64,000 nt of DNA, from contig NZ_JARKMZ010000010.1 of NCBI RefSeq assembly GCF_029360775.1, forward strand, positions 1 to 64,000, given 5' to 3'. Every line of letters begins with the position of its first letter. Position 1 is the first letter of the stretch. Positions 1 to 64,000 of this stretch are shown here, piece by piece. Source of the stretch: Daejeonella sp. H1SJ63 (GTDB taxonomy: Bacteria > Bacteroidota > Bacteroidia > Sphingobacteriales > Sphingobacteriaceae). A program made the translations under genes and the position numbers. The notes beneath the pieces are model-generated. The model was not told the origin of the DNA and made no database searches. It saw only the letters and a list, made by a program, of their open reading frames with translations.

Positions 1-107
1 TCGAATGAAGCCTAAAGTGACTAAAAATCGAAAGAATACATTGTGAATATCCTTAACTTAATGACATTGAGCTTTCGCTGGAATGACAATTTGGATGGTA
101 AGGAGAG

Positions 108-133
108 GGAGATTCCAGCCTTCGCTGGAATCG
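108..133. repeat. REP-like palindrome, left copy
   Basis: A perfect 9-bp inverted repeat (GATTCCAGC / GCTGGAATC, 111-132) closes a 4-nt CTTC loop. The 26 nt at 108-133 are identical to the reverse complement of 526-551, so the two copies lie in opposite orientation on either side of the GIY-YIG gene. A further half-copy (TTCGCTGGAATGA) is visible near 74-86. Confidence 0.8.
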
Positions 134-140
134 GCTCGGT

Positions 141-443
141 TTACCTATCACTTTTGATGAACCAATCTGCTGCAAAATCATGCCAATCTGGGTTAAATTT
201 TTCAATTAAATTATTTTTCCAGGATCGTTGCCAGGTCTTTAATTGTTTTTCCCTGGCGATGGCTAAGTTCACGTCAGTAAACTTTTCAAACCAAACCAGT
301 TTAGTGCAATTGTACTTGCATGTGAATCCATAAACAAGTTTTCGTTTATGCTCGTATACTCTTCTGCAGATATTGTTAGTAAAACCGATGTACAAAACAT
401 TATGATATTTATTTGTAAGCATGTAAACATAATATTCCCTCAT
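141..443 (-). CDS. GIY-YIG nuclease-family small protein
   Basis: Single-domain GIY-YIG protein of about 100 aa. The family motif is visible near the N-terminus as YYVYMLTN followed by VLYIGFT, then an Arg-containing helix (CRRVYEHK). Relatives are small putative endonucleases related to the UvrC N-terminal domain, and their cellular role is generally unknown. I place the start at the Met that begins MREYYVY (443). An ATG 12 codons upstream is open but adds a GC-rich, non-conserved stretch. No partner gene is adjacent. Instead the gene sits between two inverted copies of a palindromic repeat (108-133 and 526-551), which may mean the repeats and the nuclease are linked. The family call is secure; the function is not. 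Confidence 0.8.
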   Translation of the reverse strand: MREYYVYMLTNKYHNVLYIGFTNNICRRVYEHKRKLVYGFTCKYNCTKLVWFEKFTDVNLAIAREKQLKTWQRSWKNNLIEKFNPDWHDFAADWFIKSDR

Positions 444-525
444 CCCCAAAATTGCGCCCCCCGAAATACATAAAGCCAAAAAAATGAGTAAAAGGTAACA
501 TCATTTATTGTACGGTTCCGCATTT

Positions 526-551
526 CGATTCCAGCGAAGGCTGGAATCTCC
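526..551. repeat. REP-like palindrome, right copy (inverted)
   Basis: GATTCCAGC-GAAG-GCTGGAATC (527-548). With its flanks it is the exact reverse complement of 108-133 over 26 nt. It lies about 80 bp upstream of the GIY-YIG start. Together the copies bracket the gene as terminal inverted repeats would, although no target-site duplication is evident. Confidence 0.8.
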
Positions 552-572
552 TTTCTCCACAACAACACTTGT

Positions 573-700
573 CATTCCCACGAAAGTGGGAACCTACTAT
601 AGCCCATCTTATAACTTATTATCAGCGCAGGCTGGGATCTCCCCATCCCTTGCTCCTGATTTGTCATCCGATAAAATCGGATCTCGCGAAGGCGGGAACC
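573..700. repeat. Cluster of degenerate REP-like palindromes
   Basis: Three further hairpins with the same general plan (stem, purine-rich 4-nt loop, stem) follow the right-hand REP copy: TTCCCAC-GAAA-GTGGGAA (575-592), a weaker CAGC-GCAG-GCTG (623-634), and a composite of TCCGAT/ATCGGA (667-681) followed by CGCGAAGGCG (about 684-693). The region 444-948 holds no convincing gene; these repeats are its main content. Confidence 0.6.
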
Positions 701-777
701 TACCTGTCCTTAAAAAATGAAATTGCCCTTTGGGGTATAAAAACAAAAGCGATAGTCAGACAAAAGTGATTATAAAT

Positions 778-791
778 CCGATAGCTATCGG
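778..791. repeat. 14-bp perfect palindrome
   Basis: CCGATAGCTATCGG is a perfect palindrome in the gene-free stretch between the REP cluster and the hydrolase gene that ends at 949. It could form a short hairpin or be another dispersed repeat. No T-run follows, so a terminator role is not supported. Confidence 0.5.
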
Positions 792-948
792 GTGAGGGAA
801 AGTAACTTGCCAATGAGTTAATTGGTCTATTTGTCGCTTGAGGGCATGCCTTGTATTTATCATGCTCTACACTACATAGGATATCCACTCATTTTATCTA
901 TAAAATGGATTCTTGCACCATTTTAAATAATTAAGGATAGAACCCTCT

Positions 949-2211
949 TTAACCTTTAAGGTGTTTTTCCAGCCAGGCGTATGCTTTTTCCTGGATATCC
1001 CGATTGTAATTGTGTGTGGTTTTAGGTGAATAAAATGAAGTGTTATCGCCTTTGCCTGCCCAGTCGAAAGCGGACTGGATTTCTGCTTTGGCCTTCATTT
1101 TTCCTTCTTCCGGGAAAAGGGGATCTTCTTCGCCCACTACAATCATACAGGCATTGGGAGCACTCATGGCTGCAAGATCAGGAATGTCCATCCTGTTCAA
1201 CACGCCTGGCAATAAACAAAAGCTTCCAACGGCGCCGCTTAGGTTATAATGTTGCTGCGTGTCGCCGGTAGTCATCCATCCAACGCTTACTGAAGCCTTT
1301 ATCCGTGTATCCAGTGCTGCAAGGATATTGGTTCTCCATCCGCCACCAGATAAGCCTGTTACTCCGATTCTTTTCATATCCACTTCCGGTCGGGTGGCTA
1401 AATAATCAATACATCTTGAATCGTCAAAGTAGTTTATGCCTGCCCAGGTAGTCCCCGCCCAATTTAACTGCCTGACACCATAATATAAAAGATCACGGAT
1501 TTTGATATCAAACTGTTTGTATTCTTCAGCTGATAATGAAAAAGGATCAAAGTTAGCAGGTATTCCATTAATGCCTTTAGGAACGCGGTTTCCAAAATGA
1601 TGAGCGTCTATAACAATGACTGCATAACCTCTGTTAACCAGTTCTTCTGTTAAATAGGCGCCTTCATAGTATTCCTTGCGATGTGCCACCAACAACTCAT
1701 GATCTTTTCCGCCATTGGCGATCCGGTCTTTGCCAAAGCCCATAGGGCCTCCCCATTCATGCAGCGCAACGATACCCGGAACTGGTTTTTTAACTCCTTT
1801 TGGCAATAGGAGGTAAGCCTCCAGCCGATGCCAGGGAGTAGTATTAAAAAGTATTTTTTCGAAAGTGTGGGTGCCCCTGTCTTCTTTCTGAATCACCTCT
1901 GGTGCCAGGTTCAATGGTCCGGGATTATAGTGTAATCCATCCAGCAGGCATTTTCTGGCTGCGGCCTGCCATTTTTTATAAGTACCCTTTGGATTCTTTT
2001 TTCTCCAGTTTGCAACAGTCAGATCCATAGGATTGTTTGCCCGGATCCCTTCAAGAACCGGTTCTAAGGAACCATAAAGGTTTAATGGATTTTTGATAGA
2101 GGGAATGCTGGGTGGTATGTTAGCCATTCCCGGCTGAAAGGATAATAAGCCCGATGAAGCTATAACAGCAGAGCCGATTGCGGATGTTTTCAGAAAATTT
2201 CTTCTTTTCAA
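949..2211 (-). CDS. Tat-exported alpha/beta hydrolase (acetyl esterase/dienelactone hydrolase-like)
   Basis: 420-aa secreted hydrolase. The N-terminus (RRNFLK within the first 10 residues, then a hydrophobic stretch to about residue 24) is a twin-arginine signal, so export of the folded protein is expected. The body has an alpha/beta-hydrolase fold: the HEWGG segment near 151, the nucleophile elbow G-L-S288-G-G, an acid in GEEDP (Asp363) and a His in TTHNYN (His400). Together these give a plausible Ser-Asp-His triad. Relatives include acetyl xylan esterases and dienelactone hydrolase-like proteins that often act on plant polysaccharide substituents; the substrate here cannot be read. It is transcribed alone, divergently from ispG across a 148-bp gap. 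Confidence 0.75.
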   Translation of the reverse strand: MKRRNFLKTSAIGSAVIASSGLLSFQPGMANIPPSIPSIKNPLNLYGSLEPVLEGIRANNPMDLTVANWRKKNPKGTYKKWQAAARKCLLDGLHYNPGPLNLAPEVIQKEDRGTHTFEKILFNTTPWHRLEAYLLLPKGVKKPVPGIVALHEWGGPMGFGKDRIANGGKDHELLVAHRKEYYEGAYLTEELVNRGYAVIVIDAHHFGNRVPKGINGIPANFDPFSLSAEEYKQFDIKIRDLLYYGVRQLNWAGTTWAGINYFDDSRCIDYLATRPEVDMKRIGVTGLSGGGWRTNILAALDTRIKASVSVGWMTTGDTQQHYNLSGAVGSFCLLPGVLNRMDIPDLAAMSAPNACMIVVGEEDPLFPEEGKMKAKAEIQSAFDWAGKGDNTSFYSPKTTHNYNRDIQEKAYAWLEKHLKG

Positions 2212-2306
2212 TTTGAATAAGTTTTAAAATGAATATAACACTTTTCTGGCAGATACCTGTGCTTGGTGTTTTCACCAACCACCTGCAATCCCTTCTTGAT
2301 TTTCCA

Positions 2307-2339
2307 TTTCGGGGATTCCCCCGATAATATGTATTTTTG
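2307..2339 (+). promoter_or_regulatory. Putative promoter of ispG
   Basis: TATTTTTG (2332-2339) fits the Bacteroidota -7 consensus TAnnTTTG. A weak -33 candidate (TTTC) lies 21 nt upstream. Transcription would begin about 15 nt before the ATG at 2360. A near-palindrome, CGGGGATTCCCCCG, lies between the two boxes. Confidence 0.45.
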
Positions 2340-2359
2340 TAAAATTTTGATTTCGCTGG

Positions 2360-4390
2360 ATGACTAAAAACACTTTTCCTGCCCTTGATGGCAAGTATTG
2401 TAATTCACTAAATACCTATTCCAGATTTTTAACCCGTGAGGTAACAATCGGTCATATTCCGATGGGTGCTCATAATCCGATAAGGATCCAGAGTATGACC
2501 ACTACAGATACCATGGATACTCTTGGTACGGTTGAGCAATCTATCCGCATGGTTGATGCGGGCTGTGAATACGTGCGGATTACTGCTCCAAGTGTGAAGG
2601 AAGCTAAAAACCTGGCGAACATAAAAAAGGAATTAAAGGCAAGGGGTTATGATGTACCTCTTATTGCCGATATACATTTTACTCCCAATGCTGCCGAAGA
2701 AGCTGCCCGGATCGTTGAAAAAGTGCGAATCAACCCTGGTAATTATGCAGATAAAAAGCGTTTTGAAAATTTTGAATACACCAATTCAGAATATCAGGCA
2801 GAGCTCGAAAGAATATACAGGAAATTTATCCCATTGGTAAAGGTCTGCAAGGAATATGGTACTGCCATGCGTATCGGAACCAATCATGGTTCTCTCTCAG
2901 ACCGCATCATGAGCCATTATGGGGATACTCCCCGCGGGATGGTCGAGTCGGCAATGGAATTTATGCGGATGTGTGAGGATTTGAACTATTATAACCTCGT
3001 TATTTCGATGAAATCAAGTAATCCTCAGGTTATGGTGCAGGCATACCGGCTTCTGGTAGAAACTATGGTGAAGGAGAACATGAATTATCCCCTGCACCTC
3101 GGTGTAACCGAAGCCGGCGATGGTGAAGACGGCCGTATTAAATCAGCTGTAGGTATTGGGGCCCTTTTGGAGGATGGTTTGGGTGATACAATCCGCGTGT
3201 CCCTGACCGAAGACCCTGAGTTTGAAGCACCGGTTGCAATTGCCTTAGCTGATAGGTATAAGTGGAGAGAGTTATCAGTTAACAGTTATCAGTTGCCAGG
3301 TGAATCGGATGTGCAGACAGATGAATCCAGTCTGGCAACTGATAACAGACAACAGGCAACTCATAATCCCTACGAATACCAAAAGCGTCACAGCACAGAG
3401 CTTAATACCTTCATCGGAGGGCATCAGGTTCCAAGGGTAGTTATTGATATTTCGGCGAAAAATTTAAAAGATCCTGCAATTCTGGGTGAAGTTGGGTACC
3501 TGTACTCATCTCTTCTTGATAAATATAACATGGGCGAACAGTCCACTGATTTTGTTTATCTGGCAGATGAACTGCCTTCGTTCAATTTCCCCGGTAACCT
3601 GAAACAGCTTTACAATTATCAAACCTGGAAAACTCTTCAGAACAAGGCAAACTGCCATCCCTTTTATTCGTTAAAGGAGTATGTGGAGTCGAAGGAGCAC
3701 GATCTTTCATTGAATCTGGTTGCAATTTCAGGTTCTGATATAGGTTCTGAGCTTTTCAATGATATTCCTTTAGATAAAACATTGGTATTTGTTCTGGAAA
3801 CTAATTCTGTATGCGGATTACAGGATCAGCGTGCCGCATTTTTTAAACTAATGGAAATGGGACTTGAAGTTCCGGTAATTATCAGAAGAAAATACAGTCT
3901 GAAAGATCAGACAATGACGATTTTGCCTAAGGAGTCTGATTTTCAGCTCTATGCGGCTACTGACCTGGGTGGACTTTTACTCGATGGCCTTGGTGATGGT
4001 ATCTGGGCTGATGCGGCCGATATCCCGAACAAGGTAATTCTTTCTACTTCATTTGGTATTCTTCAGGCAACCCGGTCAAGAATATCTAAAACCGAGTATA
4101 TTTCATGCCCCAGCTGTGGAAGAACATTGTTTGATCTGCAAATTACCACGCAAATGATTCGCAGTCGTACTGATCACCTCAAAGGGCTGAAGATTGGGAT
4201 CATGGGTTGTATTGTGAACGGCCCGGGAGAAATGGCTGATGCGGATTATGGTTATGTAGGCACCGGTCCCGGAAAGATCACACTCTATCGCGGGAAAGAA
4301 GTAGTAAAGAAAAACGTGAATACAGAAAATGCTCTGGATGAGCTGATTGGTATTATCCGTGAGGATGGGAACTGGATTGAACAGGAATAA
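2360..4390 (+). CDS. ispG: 4-hydroxy-3-methylbut-2-enyl-diphosphate synthase (long form)
   Basis: 676-aa IspG/GcpE, the [4Fe-4S] enzyme that makes HMBPP from MEcPP in the MEP isoprenoid pathway. The TIM-barrel domain spans roughly residues 20-300 (VRITAPS, IADIHF, VRINPGN, MRIGTNHGS). An inserted domain typical of plant and Bacteroidota enzymes covers about 340-560. The C-terminal Fe-S domain carries C583-P-S-C586 and C617, with Glu624 in NGPGE. The linker at residues 305-335 is unusual: it is encoded by a degenerate palindromic repeat (3272-3364) of the kind otherwise seen between genes in this window. It keeps the frame and adds a Gln/Asn/Ser-rich stretch between domains. The gene is monocistronic and ends 7 bp from a convergent hydrolase gene. 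Confidence 0.95.
   Translation: MTKNTFPALDGKYCNSLNTYSRFLTREVTIGHIPMGAHNPIRIQSMTTTDTMDTLGTVEQSIRMVDAGCEYVRITAPSVKEAKNLANIKKELKARGYDVPLIADIHFTPNAAEEAARIVEKVRINPGNYADKKRFENFEYTNSEYQAELERIYRKFIPLVKVCKEYGTAMRIGTNHGSLSDRIMSHYGDTPRGMVESAMEFMRMCEDLNYYNLVISMKSSNPQVMVQAYRLLVETMVKENMNYPLHLGVTEAGDGEDGRIKSAVGIGALLEDGLGDTIRVSLTEDPEFEAPVAIALADRYKWRELSVNSYQLPGESDVQTDESSLATDNRQQATHNPYEYQKRHSTELNTFIGGHQVPRVVIDISAKNLKDPAILGEVGYLYSSLLDKYNMGEQSTDFVYLADELPSFNFPGNLKQLYNYQTWKTLQNKANCHPFYSLKEYVESKEHDLSLNLVAISGSDIGSELFNDIPLDKTLVFVLETNSVCGLQDQRAAFFKLMEMGLEVPVIIRRKYSLKDQTMTILPKESDFQLYAATDLGGLLLDGLGDGIWADAADIPNKVILSTSFGILQATRSRISKTEYISCPSCGRTLFDLQITTQMIRSRTDHLKGLKIGIMGCIVNGPGEMADADYGYVGTGPGKITLYRGKEVVKKNVNTENALDELIGIIREDGNWIEQE
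3271..3365. repeat. Word-repeat hairpin inside ispG
   Basis: Arms TTATCAGTTGCCAG (3286-3299) and CTGGCAACTGATAA (3332-3345) are a perfect 14-bp inverted repeat around a 32-nt loop. Outside the arms the same short words recur (GTTATCAGTTAACAG on the left, AACAGACAACAGGCAACTC on the right). The same vocabulary fills the intergenic tracts before hemL, ftsI and ftsW. Here it is translated in frame as ispG residues 305-335. Confidence 0.75.
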
Positions 4391-4397
4391 AAAGCGA

Positions 4398-5231
4398 TCA
4401 ATTATTTCTCAGAAATTCAACACTCCTCTCGCAAGCCAAATGTAATTCAAGCGGCAAATCCTCTTTCAGGTATGGGTGCGATGACCCGAATACATGATTA
4501 GCGTAGGGAATGATGAACAACTCTGAATCTGGACATCTCTCTTTCAGTTTTTCTGCTTCACTCAGGTTTACGTTCTCATCCCTGTCGCCATGAATGATTA
4601 ACCAGGGTATTTTTACCTGCGTCGCCGCCTTTAAAATATTATATTCTTCAGCATGTTTTTCAAGGTCATTCAAGAGATCAACTTTCAGCGGAGTGTATTG
4701 CCGTGTACGTACATTAAAACTTAAGATGACTCCGTTTTTACGCCATTCATCTTCCTCTTCTTTTTTCCATAAGCTTCTGAAATCAGAGATAGATGCCAGA
4801 GTAATAAGTTTATTGATTCTGTGATCTTTAACAGATTGAATGATACTTACTCCGCCGCCACGACTATGTCCTAAAAGATATAATTGTTCAGGTGCAGGAA
4901 ACTCTTTGTGGCTTTTTGCAAAACTGATCACCAGATCAAGGTCATTCAACTCTTTGCTGAATGTATTGTCGCCAAATGCAGTCTGATCTTTAAATTCAGT
5001 AGGATATTCTGGACTTGTTCCGTTATGTGAAAAGTTGAATTTAAGAAATCTGAAACCCTGCTTCACGAAATATTCTGCTACCATGTTATGTGTGCCCCAG
5101 TCTTTAAATCCTTTAAATCCATGAACAAATAATATCATTGGAGCATTTTCTAAACCCCTTTTAAAACTGAGGTCCAATAGTATTGGTTTTCCTCCTGAGC
5201 CTTTGATAGTGAATGTTTGACGGATAATCAT
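4398..5231 (-). CDS. Cytoplasmic alpha/beta hydrolase
   Basis: 277-aa alpha/beta hydrolase from the preferred start at 5231 (MIIRQTFTIKG). An upstream ATG at 5327 would add 32 residues without family character and would leave only 3 bp to lspA, so I reject it. Features visible: oxyanion-hole segment FVHGFKGFKDW, nucleophile elbow G-H-S123-R-G-G, acid in HGDRDENV and a C-terminal His in YANHVFG. The SRGG elbow and the short lid are typical of generic serine esterases/hydrolases; the substrate is unknown. It is divergent from lspA and convergent with ispG, so probably monocistronic. No signal peptide is seen. Confidence 0.75.
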   Translation of the reverse strand: MIIRQTFTIKGSGGKPILLDLSFKRGLENAPMILFVHGFKGFKDWGTHNMVAEYFVKQGFRFLKFNFSHNGTSPEYPTEFKDQTAFGDNTFSKELNDLDLVISFAKSHKEFPAPEQLYLLGHSRGGGVSIIQSVKDHRINKLITLASISDFRSLWKKEEEDEWRKNGVILSFNVRTRQYTPLKVDLLNDLEKHAEEYNILKAATQVKIPWLIIHGDRDENVNLSEAEKLKERCPDSELFIIPYANHVFGSSHPYLKEDLPLELHLACERSVEFLRNN

Positions 5232-5330
5232 GTAATTGGACGATTTTGTTGATATTTGCTGCCGGCGATTTCTCCCATCTTCAAATCCACAATACCCGGA
5301 AAATTTTACAGGATCGATTGAAAACAAGAT

Positions 5331-5834
5331 ATGAAAATTACAGGATTATTTAAAAGGGCATTTATTCTGTTTGTAGTGTTCTGTAATTTTAGCTGCGATC
5401 AAATCTCAAAATCAATTGTCAGAAAAGAGGTAGAACATTATGAAGTAATTAGTCTTATTGGAAATTATCTTAGTCTGACCAAAGTTGAAAATACCGGAGC
5501 ATTTCTGAGTGCCGGAAGCTCACTTCCTTACTTTGTTCGTCTGATTCTGCTTTCTGTCATCCCGGTTATTTTCCTTATCTATGGTTTATATCTGATTATG
5601 GTCAAAAAGGGAATCCCTGATTTAATTATTACAGGCTGGTGTTTTGTAATTGGTGGTGGTACAGGAAATTTATATGACCGGATTATTCATGGATCTGTAA
5701 CTGATTTTTTGCATTTGGATCTGGGCTTTATTCAAACCGGAATTTTCAATCTGGCCGACATGTCAATTATGTCAGGAATGTTTATGATCATGTCCGGATA
5801 TTTCTTTTTTCCCAATCGCCGTATAGTTCAATAA
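5331..5834 (+). CDS. lspA: Lipoprotein signal peptidase II
   Basis: 167-aa integral membrane aspartic protease that removes signal peptides from prolipoproteins after diacylglyceryl transfer. Four hydrophobic segments are evident (about 8-22, 66-91, 97-113 and 141-160). The family blocks are present: NTGAF (54-58), G-G-G-T-G-N-L-Y-D-R (108-117), the first catalytic Asp125 in VTDF, and the second, Asp143, in FNLAD. Length fits the family. It stands alone, divergent from the hydrolase upstream and about 160 bp from hemA. The window's own lipoprotein at 15239 would be a typical substrate. Confidence 0.92.
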   Translation: MKITGLFKRAFILFVVFCNFSCDQISKSIVRKEVEHYEVISLIGNYLSLTKVENTGAFLSAGSSLPYFVRLILLSVIPVIFLIYGLYLIMVKKGIPDLIITGWCFVIGGGTGNLYDRIIHGSVTDFLHLDLGFIQTGIFNLADMSIMSGMFMIMSGYFFFPNRRIVQ

Positions 5835-5953
5835 ATTGAAAATTATCTTTTATAATTGCATTTCGTTTTAAAAACGACAGAAAGATCTTATTTATAATCT
5901 TTCTAAAAGGTTGTGTTTACAAAGGCGTGACAGAAGGAAAATCGCTTATTGGT

Positions 5954-5961
5954 TACATTTG
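5954..5961 (+). promoter_or_regulatory. Putative -7 box of hemA
   Basis: TACATTTG is an exact match to TAnnTTTG and lies 30 bp before the hemA start. No good -33 TTTG lies at 18-21 nt upstream, so only half the promoter is supported. Confidence 0.45.
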
Positions 5962-5991
5962 CATAGTTAATATAATTTAGGATACCTGAAC

Positions 5992-7218
5992 TTGAAGTAT
6001 TTAAAAGTAATTGCCTTTACTCACAAGCACATTGACCTTAAGGACTTGGGAAAATTTGTAATCTGCAATGAATCCCTGAGCAGTAGTTTGGAAAGTGTAA
6101 AAGCAAAGTTTGATATTCCGGAAATATTCTACATCGGTACGTGTAACCGTGTTGAATTTGTTTTTACTGCAGATCAAAAACTTGACAGGGTTTTTGTTGG
6201 TAAATTCATTTCTGCACTTCATTTGCCGGTATCGCAGGATCAGTTAGAGAATTTCACGGATCAGGTTTCTGTTTATGAGGATGTGGAAGCATTGAATCAT
6301 TTGCTTCGGATTTCATGTTCTCTGGAAAGTCTGGTTGTTGGTGAAAAGGAAATACTTGCACAGGTTCGCAAAGCTTATGATACTTGTCGTCTGTCAGGTT
6401 TTACCGGAGATTATCTCCGCTTAATCATGTCGAGGGTTGTAAAGACTGCAAAAGAAGTTTATACCAATACAGCAATTGCAAGAAAACCCATTTCAGTTGT
6501 TTCTCTGGCCTATCGTAAGCTTCGCGAGCTGAACATGTGTACAAATGCCAGAATTCTGATCATTGGAGCAGGCGAGACCAATAAAAATATCTCCAAATAT
6601 CTTCAAAAGCACAAATATTCTAATTTTGCGGTATTCAACCGTACTTTGGATAATGCAAAAAGTCTTGCAGAAGACCTTGGAGGTACAGCCTACAGACTTG
6701 AGGATTTAAAAACCTACAAAGAAGGTTTTGATGTAATTATTACCTGTACAAGCTCGACAGAGCCGATCATTACCAATGAAGTCTATCAGTCACTCTTGAA
6801 TGGGGATACTTCCAGAAAAGTGATCGTTGATCTTGCAGTTCCGAATGATACCAGCCCCGAAGTTCTTGAGAATAATCCTGTTACCTTTATCGAGGTTCAC
6901 AGTTTGCAGGAAATCGCAAATAATAACCTTCAGGAAAGATATGAGGAGTTAATTTACGCTGAGCGTATCATTGAGCAAAATATTGAAGAGTTCAAACCTG
7001 TTCTTAAGCAACGAAGAGTTGAGATTGCTATGCGGGAAGTGCCTGAAAAGATCAAGGAAATTCGTGAAACTGCTGTGAACAGGATTTTTGCTGATGAAAT
7101 TGAACGTATGGATGATAATTCGCGCGAGGTTCTGGCCCGCGTCATGAATTATATGGAAAAGAAGTATATCAGTGTTCCAATGGTTATGGCCAAGGATATA
7201 TTGATAAATAATAGCTGA
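5992..7218 (+). CDS. hemA: Glutamyl-tRNA reductase
   Basis: 408-aa NADPH-dependent reductase that turns glutamyl-tRNA(Glu) into glutamate-1-semialdehyde, the first committed step of C5-pathway heme synthesis. The catalytic Cys51 sits in the GTCNR motif. SLVVGEKEILAQVR and the Rossmann segment ILIIGAGETNKN follow, then a C-terminal dimerisation helix region. The start is TTG (5992), giving the expected N-terminus MKYLKVIAF; no ATG nearby gives a better one. It begins a same-strand run of heme genes. In many bacteria HemA is the regulated step, by heme-dependent turnover; no such signal can be read here. Confidence 0.93.
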   Translation: MKYLKVIAFTHKHIDLKDLGKFVICNESLSSSLESVKAKFDIPEIFYIGTCNRVEFVFTADQKLDRVFVGKFISALHLPVSQDQLENFTDQVSVYEDVEALNHLLRISCSLESLVVGEKEILAQVRKAYDTCRLSGFTGDYLRLIMSRVVKTAKEVYTNTAIARKPISVVSLAYRKLRELNMCTNARILIIGAGETNKNISKYLQKHKYSNFAVFNRTLDNAKSLAEDLGGTAYRLEDLKTYKEGFDVIITCTSSTEPIITNEVYQSLLNGDTSRKVIVDLAVPNDTSPEVLENNPVTFIEVHSLQEIANNNLQERYEELIYAERIIEQNIEEFKPVLKQRRVEIAMREVPEKIKEIRETAVNRIFADEIERMDDNSREVLARVMNYMEKKYISVPMVMAKDILINNS

Positions 7219-7285
7219 TTTTCGGTTGATCCCAATCATTTTGGCTATTTTTAGCCTTCAAAAATAAGCCTGAATAATTATAATC

Positions 7286-8902
7286 ATGTCTGATCATTTA
7301 CCTGAGGAGAGTAAAAAATCTAAAATTATTATTGGAACGCGTGGCAGTGAGCTTGCTCTATGGCAGGCTAATCATGTGAAAGACCGTCTTGCAGAAATTG
7401 GCCTTGATTCAGAACTTAAAATTATTAAAACCCAGGGTGATAAAATACTCAATCTGAGTTTTGATAAACTTGAGGGTAAGGGCTTTTTTACCAAGGAACT
7501 GGAAGAGGAATTGCTGAATGGAGGGATAGATCTTGCCGTTCATTCACATAAAGATCTGCCCACTACCAATCCCGAAGGTTTGATTATTGCCGCGGTATCA
7601 GAACGCGAAGATCCTGCTGAATTGCTGGTTATTCTTAGAGACTGCGTTGATGTTCAGCAGAAGTTATCCGTTAAGTTCGGTGGTATGGTTGGAACATCTT
7701 CCAATCGCCGTAAAGCACAGCTTCTGGCTATCAGGCCTGATTTTGAAATTGAAGATCTCAGGGGAAATGTGCAGACAAGGATTCAAAAGTTAAGGGATGA
7801 AAAATATGATGCGATTATGCTGGCTAAGGCGGGTGTGCTGCGTCTGGATATTGATCTGACAGAGGAATTTTATGTTGAGGAATTAGAGCCGACAGAACTT
7901 ATTCCTGCTCCTGCGCAGGGAGTGCTCGCTATACAAATCCGCGGGAGTGATACCTCTTTGTTTGAGAAACTCCAACCATTGAATGATTCGGCAGTTGCTG
8001 AGCAGATAGGAGTTGAACGAAAGGTTTTGAATATGTTTGATGGAGGCTGCCAGTTACCTCTGGGCTGTTATTGCCGGAAGGATGGCGATTTGTTTCAGGT
8101 ATGGACCTCAAAGGCATCTGATGGTACCGATTTTCCTGACCGTTTATTTCTGCAGGAGACAAGTACCCTGGGGCTTGCAGAGAAGATTGTTTCAAAATTC
8201 GATGCCAATCGTAAATTCCCTGAGAATGTATTTATCAGCCGTGAGTTATCAGAGTCAAGTTATCTCAGAAAGGCACTGGCTAAACATCAGATAGAAATAG
8301 AGGGTCGTTCTTTGATCAGGACCTTCCCTACCATTAATAAACTCGATCCTTTTATTTTAAGAAATGTTGACTGGATATTCTTTAGCAGTAAGAATGCCAT
8401 TGATTATTTTTTTAAACTGGACCCCCTGCTGCCTAAGAAAGTAAAATTCGGGGTAGTTGGACGCGGTTCTGAGAATGCTCTGCGTCATCATGGACGTAAA
8501 GCAGATTTTAGTGGAGAAGAAGAGGGTATTGATACCAACGATATTGGAAAAGAATTTGCAAAAATAGCCAATGGATCAACGATTATTTTTCCAATGGCCA
8601 AAGGATCTTTACGGTCTATCCAGAAGGAGCTCAATGAACAAACAAAGCTGATTGAACTGGTGGTTTATGAAACGGTTAGTGAAGAAGATGTGCCTGCTAC
8701 TTTAGCAGAAGTCCTGATTTTTACCAGCCCTTCTAATGTTGATTCCTATTTTGCAAATAATCTGCTTGATCCTGATCAGAAAGTGATTTGCATCGGGAAA
8801 TCAACCGGACAGAAATTTGATGAGATGGGAGTTAAGTATACGCTTCCGTTCTCTCCTGATGAGATCGGGCTTGCCGAAGCTGTTTTTGCATTGGATTATT
8901 GA
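7286..8902 (+). CDS. hemCD: Hydroxymethylbilane synthase / uroporphyrinogen-III synthase fusion
   Basis: 538-aa two-domain protein. Residues about 12-310 are porphobilinogen deaminase: IIGTRGSELALWQA, HSHKDLP, GTSSNRRKAQL, and Cys255 in GGCQLPLG, which carries the dipyrromethane cofactor. Residues about 314-538 match uroporphyrinogen-III synthase (FFSSKNAIDYFF, a central VVGRGS, and IFTSPSNVDSYF with VICIGKSTG near the end). Linking the two would let unstable hydroxymethylbilane pass directly to ring closure before it cyclises to the I isomer; that benefit is inference. It follows hemA by 67 bp and precedes hemB by 38 bp, where a short repeat of the word TTTAGAC occurs (8903-8920). Confidence 0.9.
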   Translation: MSDHLPEESKKSKIIIGTRGSELALWQANHVKDRLAEIGLDSELKIIKTQGDKILNLSFDKLEGKGFFTKELEEELLNGGIDLAVHSHKDLPTTNPEGLIIAAVSEREDPAELLVILRDCVDVQQKLSVKFGGMVGTSSNRRKAQLLAIRPDFEIEDLRGNVQTRIQKLRDEKYDAIMLAKAGVLRLDIDLTEEFYVEELEPTELIPAPAQGVLAIQIRGSDTSLFEKLQPLNDSAVAEQIGVERKVLNMFDGGCQLPLGCYCRKDGDLFQVWTSKASDGTDFPDRLFLQETSTLGLAEKIVSKFDANRKFPENVFISRELSESSYLRKALAKHQIEIEGRSLIRTFPTINKLDPFILRNVDWIFFSSKNAIDYFFKLDPLLPKKVKFGVVGRGSENALRHHGRKADFSGEEEGIDTNDIGKEFAKIANGSTIIFPMAKGSLRSIQKELNEQTKLIELVVYETVSEEDVPATLAEVLIFTSPSNVDSYFANNLLDPDQKVICIGKSTGQKFDEMGVKYTLPFSPDEIGLAEAVFALDY

Positions 8903-8940
8903 CTTTAGACTTTAGACATTTATTTTATTCATAAAAGCAT

Positions 8941-9912
8941 ATGCTAATTCGTCCCAGGAGGTTAAGAAAATCGTCGGTTCTCCGCGAAATGGTTGCAGAG
9001 ACCAGACTATCAAAGGATATGTTCATCTATCCTTATTTTGTGGTTCCGGGTAAAAATATTGTTCATGGCATTGATGCCATGCCGGGGGTTAGTCATTTTT
9101 CAGCAGATACCTTGCTTAAGGATGTCGAAAAATCTATGAAACTTGGTCTGAACAAGGTTTTACTGTTCGGAGTGGGTGAAGAAAAAACAGAAGATGCAAG
9201 CTCTTCATTTGATAAGAATTCTGTTGTTGCAAATGCTGTACGCGAGCTAAAGAGTGCATTCGGAGAAGATCTTTATGTGATCACTGATGTTTGTACCTGT
9301 GCCTACACAACTCATGGGCATTGCGGGATTCTGCATCAGGACTATGTGCAGAATGATCCTACCGTTCAGATTTTATCGAAAATGGCATTGTCGCATGCAC
9401 AGGCAGGTGCTGATATGGTTGCTCCATCCGATATGATGGATGGCCGTATTCTTGGTATTCGTGAAAAGCTGGATCAGAATGGGATGGAGAATACCGCAAT
9501 TATGAGTTACAGTATAAAGTTTGCTTCAGCATATTATGGCCCTTTTAGAGAAGCTGCCGATTCAGCACCAGGTAAAGGTGATAGAAAAGCATATCAGATG
9601 GATTTCAGAAATCCGCGTGAAACCATGCGTGAATCAGTTCTGGATGAACATGAAGGTGCTGATATATTGATGGTTAAACCAGCGCTTGCTTATCTGGATG
9701 TTATCCATCGTTTGAGAGAAAGTACCAATCTTCCCGTGGCTTGTTATAATGTTTCGGGAGAGTATTCAATGGTTAAGGCTGCCGGTGCCAAAGGCTGGAT
9801 TGATGAGCAGAAGGTGATTATGGAGAATATGTACGCATTCAGCAGAGCCGGAGCAAATATTATCATTACCTACCATGCCCGCGAGATACTGGAAAAGGGC
9901 TGGATGGATTAG
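8941..9912 (+). CDS. hemB: Delta-aminolevulinic acid dehydratase (porphobilinogen synthase)
   Basis: 323-aa HemB, which condenses two 5-aminolevulinate molecules to porphobilinogen. The two active-site lysines are Lys193 (SYSIKFAS) and the Schiff-base Lys246 (LMVKPALAY). Cys118, Cys120 and Cys128 in the DVCTCAYTTHGHCG segment match the zinc-binding form of the enzyme. GKGDRKAYQMD is the flexible lid. Length is typical. It sits between hemCD and hemL on the same strand; the 140-bp gap before hemL is filled with word-repeat sequence. Confidence 0.95.
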   Translation: MLIRPRRLRKSSVLREMVAETRLSKDMFIYPYFVVPGKNIVHGIDAMPGVSHFSADTLLKDVEKSMKLGLNKVLLFGVGEEKTEDASSSFDKNSVVANAVRELKSAFGEDLYVITDVCTCAYTTHGHCGILHQDYVQNDPTVQILSKMALSHAQAGADMVAPSDMMDGRILGIREKLDQNGMENTAIMSYSIKFASAYYGPFREAADSAPGKGDRKAYQMDFRNPRETMRESVLDEHEGADILMVKPALAYLDVIHRLRESTNLPVACYNVSGEYSMVKAAGAKGWIDEQKVIMENMYAFSRAGANIIITYHAREILEKGWMD

Positions 9913-10052
9913 GAGGAACTTGAGTATTAGTATTTAGTATATAGTAGTTAGTATTTAGATAATTGAATGCCGCATTTGATAGTTTTAATACATTACAGAC
10001 AAGCGTTAACAGCTAACAGACAACAAACAGACAACAGATAACTTAAATAGGT
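9913..10052. repeat. Word-repeat tract between hemB and hemL
   Basis: Two degenerate short-word runs. One is built from TTAGTATTTAGTATATAG-like units (9920-9958). The other is built from AACAGACAACAGATAAC-like units (9998-10041) and ends 12 bp before the hemL ATG. The units drift in sequence, so this is not a clean tandem repeat. Related runs precede ftsI and ftsW and lie inside ispG. Confidence 0.65.
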
Positions 10053-11432
10053 ATGTTAGGATCATTAAAAAAGATGTTTTCAGGTTCAGAGGAAGAAACT
10101 CCGGTAAATACAATTGGTAAACCGGATATCTCAAGAGAGAAATCTGCCGAACTTTATGAAAAATCAAAAACCTATTTTCCGGGAGGTGTAAACTCTCCGG
10201 TAAGGGCATTTAAATCTGTTCATGGAACGCCTTTATTTATTCAAAAAGGTGATGGCTGCCATATCTGGGATGCCGACGGAAATCAGTTTATTGATTTTTG
10301 TGCTTCATGGGGGCCGCTGATCCTTGGTCATAATCATCCTGTTGTTCGTGAAAAAGTGATTGAGGCTATGCAGAACGGTATGAGCTTTGGTGCACCTACA
10401 GCTCTTGAGAACCAGCTTGCCGAACTCATTTTAAAGAATAATAAATACGTTCATAAAATACGTTTTACCAGTTCAGGTACTGAGGCAGTGATGTCGGCTA
10501 TCAGATTGGCCAGAGGATATACAAAACGTGATAAGATTATTAAGTTTGAAGGTTGTTATCATGGACACTCTGATTCATTGCTGGTTAAGGCAGGTTCAGG
10601 ACTGGTAACTTTTGGTGAGACTTCATCAGCAGGTATACCCAAGGCTTTTGCAGATGAAACAATTGTAGTTCCATTGAATAATGAACAGGCAGTTCAGGAA
10701 GCTTTTGATCAATTTCAGGATCAGATTGCTGCAATAATTATTGAACCTGTACCTGCAAATAATGGGTTATTACTGCAAACTCAGGAATTCCTTGAGTTTC
10801 TGCGCCGCATATCCACAAAGAATAAAGCTTTACTCATATTTGATGAGGTAATCTCAGGTTTCCGGATAGGTTTTGAAGGAGCTGCAGCTTATTACAATAT
10901 TCAACCGGATATTATTACTTACGGTAAGATTATTGGTGGCGGCTTGCCGGTTGGAATGTATGGCTCTTCGGAAGAAATTATGGGTATGATCTCTCCTGAT
11001 GGGCCTGTTTATCAGGCAGGTACATTATCAGGTAACCCGGTGGCAATGGCGGCAGGTATTGCTCAGCTAACTGAACTGGCTAAATCAGGTTTCTACAAGG
11101 ATCTGAATAATAAAACTCTGGAGTTTACTGAATCGATTCAGCGTTTTGCAAGTGCAAGAAATTATAAATTCAGGGTATTTACCATTGGTTCTATCTTTTG
11201 GTTTGCATTTACCGACCAGGAAAGTATTCGTACTTCTGAGGAGATCGATCCGGCAAGCATGGAGAAATTTAAGATCATGCACCGTGAATTACTGAACAGG
11301 GGAGTTTACTTCGGACCTTCAGGATATGAAGTTGGTTTTGTATCTTCAGTACATACCAAAATTGAGCTTGAAAAAGCTAAACGTGCAATTTTTGACAGTC
11401 TGGATATTGTATTCAGAGGATCAAGAGTATAA
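10053..11432 (+). CDS. hemL: Glutamate-1-semialdehyde 2,1-aminomutase
   Basis: 459-aa PLP enzyme that converts glutamate-1-semialdehyde to 5-aminolevulinate and so completes the C5 route with hemA. Fold-type I aminotransferase signatures: FPGGVNSPVRAF (42-53), SSGTEAVMSAIRLARG, FDEVISGFR (263-271), and the PLP lysine Lys292 in TYGKIIGGGLPVG. The protein is about 25-30 residues longer than the usual family length because of an N-terminal extension (MLGSLKKMF and an acidic stretch) before the conserved start. The next in-frame Met (residue 8) would shorten the extension only slightly. It is followed after 9 bp by a sensor kinase gene, so co-transcription is likely. Confidence 0.93.
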   Translation: MLGSLKKMFSGSEEETPVNTIGKPDISREKSAELYEKSKTYFPGGVNSPVRAFKSVHGTPLFIQKGDGCHIWDADGNQFIDFCASWGPLILGHNHPVVREKVIEAMQNGMSFGAPTALENQLAELILKNNKYVHKIRFTSSGTEAVMSAIRLARGYTKRDKIIKFEGCYHGHSDSLLVKAGSGLVTFGETSSAGIPKAFADETIVVPLNNEQAVQEAFDQFQDQIAAIIIEPVPANNGLLLQTQEFLEFLRRISTKNKALLIFDEVISGFRIGFEGAAAYYNIQPDIITYGKIIGGGLPVGMYGSSEEIMGMISPDGPVYQAGTLSGNPVAMAAGIAQLTELAKSGFYKDLNNKTLEFTESIQRFASARNYKFRVFTIGSIFWFAFTDQESIRTSEEIDPASMEKFKIMHRELLNRGVYFGPSGYEVGFVSSVHTKIELEKAKRAIFDSLDIVFRGSRV

Positions 11433-11441
11433 ACTAATAAC

Positions 11442-12320
11442 ATGAGAAGGCCTCTCCTTATATTTTACGCACTGATCATTTATGCAGTTTTACAGCTGAT
11501 CTGGTGGGGCAGGCTTTTGCTTATCGCTAAGCCAAACAGTAAGGGGATGATCTTAGGGGAAACGGCTGTTTTCGTATTTATTTTCTTTGTTGGGGCCTAT
11601 TATATGCATAAAGCCATCAACAGAGAACGAAAATTACACCGTCAGCAGAAGAATTTTCTTTTGTCTGTTACCCATGAATTGAAATCACCGCTGGCTTCTA
11701 TAAAACTCTATCTGCAGACTATCCTGAAAAGGGACCTGGATGTTTCACAACAGAAGTCATTCATTACAAATTCACTAAAAGATATTGAGCGTCTTGATGA
11801 TCTGGTAGAAAACATGCTGCTCGCCACCAAGATCGAAAGTAATTCCTATACCTTCCCTAAAGAGGAATTTAACTTTTCTGAATTGGTAGCATCGGTTGCT
11901 GAACGTTTACAGATCCATACCTGCAGCACACAAGTTATCAAAACAACGATTCATCCAAAGATCCTTTTACATGGGGATAAGTTTGCACTTACTTCTATGG
12001 TCACAAACCTTATTGAAAACGCGGTAAAATACTCACCTCCCTGTTCAGAAATTGATGTAAATCTGATTCGTAAAAATGGGCTTATTCAGTTTATTGTGGC
12101 TGATAAGGGCATAGGTATTAAGGATGAAGAAAAAAGCCGTATTTTTGATAAGTTTTACAGGGTTGGCAGTGAGGATACCCGTAAAACAAAGGGTACAGGT
12201 TTGGGTTTGTTTATAGTAAAACAGGTGTTGGATAAGCATCAGGCTACAATCAAAGTGAAGAATAATCAGCCTTCGGGAACAATTTTCGAAGTAACATTTA
12301 ATGACGTATATGCCAAGTAA
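11442..12320 (+). CDS. Sensor-poor membrane histidine kinase
   Basis: 292-aa kinase with two N-terminal membrane helices (about 5-27 and 40-57) joined by a loop of roughly a dozen residues, so there is almost no periplasmic sensor. No HAMP domain is obvious. The H-box is SVTHELKSPLAS with phospho-acceptor His78. The ATPase domain shows NLIENAVKYS (N box), DKGIGI (G1), FDKFYRV (F) and GTGLGL (G2). Its last 20 nt overlap the response-regulator gene, so the pair is translationally linked. The position between hemL and hemE suggests it senses a membrane or redox state tied to tetrapyrroles, but nothing in the sequence proves that. Confidence 0.88.
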   Translation: MRRPLLIFYALIIYAVLQLIWWGRLLLIAKPNSKGMILGETAVFVFIFFVGAYYMHKAINRERKLHRQQKNFLLSVTHELKSPLASIKLYLQTILKRDLDVSQQKSFITNSLKDIERLDDLVENMLLATKIESNSYTFPKEEFNFSELVASVAERLQIHTCSTQVIKTTIHPKILLHGDKFALTSMVTNLIENAVKYSPPCSEIDVNLIRKNGLIQFIVADKGIGIKDEEKSRIFDKFYRVGSEDTRKTKGTGLGLFIVKQVLDKHQATIKVKNNQPSGTIFEVTFNDVYAK

Positions 12321-13014
12321 ACAAAGAATCTTATTGGTAGAAGACGAAGAACATCTTCTGGAAGCTATCAAATTAAATCTGGAGCTTGAAGGATACAAAG
12401 TATCTACTGCTACCGATGGTAAAAAGGCGCTGAAAATATTCAAGGAGGAGCGTTTCAATCTCATTATTCTTGATGTGATGTTGCCCGAAATTGATGGATT
12501 TCAGGTTGCTGAAACCATTCGTCTGGAGAATTCTGAAGTTCCGATCATGTTTCTTACTGCCAAAAATACCAGTGAAGACCGTGTTATGGGGCTAAAGAAA
12601 GGTGCTGATGATTATCTGGTCAAGCCTTTTAATCTGGAGGAACTTATTCTAAGAGTAGGAATACTTGTAAAGAGAAGTCTGAAAGGAGATGAACTGAAGG
12701 AAATGAACTCTTACCGGATTGGAGATAAAACCATTTACTTCAACTCATTTGAGCTTAAAGGCGATGACGGAACGATTATTCCACTGACCAAGAAGGAAAC
12801 AATGCTGCTGAAGCTTTTAATTGAGCGCAGAAATGAAGCAGTATCCAGAGAGCAAATTCTGGAAACGGTATGGAATTATGATGTTTATCCATCGACCAGA
12901 ACCATAGATAACTTCATTCTGACCTTCCGTAAGTATTTTGAGCCTGATCAGAAGAACCCGACCTATTTTCATTCAATCCGCGGAGTTGGATATAAATTTA
13001 TTGATAATCACTAA
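12301..13014 (+). CDS. OmpR/PhoB-family response regulator
   Basis: 237 aa: receiver domain (about 8-120) with the acidic pocket VEDEE, phospho-acceptor Asp58 (LILDVMLPEIDG), Thr86 and Lys108 (YLVKPF), then a C-terminal winged helix (about 145-237; TKKETMLLKLL, SREQILETVWN, RTIDNFILTFRKYF, IRGVGYKF). The ATG at 12301 overlaps the kinase gene; a second ATG three codons later (12310) is equally usable. It is the cognate partner of the kinase and a probable DNA-binding activator or repressor; targets are unknown, with the surrounding heme genes the simplest guess. Confidence 0.9.
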   Translation: MTYMPSKQRILLVEDEEHLLEAIKLNLELEGYKVSTATDGKKALKIFKEERFNLIILDVMLPEIDGFQVAETIRLENSEVPIMFLTAKNTSEDRVMGLKKGADDYLVKPFNLEELILRVGILVKRSLKGDELKEMNSYRIGDKTIYFNSFELKGDDGTIIPLTKKETMLLKLLIERRNEAVSREQILETVWNYDVYPSTRTIDNFILTFRKYFEPDQKNPTYFHSIRGVGYKFIDNH

Positions 13015-13016
13015 AG

Positions 13017-13532
13017 ATGTTAACTAAAAAAGCCCGTTTGTGGGTTATTTTTATTGCAATGATACTTTTGGGCTGGACTATAAGCCAGAAGGTTTATGAG
13101 ATTTCAGCTGTAGTTGGTCTCGGTATCGGCCTGCTGGTATGGGGCTATTTCCGTGAAGGTACAGTGGTGATGGCTGCACGTGAATTTCATGCCAGGAACT
13201 ATGATGCTGCCGAAGAGCTGCTTAAGGAAATTGAAGACCCTGATCGTTTAGGAAAACATCGGCGTGGTTTCTATGAATTCATTTACGGCAATGTTGAACT
13301 TCACCGCCATAATTATGAAGAGGCAGAAAAGCATTTTCAGATCGCTACAAGATTCCCATTGAGAAACCAGAATGACAAGGCAATTGTATTAGTACATCTG
13401 GCAAATATCAGTCTCAGGAAGAAAGACTTTGAAAGGGCCAGAACTTATGCTGAGAAAGCAAAAACATATAAAATTACCGCAAGGGTAAAAGACATCATTC
13501 AAAAGATAGAATCAGAAATAAATAAAGCATAG
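13017..13532 (+). CDS. Membrane-anchored TPR protein
   Basis: 171 aa. Two membrane helices (about 7-24 and 29-47) are followed by a helical region with TPR character: repeated Tyr/Ala pairs in EFHARNYDAAEELL, NVELHRHNYEEAEKHF and ANISLRKKDFERARTYAEKA. It starts 3 bp after the response-regulator gene, and its TAG stop shares one base with the GTG start of hemE, so it is tightly packed in the operon. It may scaffold the kinase or heme enzymes at the membrane; that is only suggested by position. I do not recognise a named family. Confidence 0.7.
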   Translation: MLTKKARLWVIFIAMILLGWTISQKVYEISAVVGLGIGLLVWGYFREGTVVMAAREFHARNYDAAEELLKEIEDPDRLGKHRRGFYEFIYGNVELHRHNYEEAEKHFQIATRFPLRNQNDKAIVLVHLANISLRKKDFERARTYAEKAKTYKITARVKDIIQKIESEINKA

Positions 13533-14572
13533 TGAGCGAGAATAACATACAGAACAGCCTGTTTCTTAGGGCTGCATTTTCAAAAAGTACAGAGCGTCCA
13601 CCAGTGTGGATGATGCGCCAGGCCGGGCGATTTATGCCCGAATACTGGGAAATAAAAAATAAATACTCCTTTCTGGAGATGTGTAAAACACCTGAGATAG
13701 CAGCGGATGTAACCATGCTTCCGGTAGATCTTTTAGGTATTGATGCAGCTATATTGTTTTCTGATATTCTGGTTACCGGAGAGGCAATGGGAGGGGATCT
13801 CAGCTTTTCACAGGGAGTAGGACCTAAATTTGCTAATCCTGTAAGAACTCAGGCTGATATTGATAATTTGCTTTCTGAGGTTGGTGATAAGCTACAGTAT
13901 GTTGCTGATGCCATTAAAGTAATTCAGCAAAGATTGAATGGGAGTATTCCCCTGATTGGTTTTGCCGGTGCACCTTTTACGGTGATGAGTTATCTTGTTG
14001 AAGGAGGTTCATCGAAGGATTTCAAATTAACAAAACTGTTCATTCATAACCATCCTGAACTTGCCCATCAATTGCTGGCTAAGATTGCAAAAGTAACAGT
14101 TGATTATCTGAATATGCAGATTGCAGCAGGGGTAAATGCTTTGCAATTATTTGACAGCTGGGCCCTGGCATTATGCTGGGACGATTACAAAGAGTTCTCT
14201 CATCGTTATAATGTTGAGATCATCTCTCAATTGAACCGCAGGGATATTCCGGTAATCTCTTTCTGTAAAGGCAGTTCTGTGTTTGCACCATTGATGGCTG
14301 AGGCTAAGCCTGATGTAATCTCGGTTGACTGGAATGCAGATCTTCTGGATATTAAGAAAAAATTGCCGGCAGGAATTGCAGTTCAGGGAAATCTGGATCC
14401 TCATATTCTATACGCAGATAAGAAAGTGATTAAAGAACGTATACATCGTTTGTTTGAAAGAATGCGGGGCGAAAACGGATTTATTTTCAATCTGGGACAT
14501 GGTATCATGCCTGATATCCCGTTTGATCATGTGAAGTATGCTATTGAACTGATCAGGGAGTATCGTTATTAA
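13532..14572 (+). CDS. hemE: Uroporphyrinogen decarboxylase
   Basis: 346-aa cofactor-free decarboxylase that converts uroporphyrinogen III to coproporphyrinogen III. The signature MMRQAGRFMPEY (27-38) includes the substrate-binding arginines, and Asp78 in LFSDIL matches the catalytic Asp. GFAGAPFTVMSY and the C-terminal FNLGHGI also fit. The start is GTG at 13532, overlapping the preceding stop by one base, which indicates coupled translation. An ATG downstream would remove the conserved N-terminus. Length is normal for the family. Confidence 0.95.
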   Translation: MSENNIQNSLFLRAAFSKSTERPPVWMMRQAGRFMPEYWEIKNKYSFLEMCKTPEIAADVTMLPVDLLGIDAAILFSDILVTGEAMGGDLSFSQGVGPKFANPVRTQADIDNLLSEVGDKLQYVADAIKVIQQRLNGSIPLIGFAGAPFTVMSYLVEGGSSKDFKLTKLFIHNHPELAHQLLAKIAKVTVDYLNMQIAAGVNALQLFDSWALALCWDDYKEFSHRYNVEIISQLNRRDIPVISFCKGSSVFAPLMAEAKPDVISVDWNADLLDIKKKLPAGIAVQGNLDPHILYADKKVIKERIHRLFERMRGENGFIFNLGHGIMPDIPFDHVKYAIELIREYRY

Positions 14573-14620
14573 TATATTTCAGGCTTTTAGCTTTCGGCTT
14601 TCAGCTTAATACAGGTAAGA

Positions 14621-15160
14621 ATGACGTATTTATATCTTAAGGCTATACATATAATTTTTGTCGTAAGCTGGATGGCCGGACTCTTCTATATTGTCCGTTT
14701 GTTCATTTACCATGTTGAAGCAAATGATCGGCCCGAGTCTGAAAAGAATGTCCTTCAGCGCCAGTTCGAGATCATGCAGCATAAGCTCTGGTACATTATT
14801 ACCACACCTGCAATGGTATTGTCGGTACTTGCCGGCATCGGAATGATCTGGGTAAATCCTGAATTACTCAGTATGAACTGGATGCTGGTTAAGCTGATTT
14901 TCGTGCTGGGGCTATTGATTTATCACTTTATCTGTCAGAACATCATTAATCAGGTGAAACGGAGAACTTTGAGCTGGACTTCAACCCAGCTAAGGCTCTG
15001 GAATGAGCTTGCTACTATCTTTCTGGTAGCCATAGTTTTTACAGTGATCCTAAAAAGTGCAATCGACTGGATTTATGGATTAGTCGGACTGATTGCCTTT
15101 AGTGCAGTGATTATGTCTGCGGTTAAGATTTATAAGTTTTATCGTCTTAAAGGTAAATAG
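14621..15160 (+). CDS. hemJ: HemJ-type protoporphyrinogen IX oxidase
   Basis: 179-aa four-helix membrane protein of the UPF0093/HemJ family, which oxidises protoporphyrinogen IX in bacteria that lack HemG/HemY. The N-terminal block AIHIIFVVSWMAGLFY with His10 and RLFIYH is diagnostic; His10 corresponds to the residue that ligates heme b in studied homologues. Its place after hemE supports the call. The 48-bp gap before it contains a short run of the word AGCTTTC (14580-14606). Genes for coproporphyrinogen oxidase and ferrochelatase are not in this window. Confidence 0.88.
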   Translation: MTYLYLKAIHIIFVVSWMAGLFYIVRLFIYHVEANDRPESEKNVLQRQFEIMQHKLWYIITTPAMVLSVLAGIGMIWVNPELLSMNWMLVKLIFVLGLLIYHFICQNIINQVKRRTLSWTSTQLRLWNELATIFLVAIVFTVILKSAIDWIYGLVGLIAFSAVIMSAVKIYKFYRLKGK

Positions 15161-15238
15161 GTTTAACATCTATATAATAATCTGGTAACTCTGTAACAGA
15201 TTCCTTCTTTTGCTCGTATATTAAGTAAATAAAGGCCT

Positions 15239-15652
15239 ATGAAAATCTTCCTGAATATTGTATTAGTCTTTATAGTTTTTGTATCTGGTAGCTGTAATAA
15301 GGAGGGAAAACTTTTATCAAAGCTGGAGGGAACATGGGAGCTGAGACATATTGAAGGCGGATTCAGGCCAATAAATTCTCCATCTGATTATGCACCTGGA
15401 AATGGGATTCTCCTGAAATTCGAAGCGAATACTTTTCAACAATCTACAGGTGCACAAACTGATGTCAGTGGCACATTCACAATTGTTAAAGAAGAGGTTA
15501 ATCTGAACGGAGAAAAATTATTATATAAGATAGATTTCCAAAGTGAGAAAAATATGCCGGATGCTTACTTTAAGATATCAGGTGATAAATTATTTCTCTA
15601 TGTTGGCGAGATTGCTGCTGATGGTTATGTAGGGATATATGAAAAGCAATAG
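15239..15652 (+). CDS. Small lipoprotein, lipocalin-like
   Basis: 137-aa predicted lipoprotein: a hydrophobic signal of about 15 residues and a lipobox ending V-S-G-S-C19. The mature part opens with LLSKLEGTWELRHIEGG, a pattern typical of small lipocalin-like/DUF4488-type Bacteroidota lipoproteins, and continues as a predicted all-beta domain with two GTF/YVGIYE strands. I cannot name a function. It is flanked by 78-bp and 148-bp gaps, so it is probably transcribed on its own. Confidence 0.65.
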   Translation: MKIFLNIVLVFIVFVSGSCNKEGKLLSKLEGTWELRHIEGGFRPINSPSDYAPGNGILLKFEANTFQQSTGAQTDVSGTFTIVKEEVNLNGEKLLYKIDFQSEKNMPDAYFKISGDKLFLYVGEIAADGYVGIYEKQ

Positions 15653-15800
15653 GATAAATGAATTTAATAATCTTTACTTATCCTTTTTTATTGCAGCCTG
15701 CGATTTTCAGGTAGTTTCTAAAAATTCCTCGAAAGAAATTTCGCACTGTTGAAAGTAATTGTATGATATTTGCCGTGCTTAATTTCCTTTTCACTAATCC

Positions 15801-16940
15801 ATGAAGAAGTTCTTATTATTGTTATTGCTGGGCGGAATTGTTTACTCATCAAAGGCTCAAATCAATTTGGACAGCCTGGAGTATCGAATCCGTCCGGATA
15901 GTCTGAAAACAGGAGAGCTTCATCTGAACATTAACAATTTTAATTTCCTGCGTAATCTTGAATACTTTAATAAAATTCAGGATGGTTATACCTTATTCGG
16001 AGCGCAGTTAGAGCCTCAACTGGTATATTATGCACATCCCCGACTGGCAATTACAGCGGGTGTTCATATGAGAAAGGATTTTGGGGGACGTGGAATTTAC
16101 CGGACTCTTCCACTTTTTAGTGTCAAATACCAACACGGAAATACAACTTTAATCAATGGAGTGCTTGAAGGAAATGTGAATCACAGAATGCTTGAGCCGA
16201 TCTTTGATTTTGAAAAGACAATAACCGATCCTGTTGAATACGGTACTCAATTCATTATTAATAATAAGTCGCTTTTTCTGGATGCTTTTATCAACTGGAA
16301 AAAAATGATTTATAAACCTTCTCCGGTGCAGGAGCAGATTCTTGGCGGACTTTCAGCTGATCTGAAACTGATCAGAAATGAAAAACTTAGTCTGAGCCTT
16401 CCTCTGCAGCTTACGGTTTTTCATCAGGGTGGACAGATTGATGTGACTTCAGAGCCCTTGCAAACTCTTGTTAATTCTGCAATTGGCTTTAAGCTGAAAG
16501 CTGCTACTTCAGGTTTTGTAAACTCTTTCAGAACAGAGAACTATCTGATCACCTTCAATGATTTTTCATTTACTTATGTGCATCCTTATACTGCAGGCTA
16601 TGGCCTTTACCTGAATGCCGGTGCTGATACGAAGTATGGCTCATTAATGGGGACTTACTGGAACGGAAAGACATTTATTTCTTCAAACGGGATGCCTTTA
16701 TATCAAAGTGTTTCACAGCATATCAGTAATGCAGGATATACTGAGGATAAACGAAAGCTGATCATGCTACGATACTCATTCCAGAAGCAACTTCTGCCTA
16801 ATCTGTATATGGATTTCCGTCTGGAACCATTCATTGATTTGGGACGTCCGGCCGGATCAAGAAAGATCGAATTTTCAAATTCATCTTATCTGGTTTACAG
16901 ACATTCATTCAAACTGCTGAAAACTAAAGCAGATAAATAG
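15801..16940 (+). CDS. Putative outer-membrane beta-barrel protein
   Basis: 379 aa. Sec signal peptide (MKKFLLLLLLGGIVYSSKAQ, cleavage near residue 20), then a long series of alternating polar/hydrophobic segments and a C-terminal aromatic-rich strand, consistent with an outer-membrane beta-barrel. No recognised family motif. The last 17 bp overlap the convergent DUF1304 gene on the other strand. Role unknown; nearby genes also encode envelope proteins. Confidence 0.55.
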   Translation: MKKFLLLLLLGGIVYSSKAQINLDSLEYRIRPDSLKTGELHLNINNFNFLRNLEYFNKIQDGYTLFGAQLEPQLVYYAHPRLAITAGVHMRKDFGGRGIYRTLPLFSVKYQHGNTTLINGVLEGNVNHRMLEPIFDFEKTITDPVEYGTQFIINNKSLFLDAFINWKKMIYKPSPVQEQILGGLSADLKLIRNEKLSLSLPLQLTVFHQGGQIDVTSEPLQTLVNSAIGFKLKAATSGFVNSFRTENYLITFNDFSFTYVHPYTAGYGLYLNAGADTKYGSLMGTYWNGKTFISSNGMPLYQSVSQHISNAGYTEDKRKLIMLRYSFQKQLLPNLYMDFRLEPFIDLGRPAGSRKIEFSNSSYLVYRHSFKLLKTKADK

Positions 16941-17286
16941 CTGCCAGAGCCAGCACAGCCGGTAATCCCTGAATATAGAATATTGATTGCTGTACAGAAA
17001 CAGCAGCATAAATTCCTGCAACCGTAACACAGCCCAGAAAGAATGCAGCAATATTTTGCGACCATACCGGGTCTCCGATGATTAACGACCAGATTAATCC
17101 GGCCGCAAGAAATCCATTATAAAGCCCCTGATTCCCTGCCATGGATTTTGTCTTTTCAAACATGTCTGCAGGCATGGATTTGAAAGTTTTGCGACCCGCA
17201 CTTGTCCAAGCAAACATTTCAAGCCAGAGAATGTAAATATGTTCTATCGCTACAACAGCAATTAGGATTTTTGCGATCAGATTCAT
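16924..17286 (-). CDS. DUF1304 membrane protein
   Basis: 120-aa four-helix membrane protein of the DUF1304 family, recognised by the conserved block AIEHIYILWLEMFAW, then KSMAGNQGLYNGFLAAGL and the C-terminal QSIFYIQGLPAVLAL. The preferred start is the second Met (MNLIAKIL, 17286); an ATG at 17304 adds six residues. The function of the family is not established. Its 3' end runs into the 3' end of the convergent barrel gene by 17 bp. Confidence 0.8.
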   Translation of the reverse strand: MNLIAKILIAVVAIEHIYILWLEMFAWTSAGRKTFKSMPADMFEKTKSMAGNQGLYNGFLAAGLIWSLIIGDPVWSQNIAAFFLGCVTVAGIYAAVSVQQSIFYIQGLPAVLALAAIYLL

Positions 17287-17389
17287 GTTGTATGAGATTT
17301 TCAAATTAATTTAAATGTCTGATTTTCTTTAATTTATAAAGAATTATTTTAAATGTGTCAGAAGGTTTTAAAATTTTTTTTAATCCTGA

Positions 17390-17418
17390 TGCAACTAATT
17401 TACCCCTTTAAACATCTT
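17390..17418 (+). promoter_or_regulatory. Putative ECF-type autoregulatory promoter
   Basis: TGCAACT (17390-17396) and CATCTT (17413-17418) are separated by 16 nt just upstream of the ECF sigma gene. The GCAAC element with this spacing resembles the -35/-10 pair of ECF sigma promoters; a nearby TACCTTTA is a one-mismatch housekeeping -7 box. Autoregulation is inferred from the position. Confidence 0.35.
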
Positions 17419-17431
17419 ACCTTTAAAGCAT

Positions 17432-18001
17432 ATGGATTTGGATCATAGAAATACCATTGACTCTTTGCTCGAAGGGTGCAAAAGGGGTGAGCGGAAAGCA
17501 CAGGAAAGTCTGTACAGGGCTCTCGCTTCGCGCATGATGGGAGTTTGTATGCGCTATGCTAAAGATTCATACGAGGCTGAAGATGTTTTGCAGATGGGCT
17601 TTGTTAAAGTGTTTCAAAAGGTATCTGAATTCAGGGGGGAGGGCTCTTTTGAGGGATGGATCAGGAGAATCATGGTAAATACAGCGATTGAAACTTACAG
17701 GAAGAATCTGAGAAGTTTGAATGTGGTTGATATTGATGAGGTCTATGATCAGCCGCAAAGTACTTTTGATATGAGCGGACTCGAATTAAAGGATCTGTTG
17801 AAACTTGTGCAGGAATTATCAAATGGCTATCGTCTGGTATTTAACATGTATGTGATTGAGGGATATTCGCATAAAGAGATCGCTGAAGCATTGGGTATAA
17901 CGGAAGGAGCATCAAAATCGCAGTTGTCAAGAGCAAGATCAATATTGAAAGAAAAAATATTAAAAATGGAGGGTTTAAATTATGCATCCAATATCGGATA
18001 A
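17432..18001 (+). CDS. ECF-family RNA polymerase sigma factor
   Basis: 189-aa ECF sigma factor. Region 2 (about 25-95) contains YAKDSYEAEDVLQMGFVKVF and the promoter-melting segment SFEGWIRRIMVNTAIE; region 4 (about 120-180) contains the HTH YSHKEIAEALGITEGASKSQLSRAR. Its end overlaps the next gene by 20 bp; that gene encodes a membrane protein likely to act as anti-sigma. It probably directs envelope or stress genes, including the downstream barrel. Confidence 0.88.
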   Translation: MDLDHRNTIDSLLEGCKRGERKAQESLYRALASRMMGVCMRYAKDSYEAEDVLQMGFVKVFQKVSEFRGEGSFEGWIRRIMVNTAIETYRKNLRSLNVVDIDEVYDQPQSTFDMSGLELKDLLKLVQELSNGYRLVFNMYVIEGYSHKEIAEALGITEGASKSQLSRARSILKEKILKMEGLNYASNIG

Positions 18002-18749
18002 AGAACTGGATAGATTATTCCGTCAGCGTTTTGATGAGCTCGGGGTAGAGCCTGCCGATACAGTCTGGGGTAAAATATCAGACCAGTTGGGTAATCAGAA
18101 GAATGATAAAAAATCTTTCTCATCATTCTGGATGGCTGCTGCCGGTATCATTGTTGTACTTTCTGCCGGACTATGGCTGTTCAGACCGGTAGAAGTTATT
18201 AAACTACAGGGAGTTGCACAGGTTAAAGAAGAAAATATACCGGCTCCTGCGATTTCTGAACCGCTTGAGGAAGTCTTAAGTAAGCCACTGAATAAGGATG
18301 ACTTAAATGAAATAGCCGCTGTACCAAAGATTGAAGCTTCTGAAAAGAAAGCTGCAGAGCCAGTGGCACAGGTCAAAGTTCAGGAAATTGTAAAACCGCA
18401 AATTGAGAAGGACGTGATTGTAATCGCTGCTAATAAAGATAAAGTACCTGTTATTCAGGAGTCAAAGCAGAAGCTTGTTATTTCTCAGCCCGATTCTTTT
18501 GATAAAGTTACTGATGAAGTTGTTTATGCTAAGTCAATTACCAAATCAGACCTTACTGAAAATATCCAAGCAGAAGATGCGCTTACTACAGGTCAGCGAA
18601 AGATTAAAAGTATTGGTAGTCTGGTGAACTTTGTGATTGCAAAGGTCGATCGCCGGGAAGATAAGATCATCGAGTTTAAGGATGGAGATGAAGGCTCAGA
18701 ACTTGCCGGACTCAATTTAGGATTAGTAAAATATAGAAGCAGAAAATAA
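17982..18749 (+). CDS. Single-pass membrane protein, probable anti-sigma factor
   Basis: 255 aa. The cytoplasmic N-terminus (DKELDRLFRQRFDELGVEPADTVWGKI) resembles the N-terminal segment of Bacteroidota proteins encoded after ECF sigma genes. One membrane helix follows (about residues 48-66), then a long low-complexity Lys/Glu/Pro/Val-rich periplasmic region. The 20-bp overlap with the sigma gene implies coupled translation and stoichiometric production, as expected for a sigma/anti-sigma pair. No zinc-binding motif of the ZAS type is seen, so the anti-sigma role is inferred from context. Confidence 0.6.
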   Translation: MHPISDKELDRLFRQRFDELGVEPADTVWGKISDQLGNQKNDKKSFSSFWMAAAGIIVVLSAGLWLFRPVEVIKLQGVAQVKEENIPAPAISEPLEEVLSKPLNKDDLNEIAAVPKIEASEKKAAEPVAQVKVQEIVKPQIEKDVIVIAANKDKVPVIQESKQKLVISQPDSFDKVTDEVVYAKSITKSDLTENIQAEDALTTGQRKIKSIGSLVNFVIAKVDRREDKIIEFKDGDEGSELAGLNLGLVKYRSRK

Positions 18750-18759
18750 ACTTAAGAAA

Positions 18760-19569
18760 ATGAAACGGATAGTAGTTTTTGCTCTTTTATCAGCTTTTGC
18801 TGCAGAGAGTTTTGCCCAAAACAAAAAGGATACAGTGCTGGTAGTAACCAGAGATACCACTGAGAAGGACCAAAAGAGCATTACCATTAAATTGGGTGAT
18901 CAGCATAAAGAGGATGATAGCTCAGAAGATGAGCATAAATCAAAAGGTAAGTTCTCTTCTCAGTTTATTGCTGCCCGCTTTGATATTGGATTGAGTACCT
19001 ATACAGATAATGGAAGTTTTACCTTGTCGCCGGCTAACTCTTATCTGGAGCGTGAGACCTGGAAAAGCAGCAATTTTGGATTCGAATTCTTTCAGATCGG
19101 ATACAGATTCAGCAGCTATTTTAAGATTTATGCCGGTGCAGGTCTCGACTGGAACCATATGAGACTAAAGAATAATATCACTATTCAGCAGGAAAAACCA
19201 ACATTATCTTATACAAGTGATGCGGTTGATTATAAGAAAAACCGGTTTTCCAGTCAGTATTTGCGCATCCCCTTGTCTGTCCAGCTTCGTACCAAGCAGG
19301 ATAAAAATGGAGATAAGCTGAATTTTGTTTTCGGTCCTGAAATTGGATTTCTGTTAAACGGGAAAGTGAAGCAGGTAAGTTCTGAGAACGGGAAGGATAA
19401 ATTCAAAGATGATTATAATCTGAACCCTTTCCGGTATGGTGCTTTTGCCCGATTAGGCTATGGCGGTACCGGAGTTTATGTAAAATATTATGCTAATGAT
19501 GTATTTGCCGACGGACAGGGGCCAGTAGATTTTAAGAACCTTTCATTCGGATTAATGTTCGGTTTCTAA
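18760..19569 (+). CDS. Outer-membrane beta-barrel (PorT/OMP_b-brl_2-like)
   Basis: 269 aa: signal peptide (cleavage after SFAQ, about residue 20), an acidic/Lys-rich linker (about 45-65), then a barrel with recurring strands (FEFFQIGYRFSSYFKIYAGAGLDW, YLRIPLSVQLRT, FVFGPEIGFLLNG) and a C-terminal LSFGLMFGF ending in Phe, as usual for Bam substrates. It is 10 bp from the anti-sigma-like gene and precedes a strong terminator, so it is the last gene of the sigma operon. Confidence 0.7.
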   Translation: MKRIVVFALLSAFAAESFAQNKKDTVLVVTRDTTEKDQKSITIKLGDQHKEDDSSEDEHKSKGKFSSQFIAARFDIGLSTYTDNGSFTLSPANSYLERETWKSSNFGFEFFQIGYRFSSYFKIYAGAGLDWNHMRLKNNITIQQEKPTLSYTSDAVDYKKNRFSSQYLRIPLSVQLRTKQDKNGDKLNFVFGPEIGFLLNGKVKQVSSENGKDKFKDDYNLNPFRYGAFARLGYGGTGVYVKYYANDVFADGQGPVDFKNLSFGLMFGF

Positions 19570-19588
19570 TGAGATTGAAATTCAGGAA

Positions 19589-19624
19589 ACCCTGCTTGTT
19601 GGAGACCAACAGGCGGGGTTTTTT
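19589..19624 (+). terminator. Rho-independent terminator of the sigma operon
   Basis: A 14-bp stem (ACCCTGCTTGTTGG with CCAACAGGCGGGGT, two G.T pairs) with a 3-nt loop, followed by six T, 20 bp after the barrel gene. It separates the sigma operon from the ABC gene that starts 15 bp later. Confidence 0.9.
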
Positions 19625-19639
19625 GCTATATTTGGTTCC

Positions 19640-20635
19640 ATGTCTATTCCTCTTATTTCCCTGCGTAATGTTAGTAAACACTATACTGAAGGCTCAGATT
19701 CAGGTGTCAGTGCAATTAGTTTAAGTATTAATAAGGGTGATTTTATTGCGGTTGTAGGAGAAAGTGGCAGTGGGAAAAGTACACTTTTGAAACTGATCTT
19801 TGGATTGCTCAGTCCGGACTCTGGTGAAGTATATTTTAAAGAAACTAAGGTGATGGGGCCGGATGAGAAATTAATCCCCGGACATGATTCGATGAAAATG
19901 CTCAGTCAGGATTTTAACCTGAATGTATATGCAAAGGTATACGAAAATATTGCCTCCATGCTTTCCAATGAAGATATCAAAAGAAAGGAGGAACTTACTT
20001 CAAGAATAATGGATTTGCTTGGTATCAGTCATCTTGCAAATAAAAGGACGGTTGAACTTAGTGGCGGAGAGCAGCAGCGTGTTGCCTTGGCAAGAGCCAT
20101 AATTACCGAACCCGAAGTTTTACTGCTTGATGAGCCCTTCAGTCAGCTGGATGCAGTATTAAAAGCACAATTCCGTACTGATATCAAAAACTTATCTGAA
20201 GAGCTTGGAATTACTGTCATCATGGTCTCTCATGATCCTGTGGATGGTTTGACCCTTGCCGACAGAATGCTTATTCTGAAAGAGGGGAAACTGATAGAAT
20301 CTGGCAGACCTGAAGATATTTATTCAAATCCCTCACATATCTATTCGGCAAGGTTACTTGGAAATGCTTTTTTTCTGCCATCAGATGAGGCAAAGCTGAT
20401 GGGAATTAGATCAAAGAAGGAATTTGTATTGATTTATCCCGAATGGGTGCAACTTAAGAGCAGCTGGAGCAGCAAATCATATTATGTAAAGGATATTTTT
20501 TTCAGGGGCTTTTATGAAGAGCTGCTTCTTGAAAGAGATGGGATCCGGATAGTTGCAATAAATTCCAAACCGGGTATCTATAATAAAGGGCAGAAGGTTC
20601 AGGTAGTAATCAATCGTTACCTCGAATTTGATTGA
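19640..20635 (+). CDS. Orphan ABC transporter ATP-binding protein
   Basis: 331 aa. Complete ABC ATPase: Walker A G40-ESGSGKS-T48, Q-loop Gln90, signature LSGGEQQ (140-146), Walker B LLLDEP (161-166) and H-loop His198 (VSHDP). About 90 residues follow the core and look like a TOBE-type regulatory tail, as in PotA/FbpC-like importers. No permease or binding-protein gene is adjacent, so the partner is unknown. It may be expressed from a promoter within the preceding terminator region, because only 15 bp separate them. Confidence 0.8.
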   Translation: MSIPLISLRNVSKHYTEGSDSGVSAISLSINKGDFIAVVGESGSGKSTLLKLIFGLLSPDSGEVYFKETKVMGPDEKLIPGHDSMKMLSQDFNLNVYAKVYENIASMLSNEDIKRKEELTSRIMDLLGISHLANKRTVELSGGEQQRVALARAIITEPEVLLLDEPFSQLDAVLKAQFRTDIKNLSEELGITVIMVSHDPVDGLTLADRMLILKEGKLIESGRPEDIYSNPSHIYSARLLGNAFFLPSDEAKLMGIRSKKEFVLIYPEWVQLKSSWSSKSYYVKDIFFRGFYEELLLERDGIRIVAINSKPGIYNKGQKVQVVINRYLEFD

Positions 20636-20660
20636 TTTTGTTCAATTGAAGGGTAATAAA

Positions 20661-20691
20661 AAAGGATTATGATAGAATATCACAATCCTTT
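20661..20691. terminator. Bidirectional terminator between ABC gene and leuB
   Basis: AAAGGATTATGATA pairs with TATCACAATCCTTT (13 of 14) around a short loop, flanked by A-rich sequence on the left and T/A on the right. It lies between convergent genes and would end the ilv-leu transcript on the minus strand and the ABC transcript on the plus strand. Confidence 0.8.
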
Positions 20692-20716
20692 AATTATTAA
20701 ATTTTAAGACTTCTGA

Positions 20717-21775
20717 TCAGATATTTTTTGCCAGCCAGTCTCCAACTTCACTGGTTTTGTAAGCTTTGCTTTCTCCTGCAAGGTCTTCTGTTACGATTCC
20801 CTCTGCAAGCGATTTGTTTACAACTTCTCTGATCAGTTCAGCTTCTTCCTTCAGTCCGAATGCATCTTCGAACATCATTGCTGCAGATAATACTGTTGCT
20901 AGCGGGTTGGCAATATCCTTACCGGCAGCCTGCGGATAAGAACCATGTATAGGCTCAAATAAAGAGGTGTGAAGGCCGATCGATGCTGAAGGCATTAATC
21001 CCATTGATCCGGAAATTACTGAAGCCTCATCGGTTAAAATATCGCCAAACAGGTTTTCAGTGATCATTACATCATATGAACTTGGCCATTGTACCAAACG
21101 CATGGCTACGGCATCCACAAATTCGTAAGAAACAGTAACCTCAGGATAATCCTTTTCCATATCCTGAACAGTTTCTCTCCAAAGGCGCGAACTTTCCAGT
21201 ACGTTTGCCTTGTCTACGCAGCATAATCTTTTGGATCTCTTCATAGCCATTTCAAATCCAAGCTTTGCCAGACGAACGATTTCTTCGCGGGTATAAGTAC
21301 AGGTATCAAAAGCTGTATTGCCATTGTCTTTTCTGCCGCGTTCACCGAAGTAAATACCACCGGTCAGCTCACGAAGAATGATCAGATCTGTACCTTCGAT
21401 ACGTTCTCTTTTTAATGGAGATTTATCAATCAGTGAAGGGAAAGTAAAAGTTGGACGAACATTGGCAAATAAGCCCAGTTTCTTACGCATTAATAATAAG
21501 CCCTGCTCCGGACGAACCGGTGCCTTTGGATCATTATCGTATTTAGGATCACCAATTGCTCCAAATAAGATGGCATCAGCAGCCATACAAATTTCATGAG
21601 TTGCATCAGGGTAAGGTTCACCAACAGCATCAATTGCACATGCACCGGTAATTGCTGAAGTCCAGCTGATCTCATGATCAAATTTTTTGGCTACTGCATT
21701 ACATACCTTAACTGCCTGATCAATTACTTCAGGTCCAATTCCATCTCCGGCTAAAAGGGCGATATTTAATTTCAT
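20717..21775 (-). CDS. leuB: 3-isopropylmalate dehydrogenase
   Basis: 352-aa NAD-dependent decarboxylating dehydrogenase that turns 3-isopropylmalate into 2-oxoisocaproate for leucine. The family blocks are present: [11 protein letters not shown] at the N-terminus, [37 protein letters not shown], and [25 protein letters not shown] followed by [12 protein letters not shown]. It is the last gene of the ilv-leu operon and is followed by a hairpin terminator. A 118-bp word-repeat gap separates it from the preceding gene. Confidence 0.95.
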
Positions 21776-21893
21776 TTTTTTTGAATTATACGTTTTATGT
21801 TTTACGTTTTAAGTTATACGTTCTAAGAGTTATTTACCAGTACGTTAATTATATTGCTAACCAACTAATCACTAATTCCTAACCACTAACCAA
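21776..21893. repeat. Word-repeat tract between leuA2 and leuB
   Basis: Degenerate runs of TACGTTTTATGTTTTACG-like words (21785-21827), then CTAACCAACTAATCACTAA-like words (21857-21900) that reach the 3' end of the upstream gene. The tract lies inside the operon transcript and so would be part of the mRNA. Confidence 0.6.
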
Positions 21894-23411
21894 CTAAATA
21901 ATATTAAGCATTTTCTGTGTTGCTTTAATTGCACATACTGTCTGGTCTGAATCAAGACCACGGGTAATGAATTTTTTGGAATTCGTTTCCCAGGTGATAA
22001 TCGTTTCACATAATGCATCCGAATTACTGCCGGGGGCTATGCGCACAGCATAATCGATCAGTTTTGGAAGGTCTGCTTTTTTCTTTGCATACACTTTCCC
22101 TAAGGCTTTCATAAAAGCATCGAACTGACCATCGCCCTGTGCATTTTCTTCAAACCGCTCTCCTTCTATACGAACGCAAATAGTAGCCGAAGGTCTTAAT
22201 CCTTTTGAATGGGTTAAGACATAAGATTCAACAATCACCTTATCAGAAGCAGTAGGGCTGTTCAATACGTCAGAAATGATATATGGCAGGTCTTCCTTCG
22301 TTACGGTTTCCTTCATATCGCCCAGTTCGATAACCCGCTGGGTTACTTTTTTCAGATCCTCATCACTTAGTTTCAGTCCGAGTTCCTGAAGGTTCTTTTC
22401 AATATTCGCTTTCCCTGATGTCTTGCCTAAGGCATAGGTTCGTGTTCTTCCGAAACGTTCAGGCAGAAGATCGTTGAAATAAAGATTGTTTTTATTATCT
22501 CCGTCGGCATGGATACCGGCAGTTTGTGTAAATACATTTTCACCAACAATTGGCTTGTTGGAAGGAATTCGAATACCTGAGAAAGTTTCAACCAGTTTAC
22601 TTACTGTATAAATTGCTTCCTCATTTACATTAATTTCTACTTCCGGAAGGAAATCATTGATTGCTGCAACTGCGCTGGCAATAGATGCATTACCAGCACG
22701 TTCGCCCATTCCGTTAACGGTTAAATGCAGACCATCAGCACCGGCTTTCAGTGCTTCAAGAATGTTGGCATTAGCCAGGTCATAATCGTTATGAGCATGG
22801 AAATCAAAATGAATCTTTGGGTAACGGACTTTAATATCTGAAATGTATTTGAACGTTTCAGTTGGAGTTAAGACCCCCAAAGTATCCGGTAATAATATCC
22901 TTTTAACCGGTTGGGTGGAAAGAAAATCCAGATACTGATAAACGTATTCCGGCGAATTACGCATTCCATTACTCCAGTCCTCAAGGTAGACATTACTGGC
23001 AATACCATGCTCTGCAGCTAATTTGATAACAGCCTGAATTTCTGAAAAATGCTGTTCAGGTGTTTTTTTGAGCTGATGAGTAAGATGGTTCATTGAGCCT
23101 TTGGTCAGTAAATTCTGAACCTTAACACCGGCTTTTGCCATCCATTCAATAGAAACTCCCTGATCAACAAAGGAGAGAACTTCAATCTTATCGGTATAGC
23201 CATGGATACCGGCCCAGTCCATAACAGCTTTTACTGATGCAAATTCTCCTTCGGATACTCTTGCAGATGCTATTTCAACGCGGTCAACCCGTAATTCTTC
23301 CAAAAGGAGCTGAGTGATTGTCAGCTTCTCCGACATGGAAAATGAAACTCCGGAGGTCTGTTCACCATCCCGGAGTGTAGTATCCATTATTTCTATTTTC
23401 CTTTTTTCCAT
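21894..23411 (-). CDS. 2-isopropylmalate synthase paralogue (LeuA2; possibly citramalate synthase)
   Basis: 505-aa DRE-TIM metallolyase-type acyltransferase. Residues 8-16 DTTLRDGEQ and the metal-binding HAHNDYDLA are present, then NGMGERAGNAS and a C-terminal LeuA-dimer regulatory domain (about 370-505). It is a clear paralogue of the canonical LeuA at 25612-27120, but the usual HCHNDLGLA motif reads HAHNDYDLA. Two roles are possible: an alternative isopropylmalate synthase, or a citramalate synthase feeding isoleucine from pyruvate. The absence of ilvA from this operon is compatible with the second but does not establish it. It is 12 bp from leuD, so co-translated in the leu block. Confidence 0.7.
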   Translation of the reverse strand: MEKRKIEIMDTTLRDGEQTSGVSFSMSEKLTITQLLLEELRVDRVEIASARVSEGEFASVKAVMDWAGIHGYTDKIEVLSFVDQGVSIEWMAKAGVKVQNLLTKGSMNHLTHQLKKTPEQHFSEIQAVIKLAAEHGIASNVYLEDWSNGMRNSPEYVYQYLDFLSTQPVKRILLPDTLGVLTPTETFKYISDIKVRYPKIHFDFHAHNDYDLANANILEALKAGADGLHLTVNGMGERAGNASIASAVAAINDFLPEVEINVNEEAIYTVSKLVETFSGIRIPSNKPIVGENVFTQTAGIHADGDNKNNLYFNDLLPERFGRTRTYALGKTSGKANIEKNLQELGLKLSDEDLKKVTQRVIELGDMKETVTKEDLPYIISDVLNSPTASDKVIVESYVLTHSKGLRPSATICVRIEGERFEENAQGDGQFDAFMKALGKVYAKKKADLPKLIDYAVRIAPGSNSDALCETIITWETNSKKFITRGLDSDQTVCAIKATQKMLNII

Positions 23412-23423
23412 GGAGATGGTTCC

Positions 23424-24020
23424 TTATAAAGGAAGATTAGATGCAAATTCCTGTATTTCAGGTTTCATATTGACCAGATAATCGATATCATCGAAACCAT
23501 TAATCATATTGTCTTTCTTGTATGAAGAGATATCAAATGATTCTTTATCTCCGCTTGCAGGAATCGTGATAGTCTGCTCAGGAAGGTTTATTTCAATTTC
23601 TGTTTTCGGATCTTTTTCGATAGCACGGAAAATCTTTTCTGCAAATTCAGGGCTAACCTGTACAGGTAATACGCCAATGTTCAGGCAGTTATTCTTGAAA
23701 ATATCTGCGAAGAAACTTGAAACTACGCATCTGAATCCGTAATCATAAATAGCCCATGCAGCATGCTCTCTGGATGATCCCGAACCAAAGTTCTTACCAC
23801 CAACAAGTATTTTGCCACTGTAAAGCGGGTTATTCAGTACGAATTCGGCCTTTGGAGTATTATCAGAATTAAATCTCCAGTCGCGGAACAGGTTATCTCC
23901 AAATCCAACGCGCTCTGTTGCTTTTAAGAAACGGGCAGGGATGATCTGGTCGGTATCCACATTTTCAATTGGCAATGGAACCGCTGTACTTTTTAATATA
24001 TTGAATTTATCGTATGCCAT
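23424..24020 (-). CDS. leuD: 3-isopropylmalate dehydratase small subunit
   Basis: 198-aa swivel domain of the isopropylmalate isomerase, partner of LeuC. Signatures: VDTDQIIPARFL (21-32), GKNFGSGSSREHAAWAI (75-91) with the substrate-gripping loop, and the C-terminal MINGFDDIDYLV (172-183). The gene lies 32 bp after leuC. The C-terminal block matters for the window because a near-match to it ends the LeuC-like protein at 27163-28188. Confidence 0.94.
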   Translation of the reverse strand: MAYDKFNILKSTAVPLPIENVDTDQIIPARFLKATERVGFGDNLFRDWRFNSDNTPKAEFVLNNPLYSGKILVGGKNFGSGSSREHAAWAIYDYGFRCVVSSFFADIFKNNCLNIGVLPVQVSPEFAEKIFRAIEKDPKTEIEINLPEQTITIPASGDKESFDISSYKKDNMINGFDDIDYLVNMKPEIQEFASNLPL

Positions 24021-24052
24021 TTTTATGTCTTTATGCGAAATATCGCTTGTTA

Positions 24053-25447
24053 TTATAAAAGTGTTCTTGGATCAGTTACAACTCCGGTTACTGCAGCGGC
24101 AGCTGCAACCAGCGGACTGGCAAGCATGGTTCTTGAACCCGGGCCCTGACGTCCTTCGAAGTTTCTGTTAGAAGTACTAACCGCATATTTTCCTGCAGGA
24201 ATCTTATCGTCGTTCATTGCCAGACATGCTGAACATCCAGGTTGACGAAGAGTAAATCCTGCTTCTGTGAAGATATCCAGTAATCCTTCATCCTGAATCT
24301 GCTTCTCAACGATATGTGATCCCGGTACCAGCCATGCAGTAATATGATCTGCTTTCTTTCTGCCTTTAACAATAGAAGCAAAAGCTCTGAAGTCTTCAAT
24401 CCTTCCATTGGTACAGCTACCGATGAATACATAATCCACTTTTTTGCCCATCATCGCTTCACCTTCATGGAAACCCATGTAGTTTAATGATTTTGCATAA
24501 GTTGCAGCTCCACCTTCAACCTCTTCCGCATTCGGAATAGAGTGGGTGATACCCATACCCATACCCGGATTGGTTCCGTAAGTGATCATAGGCTCTATGG
24601 TAGAACCATCAAAAGTATATTCCTTATCAAATACTGCATCAGAATCTGTTTTTAAGCTCTTGTAATAGGCCAGAGCTCTATCCCAGGCTTCGCCTTTCGG
24701 ACTGAATTCACGTCCTTTAACATAGTTGATGGTTGTTTCATCAGGAGCGATCATACCACCTCTTGCACCCATTTCGATACTCAGGTTACAAACGGTCATA
24801 CGGCCTTCCATAGTCATGTTCTCAAATACTTCGCCGGCATATTCCACAAAATATCCTGTAGCACCAGAAGTGCTTAACTGCGAAATAATGAACAATGCAA
24901 CATCCTTAGGCGTTACTCCTTTACTTAATTTGCCATTGATGTTAATTCTCATCTTCTTCGGCTTTGGCTGCATGATACACTGGGTAGTGAGAACCATTTC
25001 AACTTCAGAAGTACCGATACCAAAGGCAATTGCTCCAAACGCACCGTGGGTTGAAGTATGAGAGTCGCCACATACAATTGTTGCACCCGGCTGTGTGATA
25101 CCATACTCAGGACCTACTACGTGCACAATACCATTCTTCTGGTGACCTAAGCCCCAGTAGCTGATACCATACTCTTTTGAATTGGATTCAAGAGCTTTCA
25201 GCTGATTGGCAGAAAGCGGATCAGCAACAGGTAAGTGTTGATTAATTGTCGGGGTATTATGATCTGCTGTAGCGAATGTACGCTCAGGATATAAAACTCT
25301 TAATCCTCTGCTCTTTAAGCCTAAAAAGGCTACCGGGCTTGTCACTTCGTGTACCATGTGACGGTCGATGAATAATACATCCGGTCCGCCTTCGATTTTA
25401 CGAACAACGTGAGAATCCCACACTTTGTCAAACAATGTTTTGCTCAT
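24053..25447 (-). CDS. leuC: 3-isopropylmalate dehydratase large subunit
   Basis: 464-aa aconitase-superfamily protein that, with LeuD, isomerises 2- to 3-isopropylmalate. The [4Fe-4S] ligands are Cys345 (GSCTNGR), Cys405 and Cys408 ([10 protein letters not shown]). [22 protein letters not shown] (127-148) is the conserved active-site segment. Length is normal. It is followed by leuD and preceded by a 164-bp word-repeat gap after leuA. It is the functional member of a pair: the shorter paralogue further up the operon lacks every cluster ligand. Confidence 0.96.
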
Positions 25448-25611
25448 TTTTCTCTTTTTTTATTAGTATTTAGTAGCTGGTACTGAGTAATCAGATTATT
25501 TTAATGTATCCAATACTGAGTATTTACTTATCTCTTAAAACTTAAAACGTACAACGTATAACTTAAAACGTATAACTTAAAACGTACAACGTATAACTTA
25601 AAACCTATCCC
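25448..25611. repeat. Word-repeat tract between leuA and leuC
   Basis: The gap holds TTAGTATTTAGTAGC-like words near 25461-25500, then at least four drifting copies of CTTAAAACGTACAACGTATAA (25540-25607). It is part of the operon transcript. The same ACGTTTTAAG vocabulary, in either orientation, fills two other gaps of this operon. Confidence 0.7.
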
Positions 25612-27120
25612 TTAAACAAACTTATTCAAAGCATCTAAATAGGCATTTGCCGAAGCACGTACAATATCAGTACTGAATCCGTACCCTTTGTAGCTCTTGC
25701 CTTCATTCATAACCAGCATATCCACTTTGCTCACATCATCGCTTCCGCTGTGTATAGAATGAATATTAAATTCCTTGATATTAAAGTTTCTTCCGATGAT
25801 TTTTTCAATTGCTTTAATGGTGGCATCAACCGGGCCGTTTCCATTTGAACTTGCCTCATGGTCAGTGCCTTTGTAATGCAATTTAATGCTGGCTTCAGGG
25901 CTTGCCTGATCGCCACAGCTTACCTGCAAACTCTTGATTGAAAGTCCATCCTTATAATTCGATTCGGCTCTGTCGCCCATAAGCAGCAGGATATCATCAT
26001 CTTTAATTTCTTTTTTGCCATCAGCCATAGTCAGGAAGCGCTCATAAACCTGATCAAGATCGATACGGTCCATTGTATATCCCAAACGTTCAAGATGATG
26101 ATTCAAAGCATGTCTGCCACTTCTGGCAGTCAGGATGATTTCTGACTGATCAATACCCACATCTTCAGGATTAATGATCTCATAGGTTTCCCTGTGTTTC
26201 AATACTCCATCCTGATGAATTCCGGAGCTGTGCGCAAATGCATTTTTTCCTACAATCGCTTTATTAGGCTGAACAGGCATGCGCATCATACGGCTGACCA
26301 TTCCACTCAGTTCATAAAGATGTTTGCTGTTTACCTTATGCGTGAAGTTAAGACTTTTATGCGTTTTAAGGATCATTACGACCTCTTCAAGAGCTGTGTT
26401 CCCGGCACGTTCGCCTATCCCATTGATGGTACATTCTACCTGTCGTGCCCCATTCTGAATACCTGCAATGCTGTTCGCTGTTGCAAGTCCGAGGTCATTA
26501 TGGCAATGAACAGATATGATTGCCTGATCAATATTTTTTACATTCTCTTTCAGGAAAAGAATCTTTTCGCCGTATTGTTCCGGAAGACAGTAGCCGTTAG
26601 TATCCGGAATATTTACAACAGTAGCACCTGCAGCAATAACAGCTTCAACCATTTTAGCCAGGAAAACATTGTCGGCTCTTCCGGCATCTTCGGCGTAAAA
26701 CTCAATATCTTCAACAAAGCTTTTGGCATATTTTACAGCTTCAACGGCACGTTCCAGAATAGCTTCGCGGGTACTGTTGAATTTATATTTGATATGATTA
26801 TCCGAGGCTCCGATTCCGGTATGGATACGCGGCCTTTTAGCAGACTTCAATGCTTCTGCTGCACAATCAATATCTCCTTTATTGGCACGGGTAAGCGCAC
26901 AGATAACAGGTTCACGAATTGCTTTGGAAAGCTCAACCACACTTTGGAAATCGCCGGGGCTTGAGATCGGGAAACCGGCTTCGATGATATCAACTCCAAG
27001 TTTTTCGAGGGCTTTACCGATTTCAATTTTTTCTACGGTAGATAATTGACAGCCCGGGACCTGTTCTCCATCTCTGAGAGTGGTATCGAAAATATAAATG
27101 CGGTTTGGATCGTGTAACAT
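25612..27120 (-). CDS. leuA: 2-isopropylmalate synthase
   Basis: 502-aa LeuA, which condenses acetyl-CoA with 2-oxoisovalerate as the first leucine-specific step. [13 protein letters not shown] (11-23), the metal-binding [32 protein letters not shown], and [17 protein letters not shown] are all canonical. A C-terminal LeuA-dimer domain (about 390-500) is where leucine feedback normally acts. It lies 42 bp downstream of the leuC'-'leuD chimera. Confidence 0.94.
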
Positions 27121-27162
27121 ATTTCTTCTTTTTATAAAGCAAAAGCTTTATCAGGATTCTTT

Positions 27163-28188
27163 CTAATAGGCGATGTTTTGATGCCCTTTATATATGTTGA
27201 GAGCTTTATTGTTCTCAAATTCTTCAATTTCTTCAAGCCGGCTTAGTAAATAGTCGGTATCATTATAACCAGCTATTATTGCAGCTCCTTCAAATGTGAT
27301 CATCCCTGATCTTTCTTCGGATGATCTGGAAGTAATCAGTTTTGAAATGCCGATACCGTAATTACCGGGTCTGATATCTTCAGCATCAAACTCGAGCACT
27401 TCATCATAAACAGAACTTTCATCTGATCTCAGACTTTCCCAAAAACCAGGGATGTCTTCAATGTTTTCACCGTAGGACATGGAATTCTGCTTAAAAATGT
27501 ATTCAAGCGTTGTTTCATCGGGAGCAATCAGCCCGCCAACTGCACCGATCTCTTTGCTTAACCCGCAAAGAGCGATGCGGTCTTCCATACTCAGGTTCAG
27601 GAGGGTATCACCTCCGTATTCAATAAAATAAGCATTAGCTCCATCTGCTGTAATCTCAGATATGAGGTAATGATTGATGTCTTTTACTCCAAGTCCCTTA
27701 GCCAGTTTGCCGTTAACTTCAACTTTCATCCGTTTCGGCTTGTTGATCAGAAAACATTGGGTGGCAAGCACCTGCTCAACCAAAAAATCATTTATGCCAA
27801 TGGCTATTGCTCCGAGAGCTCCAAATACACCGGCATGTTTTGTATCACATATTACTGTTTGTCCGGGGAAAGCAATGAGCGGAAGAGGTTCTCCCGTACG
27901 GTATTCCTCAATTCTTTCCAGATCAAAATCACTGCAATTTCTATGAAGCAGGTCAATTTGAAAACGTGAAAGATCACTGAGAGGAATATGTTCCAATCCC
28001 TTTTCAGTCAATACTATAGTTTGCCCTGGTCTTAAAACCGGAATTCGTCTTTTACGCAGGCCTTCAAAAGCTGCAGGACTCGTTACTTTATTGATAATGT
28101 GAGTATCAATATATAAAGTATCAGGGAACCCGGCATTTCTGCTGACGACATGTTCATTCCAGATCTTATCAAACAGTGTTTGTGCCAT
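27163..28188 (-). CDS. LeuC-like protein lacking the Fe-S half, with a LeuD-like tail
   Basis: 341-aa open frame in the operon between ilvC and leuA. Residues 1 to about 283 align along their length with LeuC 1 to about 300 (shared TLFDKxW start, VTSPxAFxGLRxR, FGALGAIAIGI, NGKLAKG, ANAYFIEYGG, GGLIAPDETT). All three [4Fe-4S] cysteines and the domain that carries them are absent, and LeuC's [12 protein letters not shown] reads CDTKHAGVFG. The end (residues about 297-325: ITFE, IIAGYNDTDYLL, EIEEFE) instead resembles the LeuD C-terminus (MINGFDDIDYLV, EIQEFA). This is what a duplicated leuC-leuD pair would leave after one internal in-frame deletion. Isomerase activity is very unlikely. The frame is intact and the positions conserved with LeuC look selected, so a regulatory or structural role is possible. 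Confidence 0.75.
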   Translation of the reverse strand: MAQTLFDKIWNEHVVSRNAGFPDTLYIDTHIINKVTSPAAFEGLRKRRIPVLRPGQTIVLTEKGLEHIPLSDLSRFQIDLLHRNCSDFDLERIEEYRTGEPLPLIAFPGQTVICDTKHAGVFGALGAIAIGINDFLVEQVLATQCFLINKPKRMKVEVNGKLAKGLGVKDINHYLISEITADGANAYFIEYGGDTLLNLSMEDRIALCGLSKEIGAVGGLIAPDETTLEYIFKQNSMSYGENIEDIPGFWESLRSDESSVYDEVLEFDAEDIRPGNYGIGISKLITSRSSEERSGMITFEGAAIIAGYNDTDYLLSRLEEIEEFENNKALNIYKGHQNIAY

Positions 28189-28301
28189 TGAGTTTTACGT
28201 TGTACTTTTTGAGTTATACGTTATACGTTTTAAGTTTTAAGTATTTGCACTATAGTGATTTACTTTTAACTTACAACGTATAACGTACGACGTATTACTT
28301 A
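28189..28301. repeat. Long imperfect hairpin of word repeats between ilvC and the LeuC-like gene
   Basis: Arms at 28219-28243 and 28261-28285 are 25 nt each and pair with three mismatches; the 17-nt loop contains the perfect palindrome CACTATAGTG (28248-28257). The words are ACGTTATACGTTTTAAG and its complement. Such a stem in the operon mRNA could block exonucleases or alter expression on either side. Confidence 0.75.
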
Positions 28302-29357
28302 CTACTTCTCAGGCTGATTCTCAGGACGCAGACTTCTCACTGCCTGACCTGCCTGCCAGATTTCGCTGTCATGCAAAGTCTTAAGTTCTGCCTCCAGTTT
28401 TACACGGTAATCAGGCTGGCTGTTCAATTTGATAGTACGCTCTGCTTCTTTACCTGTTGCAACGCTTTCATAAAGCTCATCAAATACCGGCTGGGTAGCA
28501 TCACGGAAACGACCTTTCCAATCTAATGCACCACGCTGAGCAGTAGTAGAACAGTTTGCATACATCCAGTCCATACCGTTTTCAGCAACTAATGGCATTA
28601 AACTCTGAGTTAATTCTTCAACAGTTTCGTTGAATGCTTCAGAAGGAGAGTGTCCGTTTCTGCGAAGAGTATTGTACTGTGCTTCGAAGATACCTGCAAT
28701 AGCACCCATCAGCGTACCACGCTCACCTGTAAGGTCAGAGAATACTTCTTTACGGAAATCAGTTTCGAACAGGTAACCTGAACCAACACCGATACCTAAA
28801 GCGATAGCACGGTCTCTTCCTCTGCCTGTAGCATCCTGATGAACTGCAAATGAAGAGTTCAGACCCTTACCTGCAAGGAATAAACGGCGTAATGAAGTTC
28901 CTGATCCTTTTGGAGCAACCAGGATTACATCGATATCAGCAGCTGGGATGATTCCTGTTTGTTCTTTGTAAGTGATACCAAATCCGTGAGAAAAGTAAAG
29001 CGCTTTTCCCGGAGTTAAGTACTTCTTAATTGTAGGCCAAAGAGCAATCTGACCTGCATCTGATAACAGATACTGAATGATTGTGCCTTTTTCAGCAGCT
29101 TCTTCAATTTCAAAAAGAGTTTCTCCCGGTACCCAACCATCAGCGATAGCCTTATCCCATGTTTTTGAGTCTTTACGCTGACCGATAATTACTTTGATAC
29201 CATTGTCGCGCAGGTTTAATGCCTGTCCCGGGCCCTGAACACCATAGCCAATAATTGCTACGGTTTCATCCTTTAAAATTTCACGAGCCTTGTCTAATGG
29301 GAATTCTTCGCGGGTTACTACCTCTTCTATAACCCCGCCGAAATTGATCTTTGCCAT
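28302..29357 (-). CDS. ilvC: Ketol-acid reductoisomerase
   Basis: 351-aa enzyme that converts acetolactate and acetohydroxybutyrate to dihydroxy acids using NAD(P)H and Mg2+. The N-terminal Rossmann fingerprint is GYGVQGPGQALNLRDNG, followed by the cofactor loop IIGQRKDSKTW. Metal- and substrate-binding residues sit in SDLTGERGTLMGAIAGIFEAQY. The length is that of the short class. It follows ilvN by 57 bp in the operon and precedes the 113-bp hairpin gap. Confidence 0.94.
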   Translation of the reverse strand: MAKINFGGVIEEVVTREEFPLDKAREILKDETVAIIGYGVQGPGQALNLRDNGIKVIIGQRKDSKTWDKAIADGWVPGETLFEIEEAAEKGTIIQYLLSDAGQIALWPTIKKYLTPGKALYFSHGFGITYKEQTGIIPAADIDVILVAPKGSGTSLRRLFLAGKGLNSSFAVHQDATGRGRDRAIALGIGVGSGYLFETDFRKEVFSDLTGERGTLMGAIAGIFEAQYNTLRRNGHSPSEAFNETVEELTQSLMPLVAENGMDWMYANCSTTAQRGALDWKGRFRDATQPVFDELYESVATGKEAERTIKLNSQPDYRVKLEAELKTLHDSEIWQAGQAVRSLRPENQPEK

Positions 29358-29414
29358 ATTGTTTTGTTTTTACTTTGTTTTTATTGTTTGTTGAATGTCT
29401 GTTAATTTTTTTGA

Positions 29415-30035
29415 TTACATGGTAAATATTCTCTGACCCTTGTTCAGGTATTCATTTTCTGAAGTCTCTTCGCCCGGCTCTGCTCTTTCAAATTCACGCA
29501 GTTTGCGGTTAAAGCCATCACTGTGCTTGATAATTGCAACTCTTGCACTGCGAACAAATTCAATCAGTCCGAATGGTTGTAATATTTTGATCAGTGCATC
29601 GGTTTCTTCACGATGTCCGGTAGTTTCAAATACGGTATAATCTTTACGGATCACCACCGCTCTTGCACCGTTTTCACGAAGAAGGCGCTCTACACTTGCT
29701 TTTTCAGCAATGATATCAGTTGGCACCTTGTAAAGCGCAAGTTCCTGCCAGATCACTTCTTCATTGGTATTATAATATACTTTCAGTACTTCTACCTGCT
29801 TTTCAATCTGTCTTGACAGCTTTCTAACCACATCTTCAGTTTCGTTTACCACGATATTGAAGCGGTGAATACTCTCAATTTCTGAAGGAGAAGTATTGAG
29901 GCTGTGAACATTGATTTTGCGTCGGGTGAAAATGATCGCGATCCTGCTCAGAAGCCCGATCTGATTTTCAGTGTAAACAGTAATGTTAAACTCCTGTTTA
30001 CCTGACACTTTTTCTGCATTATTCTGACTGCTCAT
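29415..30035 (-). CDS. ilvN: Acetolactate synthase small (regulatory) subunit
   Basis: 206-aa regulatory subunit. The N-terminal ACT domain (about 15-90) reads FNITVYTENQIGLLSRIAIIFTRRKINVHSL, the usual valine-binding fold, followed by a second ACT-like region (about 95-175, with ELALYKVP and ETTGHREETDALI). It binds the catalytic subunit, raises its activity and confers feedback inhibition. It starts 42 bp after ilvB. Confidence 0.93.
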   Translation of the reverse strand: MSSQNNAEKVSGKQEFNITVYTENQIGLLSRIAIIFTRRKINVHSLNTSPSEIESIHRFNIVVNETEDVVRKLSRQIEKQVEVLKVYYNTNEEVIWQELALYKVPTDIIAEKASVERLLRENGARAVVIRKDYTVFETTGHREETDALIKILQPFGLIEFVRSARVAIIKHSDGFNRKLREFERAEPGEETSENEYLNKGQRIFTM

Positions 30036-30077
30036 ATTTTATCTTTTTTCGGTTCGGATAATCTATCTGAACGTTTA

Positions 30078-31814
30078 TTATTTCAATCTGATCTCACTTA
30101 CACTGCAACCCTGTGGTACCATTGGGAATACATTGTTTTCTTTGGTTACCATTACTTCCAGCAGGAATGAACCTTTGGTGTTCAGCATTTCCTCTAATGA
30201 TGAACTAATATCACCGCGGTTTGAAATGCTCTTTCCTTTGATGCCATAAGCTGCTGCCAATGCCACAAAATCAGGACTTTGAATATCTACAAATGAGTAA
30301 CGGTGATCATTGAACAGCTCCTGCCATTGTCTAACCATTCCGAGGAAGTTATTATTCAGAATAAGAATCTTTACATCCACTCCATATTGCATGATTGTTC
30401 CAAGTTCCTGAAGAGTCATCTGGAATCCGCCATCGCCAATTACGGCGACTACATGTCTGTCGGGCGCACCATATTTTGCACCGATAGCTGCCGGTAAAGC
30501 AAAACCCATTGTTCCTAATCCACCACTTGTTACGTTGCTGCGGGTATTATTCAGTTTTGAATATCTGCAGGCAACCATCTGGTGCTGACCAACATCGGTT
30601 ACTATTACAGCATCGCCACCCGTTAATTCATTTAATTTGTTGATCACTTCACCCATGGTAAGCTCTCCGCTCTGAGGCTCAAGTTCAGCTTTGATCACAG
30701 CATCAACTTCCATTTTAGTATACTCCCTGAACTTATTCAGCCAGTCGGTATGCTTTTTCTCTTCAATTAATTCAGTTAAAGCAGGGAGTGTTTCTTTACA
30801 ATCGCCCCAAACCGGAACAGTGGTCTGTACGTTTTTATCAATTTCGGCCGGGTCAATATCCAGATGGATAACTTTAGCCTGTTTTGCGTATTTATCCAAA
30901 CGGCCGGTAACCCTGTCGTCGAACCTCATTCCGATTGCGATGAGTACATCACATTCGTTGGTCAGCACATTTGGACCGTAGTTACCATGCATTCCAAGCA
31001 TTCCTACGTTCAATGGATGGTCTGTAGGAATAGCTCCTGCACCCAACAGGGTCCAGGCAGATGGGATACCGCTTTTCTCAACAAAAGCCTTGAATTCTTT
31101 CTCAGCCTCACCAAGAATTACTCCCTGACCGAATAATACAAATGGCTTCTTCGCCTGATTAATCAGCTCAGCAGCCTGTTTGATATATTCTTTACGGATA
31201 ATCGGTTTCGGACGGTAGCTGCGAATATGATTACATGGAATATAACCGCTGTAATCAAACTTCTGGATCTGAGCATTTTTAGTAATATCTATCAAAACCG
31301 GACCCGGTCTTCCGCTGCGTGCAATATAAAATGCCTTGCTGATTACTTCCGGAATTTCGGTAGCATCAGTAACCTGGAAGTTCCACTTGGTTACAGGTGT
31401 GGTGATATTGATCACATCGGTTTCCTGAAAAGCATCAGTTCCCAGAAGGTGCGCAAACACCTGCCCGGTGATACATACCAGAGGAGTACTGTCGATCATT
31501 GCATCGGCAAGTCCGGTAACAAGGTTAGTTGCTCCGGGACCACTGGTTGCAAATACAACTCCTACTTTACCTGAAGTTCTTGCAAAACCCTGTCCGGCAT
31601 GAATTCCACCCTGCTCATGTCTTACCAGAATATGATTAAGCTTATCCTTGTAGTCGTATAAGGCATCGTAGATCGGCATGATTGCTCCACCCGGATATCC
31701 GAAAATGACTTCAGTACCTTCCGCGATAAGTGCCTCCAAAAGTGCTACAGATCCTGTAACTTCAATCGTCTCTACCCCGCTTGGGTTGCCTATTGCCTGC
31801 TGCTCAATTTCCAT
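30078..31814 (-). CDS. ilvB: Acetolactate synthase large (catalytic) subunit
   Basis: 578-aa ThDP enzyme that makes acetolactate or acetohydroxybutyrate. Visible are the N-terminal VTGSVALLEALIAEGTEVIFGYPGG with the catalytic Glu in VRHEQGGIHAGQGFAR, an FAD-binding middle domain, and the C-terminal ThDP motif starting GDGGFQM and ending ILNNNFLG. It is the second structural gene of the operon, 50 bp after ilvD. Confidence 0.95.
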   Translation of the reverse strand: MEIEQQAIGNPSGVETIEVTGSVALLEALIAEGTEVIFGYPGGAIMPIYDALYDYKDKLNHILVRHEQGGIHAGQGFARTSGKVGVVFATSGPGATNLVTGLADAMIDSTPLVCITGQVFAHLLGTDAFQETDVINITTPVTKWNFQVTDATEIPEVISKAFYIARSGRPGPVLIDITKNAQIQKFDYSGYIPCNHIRSYRPKPIIRKEYIKQAAELINQAKKPFVLFGQGVILGEAEKEFKAFVEKSGIPSAWTLLGAGAIPTDHPLNVGMLGMHGNYGPNVLTNECDVLIAIGMRFDDRVTGRLDKYAKQAKVIHLDIDPAEIDKNVQTTVPVWGDCKETLPALTELIEEKKHTDWLNKFREYTKMEVDAVIKAELEPQSGELTMGEVINKLNELTGGDAVIVTDVGQHQMVACRYSKLNNTRSNVTSGGLGTMGFALPAAIGAKYGAPDRHVVAVIGDGGFQMTLQELGTIMQYGVDVKILILNNNFLGMVRQWQELFNDHRYSFVDIQSPDFVALAAAYGIKGKSISNRGDISSSLEEMLNTKGSFLLEVMVTKENNVFPMVPQGCSVSEIRLK

Positions 31815-31864
31815 AATAAAAATTCTTTATGTTAGAATGCTCTGATCGATGATCTGAACATTAA

Positions 31865-33544
31865 TTATTCTTCGTCAGTAACGCAGCCTTTGCTTGCGTT
31901 CTTTACCTGTTTAAAATATTTAAATAATACGCCGTTCTTTACCGGAGGTTCAGGCTGATTCCACTCTTTTCTCCTTTGTGCCATCTCCTCATCAGAGATC
32001 ATCACATTGATAGAGTTTTTGACGGCGCTGATCTCGATAATATCATTGTCTTTCACGAGTCCGATATTTCCACCTTCAAATGCTTCAGGTGTCATATGTC
32101 CTACAACAAATCCGTGAGTACCGCCTGAGAAACGTCCGTCGGTAATCAGAGCTACCGAAGCACCCAGTCCGGCACCAAAGATGGCAGAAGTAGGTTTCAG
32201 CATTTCAGGCATACCCGGGGCACCTTTCGGACCTACATTACGGATAACTACTACATCTCCGGCTTTAACCTTTCCACTGCTGATACCATGGATCAGTTCA
32301 AATTCTCCGTCAAATACACGTGCCGGACCGGTGAATGATTCGCCTTCTTTACCGCTGATCTTTGCAACCGAACCCTCAGGGGCCAGGTTACCATATAACA
32401 TTTGCAGGTGTCCTGTTTTCTTTACCGGGTTTTCATATGGCAGAATTACGTCCTGAGCACTGAAATCAAGGTCAGCAGCTTCCGCTACGTTCTCTGCAAG
32501 AGTTTTTCCTGTTACAGTTAAACAATCGCCATGGATAAGTCCTTTAGATAAAAGATATTTTAATACCGAAGGCATACCACCAATATCATGAACATCTTCC
32601 ATCATGTATTTACCGCTTGGTTTAAGGTCGGCAATAACAGAAGTTTCATCACTAATCTTCTGGAAATCTGCCAGAGTAAGTTCAATACCTACTGATTTAG
32701 CCATTGCAATCAGGTGTAATACCGCATTGGTAGAACCTCCAAGTACCATCACGGTAACCATGGCATTATGAAATGCCTTTCTGGTCATGATATCTCTTGG
32801 TTTGATATCCTTTTCAAGCAGAATACGAATATATTTACCGGCCTCCAGACATTCCTTCTTCTTTTCCTCACTCAAAGCAGGGTAGGAGGAGCTGTAAGGT
32901 AAGCTCATTCCCATTGCTTCAATGGCCGAAGCCATGGTATTAGCGGTATACATACCACCACAAGCACCAGCACCCGGACAAGCCTGCTTGATGATTCCCT
33001 GATAGTCTTCTTCAGCAAGATTGCCGGCAAGTTTCTGACCAAGAGCTTCAAAAGCCGAAACAATATTCAGTGATTGACCTTTATAATGTCCTGAATGGAT
33101 ACTTCCTCCGTAAACCATGATGGCAGGGCGGTTTAAACGTCCCATGGCCATGATGGCACCCGGCATGTTTTTATCACATCCCGGCAAGGCGATTACACCA
33201 TCATAATAATGTCCGCCACAAACAGTTTCAATCGAGTCGGCGATCAGATCCCTTGATACCAGAGAATAGCGCATTCCTTCTGTACCATTGGTAATACCAT
33301 CACTGATACCAATGGTATGGAACATTAAGCCTACGAGGTCATTATTCCAGACACCTTTTTTTACTACCTGAGCGAGTTCGTTCAGGTGCATATTACAGGT
33401 ATTACCATCATAGCCCATACTTACAATTCCGACCTGTGCTTTTGCCAGATCTTCTGTAGTCAGACCGATCCCGTATAACATGGCCTGAGAAGCCGGCTGT
33501 GTTGGGTCTTGCGTTACTGTTTTACTGAATTTGTTAAGTGCCAT
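31865..33544 (-). CDS. ilvD: Dihydroxy-acid dehydratase
   Basis: 559-aa Fe-S dehydratase that forms the 2-oxo acids leading to valine and isoleucine. Cluster and active-site motifs: [38 protein letters not shown], and the C-terminal [17 protein letters not shown] place the start at the ATG at 33544 ([10 protein letters not shown]). The frame is open to 33607, but those 21 codons run up to the T-run of the attenuator hairpin and look non-coding. It is the first structural gene after the leader peptide. Confidence 0.93.
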
Positions 33545-33605
33545 CTGATCTTTTATTTCTTTCCGTTGCCGGTTTGTATTATTTCTGTAATTAAAATTAG
33601 GTATC

Positions 33606-33635
33606 AAAAAAAAAGCCTTTCTTTCAAAGGAAGGC
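33606..33635 (-). terminator. Attenuator hairpin upstream of ilvD
   Basis: On the minus strand GCCTTCCTTT (33635-33626) pairs with AAAGAAAGGC (33624-33615) with one mismatch, and nine T follow (33614-33606). It lies 62 bp before the ilvD start and 31 bp after the leader peptide stop, which is the arrangement expected of a transcription attenuator. A competing antiterminator was not worked out. Confidence 0.75.
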
Positions 33636-33666
33636 GCCGGATTTTATTTCATGATATATTTAAATC

Positions 33667-33774
33667 TTACGCCTTTATTTTTGAAATGAGCAGAATGATA
33701 TTGAGAATGTAAATAATGAAAAGGACTCCCGGAATGGTCAGTTTTTGAGATATAAAATTCAAGGTACCGTTCAT
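33667..33774 (-). CDS. ilvL: Putative ilv operon leader peptide
   Basis: A 35-codon frame, ATG at 33774 and TAA at 33667-33669. Nine Ile, six Leu and one Val make up 16 of its 35 residues, densest in GVLFIIYILNIILLISKIK near the end. It is followed by the terminator-like hairpin and then ilvD, the classic layout for attenuation by charged branched-chain tRNAs: ribosome stalling on Ile/Leu/Val codons would prevent the terminator. Because the peptide is so hydrophobic, a small membrane protein is the alternative. Confidence 0.7.
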   Translation of the reverse strand: MNGTLNFISQKLTIPGVLFIIYILNIILLISKIKA

Positions 33775-34058
33775 TTTTTGGCAGATGTGTTTTCCTTATT
33801 TATTTATTTCTCAATTTAAGGTCTTAGCTTTTAAGTATCAATAGCGAGTGTAATTATTTTAAATTAGAATATTATTTTGTTTTAAATAAATATACAGAAT
33901 TATCTATCGAAAATTTTAAAAATGTATATTTTTAATGCTGAGCTTGTAGACCAAAACGGTTTTTGGTTTTCGGTTCAAAAAATCTGAGGGTCTTCGGAAA
34001 GGTTCATTTTCTTCCTGAAATCAGAAAATCATCGAAAAAAAATTAAATTTTCAGGCAT
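33775..34058. other. Intergenic region holding the ilv operon promoter
   Basis: This very AT-rich gap between atpC and the ilv leader must contain the ilv promoter, but I find no exact TAnnTTTG box on the minus strand. A small hairpin (ACCAAAA with TTTTTGGT, near 33952-33969) is the only clear structure. No gene is seen. Confidence 0.4.
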
Positions 34059-34090
34059 AAAAAAACCCTTCAGCTTTCAAGCAGAAGGGT
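34059..34090 (-). terminator. Terminator of atpD-atpC
   Basis: ACCCTTC and GAAGGGT arms (34065-34090 overall) enclose a GC-containing top; on the minus strand the stem is followed by seven T (34065-34059). It is 20 bp after the atpC stop. Confidence 0.85.
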
Positions 34091-34109
34091 CTTCTTTTTC
34101 TGGTATGGT

Positions 34110-34358
34110 TTAAGACTCCTGCGTTCCTTCTGCCAGTACCATGATGTTATTATTCAGGACCTCAATTACTCCTCCTTTAATGAAGATAGTTTCTTCGGTA
34201 TTGTCCTGTCTGATAATTACTTTTCCGTCTTCCAGACTTGAAATGATCGGGGCGTGATCCTTCAGAACTTCGAAAGATCCCATTGTTCCCGGAACGGTTA
34301 CAGATCTTACTTCTCCTTCGAATACTTTTTTATCAGGTGTTAATATTTCTAATTTCAT
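34110..34358 (-). CDS. atpC: ATP synthase F1 epsilon subunit (short form)
   Basis: 82-aa epsilon subunit, consisting essentially of the N-terminal beta-sandwich (LEILTPDKKVFEGEVRSVTVPGTMGSFEVLKDHAPIISSL). The C-terminal helical hairpin of longer homologues is missing, which is normal in Bacteroidota. It is linked to atpD but separated from it by a 79-bp hairpin tract. The other ATP synthase genes are elsewhere. Confidence 0.93.
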   Translation of the reverse strand: MKLEILTPDKKVFEGEVRSVTVPGTMGSFEVLKDHAPIISSLEDGKVIIRQDNTEETIFIKGGVIEVLNNNIMVLAEGTQES

Positions 34359-34437
34359 TTTTTTTGCGTATTGTGTAGTGCGTAGTGCGTATTGAGTTTG
34401 CTTTCGCTATACTTAATACGCTATACTCAATACTAAA
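34359..34437. repeat. Word-repeat hairpin between atpD and atpC
   Basis: Arms at 34368-34384 and 34417-34433 (17 nt, 14 pairing) built from the words GTGTAGTGCGTA and TATACTCAATAC. It lies in the atpDC transcript and could set the relative amounts of the two subunits (3 beta to 1 epsilon in F1); that effect is speculative. Confidence 0.65.
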
Positions 34438-35976
<1,539 letters not shown>

Positions 35977-36009
35977 TTAAGCCCGTTTTATAGGGCATTT
36001 TTCGGTCTG

Positions 36010-36039
36010 CAAAAATACTCTTTATCCCCGTAAATCAAA
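36010..36039 (-). promoter_or_regulatory. Promoter of atpD
   Basis: On the minus strand TTTG (36039-36036) and TATTTTTG (36017-36010) are separated by 18 nt, close to the Bacteroidota -33/-7 consensus (TTTG, TAnnTTTG). Transcription would start near 36003, giving a leader of about 60 nt. This is the clearest promoter in the window. Confidence 0.75.
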
Positions 36040-36059
36040 TACTTAATTAAAGTTTTTTT

Positions 36060-36341
36060 ATACTATTTTATTCAGAGTATTGAGTAGTGAGTTTTAGTGT
36101 TGAGAAGATGAAAATTATTACGGATTACGAATTTTTAATTGCGAATCATTAATAAAGAGTGAAAATTTAACTATTGTAGAATCCCTTATTATGTTTCCGA
36201 AAGAATGTCTGTAACGAACTTTTCTAAAGCAAGCCCTCTCCCTTGTTCAGCAAACTCAAAAAATCATCCGTAATTCGTAATTGACAACCCATACTTCACA
36301 ATAATTTCCCTTCTTAATTAAATCTTCCTTTATTTTGGGGC
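36060..36341. other. Intergenic region with word repeats upstream of the RmlD-like gene
   Basis: No gene is seen. It contains GAGTATTGAGTAGTGAG-like words (36075-36105), then TTACGGATTACGAATT (36119-36134) with the partly complementary CATCCGTAATTCGTAATT (36266-36283). The promoter of the downstream reductase is presumably near its end, but no strong box is visible. Confidence 0.45.
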
Positions 36342-37253
36342 ATGAAAAGAATATTGGTAACCGGTAGTAACGGACTTCTGGGGCAAAAACTAACGGATTT
36401 GAGTCTTGCAGATCCGGAGATTGAACTGATTGCTACTTCAACAGGTCCTGACCGGCACCCGGCCAGGGCTGGATATATTTATGAAGAACTGGATGTTTTA
36501 GACAAGGTGCGGATTGAGGAACTGGTCGCAAAATATCGTCCCGATGCAATTATTCATACTGCGGCAATGACCAATGTAGATGCCTGCGAAAACGATCATG
36601 AGAAATGTTATGCACTCAATGTTGAGTCAGTAAAATACTTTGTTGAGGTTTGCGAGAAGAATGATATTCAGTTAGTTCATTTATCTACTGATTTTATTTT
36701 TGACGGGGAGGATGGTCCTTATACTGAAGAAGCAGAGCCCAACCCTTTGAGTTATTACGGTCAGACCAAACTGGAAGCAGAGCAGTTGATTAAAGAATCA
36801 AATTGCAGATGGGCTATTCTCAGAACCATTATTGTTTATGGCATAGTGAGCGACATGAGCCGGAGCAATATTGTGCTTTGGGCAAAGGCTGCATTAGAAA
36901 AAGGTGAACCGATTAATGTGGTTAACGACCAGTGGCGCATGCCGACATTGGCAGAGGATCTGGCAGAATGCTGCTTGCTTGCTGTGAAGAATAATGCCCG
37001 GGGAGTTTTCAATGCTTCGGGTAAAGACCTGATGAGTATCATTGAAATTGTTCAGCGGGTTGCAGATTACTGGAATCTGGATAAGTCGCTTATTCGTCCT
37101 ATCTCGGCAGACACTCTCAATCAGGCTGCAAAGAGACCTAAAAAAACCGGTTTTATTCTGGATAAAACAATCCGTGTTCTGGGATATCAGCCGCACAGTT
37201 TTGAAGAAGGTATAGCTATTATGGAAAAGCAATTGCTGGAGCGTAATGCCTGA
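36342..37253 (+). CDS. RmlD-like NAD-dependent sugar-nucleotide reductase
   Basis: 303-aa extended short-chain dehydrogenase. Cofactor motif TGSNGLLGQKL (7-17), then IIHTAAMTNVDACE, LSTDFIFDGEDGPYTE and the catalytic Y-Y-G-Q-T-K-L-E-A-E. This pattern fits dTDP-4-dehydrorhamnose reductase and close relatives (including MAT2B-like proteins). No rmlA/B/C neighbours are present, so rhamnose synthesis is not proven. It appears to be monocistronic. Confidence 0.75.
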   Translation: MKRILVTGSNGLLGQKLTDLSLADPEIELIATSTGPDRHPARAGYIYEELDVLDKVRIEELVAKYRPDAIIHTAAMTNVDACENDHEKCYALNVESVKYFVEVCEKNDIQLVHLSTDFIFDGEDGPYTEEAEPNPLSYYGQTKLEAEQLIKESNCRWAILRTIIVYGIVSDMSRSNIVLWAKAALEKGEPINVVNDQWRMPTLAEDLAECCLLAVKNNARGVFNASGKDLMSIIEIVQRVADYWNLDKSLIRPISADTLNQAAKRPKKTGFILDKTIRVLGYQPHSFEEGIAIMEKQLLERNA

Positions 37254-37318
37254 AAGTCCATATTTGTAGCTTAATTGTCATGATTTAAAACCGCATTAAG
37301 GTGGCTGACCTAAAAAGA

Positions 37319-37326
37319 TATCTTTG
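37319..37326 (+). promoter_or_regulatory. Putative -7 box of the peroxiredoxin gene
   Basis: TATCTTTG is an exact TAnnTTTG match 15 bp before the ATG at 37342. The -33 region lacks a clear TTTG, so this is a half-supported promoter with a very short leader. Confidence 0.45.
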
Positions 37327-37341
37327 CCGAAAAATAGATTT

Positions 37342-37803
37342 ATGGCATTATTAACAGGACAAGAAGCACCGGAGTTTACTTTATTCAGTTCAGATCTTAA
37401 GGAAATTTCATTAAGCGATTTTAAAGGCAGGAAAGTAGTTATTCATTTCTTCCCAATGGCATTTACCGGAGTGTGTACTACTCAGTTATGTACCATGCGT
37501 GATACTTTTGGTTTTTATGAAGATATCAATGCGCAGGTGCTGGCTATTTCAGTAGATTCTCCGTTTACACTGGCAAAATATAAAGAGGAAAACAATTATC
37601 AGTTCCCGCTCCTGTCGGATTTTAATAAAGAGGTATCAGAAGCTTACGGAGCATATTATGATGAGTTTGTATTCAATTTAAAGGGAGTTGCAAAAAGATC
37701 AGCTTTTGTTTTGGATGAGAATCATGATATTATTTATGCTGAGGTACTTGAGTCTGCAGGAGATCTGCCTGATTTCGATGCAATCCGCAAAGTTTTGAGT
37801 TAA
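37342..37803 (+). CDS. Thioredoxin-dependent peroxiredoxin (AhpE/Bcp-like)
   Basis: 153-aa peroxiredoxin that reduces peroxides through a Cys thiol. The start is the ATG at 37342 (MALLTGQEAPEF); an in-frame TTG at 37324 overlaps the promoter box. The active-site segment reads FPMAFTGVC45TTQLC50TMRD, giving a peroxidatic Cys45 and a possible resolving Cys50 five residues later. LAISVDSPFTLAKYK and the C-terminal SAFVLDENHDI complete the fold. No redox partner gene is adjacent. Confidence 0.88.
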   Translation: MALLTGQEAPEFTLFSSDLKEISLSDFKGRKVVIHFFPMAFTGVCTTQLCTMRDTFGFYEDINAQVLAISVDSPFTLAKYKEENNYQFPLLSDFNKEVSEAYGAYYDEFVFNLKGVAKRSAFVLDENHDIIYAEVLESAGDLPDFDAIRKVLS

Positions 37804-37871
37804 TTTTAGCTCTGATTTTTAAGGGATTGTGAGAATTTTCAAAAAAACTATGTTAGTTTGAAAAGAAAGCA

Positions 37872-37879
37872 TATTTTTG
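37872..37879 (+). promoter_or_regulatory. Putative -7 box of tRNA-Arg
   Basis: TATTTTTG, an exact consensus match, 16 bp before the mature tRNA. The sequence around it (TATTTTTGCAGtCCG) closely resembles the atpD promoter (TATTTTTGCAGaCCG). Confidence 0.55.
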
Positions 37880-37895
37880 CAGTCCGTTAAAAAAG

Positions 37896-37969
37896 GCATC
37901 TGTAGCTTAATTGGATAGAGCACCTGACTACGGATCAGGAGGTTAGGGGTTCGACTCCCTTCAGATGCA
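37896..37969 (+). tRNA. tRNA-Arg(ACG)
   Basis: 74-nt cloverleaf: acceptor GCATCTG/CAGATGC, D-arm GCTTAATTGGATAGAGC, anticodon stem CCTGA/TCAGG with loop CTACGGA (anticodon ACG, read as ICG for CGN arginine codons), T-arm AGGGG-TTCGACT-CCCTT and discriminator A. CCA is not encoded. A hairpin terminator follows after 6 bp, so the gene is a single-tRNA unit. Confidence 0.96.
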
Positions 37970-37975
37970 CTCAAT

Positions 37976-38010
37976 AAAAGCCTTTTCGTAATTCAAGCGA
38001 AAAGGCTTTT
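37976..38010 (+). terminator. Terminator after tRNA-Arg
   Basis: Perfect 13-bp stem AAAAGCCTTTTCG / CGAAAAGGCTTTT with a 9-nt loop; the U-run is formed by the end of the stem and the following T-rich sequence. Confidence 0.88.
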
Positions 38011-38076
38011 ACATTTTATTACATATTTCTGCTCCAAATAAACTAATTTAGCCGCAGAAAATAATTTAATATTCGA

Positions 38077-38649
38077 ATGCTGAACTTAGTATTGTTTGGC
38101 CCTCCGGGAGCTGGTAAAGGAACACAATCCGAAAAATTAATTGAAAAGTATCAATTAGTTCATTTGTCAACAGGTGATATTTTAAGATCCGAAATTTCCA
38201 ATGGTACTGCCTTAGGTCTGGAAGCGAAAAAGCTGATGGATCAGGGCGTTCTTGTTCCTGATGAAGTGGTGATCGGTATGATCAGTAATAAGCTGGATGC
38301 CAATAAGGATGCCAGGGGTTTTATTTTTGACGGATTTCCCCGTACAGTTGCTCAGGCTGAAGCTCTTGACAGCTTGCTGACTTCAAAATCTTCTGCCATT
38401 TCAGGTATGATAGCATTGGTGGTTGAGCCTGTAGAGCTTGAAAAACGTTTATTGCTGAGAGGAAAAGATTCAGGTCGCCCTGATGATGCAAATCCTGAGA
38501 TCATTCGCAAGCGTATTTCTGAGTATAATTCAAAAACTGCTCCGGTAGCTAATTATTATAAAGACCAGAATAAATTAACAAGTATTAATGGTATCGGTTC
38601 AATTGATGAAATATTTTCATCGATATGTGCGGTAATGGATACCTATTAA
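38077..38649 (+). CDS. adk: Adenylate kinase (short type)
   Basis: 190-aa kinase that interconverts AMP + ATP and 2 ADP. P-loop GPPGAGKGT (8-16), AMP-binding LVHLSTGDILR, FIFDGFPRT, and the short LID (LLLRGKDSGRPDD) without the zinc-finger insertion. It precedes obgE on the same strand with a 75-bp gap. Confidence 0.95.
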   Translation: MLNLVLFGPPGAGKGTQSEKLIEKYQLVHLSTGDILRSEISNGTALGLEAKKLMDQGVLVPDEVVIGMISNKLDANKDARGFIFDGFPRTVAQAEALDSLLTSKSSAISGMIALVVEPVELEKRLLLRGKDSGRPDDANPEIIRKRISEYNSKTAPVANYYKDQNKLTSINGIGSIDEIFSSICAVMDTY

Positions 38650-38724
38650 TCCGGGTTAAATCAATTTTAATTCTGAGATCAATAAAAAACCTTTAGGGGA
38701 TTTTGTTCTCTGTAAATTATCGCC

Positions 38725-39729
38725 ATGTCTCAGAGCTCAAATTTTGTTGATTACGTAAAAATTTGCTGCCGTTCAGGTAACGGCGGAGCCGGGTCTTCGC
38801 ATCTTCACCGTGATATTTTAACATCCAAAGGTGGTCCGGATGGCGGGGATGGCGGACGTGGTGGTCATATTATATTGAAGGGGAGCAGCCAGCTCTGGAC
38901 TTTACTGCATCTTAAATACAGGAAACATATTATTGCTGAAAGCGGACTTCCCGGTTCCAGCGGACAAAAATCAGGCAGGACCGGTAAGGATGAGATACTG
39001 GAGGTTCCGCTTGGAACTATTGCGCGAAATGCTGAAACCGGTGAGGTTTTATTTGAGATTACCCATGATGGTGAAACCAAAATATTAACTGCAGGCGGCC
39101 GCGGGGGATTGGGTAACTGGCATTTCAAAACTTCAACCAAGCAAACTCCCAGATTTGCTCAGCCCGGTGAATCCGGTAAAGAAGAGTGGATGGTGCTGGA
39201 GCTAAAAATTCTGGCAGATGTGGGTCTGGTAGGTTTTCCGAATGCCGGTAAATCTACTTTACTCTCGGTTGTTTCTGCTGCCAAACCCGAAATTGCTGAT
39301 TATGCCTTTACTACTTTAGTTCCTAATCTGGGCATAGTATCGTATCGTGATAACCGTTCTTTTGTAATGGCAGATATTCCGGGAATTATAGAAGGTGCCT
39401 CTAAAGGGAAAGGCCTTGGTATTCGTTTCCTGAGGCATATTGAGCGTAACTCAGTTCTCTTGTTTCTTGTTCCGGCAGATACTAACCGAAGTATTAAGGA
39501 AGAGTATGAAATTCTTCTGAACGAGCTGGAACAGTATAATCCTGAACTGATGCATAAGCCACGTATCCTTGCAGTAAGTAAATCTGATATGCTGGATGAT
39601 GAGCTAATGGCCGAAATGAAGAAGGAATTACCCTCAGTACCCTGCGTGTTTATTTCCTCCGTTGCGCAAAAGGGAATACTTGAGCTGAAGGATATGCTTT
39701 GGAAGGCGATTAACGAGCAAACTGCTTAG
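38725..39729 (+). CDS. obgE: Obg-family GTPase
   Basis: 334-aa ribosome-associated GTPase. The glycine-rich Obg domain spans residues about 5-160 ([34 protein letters not shown]). The G domain follows: G1 GFPNAGKST (170-178), the switch region [14 protein letters not shown]3 DIPG (217-220), and G4 SKSD. It lacks the C-terminal OCT domain, as is common. Role: 50S maturation and stress/stringent signalling. Confidence 0.95.
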
Positions 39730-39815
39730 TCTTTTCAGATAATATTCATTCAGCATAATATTAAATACTTTCATCTTTAGTTTAATCTCTTTCGATACCA
39801 TTGAGTGTTGATCAG

Positions 39816-40020
39816 GTGTTAATAGTACTGTCTGATGTGCTTAAACCTGATTGAAGCGGATACCGGCCTGTGCTTAAGGCTGGTGCAGTATGCGCGGAAA
39901 GCGGGACTTCCGTTAAAAAGGAGCAGAACAGCAGGTTTTCAAACGATGGAAACTTTAAACAAACCATCGCTGGGAAACATTTTAAGCCCTAACATTCAAT
40001 GTTGTACTAATACAGAACAC
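39816..40020 (+). ncRNA. Candidate structured RNA between obgE and gap
   Basis: This 400-bp gap (39730-40129) has a GC-richer core than other gaps and long-range pairing: GTGTT/AACAC (39816, 40016), TAGTAC/GTACTA (39823, 40004), ATGT/ACAT (39835, 39992), CTTAAA/TTTAAG (39840, 39981). Together these form a bulged rod. Inside are CCGGCC/GGCTGG (about 39863-39883), CGGAA/TTCCG (about 39895-39912) and CGATGG/CCATCG (about 39944-39969). The plan recalls 6S-type rods, but I recognise no conserved family motif. A 63-codon frame across it looks accidental. Direction is assumed. Confidence 0.4.
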
Positions 40021-40103
40021 ATATAATTTATGACTATAAGGATGAATTTTCCTTATTTCTTTGAGCTTTTCAAAATTTTACAAGCGCTTTTCATTCATTT
40101 GAA

Positions 40104-40111
40104 TAACTTTG
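40104..40111 (+). promoter_or_regulatory. Putative -7 box of gap
   Basis: TAACTTTG, an exact TAnnTTTG match, 18 bp before the gap ATG. A weak -33 (TTTTAC) lies about 23 nt upstream. Confidence 0.45.
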
Positions 40112-40129
40112 GATTAATATCATCAAAAT

Positions 40130-41128
40130 ATGAAAGTAGCTATTAACGGTTTTGGTCGTATCGGAAGGATTACATTGAGAGCATTGCTTGAAAAGGAGGG
40201 TGTGGAGGTGCTGGCGATTAATGATCTTTCAGATACCCAAACTCTTGCTCATCTGTTCAAATATGATTCTGTACACAGAGGTTTTAAAGGAACTGTAAGT
40301 GCAGAAGGCGGACATTTGCTTGTTAATGGTAATCCTGTTCATGTTTTTGCTGAAAAGGATCCCTCAATGCTTCCCTGGGGAGAGCTGGGGATAGATATCG
40401 TGATCGAATCGACCGGTAAGTTTACAAATACTGAAGGGGCAGAGCTTCATCTGAAGGCAGGAGCGAAGCAGGTCATTATTTCTGCACCTCCATCTGACAG
40501 GGAAATCCCGACCGTGGTTCTTGGAATTAATGAGGGTGAGGTTGATATGCATTCACCCATTCTTTCAAATGCGTCGTGTACGACCAATAATGTGGCGGCG
40601 ATGGTTAAGGTTCTGGAAGATAACTGGGGAATTGTGGATGGTTACATTACTACGGTACATTCCATGACAGGAGATCAGAACCTGCATGATGCCCCTCATA
40701 AAGATCTGAGAAGGGCGAGGGCGGCATCGGCATCCATCATTCCAACTACTACCGGTGCGGCAAAGGCTATTACCAATATATTTCCTCACCTGGAGGGTAA
40801 ACTGGGTGGCGCAGGCATAAGGGTGCCGGTTCTGAACGGATCGCTGACCGATTTTACATGTAACCTGAAGAAAAAGGCAAGTACAGAAGAAATTAATAAG
40901 GCATTTAAGGAGGCTTCAGAAGGTTATTTAAAGGGTATTCTGGAGTATACTTCTGATCCTATCGTTTCTGTAGATATTCTTGATAATCCGCATTCCTGTA
41001 TTTTTGATGCAGAGCTTACTTCAATTGTTGGCGAGCTGGTGAAAGTAGTGGGATGGTATGATAATGAATCAGGCTATTCTAACAGGCTTGCAGATCTGGT
41101 GGTTAAAATTGCAGCACTCAGGAAATGA
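40130..41128 (+). CDS. gap: Glyceraldehyde-3-phosphate dehydrogenase
   Basis: 332-aa NAD-dependent glycolytic dehydrogenase. GFGRIGR (7-13), the NAD-selecting AINDL, catalytic Cys150 (SNASCTTNN) and His177 (TVHSMT), and WYDNESGYSNR near the end are all present. Its TGA stop overlaps the GNAT ATG (ATGA), and pgk follows, giving a gap-GNAT-pgk transcription unit for lower glycolysis. Confidence 0.96.
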   Translation: MKVAINGFGRIGRITLRALLEKEGVEVLAINDLSDTQTLAHLFKYDSVHRGFKGTVSAEGGHLLVNGNPVHVFAEKDPSMLPWGELGIDIVIESTGKFTNTEGAELHLKAGAKQVIISAPPSDREIPTVVLGINEGEVDMHSPILSNASCTTNNVAAMVKVLEDNWGIVDGYITTVHSMTGDQNLHDAPHKDLRRARAASASIIPTTTGAAKAITNIFPHLEGKLGGAGIRVPVLNGSLTDFTCNLKKKASTEEINKAFKEASEGYLKGILEYTSDPIVSVDILDNPHSCIFDAELTSIVGELVKVVGWYDNESGYSNRLADLVVKIAALRK

Positions 41129-41556
41129 TCCGCTTTATCAGTACTGAAGATACTCTGGCACTGCGAAGTCTGGTTTTACGAGAAGGAGCAGATTCTGAAT
41201 TGTGCCGTTTTGATGGTGATGATGATGAGTTTTCATTTCATCTGGGCTATTACCGGGATGAAGAACTGATTTGTATTGCAAGTTTTCATAAACAGGGACG
41301 CGAAGGTTTTGAAGGTACGGGGTATCAGCTGAGAGGAATGGCAACAATGCCTGAATTTCAGGGGAAAGGCACAGGTAATCAATTGCTCAATTTTGCAATT
41401 ATTTACCTTCGCGGAATAAAAGCAAACTATCTTTGGTGCAATGCCCGCAGGGTAGCATTCCGTTTTTATCTCTCGCTTGGATTTGAATTTATTTCAGATG
41501 AGTTTGAGATGGCAGGAATTGGCCCTCACCGGGCGATGTACTTAAAGATCCAATAA
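41125..41556 (+). CDS. GNAT-family N-acetyltransferase
   Basis: 143-aa acetyltransferase fold. Acetyl-CoA-binding segment GMATMPEFQGKGTGNQLL with the Q-x-x-G-x-G pattern, and a C-terminal block AFRFYLSLGFEFISDEF typical of the family. The substrate is unknown. The 4-bp ATGA overlap with gap and 19-bp gap to pgk mean it is co-transcribed with glycolytic genes; a small-molecule or protein acetylation role tied to carbon flux is conceivable but unproven. Confidence 0.8.
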   Translation: MIRFISTEDTLALRSLVLREGADSELCRFDGDDDEFSFHLGYYRDEELICIASFHKQGREGFEGTGYQLRGMATMPEFQGKGTGNQLLNFAIIYLRGIKANYLWCNARRVAFRFYLSLGFEFISDEFEMAGIGPHRAMYLKIQ

Positions 41557-41575
41557 TTGAATATAGAACGACGAT

Positions 41576-42766
41576 ATGAATACAATAGATAATTTAAATT
41601 TTTCAGGAAAAAGAGCACTCATCCGTGTAGATTTTAATGTTCCGCTGGATGCAGAATTCAATATTACAGACGATAATCGTATGGTTGGAGCTGTTCCAAC
41701 TATTCAAAAGATTTTGAATGACGGGGGATCAGTTATTTTGATGTCGCACCTGGGAAGACCAAAAGATGGTCCGACCGATAACTATTCACTGAAACATCTG
41801 GTTAAGCATCTTTCTGCATTGCTGGGTAAAGATGTTCAGTTTGCTTCCGATTGTATTGGTGAGGATGCACTGGCTAAGTCAAAGGCTCTGAAAGGCGGAG
41901 AAGTATTATTGCTTGAAAACCTTCGTTTTTACAAGGAAGAAGAAAAGGGTGATGAGACTTTTGCTTCAAAGCTTGCTGCATTAGGGGATGTTTATGTGAA
42001 CGATGCTTTCGGAACAGCACATCGCGCTCATGCTTCTACAGCCATTATAGCTAAATTCTTCCCGGGGGCTAAATATTTCGGGTATCTGATGGCCGGAGAG
42101 CTTGCCAATGCCGAGAAGATCCTGAATCATGCCGACAGACCTTTCACTGCTATTATGGGTGGAGCAAAGGTTTCTGATAAGATCCTTCTGATTGAGAAAT
42201 TACTTGAAAAGGTTGATAATCTGATTATTGGTGGCGGTATGGCTTATACTTTTGCCAGAGCACAAGGCGGACAGATCGGAACATCTCTTTGTGAAAATGA
42301 TAAACTTGATCTTGCACTTGCGCTGATTGAAAAAGCAAAGGCAAAGAACGTGAATCTGCTTTTGCCGGTCGATACCACCATTGCAGATGCTTTTTCTCCT
42401 GATGCTAAAACTGCTTATGCAAAGTTTGGAGATATTCAAAGCGATTGGATGGGACTGGATATCGGTCCGGAAACGGCAAAGCTATTTGCTGCAGTGATCA
42501 AAAATTCGAAAACTGTTCTGTGGAATGGTCCGATGGGGGTTTTTGAAATGGAAAAATTTGAAGTGGGAACCAGGGCTATTGCAGAAGCCGTTGTTGAAGC
42601 AACGCAGAGCGGTGCATTTTCGTTGATTGGAGGTGGCGATTCTGCTGCTGCTGTATCTAAATTCGGGTTGGAAGATCAGGTAAGCTATGTTTCTACAGGT
42701 GGTGGAGCATTGCTTGAATATATGGAGGGTAAGGAATTGCCGGGGGTGAAGGCGATAAATTCATAG
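41576..42766 (+). CDS. pgk: Phosphoglycerate kinase
   Basis: 396-aa PGK, which makes ATP from 1,3-bisphosphoglycerate. RVDFNVPLD (17-25), [33 protein letters not shown], and the C-terminal nucleotide segment [13 protein letters not shown] with [13 protein letters not shown] are canonical. It ends the gap unit before a bidirectional hairpin. Confidence 0.97.
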
Positions 42767-42839
42767 AAGGTTTAACAGGTAATTATAATCCTGATTTACT
42801 TTTTAGTATATCGAGTCTGAAGACTCTTGCTCATTTAAT

Positions 42840-42874
42840 TTTCCGGAGAGACGCTTTGCTTAACTCTCCGGAAA
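42840..42874. terminator. Bidirectional terminator after pgk
   Basis: Perfect 11-bp stem TTTCCGGAGAG / CTCTCCGGAAA with a 13-nt loop between the convergent ends of pgk and the NTF2-like gene. The flanks are T/A-rich rather than a pure U-run. Confidence 0.7.
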
Positions 42875-42901
42875 GTTTGCCTTTACTCCCTGTTGGCTAT
42901 C

Positions 42902-43372
42902 TTATTTGTTCTTCAATGCCGCACAACCATCGGGCTCAATCGTATAGGCAGTCGTAACTATTTTCCAGCCATCATTTGTTTTAAGCATAGTAAATAAATC
43001 TACTCCACAGTGAGAGAATTTGCCGCTAATGCCTAAAGTATAGGGTATCCAGGCCATGGCAATCCGGTTATGGATTTTTATTTCTGAAGAAAGTATTTTT
43101 TCCTGTATCACCCTTGCCGGATTGATGAAGGTTTTCAGCCTGTCGCGAAACTGCCCCATAGTATATTTTACATTATTGTCTTGCTCAGAAATTGCCCATA
43201 GTTGTCCCTCAGGCAATAAGATTGATTTAAAAAGCACCGTATCCTGAGTTTCGAGTGCATCAAAAAATTGCTGCACTTTCAACAGAATTTCTTTCTCTTC
43301 AGGCTTGTGCTTCTTTTGGGCAAATGAATTAATGCTGATTGTCAACAGGATAAAGAAGAATAGGTTTTTCAT
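42902..43372 (-). CDS. Secreted NTF2/SnoaL-like protein
   Basis: 156 aa with a signal peptide (MKNLFFFILLTISINSFAQ). The mature part is a single NTF2-like cone domain (VQQFFDALETQDTVLFKSILLPEG, then GVDLFTMLKTNDGWKIVTTAYT). Many such Bacteroidota proteins are annotated as lumazine-binding or SnoaL-like without known substrate. Two cysteines (in FSHCGVD and PDGCAAL) could form a disulfide outside the cytoplasm. Confidence 0.7.
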   Translation of the reverse strand: MKNLFFFILLTISINSFAQKKHKPEEKEILLKVQQFFDALETQDTVLFKSILLPEGQLWAISEQDNNVKYTMGQFRDRLKTFINPARVIQEKILSSEIKIHNRIAMAWIPYTLGISGKFSHCGVDLFTMLKTNDGWKIVTTAYTIEPDGCAALKNK

Positions 43373-43410
43373 GATCGGTCTTTAAATTTTAAGATTGGCC
43401 AAATTGTCCA

Positions 43411-43584
43411 TTATTTTGTCCACCTGTGTAATTGATAGGCAATGTTCATCAGTAAATGCTGAATTATGAACAGCATTAATGCCAGAAGATAAGCCAGTCG
43501 AATTTTTGATTGTTTATCCTCCGGTAATAATAGAATGAGTACAATTTCAATGATAAAATCCTGTTTAATAAAACCTTGAGCCAA
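43411..43584 (-). CDS. Possible small two-helix membrane protein
   Basis: A 57-codon frame from a TTG at 43584 to TAA at 43411-43413, between the aminopeptidase and the NTF2-like gene. It encodes two hydrophobic stretches (FIIEIVLILLLP and LAYLLALMLFIIQHLLMNIA) joined by a charged loop (EDKQSKIR), a sensible membrane topology. There is no ATG at the start, no recognised family, and the frame opens right after an in-frame stop. It may be chance or a decayed 5' end. Confidence 0.3.
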   Translation of the reverse strand: MAQGFIKQDFIIEIVLILLLPEDKQSKIRLAYLLALMLFIIQHLLMNIAYQLHRWTK

Positions 43585-43604
43585 TAATTATAATATCCAG
43601 CCTG

Positions 43605-45203
43605 CTACTTCAATTTGGGAAGTGCCAGGTTATTCAATACACTCTTTTGTGCCAAAGTTGCTTCTACTTCTTCCAGCTTTCGCGGAGCGGCGATGGATAA
43701 ATTTTCATATCCATTTTTACGAATAAGCAGATCGTCTTCTATCCTGACGGCAATATCCCACCATTTAGGGTCGCATGGACTGCCTTTCGGGATGTAAATG
43801 CCGGGTTCTACCGTGATCAGCATGTTTTCTTTCAGTATCGGATCAACGAATTTGTCATGTACATCCAGGCCAAGGTGATGAGAAACCCCATGAATATAAT
43901 AGCGTGAAACATCTTTCTTATCTTTGATGATACCCAGTTCGAGCAGTCCCTGAGCAAGCACATCAGTAGTTTTTACATTCAGATCCCGGAATGCGGTACC
44001 TTCCTTAACAATTTTAAAAACCTCTTCCTGTGCTTTATAAACCAGCTGGTAGATTGCTTTTTGCTCTGCCGTAAATTTCCCGTTGGCCGGAACAGTACGT
44101 GTAATATCTGCAGAATAGCCATGATACTCTGAACCTACATCCATCAAAACCAGTTTATTGTCTACTTTGGTTGCATTATTTTCAATATAATGAAGTATGC
44201 AGCCATTGGATCCTGCACCTACAATTGGAGGATAACCTTCATCCATCGCACCATAGCGTTTATGAACATAATGAAATATCCCTGTAAGCTCTGACTCAGA
44301 CATGGCAGGCGTGACAGCTTTCATCACTTCTTTATGGGCGATGGACGATAGTTCAATAGATTTTCTAAGCAATACCAGTTCTTCCGGAGTTTTGATCTCA
44401 CGCAATGCACCCATGATATTATTATAGTCAAATGCCGGAGAGCCATTCTTCCGGATCTTTTCCTGTATCAGGCTGAGAGTTTCTGAGTTGGGATTGCTGA
44501 TCAGTTCATTCAGTATCGGGTCGTTTTTGAACTCAGCATCTCCGGTATTGGCCATGCCCGACTTTATCCGGTTAACTCTTCCCTGCAGATTGGAAGCTGA
44601 GGTGCTGTTAAGAAGAATGCTATAGTTTTGAATAATATTTTTGTTTTCCTGCCTGCTGATTTTTGCCTTTTCACTGAAGCTGTTAATCAGAGTTTGTAAA
44701 GTTCCTTTGCCTGCATCATCAGGGAAATAGTCGTAAATGATCTTGCTGAACTTAGTAAAGTCGATATCGAAAGATCTGAATTGATCGCTGGTATAGACCT
44801 GCTCAAAACCAAGTTCTTTTCTTACTCCTTCGGCACCAAGTCGTCTGCCGGTCCACTGTTCCATTAGTGCATCCCTCTTTCTTGCAAAAAACAATTCATT
44901 ATAGCTCAGGTCGCCATTCTGCTGTTTATTTTTGAAGATGATCAGTAAAGCATCAGGCTCTTTGTAACCACTCAGGTAATACAGATCAGGGTTGGGGTGG
45001 TAGCTGTATGTTACGTCATTGGAAAATACCCGTTCCGGAAAAGAGAAAATCACGGCAACTGAATTTTCAGGCATTTTCTGGCGAAATGCCTCTCTTCTGC
45101 CTGCGTGGAATTCTTTTGTCAGGAAGTCGGTTGGAAGATTATCCTGGGCGATTGCGCATATAGAAATTATTGAAAGACAGTAGCTTAGCAGTATTTTATA
45201 CAT
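43605..45203 (-). CDS. Secreted aminopeptidase P (M24 family)
   Basis: 532 aa. Signal peptide ends near AIA-Q (residue 20). The N-terminal creatinase-like domain (about 25-260) contains the NPDLYYLSGYKEPDALL block. The C-terminal pita-bread domain (about 270-500) carries the five metal ligands: Asp355 (LMDVGSEY), Asp366 (SADITRT), His442 (GVSHHLGLDVHD), Glu466 (TVEPGIY) and Glu489 (RIEDD). It removes X-Pro N-terminal residues, here probably from periplasmic peptides. It is preceded by a 175-bp gap and is the first gene of its own unit. Confidence 0.9.
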   Translation of the reverse strand: MYKILLSYCLSIISICAIAQDNLPTDFLTKEFHAGRREAFRQKMPENSVAVIFSFPERVFSNDVTYSYHPNPDLYYLSGYKEPDALLIIFKNKQQNGDLSYNELFFARKRDALMEQWTGRRLGAEGVRKELGFEQVYTSDQFRSFDIDFTKFSKIIYDYFPDDAGKGTLQTLINSFSEKAKISRQENKNIIQNYSILLNSTSASNLQGRVNRIKSGMANTGDAEFKNDPILNELISNPNSETLSLIQEKIRKNGSPAFDYNNIMGALREIKTPEELVLLRKSIELSSIAHKEVMKAVTPAMSESELTGIFHYVHKRYGAMDEGYPPIVGAGSNGCILHYIENNATKVDNKLVLMDVGSEYHGYSADITRTVPANGKFTAEQKAIYQLVYKAQEEVFKIVKEGTAFRDLNVKTTDVLAQGLLELGIIKDKKDVSRYYIHGVSHHLGLDVHDKFVDPILKENMLITVEPGIYIPKGSPCDPKWWDIAVRIEDDLLIRKNGYENLSIAAPRKLEEVEATLAQKSVLNNLALPKLK

Positions 45204-45378
45204 GAAAGAAATATTTTTAATGGTTAGGGATAGTCAGATTCTTTGCAGAAGAATTGGTTAATTATTTTCGAATTTAAATATTTTATTTTTTATAAAATCG
45301 GTTTTTTCGGTGAATCAGGACTAAAACTCTCTGTAAAATTGAGTTACACTCAGTAAAGTTAAGATTTTGCAGGATAGT

Positions 45379-45723
45379 CTAAGATTTGCTTTTTGCCTGT
45401 TTAATCGCAATAAGTGCAAGTAAAAAACTTCCCACAGAGCTTGCGATTAATGTGGTAAGAATAACCGGGAGATCTTTTTCCAGGAAGACTTTCAGCTGAC
45501 CTGCGAAGGCAATACTTAAAATGATAAAGGCGATTGATGGACCTGATATCCATAGTCCCCAGCGCCATGATTCTTTTGGCCAAAAATATCCGAATATCCC
45601 GCCAAGTAAAAGGCAGATCATGGCAAAAGTATAAGGTGCAGGCTCAAGATATGCAGTTAGCGGCAGGAAAAAGCCTGCAATTATTGCCAAAGAATAGGAA
45701 AGTTTTGAATAGCCGGTTTTCAT
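45379..45723 (-). CDS. Small membrane protein, unknown function
   Basis: 114 aa with four predicted membrane helices (about 10-26, 30-48, 54-73 and 85-109) and little else. I do not recognise a family. A GC-rich run (CCCGCGCGTGCGCGATGGGG, 45749-45768) lies just upstream of its start and stands out in AT-rich surroundings. Expressed alone as far as can be seen. Confidence 0.55.
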   Translation of the reverse strand: MKTGYSKLSYSLAIIAGFFLPLTAYLEPAPYTFAMICLLLGGIFGYFWPKESWRWGLWISGPSIAFIILSIAFAGQLKVFLEKDLPVILTTLIASSVGSFLLALIAIKQAKSKS

Positions 45724-45860
45724 CTGTTTATTTTTCTTGTTTTTAATCCCGCGCGTGCGCGATGGGGCCTTTGATGATTAAAAAAATCTTTGCTCTGTGT
45801 GCTTAATGATTATTTTAATCATGTAGGGTTCATTTGATCAGGTCTGGTATTCGTTGAAAT

Positions 45861-46430
45861 TTATTTTGTTTTTTCAGGCAGTAAAGCCTTTTTTATCAGA
45901 TAATGTAATTGTACCAGTCCGCTTTCAAATGCCTCAGCTGACTCAAGTTTTAATTTTTCTTCAGGTATTCCTTCCCTAAACAATTTTGTACCTCTACCCA
46001 GCAACACGGGGATGATGGAAAGGATCACCTCATCAATCAGGTTTTGTCTGAGCAACTCGTTTACAATCTCAGCTCCTCCATCAACGAAAATATTTTTCCC
46101 CGCTTTTTGCTTTAGTCTCAGGATAAGTTCCTTCAGATCGCCCGTGTAAAATATGGTATTCCCCTCTGGTGGTCTGGCAGTTCTTGTAATGACATAACTT
46201 TCCTTGTCTGCATGAACAAATTCAGGAGCCTGGTTTATTACCCAGTCATAGGTTTTTCTTCCTATAATAATGGTATCTACAGTCTGAATAAATTGGCTGT
46301 ATCCATAGTCTTCGCCTTCTTTTTCAACCATTGAGAGAAAGCTTAAATCATCATCGGGTTTGGCAATATAAGCGTCTAAACTTGATGCGATATAAAGAAT
46401 TACTTTTCGGTTTTGTTGTGCTGCAGACAT
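45861..46430 (-). CDS. Dihydrofolate reductase-family protein (RibD C-terminal type)
   Basis: 189 aa. RibD-C/DHFR-like fold: VILYIASSLDAYIAKPDDDLSFL near the start, TIIIGRKTYDWV, FVDGGAEIVNELLRQNLIDEVILSIIPVLLGRGTKLF. Such stand-alone proteins use NADPH, but few have a known substrate and most are not the housekeeping DHFR. It is monocistronic; an inverted repeat separates it from the ArsR/SRPBCC pair upstream. Confidence 0.85.
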   Translation of the reverse strand: MSAAQQNRKVILYIASSLDAYIAKPDDDLSFLSMVEKEGEDYGYSQFIQTVDTIIIGRKTYDWVINQAPEFVHADKESYVITRTARPPEGNTIFYTGDLKELILRLKQKAGKNIFVDGGAEIVNELLRQNLIDEVILSIIPVLLGRGTKLFREGIPEEKLKLESAEAFESGLVQLHYLIKKALLPEKTK

Positions 46431-46530
46431 TGGCTTTATCTAATAAATATACAAAGAGTAGCAATAAATATGCAGTAAATATGCAGCGATCCGGACTGTA
46501 AGATATGGATACAGAAGAATTGGTCTGTTC

Positions 46531-46568
46531 AAAGTTCAAAAAGAAGCGAAGACTTCTTTTTGAACTTT
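46531..46568. terminator. 16-bp perfect inverted repeat between SRPBCC and DHFR-family genes
   Basis: AAAGTTCAAAAAGAAG and CTTCTTTTTGAACTTT enclose a 6-nt loop. It lies 20 bp past the SRPBCC stop on the minus strand, as expected for a terminator, though no U-run follows on that strand; the T-rich stem may serve instead. Confidence 0.6.
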
Positions 46569-46588
46569 TTCATGAAACCGGATCCTTA

Positions 46589-47089
46589 TTAAGTTCTGGA
46601 ACTCAGATATTGATCCAGATTCTCCATAGCCATGGTCATGCCTTCTTTAAAGCCCATTTGTATGGTTGTTTCCAATTGTGCAAGATCCGGGAAGCGAATC
46701 TGATAATTGACCAGTGTTTTTTCGCCCTTGTCTGTAAAATTTACTTCCCATTGCGATTGCGGCAGTTCTTTGTTTACATTGCCGTTTTCATCAGCGAATG
46801 CATCCAGCCCGCTGTATTGTTTTTGTACCTGTATTTTCAGGTAATCGGCCCAGCACCAGTGTACTTCACCCTCAGGACCAATCATAGCATAATGCCAGTG
46901 ACCGCCTTCCCTGAAGTCCATACTCTTTGTTTTGGTTTTCCATGGCTTTGGTGCCCACCACTGATCCATGATTTCGCTTTTGGTGTAAGCATCCCAAACC
47001 AGTGGAAGTTCGGCTGCAAATTCTCTTTTGATGGTAATTGTGTTACTATTCTTATCGACTGTAAAGTCAAACATCAGATTGTGGCCCAT
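46589..47089 (-). CDS. SRPBCC (AHSA1-like) domain protein
   Basis: 166 aa, single START/AHSA1-like domain: ITIKREFAAELPLVWDAYTKSEIMDQWWAPKPW, then MDFREGGHWHYAMIGPEG and a C-terminal amphipathic helix (GFKEGMTMAMENLDQYL). Proteins of this type often follow an ArsR-family regulator, as here. The ATG at 47089 overlaps the regulator by 23 bp; an alternative ATG at 47074 overlaps by 8 bp. Likely ligand-binding, ligand unknown. Confidence 0.85.
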   Translation of the reverse strand: MGHNLMFDFTVDKNSNTITIKREFAAELPLVWDAYTKSEIMDQWWAPKPWKTKTKSMDFREGGHWHYAMIGPEGEVHWCWADYLKIQVQKQYSGLDAFADENGNVNKELPQSQWEVNFTDKGEKTLVNYQIRFPDLAQLETTIQMGFKEGMTMAMENLDQYLSSRT

Positions 47090-47405
47090 GTTTTTCTTTT
47101 TTAAGGGTTAATAATACCTGGTCAAGCTCATTGAAGCGGTTTTCCCAGATTGATTTAAATTGTTCCAGCCATTGATCGATTTCTTTCATTTTACTCACTT
47201 CAAGCTGGTAATATATTTCCCTGCCCTGCTGTTGTTGTTTAACCAGCCGGCATTCGCTTAGTATTTTCAGATGCTTGGATACGGCCTGTCTGCTGGTGTC
47301 AAAGTGCTCGGCAATTGCATTGGGTGTCATGGCCTGTAATGCAATTAAGCCAATTATTGCCCTTCGTGTTGGATCTGCAATGGCCTGGAAAATATCTCTT
47401 CTCAT
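47067..47405 (-). CDS. ArsR-family transcriptional regulator
   Basis: 112-aa winged-helix repressor: IFQAIADPTRRAIIGLIALQAMTPNAIAEHFDTSRQAVSKHLKIL is the classic ArsR N-terminal and recognition-helix region. The metal-binding ELCVCDL motif is absent, so it is not an arsenic-type metal sensor. It is coupled by overlap to the SRPBCC gene, which it probably co-regulates through the palindromes immediately upstream. Confidence 0.88.
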   Translation of the reverse strand: MRRDIFQAIADPTRRAIIGLIALQAMTPNAIAEHFDTSRQAVSKHLKILSECRLVKQQQQGREIYYQLEVSKMKEIDQWLEQFKSIWENRFNELDQVLLTLKKEKHGPQSDV

Positions 47406-47423
47406 GGAAATAGTTCAATATAT

Positions 47424-47467
47424 GAAACTGTTTGGTTGCGTAAATATATATGCTACCATTTAGTTTC
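47424..47467 (-). promoter_or_regulatory. Candidate operator of the ArsR-family regulator
   Basis: Two 16-nt arms, GAAACTGTTTGGTTGC (47424-47439) and GCTACCATTTAGTTTC (47452-47467), are related as an inverted repeat (12 of 16) around 12 AT-rich nt. The left arm is itself a quasi-palindrome of the form GnAACy-N4-rGTTnC. They lie 19-62 bp upstream of the regulator's ATG, where autorepression would act. Confidence 0.5.
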
Positions 47468-47595
47468 GCAAATTTATTTCAAAATATGTTTTAGGTTATT
47501 TCAAAATCCGGCTATAATCCTCATTCAAAAAGATTTTAGAGACGGAGGCTTTGGATTTAATTTAAGCGATAAACTCTGCTTTTGCTGAATAGGTT

Positions 47596-48354
47596 TCAGT
47601 ACTGCTGCATTAATTTGTCATACATATTTTTTATCTGGAGGTCTGCAAAGCCATAAATTCCTTCTTTTGCTGAGAATTCGGCAAAAACTTCATGGAATTC
47701 TTTTGAGTGGGTGTTGATTAGTTCTTTTACCAGTTTCTCGGGTCTTCCCGGGTTTCCATCGCCCGGAAATCTGTCGCAATGTGCCTGACAGACTTCCTTC
47801 AAATGCTCAAAGCAGGCAGACTGATATTCAGAGAGCTCTTTCAGCTTATTTAAATCGCCGTTTTGATAGGCAGTCCACAAATTTTTACCTGATTCAATAT
47901 CCAGAGGAGTAAATGGAATTTTCGCGGCATAGCTTTGCTCAAGTCGTTCAGTGTTTGCTGTTCCAAAACCCTTCCATAGGTCGGCTTTATTTTCGATTGC
48001 CGGAAAAACCCTGAACAGCTTCAAGCCGGGCCTGTTTGAGAGCATGGAGAGTATAAACCACATGTTTGTCTGACAGAACAAATCGTTTTCAAACCAAAGA
48101 CATACTTCAGAATAATCAGGCAGGTCATCTGTTTTCTTCAGTTCAGTTACTGTTTTACTGAAATAATCTGCCACAGATACATTGAATGACTCTGCAATAA
48201 ATTTTGCTCTGATATCCCAAAATTCGTTGGGATTTGTGGCGATTAACGGTCCCTCGATCAGACATTCCCTGCAAACAATAAAGTCATGATTAATTTTGGT
48301 ATGTCTTAGTTGCTCTGCAAGGCAATCTCCATTTAAGATATGATAGGCTGGCAT
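47596..48354 (-). CDS. DUF1835 domain-containing protein
   Basis: 252 aa. The N-terminus HILNGDCLAEQL, then VCRECLIEGPL, is the DUF1835 hallmark. The remainder (about 90-252) is mostly helical with several aromatic residues and no recognised motif. The function of the family is not established. It lies 57 bp downstream of the oxidoreductase gene on the same strand, so the two may be co-transcribed. Confidence 0.75.
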   Translation of the reverse strand: MPAYHILNGDCLAEQLRHTKINHDFIVCRECLIEGPLIATNPNEFWDIRAKFIAESFNVSVADYFSKTVTELKKTDDLPDYSEVCLWFENDLFCQTNMWFILSMLSNRPGLKLFRVFPAIENKADLWKGFGTANTERLEQSYAAKIPFTPLDIESGKNLWTAYQNGDLNKLKELSEYQSACFEHLKEVCQAHCDRFPGDGNPGRPEKLVKELINTHSKEFHEVFAEFSAKEGIYGFADLQIKNMYDKLMQQY

Positions 48355-48411
48355 AAAATTTCTGATATTTTCAGTTCAGGCTAAAAGCTATTTCCCGCAG
48401 ATTGGACTTAT

Positions 48412-49383
48412 CTATTCCGGCTTTCTGATTTCGATAACTACATTTCCTTTTTTATGTCCGCTTTCAGCGTAGCGATGGGCATCAGCAATTTCCCCAAGAC
48501 TATAGATTTTATCAATCACCGGTTTGAGATGGCCGTTTGCCATCAGGTTTTGAATATACCTGATTTCTTCCGGCTTTTCTACCGCCATGCCTGAGATTAC
48601 TTTGTATTTAGCACTGATATTAGTCAGTATGCCTCGAAGAGTTTCCGAAATTCCTGCAGAGCCCAGAATCAGTATACCTTTCGCTTTAAGGCATTTAATG
48701 CTTTTTGCAAAGGATAGTTTGTTTACTGTTTCAAAAATAATATCATACTTCTTGCTTCCCGATGTAAAGTCTTCTATAGTATAATCAATATGGTGATCAG
48801 CTCCGATTGCCATTACGAGATCTTTATTGGACAGGCTGCAAACCGCAGTAACTTCTGCGCCAAAATATTTTGCCAGTTGTATAGCTGCAGTTCCCAATGC
48901 GCCGGATGCTCCATAAATTAATATGCTTTGACCCTTTTGGATATTGGCTTTTCGTAAAAAATGCAGGGAGGCAGTAGCACCAAAGGGGATGGATGCAGCT
49001 TCGTTGAATGAGATATGATGAGGGATTAAAGCGATAGGGCCGTTTTCGGCTACACAAACATACTCAGCATAGGTGCCCATTGCCATTCCAGTCATTCCGA
49101 ATACCCTGTCGCCGGGTTTAAAGCCCGTTGTTTTTTTGCCGGCCTGCTCTACAATACCTGCAAATACAACACCCAGAATTTGTTTGCTCTTTCGCGGATT
49201 GAACAAACCAAATACAAGCCTGACAGCAAAAGGGTCGGGCTTTCGTAACCTCCAGTCGGCTGAATTTACAGAAGCAGCATAGTTCCTGATCAGAATTTGG
49301 TCTTTCTTTGGTGCAGGTTTGCTAAGTTCTTCAATCTGAAGTACTTCAGGTGGTCCGTATTTTTTGAAAACTGCGGCTTTCAT
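48412..49383 (-). CDS. NAD(P)-dependent MDR oxidoreductase (quinone oxidoreductase-like)
   Basis: 323-aa medium-chain dehydrogenase/reductase. N-terminal GroES-like domain (MKAAVFKKYGPPEVLQI, NSADWRLR, FAGIVEQAG, KPGDRVFG), then the Rossmann fingerprint YGASGALGTAAIQLAKYFGAEV. The zinc ligands of classical alcohol dehydrogenases are missing, which points to the zinc-free quinone oxidoreductase branch. Substrate unknown; probably a reductive detoxification enzyme. Confidence 0.85.
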   Translation of the reverse strand: MKAAVFKKYGPPEVLQIEELSKPAPKKDQILIRNYAASVNSADWRLRKPDPFAVRLVFGLFNPRKSKQILGVVFAGIVEQAGKKTTGFKPGDRVFGMTGMAMGTYAEYVCVAENGPIALIPHHISFNEAASIPFGATASLHFLRKANIQKGQSILIYGASGALGTAAIQLAKYFGAEVTAVCSLSNKDLVMAIGADHHIDYTIEDFTSGSKKYDIIFETVNKLSFAKSIKCLKAKGILILGSAGISETLRGILTNISAKYKVISGMAVEKPEEIRYIQNLMANGHLKPVIDKIYSLGEIADAHRYAESGHKKGNVVIEIRKPE

Positions 49384-49697
49384 ATTTATACAAGGTTATT
49401 TTTGGACTCTGAGAATTTATTTGGAAGTATTTCAATTGGACAAAGTTTTGCCCGATTTGTTTCACTTCCGGAATGGCAGGAATAAAATGAGCTGGAATCA
49501 GTAATAAAGAAGATCAGACGACGGATAGTCCATTTTCTTTTACGTATCTCCAATTAGCTGCAGTTATTATTTCTGATTTTTTAAATCCTTCCTGAATCAG
49601 TCTGCTGATTAAAGCTTATCTGATCATTTTTCATCTTAAGGTGGGAAATCCAAAGCCCTGATTATCCGCTAAGTGGGAGAAAAATAAGTCCGAAAAC
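49384..49697. other. Intergenic region upstream of the dcw cluster
   Basis: No convincing gene is present between the oxidoreductase start and mraZ. Two isolated TGGGA words (49642, 49674) precede the denser TGGnA array described separately, and a weak hairpin (AATCAG/CTGATT, near 49594-49609) is visible. A short plus-strand frame ending at 49485 is a shadow. Confidence 0.4.
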
Positions 49698-49706
49698 TGT
49701 GGAAAA
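49698..49706 (-). promoter_or_regulatory. DnaA-box-like sequence upstream of mraZ
   Basis: TGTGGAAAA (TTTTCCACA on the minus strand) differs from the TTATCCACA consensus at one position. The 11-mer ACTGTGGAAAA is repeated exactly in the ftsA-ftsZ gap (63892-63902). Confidence 0.4.
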
Positions 49707-49715
49707 CTTTTTTTG

Positions 49716-49740
49716 TGGGAGATAGTGGTAAAAAGTGGTA
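49716..49740 (+). promoter_or_regulatory. Putative MraZ operator (three TGGnA repeats)
   Basis: TGGGA (49716), TGGTA (49726) and TGGTA (49736) are spaced exactly 10 bp apart with 5-nt spacers, ending 43 bp before the mraZ ATG. In E. coli MraZ binds three TGGGN repeats with 5-nt spacers upstream of its own gene. The match in layout suggests autorepression of the dcw cluster here as well. Confidence 0.7.
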
Positions 49741-49783
49741 AGTTATTTACTTTTACAATTGAATTATAGAGTAAATACCCATA

Positions 49784-50248
49784 ATGTCACATTTCTTAGG
49801 AGAATTTGATTGTAAACTTGACGCTAAAGGCCGGATGATGATACCATCCAGTCTGAAGAAGCAGCTTCCCGAAGCTGAGCGTGAGGGGCTTGTGATCAAT
49901 CGTGGCTTCGAGAAAAATCTGGTGATCTACACCAAAAAGGAATGGGACTGCATTACGGAAGAGTTGAGTAAACTCAATCCGTATGAGAAAAAAAGCCGTG
50001 AGTTTATTCGCTATTTCACGCGTGGTGCGACAGAGTTGTCGCTGGATGCCGCAAATCGTATTCTTTTCCCGAAATCGTTGATGGATTACGCAGGAATTAC
50101 CGGAGAGGTGGTTCTGGCCTGTCAGCTGAATAAGATAGAAGTTTGGGCAAAAGATGCTTATGATGCTCAGATGGACAATGAGCCCGAAAACTTCGCCAAT
50201 CTGGCAGAAGAGGTAATGGGTAGTCTGGGAAGGAGGACTAATGACTGA
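49784..50248 (+). CDS. mraZ: Transcriptional regulator MraZ
   Basis: 154-aa protein with two SpoVT/AbrB-like halves: FDCKLDAKGRMMIPSSLKKQL (about 8-28) and LSLDAANRILFPKSLMDYAG (about 85-104), each with the DxxxR-x-x-x-P pattern. MraZ forms rings and represses the dcw operon in studied bacteria. It is the first dcw gene, overlaps rsmH by 8 bp, and is preceded by three TGGnA repeats that look like its operator. Confidence 0.95.
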   Translation: MSHFLGEFDCKLDAKGRMMIPSSLKKQLPEAEREGLVINRGFEKNLVIYTKKEWDCITEELSKLNPYEKKSREFIRYFTRGATELSLDAANRILFPKSLMDYAGITGEVVLACQLNKIEVWAKDAYDAQMDNEPENFANLAEEVMGSLGRRTND

Positions 50249-51143
50249 ATATCACAATCCGGTGATGCTGCAGGAATGTATTGAGGGTTTGAATATCAAG
50301 CCTGACGGAGTGTATGTTGATGTGACATTCGGTGGTGGAGGTCATTCGCGTGAAATTCTAAAACATTTGGGGCCAAAAGGCCGCTTGCTGGCATTCGACC
50401 AGGATGCTGATGCTCAAAAAAATATACCCAAAGATGATCGATTAACCTTTATTGATCAGAACTTCCGCTACCTCAAAAATAACTGCCGTTTGCAGGGCGC
50501 CATTTCTGCCGACGGTATTCTGGCTGATCTGGGTGTTTCATCGCATCAGTTTGATCAGCCGGAACGGGGGTTCTCTATTCGTTTTGATGCTGAATTGGAT
50601 ATGCGAATGGATCAGGCGGGTTTACTTACTGCAAAAGAAGTGGTAAATACTTATAGTGAAGAGCAGCTACATCGCATTTTTGGGATTTATGGTGAGATAA
50701 AGAATGCCAAAACCCTGGCGCATACGCTTGTAACTCAGCGCTTGAACAGGCCGGTTGAAACTGTTCAGGATCTTAAAAATGCTATTGCCAGGCTTATTCC
50801 GAAAGGTAAAGAGAATAAATATCTGGCCCAGGTATTTCAGGCTCTGCGTATTGAAGTGAATCAGGAGCTGGAAGCCCTGAAGGAGTTTTTAGAGCAGACA
50901 GTGGATGTGCTAAAGCCTGAGGGACGTTTGGTAGTGATGTCTTATCATTCGCTTGAAGACAGGCTGGTGAAGAATTTTATTGCCAGGGGTAAGTTTCATG
51001 GCGAGGTGGAAAAAGATTTTTTCGGAAATCAGATCAAGCCATTCGAAAGTCTGACGCGTAAGGCGATAGTGGCTTCTGATGCGGAGATTAAAATGAATAA
51101 CCGGGCACGCAGTGCCAAGCTTAGGATAGCAGTTAAAAACTAG
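50241..51143 (+). CDS. rsmH: 16S rRNA m4C1402 methyltransferase
   Basis: 300-aa SAM-dependent enzyme (formerly MraW) that N4-methylates C1402 of 16S rRNA. The N-terminal EYHNPVMLQECIEGL and SAM-binding D27-VTFGGGGHS36 are clear, followed by LADLGVSSHQFDQPERGFSIR and the C-terminal YHSLEDRLVKNF. Second gene of the dcw cluster. Confidence 0.96.
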   Translation: MTEYHNPVMLQECIEGLNIKPDGVYVDVTFGGGGHSREILKHLGPKGRLLAFDQDADAQKNIPKDDRLTFIDQNFRYLKNNCRLQGAISADGILADLGVSSHQFDQPERGFSIRFDAELDMRMDQAGLLTAKEVVNTYSEEQLHRIFGIYGEIKNAKTLAHTLVTQRLNRPVETVQDLKNAIARLIPKGKENKYLAQVFQALRIEVNQELEALKEFLEQTVDVLKPEGRLVVMSYHSLEDRLVKNFIARGKFHGEVEKDFFGNQIKPFESLTRKAIVASDAEIKMNNRARSAKLRIAVKN

Positions 51144-51159
51144 TTTTTAAGGCTTGAAT

Positions 51160-51567
51160 ATGAATAACCAGTTCAGAAAACCAAAAGAGGAAGAGCATAT
51201 TGAAGAAGAGGTTTTGCCTGAAGTGAATGAGAAGGCAGAGAGTCCACGGAATTTCTTCACCATTCTGTTCACTGAGGGGGTGATCTCGAAGCAGGCGGCA
51301 ACAGAAATGCTTCCCTTTATCATATTTATTGCATTTCTGTGCATGATTTATATCGGTAACCGTCATTTCGCAGAGAATAATATCCGTGATATTGATAAGC
51401 TAAGTAAGGAAGTGAAAGAACTGAGCTGGGACTTTAAAACCTTAAAGGCTGATCTGATGCTGAAAAGCACGCGGACAGAGGTTGCAAAAGAGGTGGATAC
51501 ATTAGGGCTTATTGAGCCTAACGAACCTCCCAAAAAGATTTTAGTAAATGTTGATGAATTAAAATAG
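51160..51567 (+). CDS. ftsL: FtsL-like divisome protein
   Basis: 135 aa from the ATG at 51160 (a TTG two codons upstream is possible). A charged cytoplasmic N-terminus (about 1-45) precedes one membrane helix (about 52-68), then a periplasmic coiled-coil-like stretch (NIRDIDKLSKEVKELSWDFKTLKADL). Size, topology and position between rsmH and ftsI identify it as the FtsL equivalent, which joins FtsB/FtsQ and activates FtsWI. Sequence conservation in this family is low. Confidence 0.75.
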   Translation: MNNQFRKPKEEEHIEEEVLPEVNEKAESPRNFFTILFTEGVISKQAATEMLPFIIFIAFLCMIYIGNRHFAENNIRDIDKLSKEVKELSWDFKTLKADLMLKSTRTEVAKEVDTLGLIEPNEPPKKILVNVDELK

Positions 51568-51698
51568 GGTCAATTGGTTTTGAGTATCAGGATATGAGTA
51601 TCAAGTGCGTACGTGACATAAACAGCTTTATTTAAACAATATTAGGCATCTGGCCGACACAGACAACACATAACAGACAACAGATTACAGACAATACA
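51568..51698. repeat. Word-repeat tract between ftsL and ftsI
   Basis: TGAGTATCAGGATATGAG-like words (51579-51610), then ACAGACAACACATAACAG and ACAACAGATTACAGACAA runs (51659-51694) that end 5 nt before the TTG start of ftsI. Same vocabulary as the tracts before hemL and ftsW. Confidence 0.65.
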
Positions 51699-53801
51699 TT
51701 GAATATCAGAACTGACATATTGCTCCGAGTGTACATCGCCTTTGGCCTGATTGTACTTTTGGCCTTTGCGGTATTGTTCAAATTGTTTCATGTACAGTTT
51801 GTAGAAGGCGGGAAATGGCGGGATATGGCCGATAGCCTTTCTACCCGTTTTGCGAATGTGGAGGCTGCAAGAGGTAATATTTATTCTGTGGATGGCAGCT
51901 TGCTTGCTACTTCGGTACCTGAATATGAAGTTCGCATGGATATGCTTGCCGGAGGTATCGAAAAGGATGATGTATTCTATGAGAAGGTAGATTCTCTGGC
52001 CGCGAAATTATCATCCTATTTCGGGGATAAATCAACAAAGCAATATTCACGTATGTTGCGTGAGGCCCGTGGCGACAGTGCCCGTTATCTGCTTTTGAAG
52101 CGGAATGTGACTCATCAGGAATTGAAGGAAATCCGTAAGTTTCCAATCTTTAATTTAGGGCGTTACAAAGGCGGACTGATCTCTGTTCAGCAGAACAAGC
52201 GAATTTTGCCATTTCAAACGCTGGCTCAGCGTACCATTGGGTATAAAAATAAGAACGTGCAGCCTGTGGGTCTCGAAGGGGCTTATGGCTCATATATCGA
52301 TGGTGAGAGTGGTAAGAGATTAATGCAGCGAATTGCCGGAGGAGTGTGGATGCCTGTAAATCAGGATATTGAAATTGCTCCGAAAGAAGGGGCTGATATT
52401 ATTGCTACGATTGATATTAATATGCAGGATGTTGCTCAAAGGGCCCTGAGAAAGCAGCTGATTGCCAGTGATGCTGATCATGGTTGTGTAATCCTGATGG
52501 AAGTTGCAACCGGAGAAATCCGTGCGATAGCCAATTTTAGCAAAGTTAATGCAGGGGAGTACAAGGAACAGTTCAATTATGCCATTGCTGCCAGCCAGGA
52601 TCCGGGTTCTACTTTCAAGCTGGCTTCTTATATGGCTTTACTTGAAGATAACAAGGTAGATACCAATACCATGGTGGCCACCGGCGACGGAACTTACCGT
52701 ATCCCGGGGCATACCATTCGCGATTCTCATGGAGGCATAGGCACGGTTACCGTAAAAAGGGCATTTGAAGAATCGTCGAACGTGGCAATTGCCAAAATGA
52801 TTAATGAGGCTTATCAGAATGATCAGGGTAAATTTTCTGAACATCTGTATGAATGGGGATTGAACAAAAAATTAGATCTGCAGATTCCGGGTGAAGGTAA
52901 ACCGGTGATCAAGAATCCTGAAAACCGGAGCTGGAATAAGAAGCAGTCGCTGCCTCAGATGGCTTACGGATATGAGATGCAGGTAACACCATTACAAATG
53001 CTTGCTTTATATAATGCTGTGGCCAATGACGGTAAATATATTGCTCCGATTTTTGTTCGTGAGATTCGTCGCCTTGGAAATACTGTTGAGCGTTTTAATG
53101 CCCGCGTGATCAATGAAAAAATTGTTTCTGATGAGACTCTGAAGAAGGCGCAGGCTCTGCTGGAGGGTGTGGTAACAGAAGGTACAGGTAAAGGATTGGC
53201 TTCTCCGCTATATAAAATTGCCGGTAAAACCGGTACTGCACAGGTTGCTGATGCAAACAAAGGTTACAGGGTGGATAAGAAGTATCAGGCTTCTTTCTGT
53301 GGTTATTTCCCTGCTGATAATCCAAAGTATTCACTGATTGTGGTAGTAAATAATCCACGCAAAGGAACCTATTACGCAGCTTCCGTTGCTGGTCCGGTGT
53401 TTCGTGAGATTGCCGACCGCGTTTATACCAGCGATGTGAATATGTATGATCCGTTGAAAGAACAAAAGTTTACAGGAAGCTTAAAAATGCCTGCAGCTAA
53501 GGCCGGTGAAAAAAAGGCTACCCAAAGCGTTTATAAAGCATTTGGTATTAAGGCATTATTTGCTGCCAATTCTGAATATGTAAGTCTGGATACCAATAAA
53601 GGTGTTGCAAACAGAGAAGTTAAGATCATTGAGGGTACAGTGCCTGATGTGAGCGGAATGGGGCTCAGGGATGCGCTGTATGTGCTTGGCAATTCAGGTC
53701 TGAAGGCTATGGTGCGCGGCAGCGGTAAAGTAATTAAACAATCTTTAGAAGCAGGAACAAGGGTAGCAAAAGGTTATCCGATAGTACTGGAACTGGAATA
53801 A
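51699..53801 (+). CDS. ftsI: Penicillin-binding protein (division transpeptidase) with PASTA domain
   Basis: 700-aa class B PBP that cross-links septal peptidoglycan. One membrane helix (about 9-31), a PBP dimer domain (about 55-225), then the transpeptidase: S304-T-F-K307 (catalytic Ser), S359-S-N361 and K510-T-G. A C-terminal PASTA domain (about 642-700, starting GTVPDVSGMGLRDAL) is present, which E. coli FtsI lacks but many Bacteroidota have. The start is TTG at 51699, just after a word-repeat tract. The TAA stop overlaps the murE ATG by one base. Confidence 0.93.
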   Translation: MNIRTDILLRVYIAFGLIVLLAFAVLFKLFHVQFVEGGKWRDMADSLSTRFANVEAARGNIYSVDGSLLATSVPEYEVRMDMLAGGIEKDDVFYEKVDSLAAKLSSYFGDKSTKQYSRMLREARGDSARYLLLKRNVTHQELKEIRKFPIFNLGRYKGGLISVQQNKRILPFQTLAQRTIGYKNKNVQPVGLEGAYGSYIDGESGKRLMQRIAGGVWMPVNQDIEIAPKEGADIIATIDINMQDVAQRALRKQLIASDADHGCVILMEVATGEIRAIANFSKVNAGEYKEQFNYAIAASQDPGSTFKLASYMALLEDNKVDTNTMVATGDGTYRIPGHTIRDSHGGIGTVTVKRAFEESSNVAIAKMINEAYQNDQGKFSEHLYEWGLNKKLDLQIPGEGKPVIKNPENRSWNKKQSLPQMAYGYEMQVTPLQMLALYNAVANDGKYIAPIFVREIRRLGNTVERFNARVINEKIVSDETLKKAQALLEGVVTEGTGKGLASPLYKIAGKTGTAQVADANKGYRVDKKYQASFCGYFPADNPKYSLIVVVNNPRKGTYYAASVAGPVFREIADRVYTSDVNMYDPLKEQKFTGSLKMPAAKAGEKKATQSVYKAFGIKALFAANSEYVSLDTNKGVANREVKIIEGTVPDVSGMGLRDALYVLGNSGLKAMVRGSGKVIKQSLEAGTRVAKGYPIVLELE

Positions 53802-55261
53802 TGAAGATACTCAAAGACATATTGTACGGTGTTTCGCTCAGGAAAGTGGTGGGAACTACTGATGCTGAGATTTCGGCGCTATGTTTTGACTCGCGCAAAG
53901 CAGTGCCTGGCGTATTGTTTTTTGCCATCAGAGGCACAGAATCTGACGGACACGCTTTTATAGGAAAGGCAATTGAACTGGGAGCTTCAGCAATTATATG
54001 CGAAGAATTCCCTGCGGATTTACATGATGGTATTAGTTATTTCATGGTTGAGAATGCGGCAAAAGCCCTGGGTATTGCTGCAGCGAACTTTTATGACAGG
54101 CCATCTGAAAAGCTGAAGCTGGTAGGGGTAACCGGAACCAACGGAAAAACAACAATTGCAACACTTCTGTTCCAATTGTTCAGGGATCTGGGGTATAAAA
54201 CAGGATTGCTATCAACCGTACAAAATCAGATCAATGAAGTGATTATACCTTCAACACATACCACTCCTGATCCAGTAGCGCTTAATAGTTTGCTGGCAGA
54301 AATGGCCGACAGCGGATGTGATTATTGCTTTATGGAAGTAAGCTCGCATGCGGTTGCCCAGGCAAGAATTGAAGGACTGGATTTTGCCGGCGGCATTTTT
54401 ACGAATCTTACTCATGATCATCTGGATTTCCACAAGACCTTTGATTCTTACCTGAAAGCTAAAAAAAGCTTCTTTGATGGTTTGGGTAATAAGGCCTTTG
54501 CACTGACCAATATGGATGATAAAAACGGTATGGTTATGCTGCAGAATACCAGGGCGCATAAAAAGAGCTACGGACTTAAGAATATCGCTGATTTTAAGGC
54601 TAAGATTATCGAAAATCATTTCAGCGGATTATTGCTGAATGTAGAGGGCGAGGAAGTCTGGTTTAAAATGGTTGGCAGCTTTAATGCCTATAATCTTCTG
54701 GCAGTTTATGCTACGGCCATGCTGCTTGATCAGGATCGTACTAAGGTGCTGACCTCACTGAGCCGTTTGAGTGGTGCTGAAGGTCGTTTTGACTATATCA
54801 TTTCACCTTCAGGAATTATCGGTATTGTGGATTATGCTCATACACCAGATGCGGTTCAGAATGTGTTAAGTACTATTCAGGATATCCGTAAAGGTACAGA
54901 ACAGGTTATTACAGTGCTTGGATGTGGTGGCGACCGGGATAAGGCCAAGCGCCCGGTAATGGCTCAGGTTGCATGCGACTGGAGCAGTAAAGTAATTCTG
55001 ACATCTGATAATCCGAGAACGGAAGTTCCTGAACAGATTATCCGAGATATGGAAGCGGGGGTTATGCCTCAGAATAAGAAAAAAACACTTTCCATTACAG
55101 ACAGGAAGGAAGCTATCCGTACAGCATGTCATTTGGCTAAACCCGGTGATATCGTTCTGGTAGCAGGAAAAGGGCATGAAAAATATCAGGATATCGGCGG
55201 TATAAAGCTGCCCTTTGATGATAAAGAGATATTAACTGAATTTTTAAATCTGGTAAGCTAA
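53801..55261 (+). CDS. murE: UDP-MurNAc-tripeptide synthetase (meso-DAP-adding)
   Basis: 486-aa Mur ligase. ATP-binding G112-TNGKTT118, the carbamylated-lysine region near 220 ([10 protein letters not shown]), and D403-NPR406, the motif that marks the meso-diaminopimelate-adding type rather than lysine. This agrees with DAP-type peptidoglycan in the phylum. Its start and stop each overlap the neighbouring genes by one base, so ftsI-murE-mraY-murD are translationally coupled. Confidence 0.95.
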
Positions 55262-56502
55262 TGTTGTACTACTTATTTACCTGGCTTGATAAGCACTATG
55301 ATATTCCCGGAGCAGGATTGTTCCAGTTTATATCATTCCGTACTGCTATGGCGGTGATCTTATCCCTGTTGCTTACCACTGTTTATGGTAGCAGACTGAT
55401 CAGAATACTGAGAGCACGACAGGTTGGTGAATCAGTAAGAAACCTTGGACTTGAGGGTCAGATGCAGAAGCAGGGAACTCCTACCATGGGCGGTTTGATT
55501 ATTCTGTTGGGTATTCTTGCACCAACACTTCTTTTTGCCCGACTTGACAATATTTACATCATCCTTATGCTGGTTACAACAGTATGGATGGGCGCAATAG
55601 GTTTCCTTGACGACTATATCAAAGTGTTTAAAAAGGATAAAGAAGGTCTGGCAGGTCGTTTTAAGATCATGGGGCAGGTTGGCCTTGCTTTGATCATTGG
55701 CTGGACTATGTATTTCCATCCTGATATTGTGGTAAGAGAGCAGGTAACCCTGCCGGCAAAGGTAAAGGCTCCGCTTGATGTTCATCAGCGTGGTAATCAG
55801 TTTTACTATACTCAGGATCTGAAATCAACCATTACCAACGTGCCGTTCTATAAAGATAATGAGTTCGATTATGCCAAAGTTCTGACTGTATTTGGCGATG
55901 AGTATGAAAAATATTCACTGGTGGTGTTCCTGCTGTTTGTAATTGTGATTATTACAGCTGTATCGAATGGAGCCAATCTTACGGATGGTATCGACGGGCT
56001 CGCTACAGGAACTTCCGCGATCATTGGGATTACACTGGCAATTTTAGCCTATGTATCGGGTAATACCATTTTTGCGGATTATCTGAATATCATGTATATC
56101 CCCTATTCCGGAGAGCTGGTGATTTTCGCCGGAGCATTTGTTGGTGCTTGTGTTGGCTTCCTGTGGTATAATTCGTTCCCTGCCCAGGTATTTATGGGAG
56201 ATACAGGAAGTCTGGCCATCGGGGGAATCATCGCGGCATTTGCGATCATGATCCGTAAAGAATTATTGATCCCTGTATTGTGCGGAGTATTTCTGGTAGA
56301 GAATCTTTCGGTCATCATGCAGGTATCTTATTTTAAGTATACCAAACGGAAATTCGGTGAAGGCAGACGTATTTTCCTGATGTCGCCATTGCACCATCAC
56401 TATCAGAAAAAAGGGTACCATGAGGCTAAGATCGTTACGCGTTTCTGGATCGTGGGAATCTTACTGGCCATATTAACTATTGTGACTTTAAAGCTAAGAT
56501 AA
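55261..56502 (+). CDS. mraY: Phospho-MurNAc-pentapeptide translocase
   Basis: 413-aa polytopic enzyme that makes lipid I from UDP-MurNAc-pentapeptide and undecaprenyl phosphate. Catalytic motif GFLDDYIK (D117, D118), [12 protein letters not shown], and the C-terminal [13 protein letters not shown]. It is about 50 residues longer than E. coli MraY because of an insert (about 163-215, [13 protein letters not shown] and following) typical of Bacteroidota. One-base overlaps with murE and murD. Confidence 0.96.
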
Positions 56503-57854
56503 TGGGTGAGAAGAAATATATCGTTGTTCTTGGGGCCGGTGAAAGCGGGGCAGGTGCTGCATTGCTTGCACAGAAGCAGGGTTTTGATGTGTTCGTCTCG
56601 GATTTTGGGGGTATAGCCGATCACTACAAAAGGGATCTGGAGCAGGCCGGAATACCTTTCGAAGAGAACGGGCATACAGAAGACCGTATTTTATCTGCAT
56701 CTGAAGTGGTTAAAAGTCCGGGTATTCCTGATAAGGCTCCAATAATTAAAAAGCTGAAAGAAAAGCATATTCCTATCCTTTCTGAGATTGAGTTTGCCGC
56801 ACGCTATACAGATGCCAGGTTGATCTGTATCACAGGATCGAACGGTAAATCAACTACAACTATGCTAACTTATCATATCCTGAAAAATGCAGGGTTAAAG
56901 GTTGGACTGGGAGGGAATATAGGCAAGAGCTTCGCCCGTCAGGTAGCATTTGAAAATTATGATCTCTATGTGTTGGAGATAAGCAGCTTTATGCTGGATA
57001 ATATGTATCAGTTTAAAGCTGATATCGCAGTATTGCTGAACATCACTCCTGATCATCTCGACAGGTATGATTATAAAATGGAAAACTATTCTGATTCCAA
57101 GTTCAGGATCATACAGAATCAGCAGGCAGATGATGTGTTTATCTACTGCGCCGATGATGAAGAAACCCAAAAGGGACTACTCAGACATCAGGTAAATGCA
57201 AAAGCTTATCCGTTCTCCATTGAGAAAGAGCTCGAAAAGGGAGCATACCTTGATAAAGAACAAATCATAATCAACCTTCACCAGAAAAACCAAGAACCAC
57301 TTACTATGTCAATCAAAGATTTAGCACTCCAGGGCAAGCACAATATTTATAATTCTATGGCTTCGGGCATAGTCGCTAAAGTGCTTGAGTTAAGAAATGA
57401 ATCCATCCGCGATAGTATGGGTAGTTTCACCAATATTGAACACAGGCTGGAGCATGTGGCCAAAATTTCAGGAATCGATTTTATTAACGATTCAAAAGCA
57501 ACAAATGTGAATTCTACCTGGTATGCTCTGGAAAGCATGCCCGGAGATGTTGTACTTATCCTTGGTGGAGTAGATAAAGGCAATGATTATGGAATGCTTA
57601 AAGATCTGGTGAAATCGAAGGTTAAAGCTATCGTTTGTTTGGGGAAGGATAATAAACGTATTCATGAAGCTTTTGAAGATGATGTTGAAGTAATCGTTAA
57701 TACTTTCTCGGCAAATGAGGCGGTACAACTGGCTTATCATCTGGCAAAGAAAGGTGATACGGTCTTATTATCCCCTGCCTGTGCAAGTTTTGACCTTTTC
57801 AAGAACTATGAAGACAGAGGGAATCAGTTTAAGAAGGCTGTAATGGAGCTTTGA
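56502..57854 (+). CDS. murD: UDP-MurNAc-L-alanine:D-glutamate ligase
   Basis: 450-aa Mur ligase. N-terminal VVLGAGESGAGAALLAQKQG (UDP-binding Rossmann domain), ATP loop G112-SNGKSTTT, NITPDHLDRYD, and the C-terminal ILGGVDKGNDY. It adds D-glutamate to UDP-MurNAc-Ala. A 138-bp word-repeat gap follows before ftsW, the longest break in the second half of the cluster. Confidence 0.96.
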   Translation: MGEKKYIVVLGAGESGAGAALLAQKQGFDVFVSDFGGIADHYKRDLEQAGIPFEENGHTEDRILSASEVVKSPGIPDKAPIIKKLKEKHIPILSEIEFAARYTDARLICITGSNGKSTTTMLTYHILKNAGLKVGLGGNIGKSFARQVAFENYDLYVLEISSFMLDNMYQFKADIAVLLNITPDHLDRYDYKMENYSDSKFRIIQNQQADDVFIYCADDEETQKGLLRHQVNAKAYPFSIEKELEKGAYLDKEQIIINLHQKNQEPLTMSIKDLALQGKHNIYNSMASGIVAKVLELRNESIRDSMGSFTNIEHRLEHVAKISGIDFINDSKATNVNSTWYALESMPGDVVLILGGVDKGNDYGMLKDLVKSKVKAIVCLGKDNKRIHEAFEDDVEVIVNTFSANEAVQLAYHLAKKGDTVLLSPACASFDLFKNYEDRGNQFKKAVMEL

Positions 57855-57992
57855 TGTTTTGGACAGACAATTGTTTGGAACAAAGAATAAAAATAAAGGG
57901 GCAAAGGCGATGAATTTTGAATTTCAAATCAGCATCCTTTACTCTAACAACAGATAGCAGATAACAGACAACAGTTAACTGATAACAGATAA
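57855..57992. repeat. Word-repeat tract between murD and ftsW
   Basis: The last 45 nt are a run of AACAGATAGCAGATAACAG-like words containing the perfect palindrome CAGTTAACTG (57972-57981); the run ends directly at the ftsW ATG (57993). The remainder of the gap is AT-rich with no gene. Confidence 0.7.
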
Positions 57993-59153
57993 ATGGAAAG
58001 ACTAATAAGTAAAACAAAAGGGGACCGCTGGATCTGGCTGATTGTAATCATACTTTCGGTATGGTCGCTTCTTGCTGTGTACAGCGCAACCGGAACGCTT
58101 GCTTATAAAAAAGGGGTTGGTTCTGAGCAGTTTCTGATCAAACATCTGGTAATGATCGTTGGGGGTATTGCTCTGATGTATTTTTCGCACTTGCTTGATT
58201 ACCGCTACTATGCAGGTATTTCTAAAGTGCTGATGGTGATAACTATTCCATTGCTTCTTTATACCCTGCTTTTTGGAGCTAATGTTAATGATGCCAGCAG
58301 GTGGGTAACTATTCCTATTATTAATCAGACATTCCAGACATCGGATTTGGCTAAGCTGGCTCTGATTACATTTCTGGCCAGAACTCTGACCAAAAAGCAG
58401 GAGAATATTAAGGATGTGAAGAATGCCTTTGTTCCGATAATGGGTTCTGTTTGTGTGGTGTTCGTATTGATTGCACTGGCAAACCTTTCAACTGCGCTGA
58501 TGCTGTTTGGTGTTAGTATTCTGCTGCTGATTATCGGACGAATCAGTATTAAACAAATTGCAATTGTATGTCTTGCAGGAGCAGTACTGCTTGGAGCGGT
58601 TATGATGCTGGGCCCGCGACGTAAGACCTATATGTCGAGGATTGAAACATTTATGCATCCCGAAAAGGCAGATCCTGATAAAGCATTTCAGGCTAATCAG
58701 TCGAAGATCGCAATCGCAACCGGTGGTGTCTTTGGTAAAGGTCCGGGAAACAGCACGCAGCGTAATTACCTGCCTCACCCATATTCTGACTTTGTATTCG
58801 CATTGATTATAGAGGAATATGGAACTGTGGGTGGTGTCGGACTGGTATTGTTATATCTGGTTTTTCTGTATCGATGCGTATTGATTGTAACTCAGAGCCC
58901 CAAGGCCTTTGGTGCACTGCTGGCAGCAGGACTGAGTTTCAGTCTTACGATACAGGCATTTGCAAATATGGCGGTAGCCGTGGGGCTTGGTCCGGTTACA
59001 GGGGTTCCGCTGCCATTGGTGAGTATGGGTGGCACATCAATTTTATTTACCAGTGTGGCATTCGGAATTATTCTGAGTGTAAGCCGGGATATTGATGAGA
59101 AAAAACAAAAGGAGCAGGATAAAGTTATCGTTGGAGAAATCCCGGCAATGTAA
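57993..59153 (+). CDS. ftsW: SEDS peptidoglycan glycosyltransferase
   Basis: 386-aa SEDS-family protein with about ten membrane helices, which polymerises glycan at the septum together with FtsI. Recognised by WLIVIILSVWSLLAVYSATGTLAYK at the start, GPRRKTYMSRIETFMHPEKADPD, GGVFGKGPGNSTQRNYLPHPYSDFVFA and PLPLVSMGGTSIL near the end. The start is the ATG immediately after the word-repeat tract; it gives the usual short cytoplasmic N-terminus. Confidence 0.94.
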   Translation: MERLISKTKGDRWIWLIVIILSVWSLLAVYSATGTLAYKKGVGSEQFLIKHLVMIVGGIALMYFSHLLDYRYYAGISKVLMVITIPLLLYTLLFGANVNDASRWVTIPIINQTFQTSDLAKLALITFLARTLTKKQENIKDVKNAFVPIMGSVCVVFVLIALANLSTALMLFGVSILLLIIGRISIKQIAIVCLAGAVLLGAVMMLGPRRKTYMSRIETFMHPEKADPDKAFQANQSKIAIATGGVFGKGPGNSTQRNYLPHPYSDFVFALIIEEYGTVGGVGLVLLYLVFLYRCVLIVTQSPKAFGALLAAGLSFSLTIQAFANMAVAVGLGPVTGVPLPLVSMGGTSILFTSVAFGIILSVSRDIDEKKQKEQDKVIVGEIPAM

Positions 59154-59170
59154 TTATTAGAATAAAAGGC

Positions 59171-60268
59171 ATGGCAAAAAGAGTGATCATAAGTGGAGGC
59201 GGTACAGGAGGGCATATTTTCCCTGCTGTGGCTATTGCGAATGCACTCAAAAAAATCGCCCCCGATACGGAAATTCTTTTTGTTGGTGCGAACGGCCGCA
59301 TGGAAATGGAAAAAGTGCCAGCTGCCGGATATAAAATTATTGGGCTCGATATTCAGGGCTTTCAGCGAAGTTCATTGTTGAAAAATGTGATGCTTCCGGT
59401 AAAGCTGCTGAAGTCTGTGCTGAAAGCAAGAGAAATCATCAAAGATTTTAAACCTGATGCAGCGGTTGGTGTTGGGGGCTATGCTTCCGGTCCGCTATTG
59501 TATGCAGCTTCACAAATGAATATACCTTATCTTATTCAGGAGCAGAATTCCTTTGCCGGAATAACCAATAAATGGCTGGGTAAAGGAGCCTCGGTTATTT
59601 GTGTAGCCTTTGAGGGGATGGAGAAGTTCTTTCCAAAAGATAAGATCATGCTGACAGGCAATCCAATCAGGAAGGAAGTAGTAGATATTGAAAATAAACG
59701 TTTTGCAGCAGCTGAATTACTGAGTCTTTCGCCGTTAAAGAAAACTATTCTGGTAACAGGCGGAAGTTTGGGTTCGGGAACGCTGAACAAAAGTATGCTT
59801 GGCGGACTTGAAAAGATCAGGGCGGCGGATGTGCAGCTGATTTGGCAGACTGGGAAATATTATTACAATTCAATAACTGAGCAGTTGAAGGGTAAAGATC
59901 TTTCAAATATTAAGGTGCTCGAATTTTTACATCGGATGGATCTGGCTTATGCTGCTGCTGATCTGGTAATCTCCAGAGCGGGGGCAGGAACAATTGCAGA
60001 ATTGTGTGCTGTGAAGAAGCCGGTAATTCTGGTTCCATCCCCAAATGTGGCTGAAGATCATCAAACTAAAAACGCAATGGCATTGGTTAAGAATAATGCA
60101 GCCATGATGGTAAGTGATGCAATGGCCGAAGCTGAGCTGGTTGATGTTGCATTGCTGTTGCTGGATAATAAAAATAAATGCGAAGAATTATCTGAGAATA
60201 TCAGCAGGATGGAATTGCCTGACGCAGATGAGATCATTGCAAGGGAAGTATTAAAATTGGCAAAATAG
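59171..60268 (+). CDS. murG: UDP-GlcNAc:lipid I N-acetylglucosaminyltransferase
   Basis: 365-aa peripheral GT28 glycosyltransferase that makes lipid II. N-terminal glycine loop G9-GGTGGH15, GVGGYASGPLLYAA, EQNSFAGITNKWLGK, and the donor-site block SRAGAGTIAELCAVKKPVILVPSP. It starts 17 bp after ftsW and precedes murC by 6 bp. Confidence 0.96.
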   Translation: MAKRVIISGGGTGGHIFPAVAIANALKKIAPDTEILFVGANGRMEMEKVPAAGYKIIGLDIQGFQRSSLLKNVMLPVKLLKSVLKAREIIKDFKPDAAVGVGGYASGPLLYAASQMNIPYLIQEQNSFAGITNKWLGKGASVICVAFEGMEKFFPKDKIMLTGNPIRKEVVDIENKRFAAAELLSLSPLKKTILVTGGSLGSGTLNKSMLGGLEKIRAADVQLIWQTGKYYYNSITEQLKGKDLSNIKVLEFLHRMDLAYAAADLVISRAGAGTIAELCAVKKPVILVPSPNVAEDHQTKNAMALVKNNAAMMVSDAMAEAELVDVALLLLDNKNKCEELSENISRMELPDADEIIAREVLKLAK

Positions 60269-60274
60269 AATATT

Positions 60275-61630
60275 ATGGAGCTGGAAAATATAGAAAGAGT
60301 TTATCTGGTAGGAATCGGCGGGATTGGAATGAGCGGACTTGCGCGTTATTTTAAAAAGCGTGGTTGTGTGGTTTGTGGTTATGATAAAACCTGCACACAG
60401 CTTACTGAAAGATTGATTAATGAGGGTATTCCTGTAGTTTTTCATGATGAGGTAGATAATATTCCGGTAAGTTTTCAGGAGAATGATCTTCATACCCTGA
60501 TAATTTATACTCCTGCTATTCCTAAAGATTCAGCGATTCTGAATTATTTCAGAAATCGTTCTTATACCCTGAAAAAGCGCTCAGAGGTATTAGGGATTAT
60601 CAGTAAGGGCATGTATACCATTGCGGTAGCCGGAACTCATGGCAAAACCACCACCTCTTCAATCATTGCTCATGTATTGAAAGACAGCGGGTATGATTGT
60701 TCTGCATTTCTTGGAGGCATTGCCAGCAATTACAACTCAAATGTCCTCTTTGGACAAAATAACACGATGGTGGTTGAGGCTGATGAATTTGACCGTTCAT
60801 TTCTAACTCTTCATCCTGATATTGCCATTGTTACTTCAATGGATGCCGATCACCTGGATATTTATGGAGATAAAATGCATCTGGTTGAGTCATTCAAGCA
60901 ATTCAGCTCACAGCTTAAACCTGGCGGAAGACTTATTTACCGCAAAGGGCTTGATCTTCAGGGAGGCAAAACCTATTCGGCTACTGTGATGGCTGATATT
61001 CAGGCTTTTAATGTGCGAATAAAGGATGGAAGCTTCTGGTTTGATTTTAAAAATTGGAATACAGAGATAGAGAATATTCAACTCGGACTTCCGGGGCTTC
61101 ACAATATTGAAAATGCCGTATCTGCAATAGAGGTTGCTTTGCATCTGGGAATTGATCCTGAAAAGATCAAAAAGGCTCTGGCAGGTTTCCTTGGAGTTAA
61201 ACGGCGTTTTGAATATATCCTGAAAAGTGCCGGACATATTTATATTGATGATTATGCACATCATCCTGAAGAATTGAGGGCTTGTATTCAGGCAGTAAAA
61301 AGTCTTTATCCTGACAAAAAGCTGACGGCTATTTTTCAGCCACATTTATTTACCAGAACCAGGGATTTTGCTCCGGGCTTTTCTGAGGTCTTAAGTATGG
61401 TAGATGATTTGATCATGCTTGATATTTATCCTGCAAGGGAATTGCCTATAGAGGGCGTGAGTTCTGCGATGATTCTGGATAAAGTAAATAATGCCTCAAA
61501 GCGAATCCTGTCTAAACATGAGGCTTTGGATTATGTAAAAGCAAATAAGCCTGAATTATTATTAACCGTTGGTGCAGGTGATATTGATACACTTGTTCAA
61601 CCTTTGAAAGAAATATTGGAGAATGCTTAA
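60275..61630 (+). CDS. murC: UDP-MurNAc:L-alanine ligase
   Basis: 451-aa Mur ligase, the first amino-acid-adding enzyme. UDP-binding VGIGGIGMSGLARYFKKRG (12-30), ATP loop G120-THGKTTT, VEADEFDRSFL, and YAHHPEELRA. Its end overlaps ftsQ by 8 bp. Together with murD, murE and murG it supplies most steps from UDP-MurNAc to lipid II; murF and ddl are not in the window. Confidence 0.96.
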   Translation: MELENIERVYLVGIGGIGMSGLARYFKKRGCVVCGYDKTCTQLTERLINEGIPVVFHDEVDNIPVSFQENDLHTLIIYTPAIPKDSAILNYFRNRSYTLKKRSEVLGIISKGMYTIAVAGTHGKTTTSSIIAHVLKDSGYDCSAFLGGIASNYNSNVLFGQNNTMVVEADEFDRSFLTLHPDIAIVTSMDADHLDIYGDKMHLVESFKQFSSQLKPGGRLIYRKGLDLQGGKTYSATVMADIQAFNVRIKDGSFWFDFKNWNTEIENIQLGLPGLHNIENAVSAIEVALHLGIDPEKIKKALAGFLGVKRRFEYILKSAGHIYIDDYAHHPEELRACIQAVKSLYPDKKLTAIFQPHLFTRTRDFAPGFSEVLSMVDDLIMLDIYPARELPIEGVSSAMILDKVNNASKRILSKHEALDYVKANKPELLLTVGAGDIDTLVQPLKEILENA

Positions 61631-62483
61631 ACGAATTAACTGGAAGGCGATTTTATATGGTTTTCTCTGGCTTGTGAGCCTGAGTGGCCTCGTCATGTTA
61701 ATGAGTTTTATAGAAATTAAAAAGGATAAGCTGAAGTGCAGGGATGTAAAGGTCATTCTTCCGGGGCGCTATAATTTTGTAGAACGGGATGAAATTGACC
61801 GGATTCTTCTGGAAAGCGGGGGGATTTTGGTTGGTAAGGGTCTGCATGAGATTAATATTCATAAACTGGAGAACAGATTAAAAGCTAATCCATTTATCGA
61901 ATATGCTAAGGTGTATGCCGATATGGATGGCATTGTCCATGTTCAGATCAGACAGCGTGAGCCGGTATTAAGGGTTATTAATATGGCTAACCTTCATTTT
62001 TATGTGGATGGTAAAGGGCTGAAAATGCCGGTTTCAGATAATTATACTGCAAAGGTGCTGGTAGTTAATGGATTCATTGACGAGGATTTTACAGGTAAGG
62101 TTGATACTCTGCAATCAAAACTGATGAAGGACCTTTACCGGGCTGCATTATTTATCAAAGCAGATACACTTTGGGATAGTCAGATCGAACAGCTGTTTGT
62201 TGATCTGAATGGAGATATTGAAATGGTACCCAGAGTAGGTGATCATAAAATCATTCTGGGTGATGCCGATTCATTGCAAACCAAGTTCAGAAATCTGTTT
62301 TTCTTTTATAAGAAAGCAATCCCCAAGATGGGATGGGATACCTATAAAACAATTAATCTGAAATATGCCAATCAGATTGTTTGTGAAAAAAATGTGACTG
62401 ATTCAACACAGCTGAAGTCCGGAAATGTTTCAGCTTCTGCAGACAGTACACAAACAGAAATTAAAGAAGTAACAAAAAATTAA
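61623..62483 (+). CDS. ftsQ: Cell division protein FtsQ
   Basis: 286-aa bitopic protein: short basic cytoplasmic tail, one membrane helix (about 8-28), then a periplasmic POTRA/FtsQ region (about 37-115, with VERDEIDRILLESGG and ANPFIEYAKVYADMDGIVHVQIRQREPVLRVI). The C-terminus (about 255-286) is Ser/Thr/Lys-rich and probably disordered. It links FtsL/FtsB with the rest of the divisome. Confidence 0.9.
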   Translation: MLKRINWKAILYGFLWLVSLSGLVMLMSFIEIKKDKLKCRDVKVILPGRYNFVERDEIDRILLESGGILVGKGLHEINIHKLENRLKANPFIEYAKVYADMDGIVHVQIRQREPVLRVINMANLHFYVDGKGLKMPVSDNYTAKVLVVNGFIDEDFTGKVDTLQSKLMKDLYRAALFIKADTLWDSQIEQLFVDLNGDIEMVPRVGDHKIILGDADSLQTKFRNLFFFYKKAIPKMGWDTYKTINLKYANQIVCEKNVTDSTQLKSGNVSASADSTQTEIKEVTKN

Positions 62484-62493
62484 TGCTAATCAT

Positions 62494-63840
62494 ATGGATC
62501 AAATTAACTCAGCCTCAGCAAAAAATTCACCAATAGTTGTCGGACTAGATATCGGTACTACGAAGATTTGCGTAACCGTTGGGCGCAGGAGTGAACACGG
62601 CAAGATCGAGATCTTGGGTATCGGTAAGGCCGAATCTGCAGGTGTAACCCGTGGAGTGGTTTCAAATATTCAAAAGACAGTTCAGGCGATTATGCTTGCC
62701 GTTGAAGAAGCCAGTGCACAGTCAAATGTGGATGTAAAGGTAGTAAATGTTGGGATTGCCGGGCAGCACATCAAAAGTTTGCAGCACCGTGGTATTCTTA
62801 CCCGTAAGGAATTGAATACTGAGATTCAGCGCAAGGATATCGATAAGCTTATCGAAGATATGTACAAGCTTCTTATGCCACCGGGAGAGGAGATCATTCA
62901 TGTATTACCGCAGGAGTTCACTGTTGATAATGAGCCGGGTGTAAAAGATCCTATCGGTATGGCAGGGGTGCGTCTTGAGGCAAATTTTCATATTATTTCA
63001 GGACATGTTAGTGCAGTGAAGAACATTTTGAAATGTGTGGGTAATGCCGGACTTGAAACCCAGGAATTGATTCTTGAACCATTAGCATCTTCTGAATCTG
63101 TATTGAGTGAAGAAGAAAAGGAAGCCGGAGTTGTGCTTGTTGATATTGGTGGCGGTACAACCGATCTGGCTATTTTTCATGAAGGAATTATCAGGCATAC
63201 TGCAGTGATCCCGTTCGGAGGTAATAGTGTAACAGAAGATATCCGTGAGGGATGTTCAGTGATGCGTAATCAGGCTGAACTACTGAAGACACGTTTTGGC
63301 TCGGCACTTGCTGAAGAGAATAAAGAAAATGAAATTATCTGTGTTCCGGGTCTTCGGGGCAGAGAACCGAAAGAGATCTCAGTTAAGAATCTGGCTTATG
63401 TGATTCAGGCCAGAATGGAAGAGATTATCGAACACGTTTATTATGAGATTAAATCTTCGGGCTTTGAGAAAAAGCTGATAGCAGGTATTGTGATAACCGG
63501 AGGCGGTGCGCAATTGAAGCATTTGCCTCAGCTGGTTGAATTTGTAACCGGACTGGATGCACGCGTTGGATATCCGAATGAGCATCTTGCAAAAAATGAT
63601 GTTTTGCCTAAGAATGTTTACGATGAGCTGAAAAGCCCAATGTATGCAACCGGTATCGGATTGCTGATCAAGGGAATTCAAAAGGCAGAAATGCTGGAGG
63701 AGACTATAAGCAGAGCTAAATCTCCTGAGGTAGCCCCCCTGGCAGAGAAGCCTAAAAAACCTATGGGTTTATTGGATTCACTGCTTCAAAAGGGAGCCAG
63801 ATTTATTAAAGATGATATCAAAGATGAGGACTATGTTTAA
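62494..63840 (+). CDS. ftsA: Cell division protein FtsA
   Basis: 448-aa actin-like ATPase that tethers FtsZ to the membrane. Phosphate-1 motif VGLDIGTTKICVTVG (16-30), the 1C subdomain (about 90-170), phosphate-2 VLVDIGGGTTDLAIF, adenosine motif GIVITGGGAQLKHL, and a C-terminal amphipathic helix (GLLDSLLQKGARFIKDD) for membrane binding after a Pro/Lys linker. ftsZ follows after 128 bp. Confidence 0.96.
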   Translation: MDQINSASAKNSPIVVGLDIGTTKICVTVGRRSEHGKIEILGIGKAESAGVTRGVVSNIQKTVQAIMLAVEEASAQSNVDVKVVNVGIAGQHIKSLQHRGILTRKELNTEIQRKDIDKLIEDMYKLLMPPGEEIIHVLPQEFTVDNEPGVKDPIGMAGVRLEANFHIISGHVSAVKNILKCVGNAGLETQELILEPLASSESVLSEEEKEAGVVLVDIGGGTTDLAIFHEGIIRHTAVIPFGGNSVTEDIREGCSVMRNQAELLKTRFGSALAEENKENEIICVPGLRGREPKEISVKNLAYVIQARMEEIIEHVYYEIKSSGFEKKLIAGIVITGGGAQLKHLPQLVEFVTGLDARVGYPNEHLAKNDVLPKNVYDELKSPMYATGIGLLIKGIQKAEMLEETISRAKSPEVAPLAEKPKKPMGLLDSLLQKGARFIKDDIKDEDYV

Positions 63841-63843
63841 TAA

Positions 63844-63902
63844 TTATCCACAAAAAGAGAATTTCCCACATTCTAACAATTGTGGAAAACGACTGTGGAA
63901 AA
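63844..63902. promoter_or_regulatory. Cluster of four DnaA-box-like sequences upstream of ftsZ
   Basis: TTATCCACA (63844-63852, the canonical DnaA box), TTTCCCACA (63862-63870), and TGTGGAAAA twice (63881-63889 and 63894-63902, i.e. TTTTCCACA on the minus strand) lie within 60 bp in the ftsA-ftsZ gap. Two point each way. DnaA control of ftsZ, or binding by another factor such as MraZ, is inferred. Confidence 0.5.
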
Positions 63903-63968
63903 TTATTTAATATTAGACCGGAAACTGTCTGAGCACGAAAAAGATTTACCCAACTGATTATTAAAGAT

Positions 63969-64000
63969 ATGCAGTTTGAAATGTTAAAAGAAAAGTCATC
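63969..64000 (+). CDS. ftsZ: Cell division protein FtsZ, 5' fragment
   Basis: Only the first ten codons are in the window: ATG at 63969, reading MQFEMLKEKS, which is the usual FtsZ N-terminus in Sphingobacteriia. Its position directly after ftsA supports the call. The rest lies beyond the window edge. The 128-bp leader carries the DnaA-box-like cluster. Confidence 0.75.
   Translation, partial: MQFEMLKEKS

Follow-up and report, generated by a model that had tools for sequence, protein, structure and literature searches.

A chimeric leuC'-'leuD gene (CHIM) was identified inside the ilv-leu gene row of the 64,000-nt stretch of Daejeonella sp. H1SJ63 DNA that was analysed (the window). The protein is under purifying selection, as is shown below, and by its anatomy and its place in the trees it most likely descended by deletion from an ancestral leuC-leuD pair of another type (type A) than the complete pair which now stands beside it (type B). 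The explanation that fits best, with a probability of roughly 0.55, is that CHIM is a type-A-derived pseudoenzyme, kept by selection, which would act through protein contact.

On the reverse strand the genes followed the order ilvD-ilvB-ilvN-ilvC-CHIM-leuA-leuC-leuD-leuA2-leuB (Table 1), where ilvD, ilvB and ilvN are what we take these three genes to be from their sequences, without a family scan. In the rest of its own genome CHIM matched only the adjacent LeuC (39% identity) and a distant aconitase-like frame. The best model for leuA2 was (R)-citramalate synthase CimA (683 bits, cut-off 950), and because CimA was nearest, the sequence suggests that the type-B LeuCD may be used for isoleucine as well as leucine synthesis. 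No match was obtained from the Rfam scan of window positions 20000-36000 at the gathering threshold. A short palindrome-rich repeat was observed in three of the ilv-leu intergenic gaps (window 28188-28300, 25534-25603 and 21792-21825) and, elsewhere in the genome, at about nine sites, with 18 matches in all.

Table 1. Coordinates of CHIM, its parts and its neighbours in the window, and of two short frames in other genomes
Feature	Coordinates	Strand	Remarks
CHIM, chimeric leuC'-'leuD gene	27163..28188	-	341 aa + stop, ATG start; intact orthologues in 9 other genus genomes
LeuC-derived part of CHIM	27328..28188	-	residues 1 to about 287 by alignment; aconitase-fold domains 1-2, type-A lineage
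LeuD C-terminus-derived part of CHIM	27202..27327	-	residues about 288-329, including GYNDTDYLL; profile scores, hhalign
CHIM junction	27268..27339	-	residues 284-307, predicted disordered (pLDDT < 50)
CHIM segment 253-285 (LRSDESSVYDEVLEFDAEDIRPGNYGIGISKLI)	27334..27432	-	less variable than the same segment in type-A LeuC
ilvC, upstream border of CHIM slot	28302..29357	-	TIGR00465 314 bits, cut-off 226
leuA, downstream border of CHIM slot	25612..27120	-	TIGR00973 676 bits, cut-off 599
leuC type B, complete, presumed working large subunit	24053..25447	-	TIGR00170 639 bits, cut-off 560
leuD type B, complete, presumed working small subunit	23424..24020	-	TIGR00171 181 bits, cut-off 116
leuA2, second leuA-like synthase	21894..23411	-	nearest CimA, below that model's cut-off
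leuB	20717..21775	-	TIGR00169 445 bits, cut-off 353
short ilvN-like frames	L088 6938-7180 (80 aa); L090 10553-10816 (87 aa)		type-A genomes G067, G077

The Pfam Aconitase model (PF00330) covered residues 7-274 of CHIM with 173.2 bits against a gathering threshold of 28.7, which placed it in the superfamily. The NCBIfam LeuC models aligned with residues 1-275, corresponding to about the first 60% of the models, and the scores lay under both cut-offs (220.9 against 560.25 for TIGR00170, 241.2 against 510 for NF004016), so CHIM does not belong to LeuC proper. The first-pass annotation of this DNA had put the LeuC homology at about 283 residues, and the alignment bore this out with only a slight extension. 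It had also read the end of the protein as resembling the C-terminus of LeuD, and this likeness held up against a shuffled control. All ten orthologous tails scored 19.5-24.8 bits on the type-A LeuD profile, at positions within 155-197 of 198, and among 10,000 shuffled tails, 8,098 of which yielded a score, the highest value was 8.4 bits; the homology is not a matter of chance. Thus the C-terminal 40 or so residues connect all ten tails with LeuD, and no Pfam match to the Aconitase_C or swivelling domain (PF00694), the other mark of LeuD, was found in CHIM. The type-B LeuD profile gave 9.7-16.3 bits for the same tails, with type A higher in 10/10, and hhalign returned 96.6% for type-A LeuD, 74.3% for type-B LeuD and 0.3% for type-A LeuC. 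MAFFT placed the tail near YMGLHDNDTLL of LeuC, but a simple continuation of LeuC was rejected, as the LeuC profiles gave the real tails -1.3 to -3.5 bits where they scored at all (7 and 9 of 10).

A hand-typed consensus of the tail was used as query in 300 genomes of the order, and 123 of them were matched at E <= 0.01. Four of these matches were CHIM, four were LeuC-sized frames (query residues 1-57), two were others and the rest were LeuD-sized frames with weak E values of 2e-5 to 0.01; in four genomes checked against their operons (G173, G014, G002 and G039) the match fell at the end of leuD. Strong matches in this order survey came only from the genus of the window (4 genomes), and in 296 genomes of the phylum the only strong match of the tail was the window's own genome. 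With the whole CHIM as query, 11 matches at E <= 1e-75 were obtained in 247 genomes of the class, among which only the window's frame was short (343 against 467-508). The order, phylum and class surveys are samples of each rank, and in these samples CHIM was confined to one genus.

Intact CHIM, 333-341 aa long, was present in 10 of the 20 genus genomes including the window's, and the nine others were 57-65% identical to it, so orthologues of about equal length, which the first-pass annotation had looked to as a check, do exist. The nearest CHIM among named records were those of two Daejeonella sp., D. lutea DSM 22385 and a MAG titled Pedobacter schmidteae. Four named loci (L033-L036) duplicate G092, G134, G129 and G042 among the ten and are not extra cases. 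In the other ten genomes CHIM was frameshifted in one (G144), had lost 232 codons in frame in another (G124), which left a 105-aa ORF, and was missing from a third (G086), where a 177-nt gap without any gene separated ilvC from leuA; the slot of G149 was unreadable since the contig starts just before leuA. Downstream of the slot leuA-leuC-leuD-leuA2 was found in all ten CHIM genomes (in G114 with leuA2 cut by the contig end) as well as in G144, G124 and G086. Full-length LeuC-LeuD of type A took the place of CHIM in four genomes (G067, G139, G077 and G021), directly after ilvC in three of them, while the contig of G139 ends there. The last two, G056 and G153 (68% complete), had only aconitase-like matches and no LeuC. 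As G056 is 99% complete, it may lack leucine synthesis. CHIM is dispensable and its role is not essential, because it was broken or absent in three of the 13 type-B genus genomes with a readable slot (G144, G124 and G086).

For the same ten genomes the codon model gave omega of 0.115 for CHIM, 0.013 for LeuC and 0.027 for LeuD, with synonymous sites near saturation across the CHIM branches. The dN/dS is well below 1, and a retained function other than catalysis, as the first-pass annotation had supposed, is likely. In one set of eight pairs, three had no computable dS and one was near saturation (dS 3.1). Five close CHIM pairs gave omega of 0.065, 0.083, 0.129, 0.173 and 0.234, and none of their bootstrap upper limits exceeded 0.36. 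In the plain nucleotide alignment 13 of the 14 internal gaps were multiples of three and the single 1-nt gap was near the 3' end of G042; the codon alignment, from the way it is built, can only have gaps of whole codons. The leftover codons of the gutted copy in G124 gave omega of 0.84 (0.34-3.9, from small numbers of changes, 17 and 5) against its close relative G114, and the same codons gave 0.14 (0.07-0.27) between the intact copies of G114 and G129. Against the more distant G129 the remnant of G124 gave 0.16 (0.08-0.29), a value that includes the time before the deletion. The frameshift of G144 would be recent or an assembly error, since its two CHIM pieces still gave 0.16-0.17 against three relatives.

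Among the rivals of the selected pseudoenzyme, a slowly decaying remnant, in which the remaining constraint would come from nothing more than selection against products that misfold or stick, deserves some weight though it is unlikely. It is consistent with the losses in three of 13 readable slots and with an omega about nine times that of LeuC. The same omega, at 0.115 over branches near synonymous saturation, argues against it, together with ten intact frames that share a mean identity of 66%, the newly invariant residues described below, and the fact that relaxed omega was seen only in the gutted G124 copy. In addition, about 4% of single changes lead to a stop and the tree length was 7.7 changes per codon, so drift alone predicts stops in the order of 100, though the ten CHIM were counted because they were intact.

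The catalytic equipment of LeuC was lost. C345, C405 and C408 in domain 3 of the window's LeuC, which we take to be the holders of the 4Fe-4S cluster, were invariant in the 11-sequence alignment. The region that carries them was missing in the window's CHIM and in four other orthologues aligned with LeuC, and none of the ten had space for it, in line with the first-pass annotation, which had described all three as lost. The motifs DHN, GIVHV, GDSHT and GTNP, presumably catalytic by comparison with aconitase, were deleted or lost in CHIM as well. Gaps common to 10/10 CHIM removed HN of the DHN motif, the GIVHV-GP loop and about YGT of the TYGTNP stretch (GTNP loop), and the GDSHTSTH stretch was replaced or variable across the orthologues. 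Without domain 3 and the Fe-S cluster, and with most motifs of the active site gone, CHIM should not work as an isomerase; with its catalytic residues lost and its protein under purifying selection, it answers to the description of a pseudoenzyme. Of 100 positions invariant in 43 LeuC, CHIM keeps 37 and mostly keeps 9; it has lost or varies at 42, lacks 10 through deletion and has switched 2. Invariance in LeuC is overstated here because 35 of the 43 (22 type B, 11 type A and 2 others) belong to the same family as the window, and the 8 outgroup sequences were a chosen subset of the named loci. Another 32 positions were newly invariant in CHIM.

Constraint on CHIM has shifted away from the active site. 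Per-site variability of CHIM correlated with that of LeuC at rho 0.12 (11 type-A sequences) and 0.07 (all 43 LeuC), against 0.41 between type-A LeuC and 10 type-B LeuC of the genus. In a plain stretch-by-stretch comparison CHIM was somewhat less variable than type-A LeuC at residues 1-23, 145-179 and 187-203. Eight segments, picked after that comparison had been seen, were put to a circular-shift test, in which 91-137 came out as relaxed (fraction 0.007) and 253-285 as tightened (0.032), both uncorrected, and the six other segments, including 1-23 and 145-179, did not stand out.

AlphaFold predicted CHIM with a mean pLDDT of 78.0 and a pTM of 0.80 from 19 aligned sequences (the window and the named loci), and the predicted fold is partly built in because this input was rich in LeuC. 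The best Foldseek match was the large subunit of IPM isomerase, 4kp1 (TM 0.67 by query length). Residues 284-341 had been singled out for structure prediction by the first-pass annotation; in the model the body was confident, 284-307 was disordered, and two helices followed (308-315 and 318-327), with mean pLDDT of 89 for 311-320 and 79 for 321-330. When the tail was predicted alone, a short helix and one long helix over residues 310-337 were obtained (pLDDT 72-83). In the full model this long helix is interrupted, a hint that the tail may pack on the body of CHIM.

The survival of domains 1-2 in the predicted fold could also speak for sensing of a pathway intermediate, a role that the first-pass annotation had offered, with the ligand bound in the cleft of the former active site. 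Such sensing through the old site is improbable, because the conserved motifs of the cleft are deleted in 10/10 or, as GDSHTSTH, variable. Moreover, 91-137 was the most clearly relaxed segment, and the retained tail lacks the LeuD-side substrate ligands that we assume from aconitase.

The frame might also have stayed open only for ribosome cover between ilvC and leuA, which would keep transcription from ending early. CHIM lies inside the gene row with a gap of 42 nt to leuA, and the deletion in G124 kept the frame, as such an anti-polarity filler would require. It predicts omega near 1, however, and with 0.115 observed, a frameshift in G144 and an empty slot in G086, this explanation was set aside as very improbable.

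Concerning the origin of CHIM, two types of LeuC were distinguished among the matches listed in 201 genomes of the family, type A with at least 267 bits and 45-55% identity to CHIM and type B with at most 235 bits and 39-46% identity, the type being read from operons in about 30 genomes and elsewhere from the score only. The type-A operons that were read had the order ilvD-ilvB-ilvN-ilvC-leuC-leuD, and the type-B operons leuA-leuC-leuD-leuA2, in several cases directly after ilvC. The ilvN-like frame of two type-A genomes was short (Table 1) against the 206 aa of the window's. Coexistence of two sets also occurs elsewhere, since two genomes of other genera (G014 and G032) had two full leuC each and a third, G007, had a broken second one. 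This second leuC of G007, also from another genus, was split into two frames overlapping by a few bases (G007:C1:3341522-3342393, L126), and it is possibly an independent decaying copy.

In a tree of 53 sequences and 268 columns CHIM, which has a long stem of 0.54, fell in one clade with type-A LeuC (node support 59/71). Forcing it together with the type-B LeuC of the genus was rejected (dlnL 110.8, AU p 8.5e-7), as was forcing it inside all type B (dlnL 56.3, AU p 7e-16); nesting in type A against a sister position to type A gave dlnL 7.2 and AU p 0.067. The constrained tree of CHIM plus type A is the best tree itself, so its AU value is meaningless. In the ilvD tree there was a grouping with the three type-A members of the genus that it contained (support 100), but in the ilvB and ilvC trees there was no such grouping and leuA fell in a mixture; since these trees disagree, either the operon is a mosaic or the trees are weak. 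CHIM most likely came from a type-A pair because its slot between ilvC and leuA is the one that in relatives holds a type-A leuC-leuD in intact form. The first-pass annotation had proposed a duplicated leuC-leuD with one internal deletion, of which the large deletion across an adjacent pair survives as the likely founding step; descent from a duplicate of the adjacent pair was not borne out, as body and tail both belong to the other LeuC/LeuD type by tree, AU test and profiles. A duplicate of the adjacent type-B pair would explain the gene order and the shape of the chimera, but it was rejected as barely credible on the AU test, on 39% identity to its own LeuC against 45-55% to the type-A LeuC of relatives, and on a tail that fits type-A LeuD better in 10/10.

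The type-A-derived pseudoenzyme kept by selection could thus have arisen as follows. An ancestral type-A leuC-leuD would have stood between ilvC and leuA, and in the ancestor of this branch of the genus a type-B set (leuA-leuC-leuD-leuA2-leuB) would have taken over catalysis. As anatomy and trees suggest, a deletion with one end within leuC and the other close to the end of leuD would have fused the remainder in frame; either the takeover or the deletion may have come first. CHIM would then have been kept by selection on the protein, as the low dN/dS and its relaxation in the one gutted copy indicate. It probably acts through protein contact, and most simply its retained subunit-like surfaces might bind LeuC, LeuD or another enzyme of the operon, the partner being a guess. 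The effect on LeuCD assembly that the first-pass annotation had put forward is possible and agrees with the observations. More tentative is the narrower proposal that the two-domain pseudoenzyme now controls its own replacement, be it the enzyme or the operon; it might, for example, occupy LeuD or LeuC through the subunit surfaces that it retains.

A superseded gene set is usually expected to vanish. Here, it seems, the superseded enzyme took up a second role that does not involve catalysis, and the genus shows the stages side by side, namely the type-A pair, the chimera, the frameshifted chimera, the gutted chimera and the empty slot. This provides a testable case of how a deletion can give a former metalloenzyme a different role, and it can be tested too whether an Fe-S enzyme of two subunits has drawn a regulator from its own past. 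No report of a LeuC'-'LeuD chimera or a LeuC pseudoenzyme was found in the titles and abstract openings of the open PMC literature; absence there is not absence from print.

Compared with known systems, CHIM shares with LeuC (TIGR00170/NF004016) its residues 1-275 and the same predicted fold (4kp1, 4kp2), and differs in lying far under the family cut-offs and in lacking domain 3, the cluster cysteines and the active-site motifs. With LeuD (TIGR00171/PF00694) it shares the last 40 or so residues including GY-D-DY-L and IEEFE, whereas the Aconitase_C domain (PF00694) is missing. IRP1 and IRP2 are non-catalytic proteins of the aconitase family, full-length, four-domain and RNA-binding. They resemble CHIM in having the aconitase fold without a working cluster, and IRP structures were among the fold matches of CHIM, but they have four domains where CHIM has two domains and a tail.
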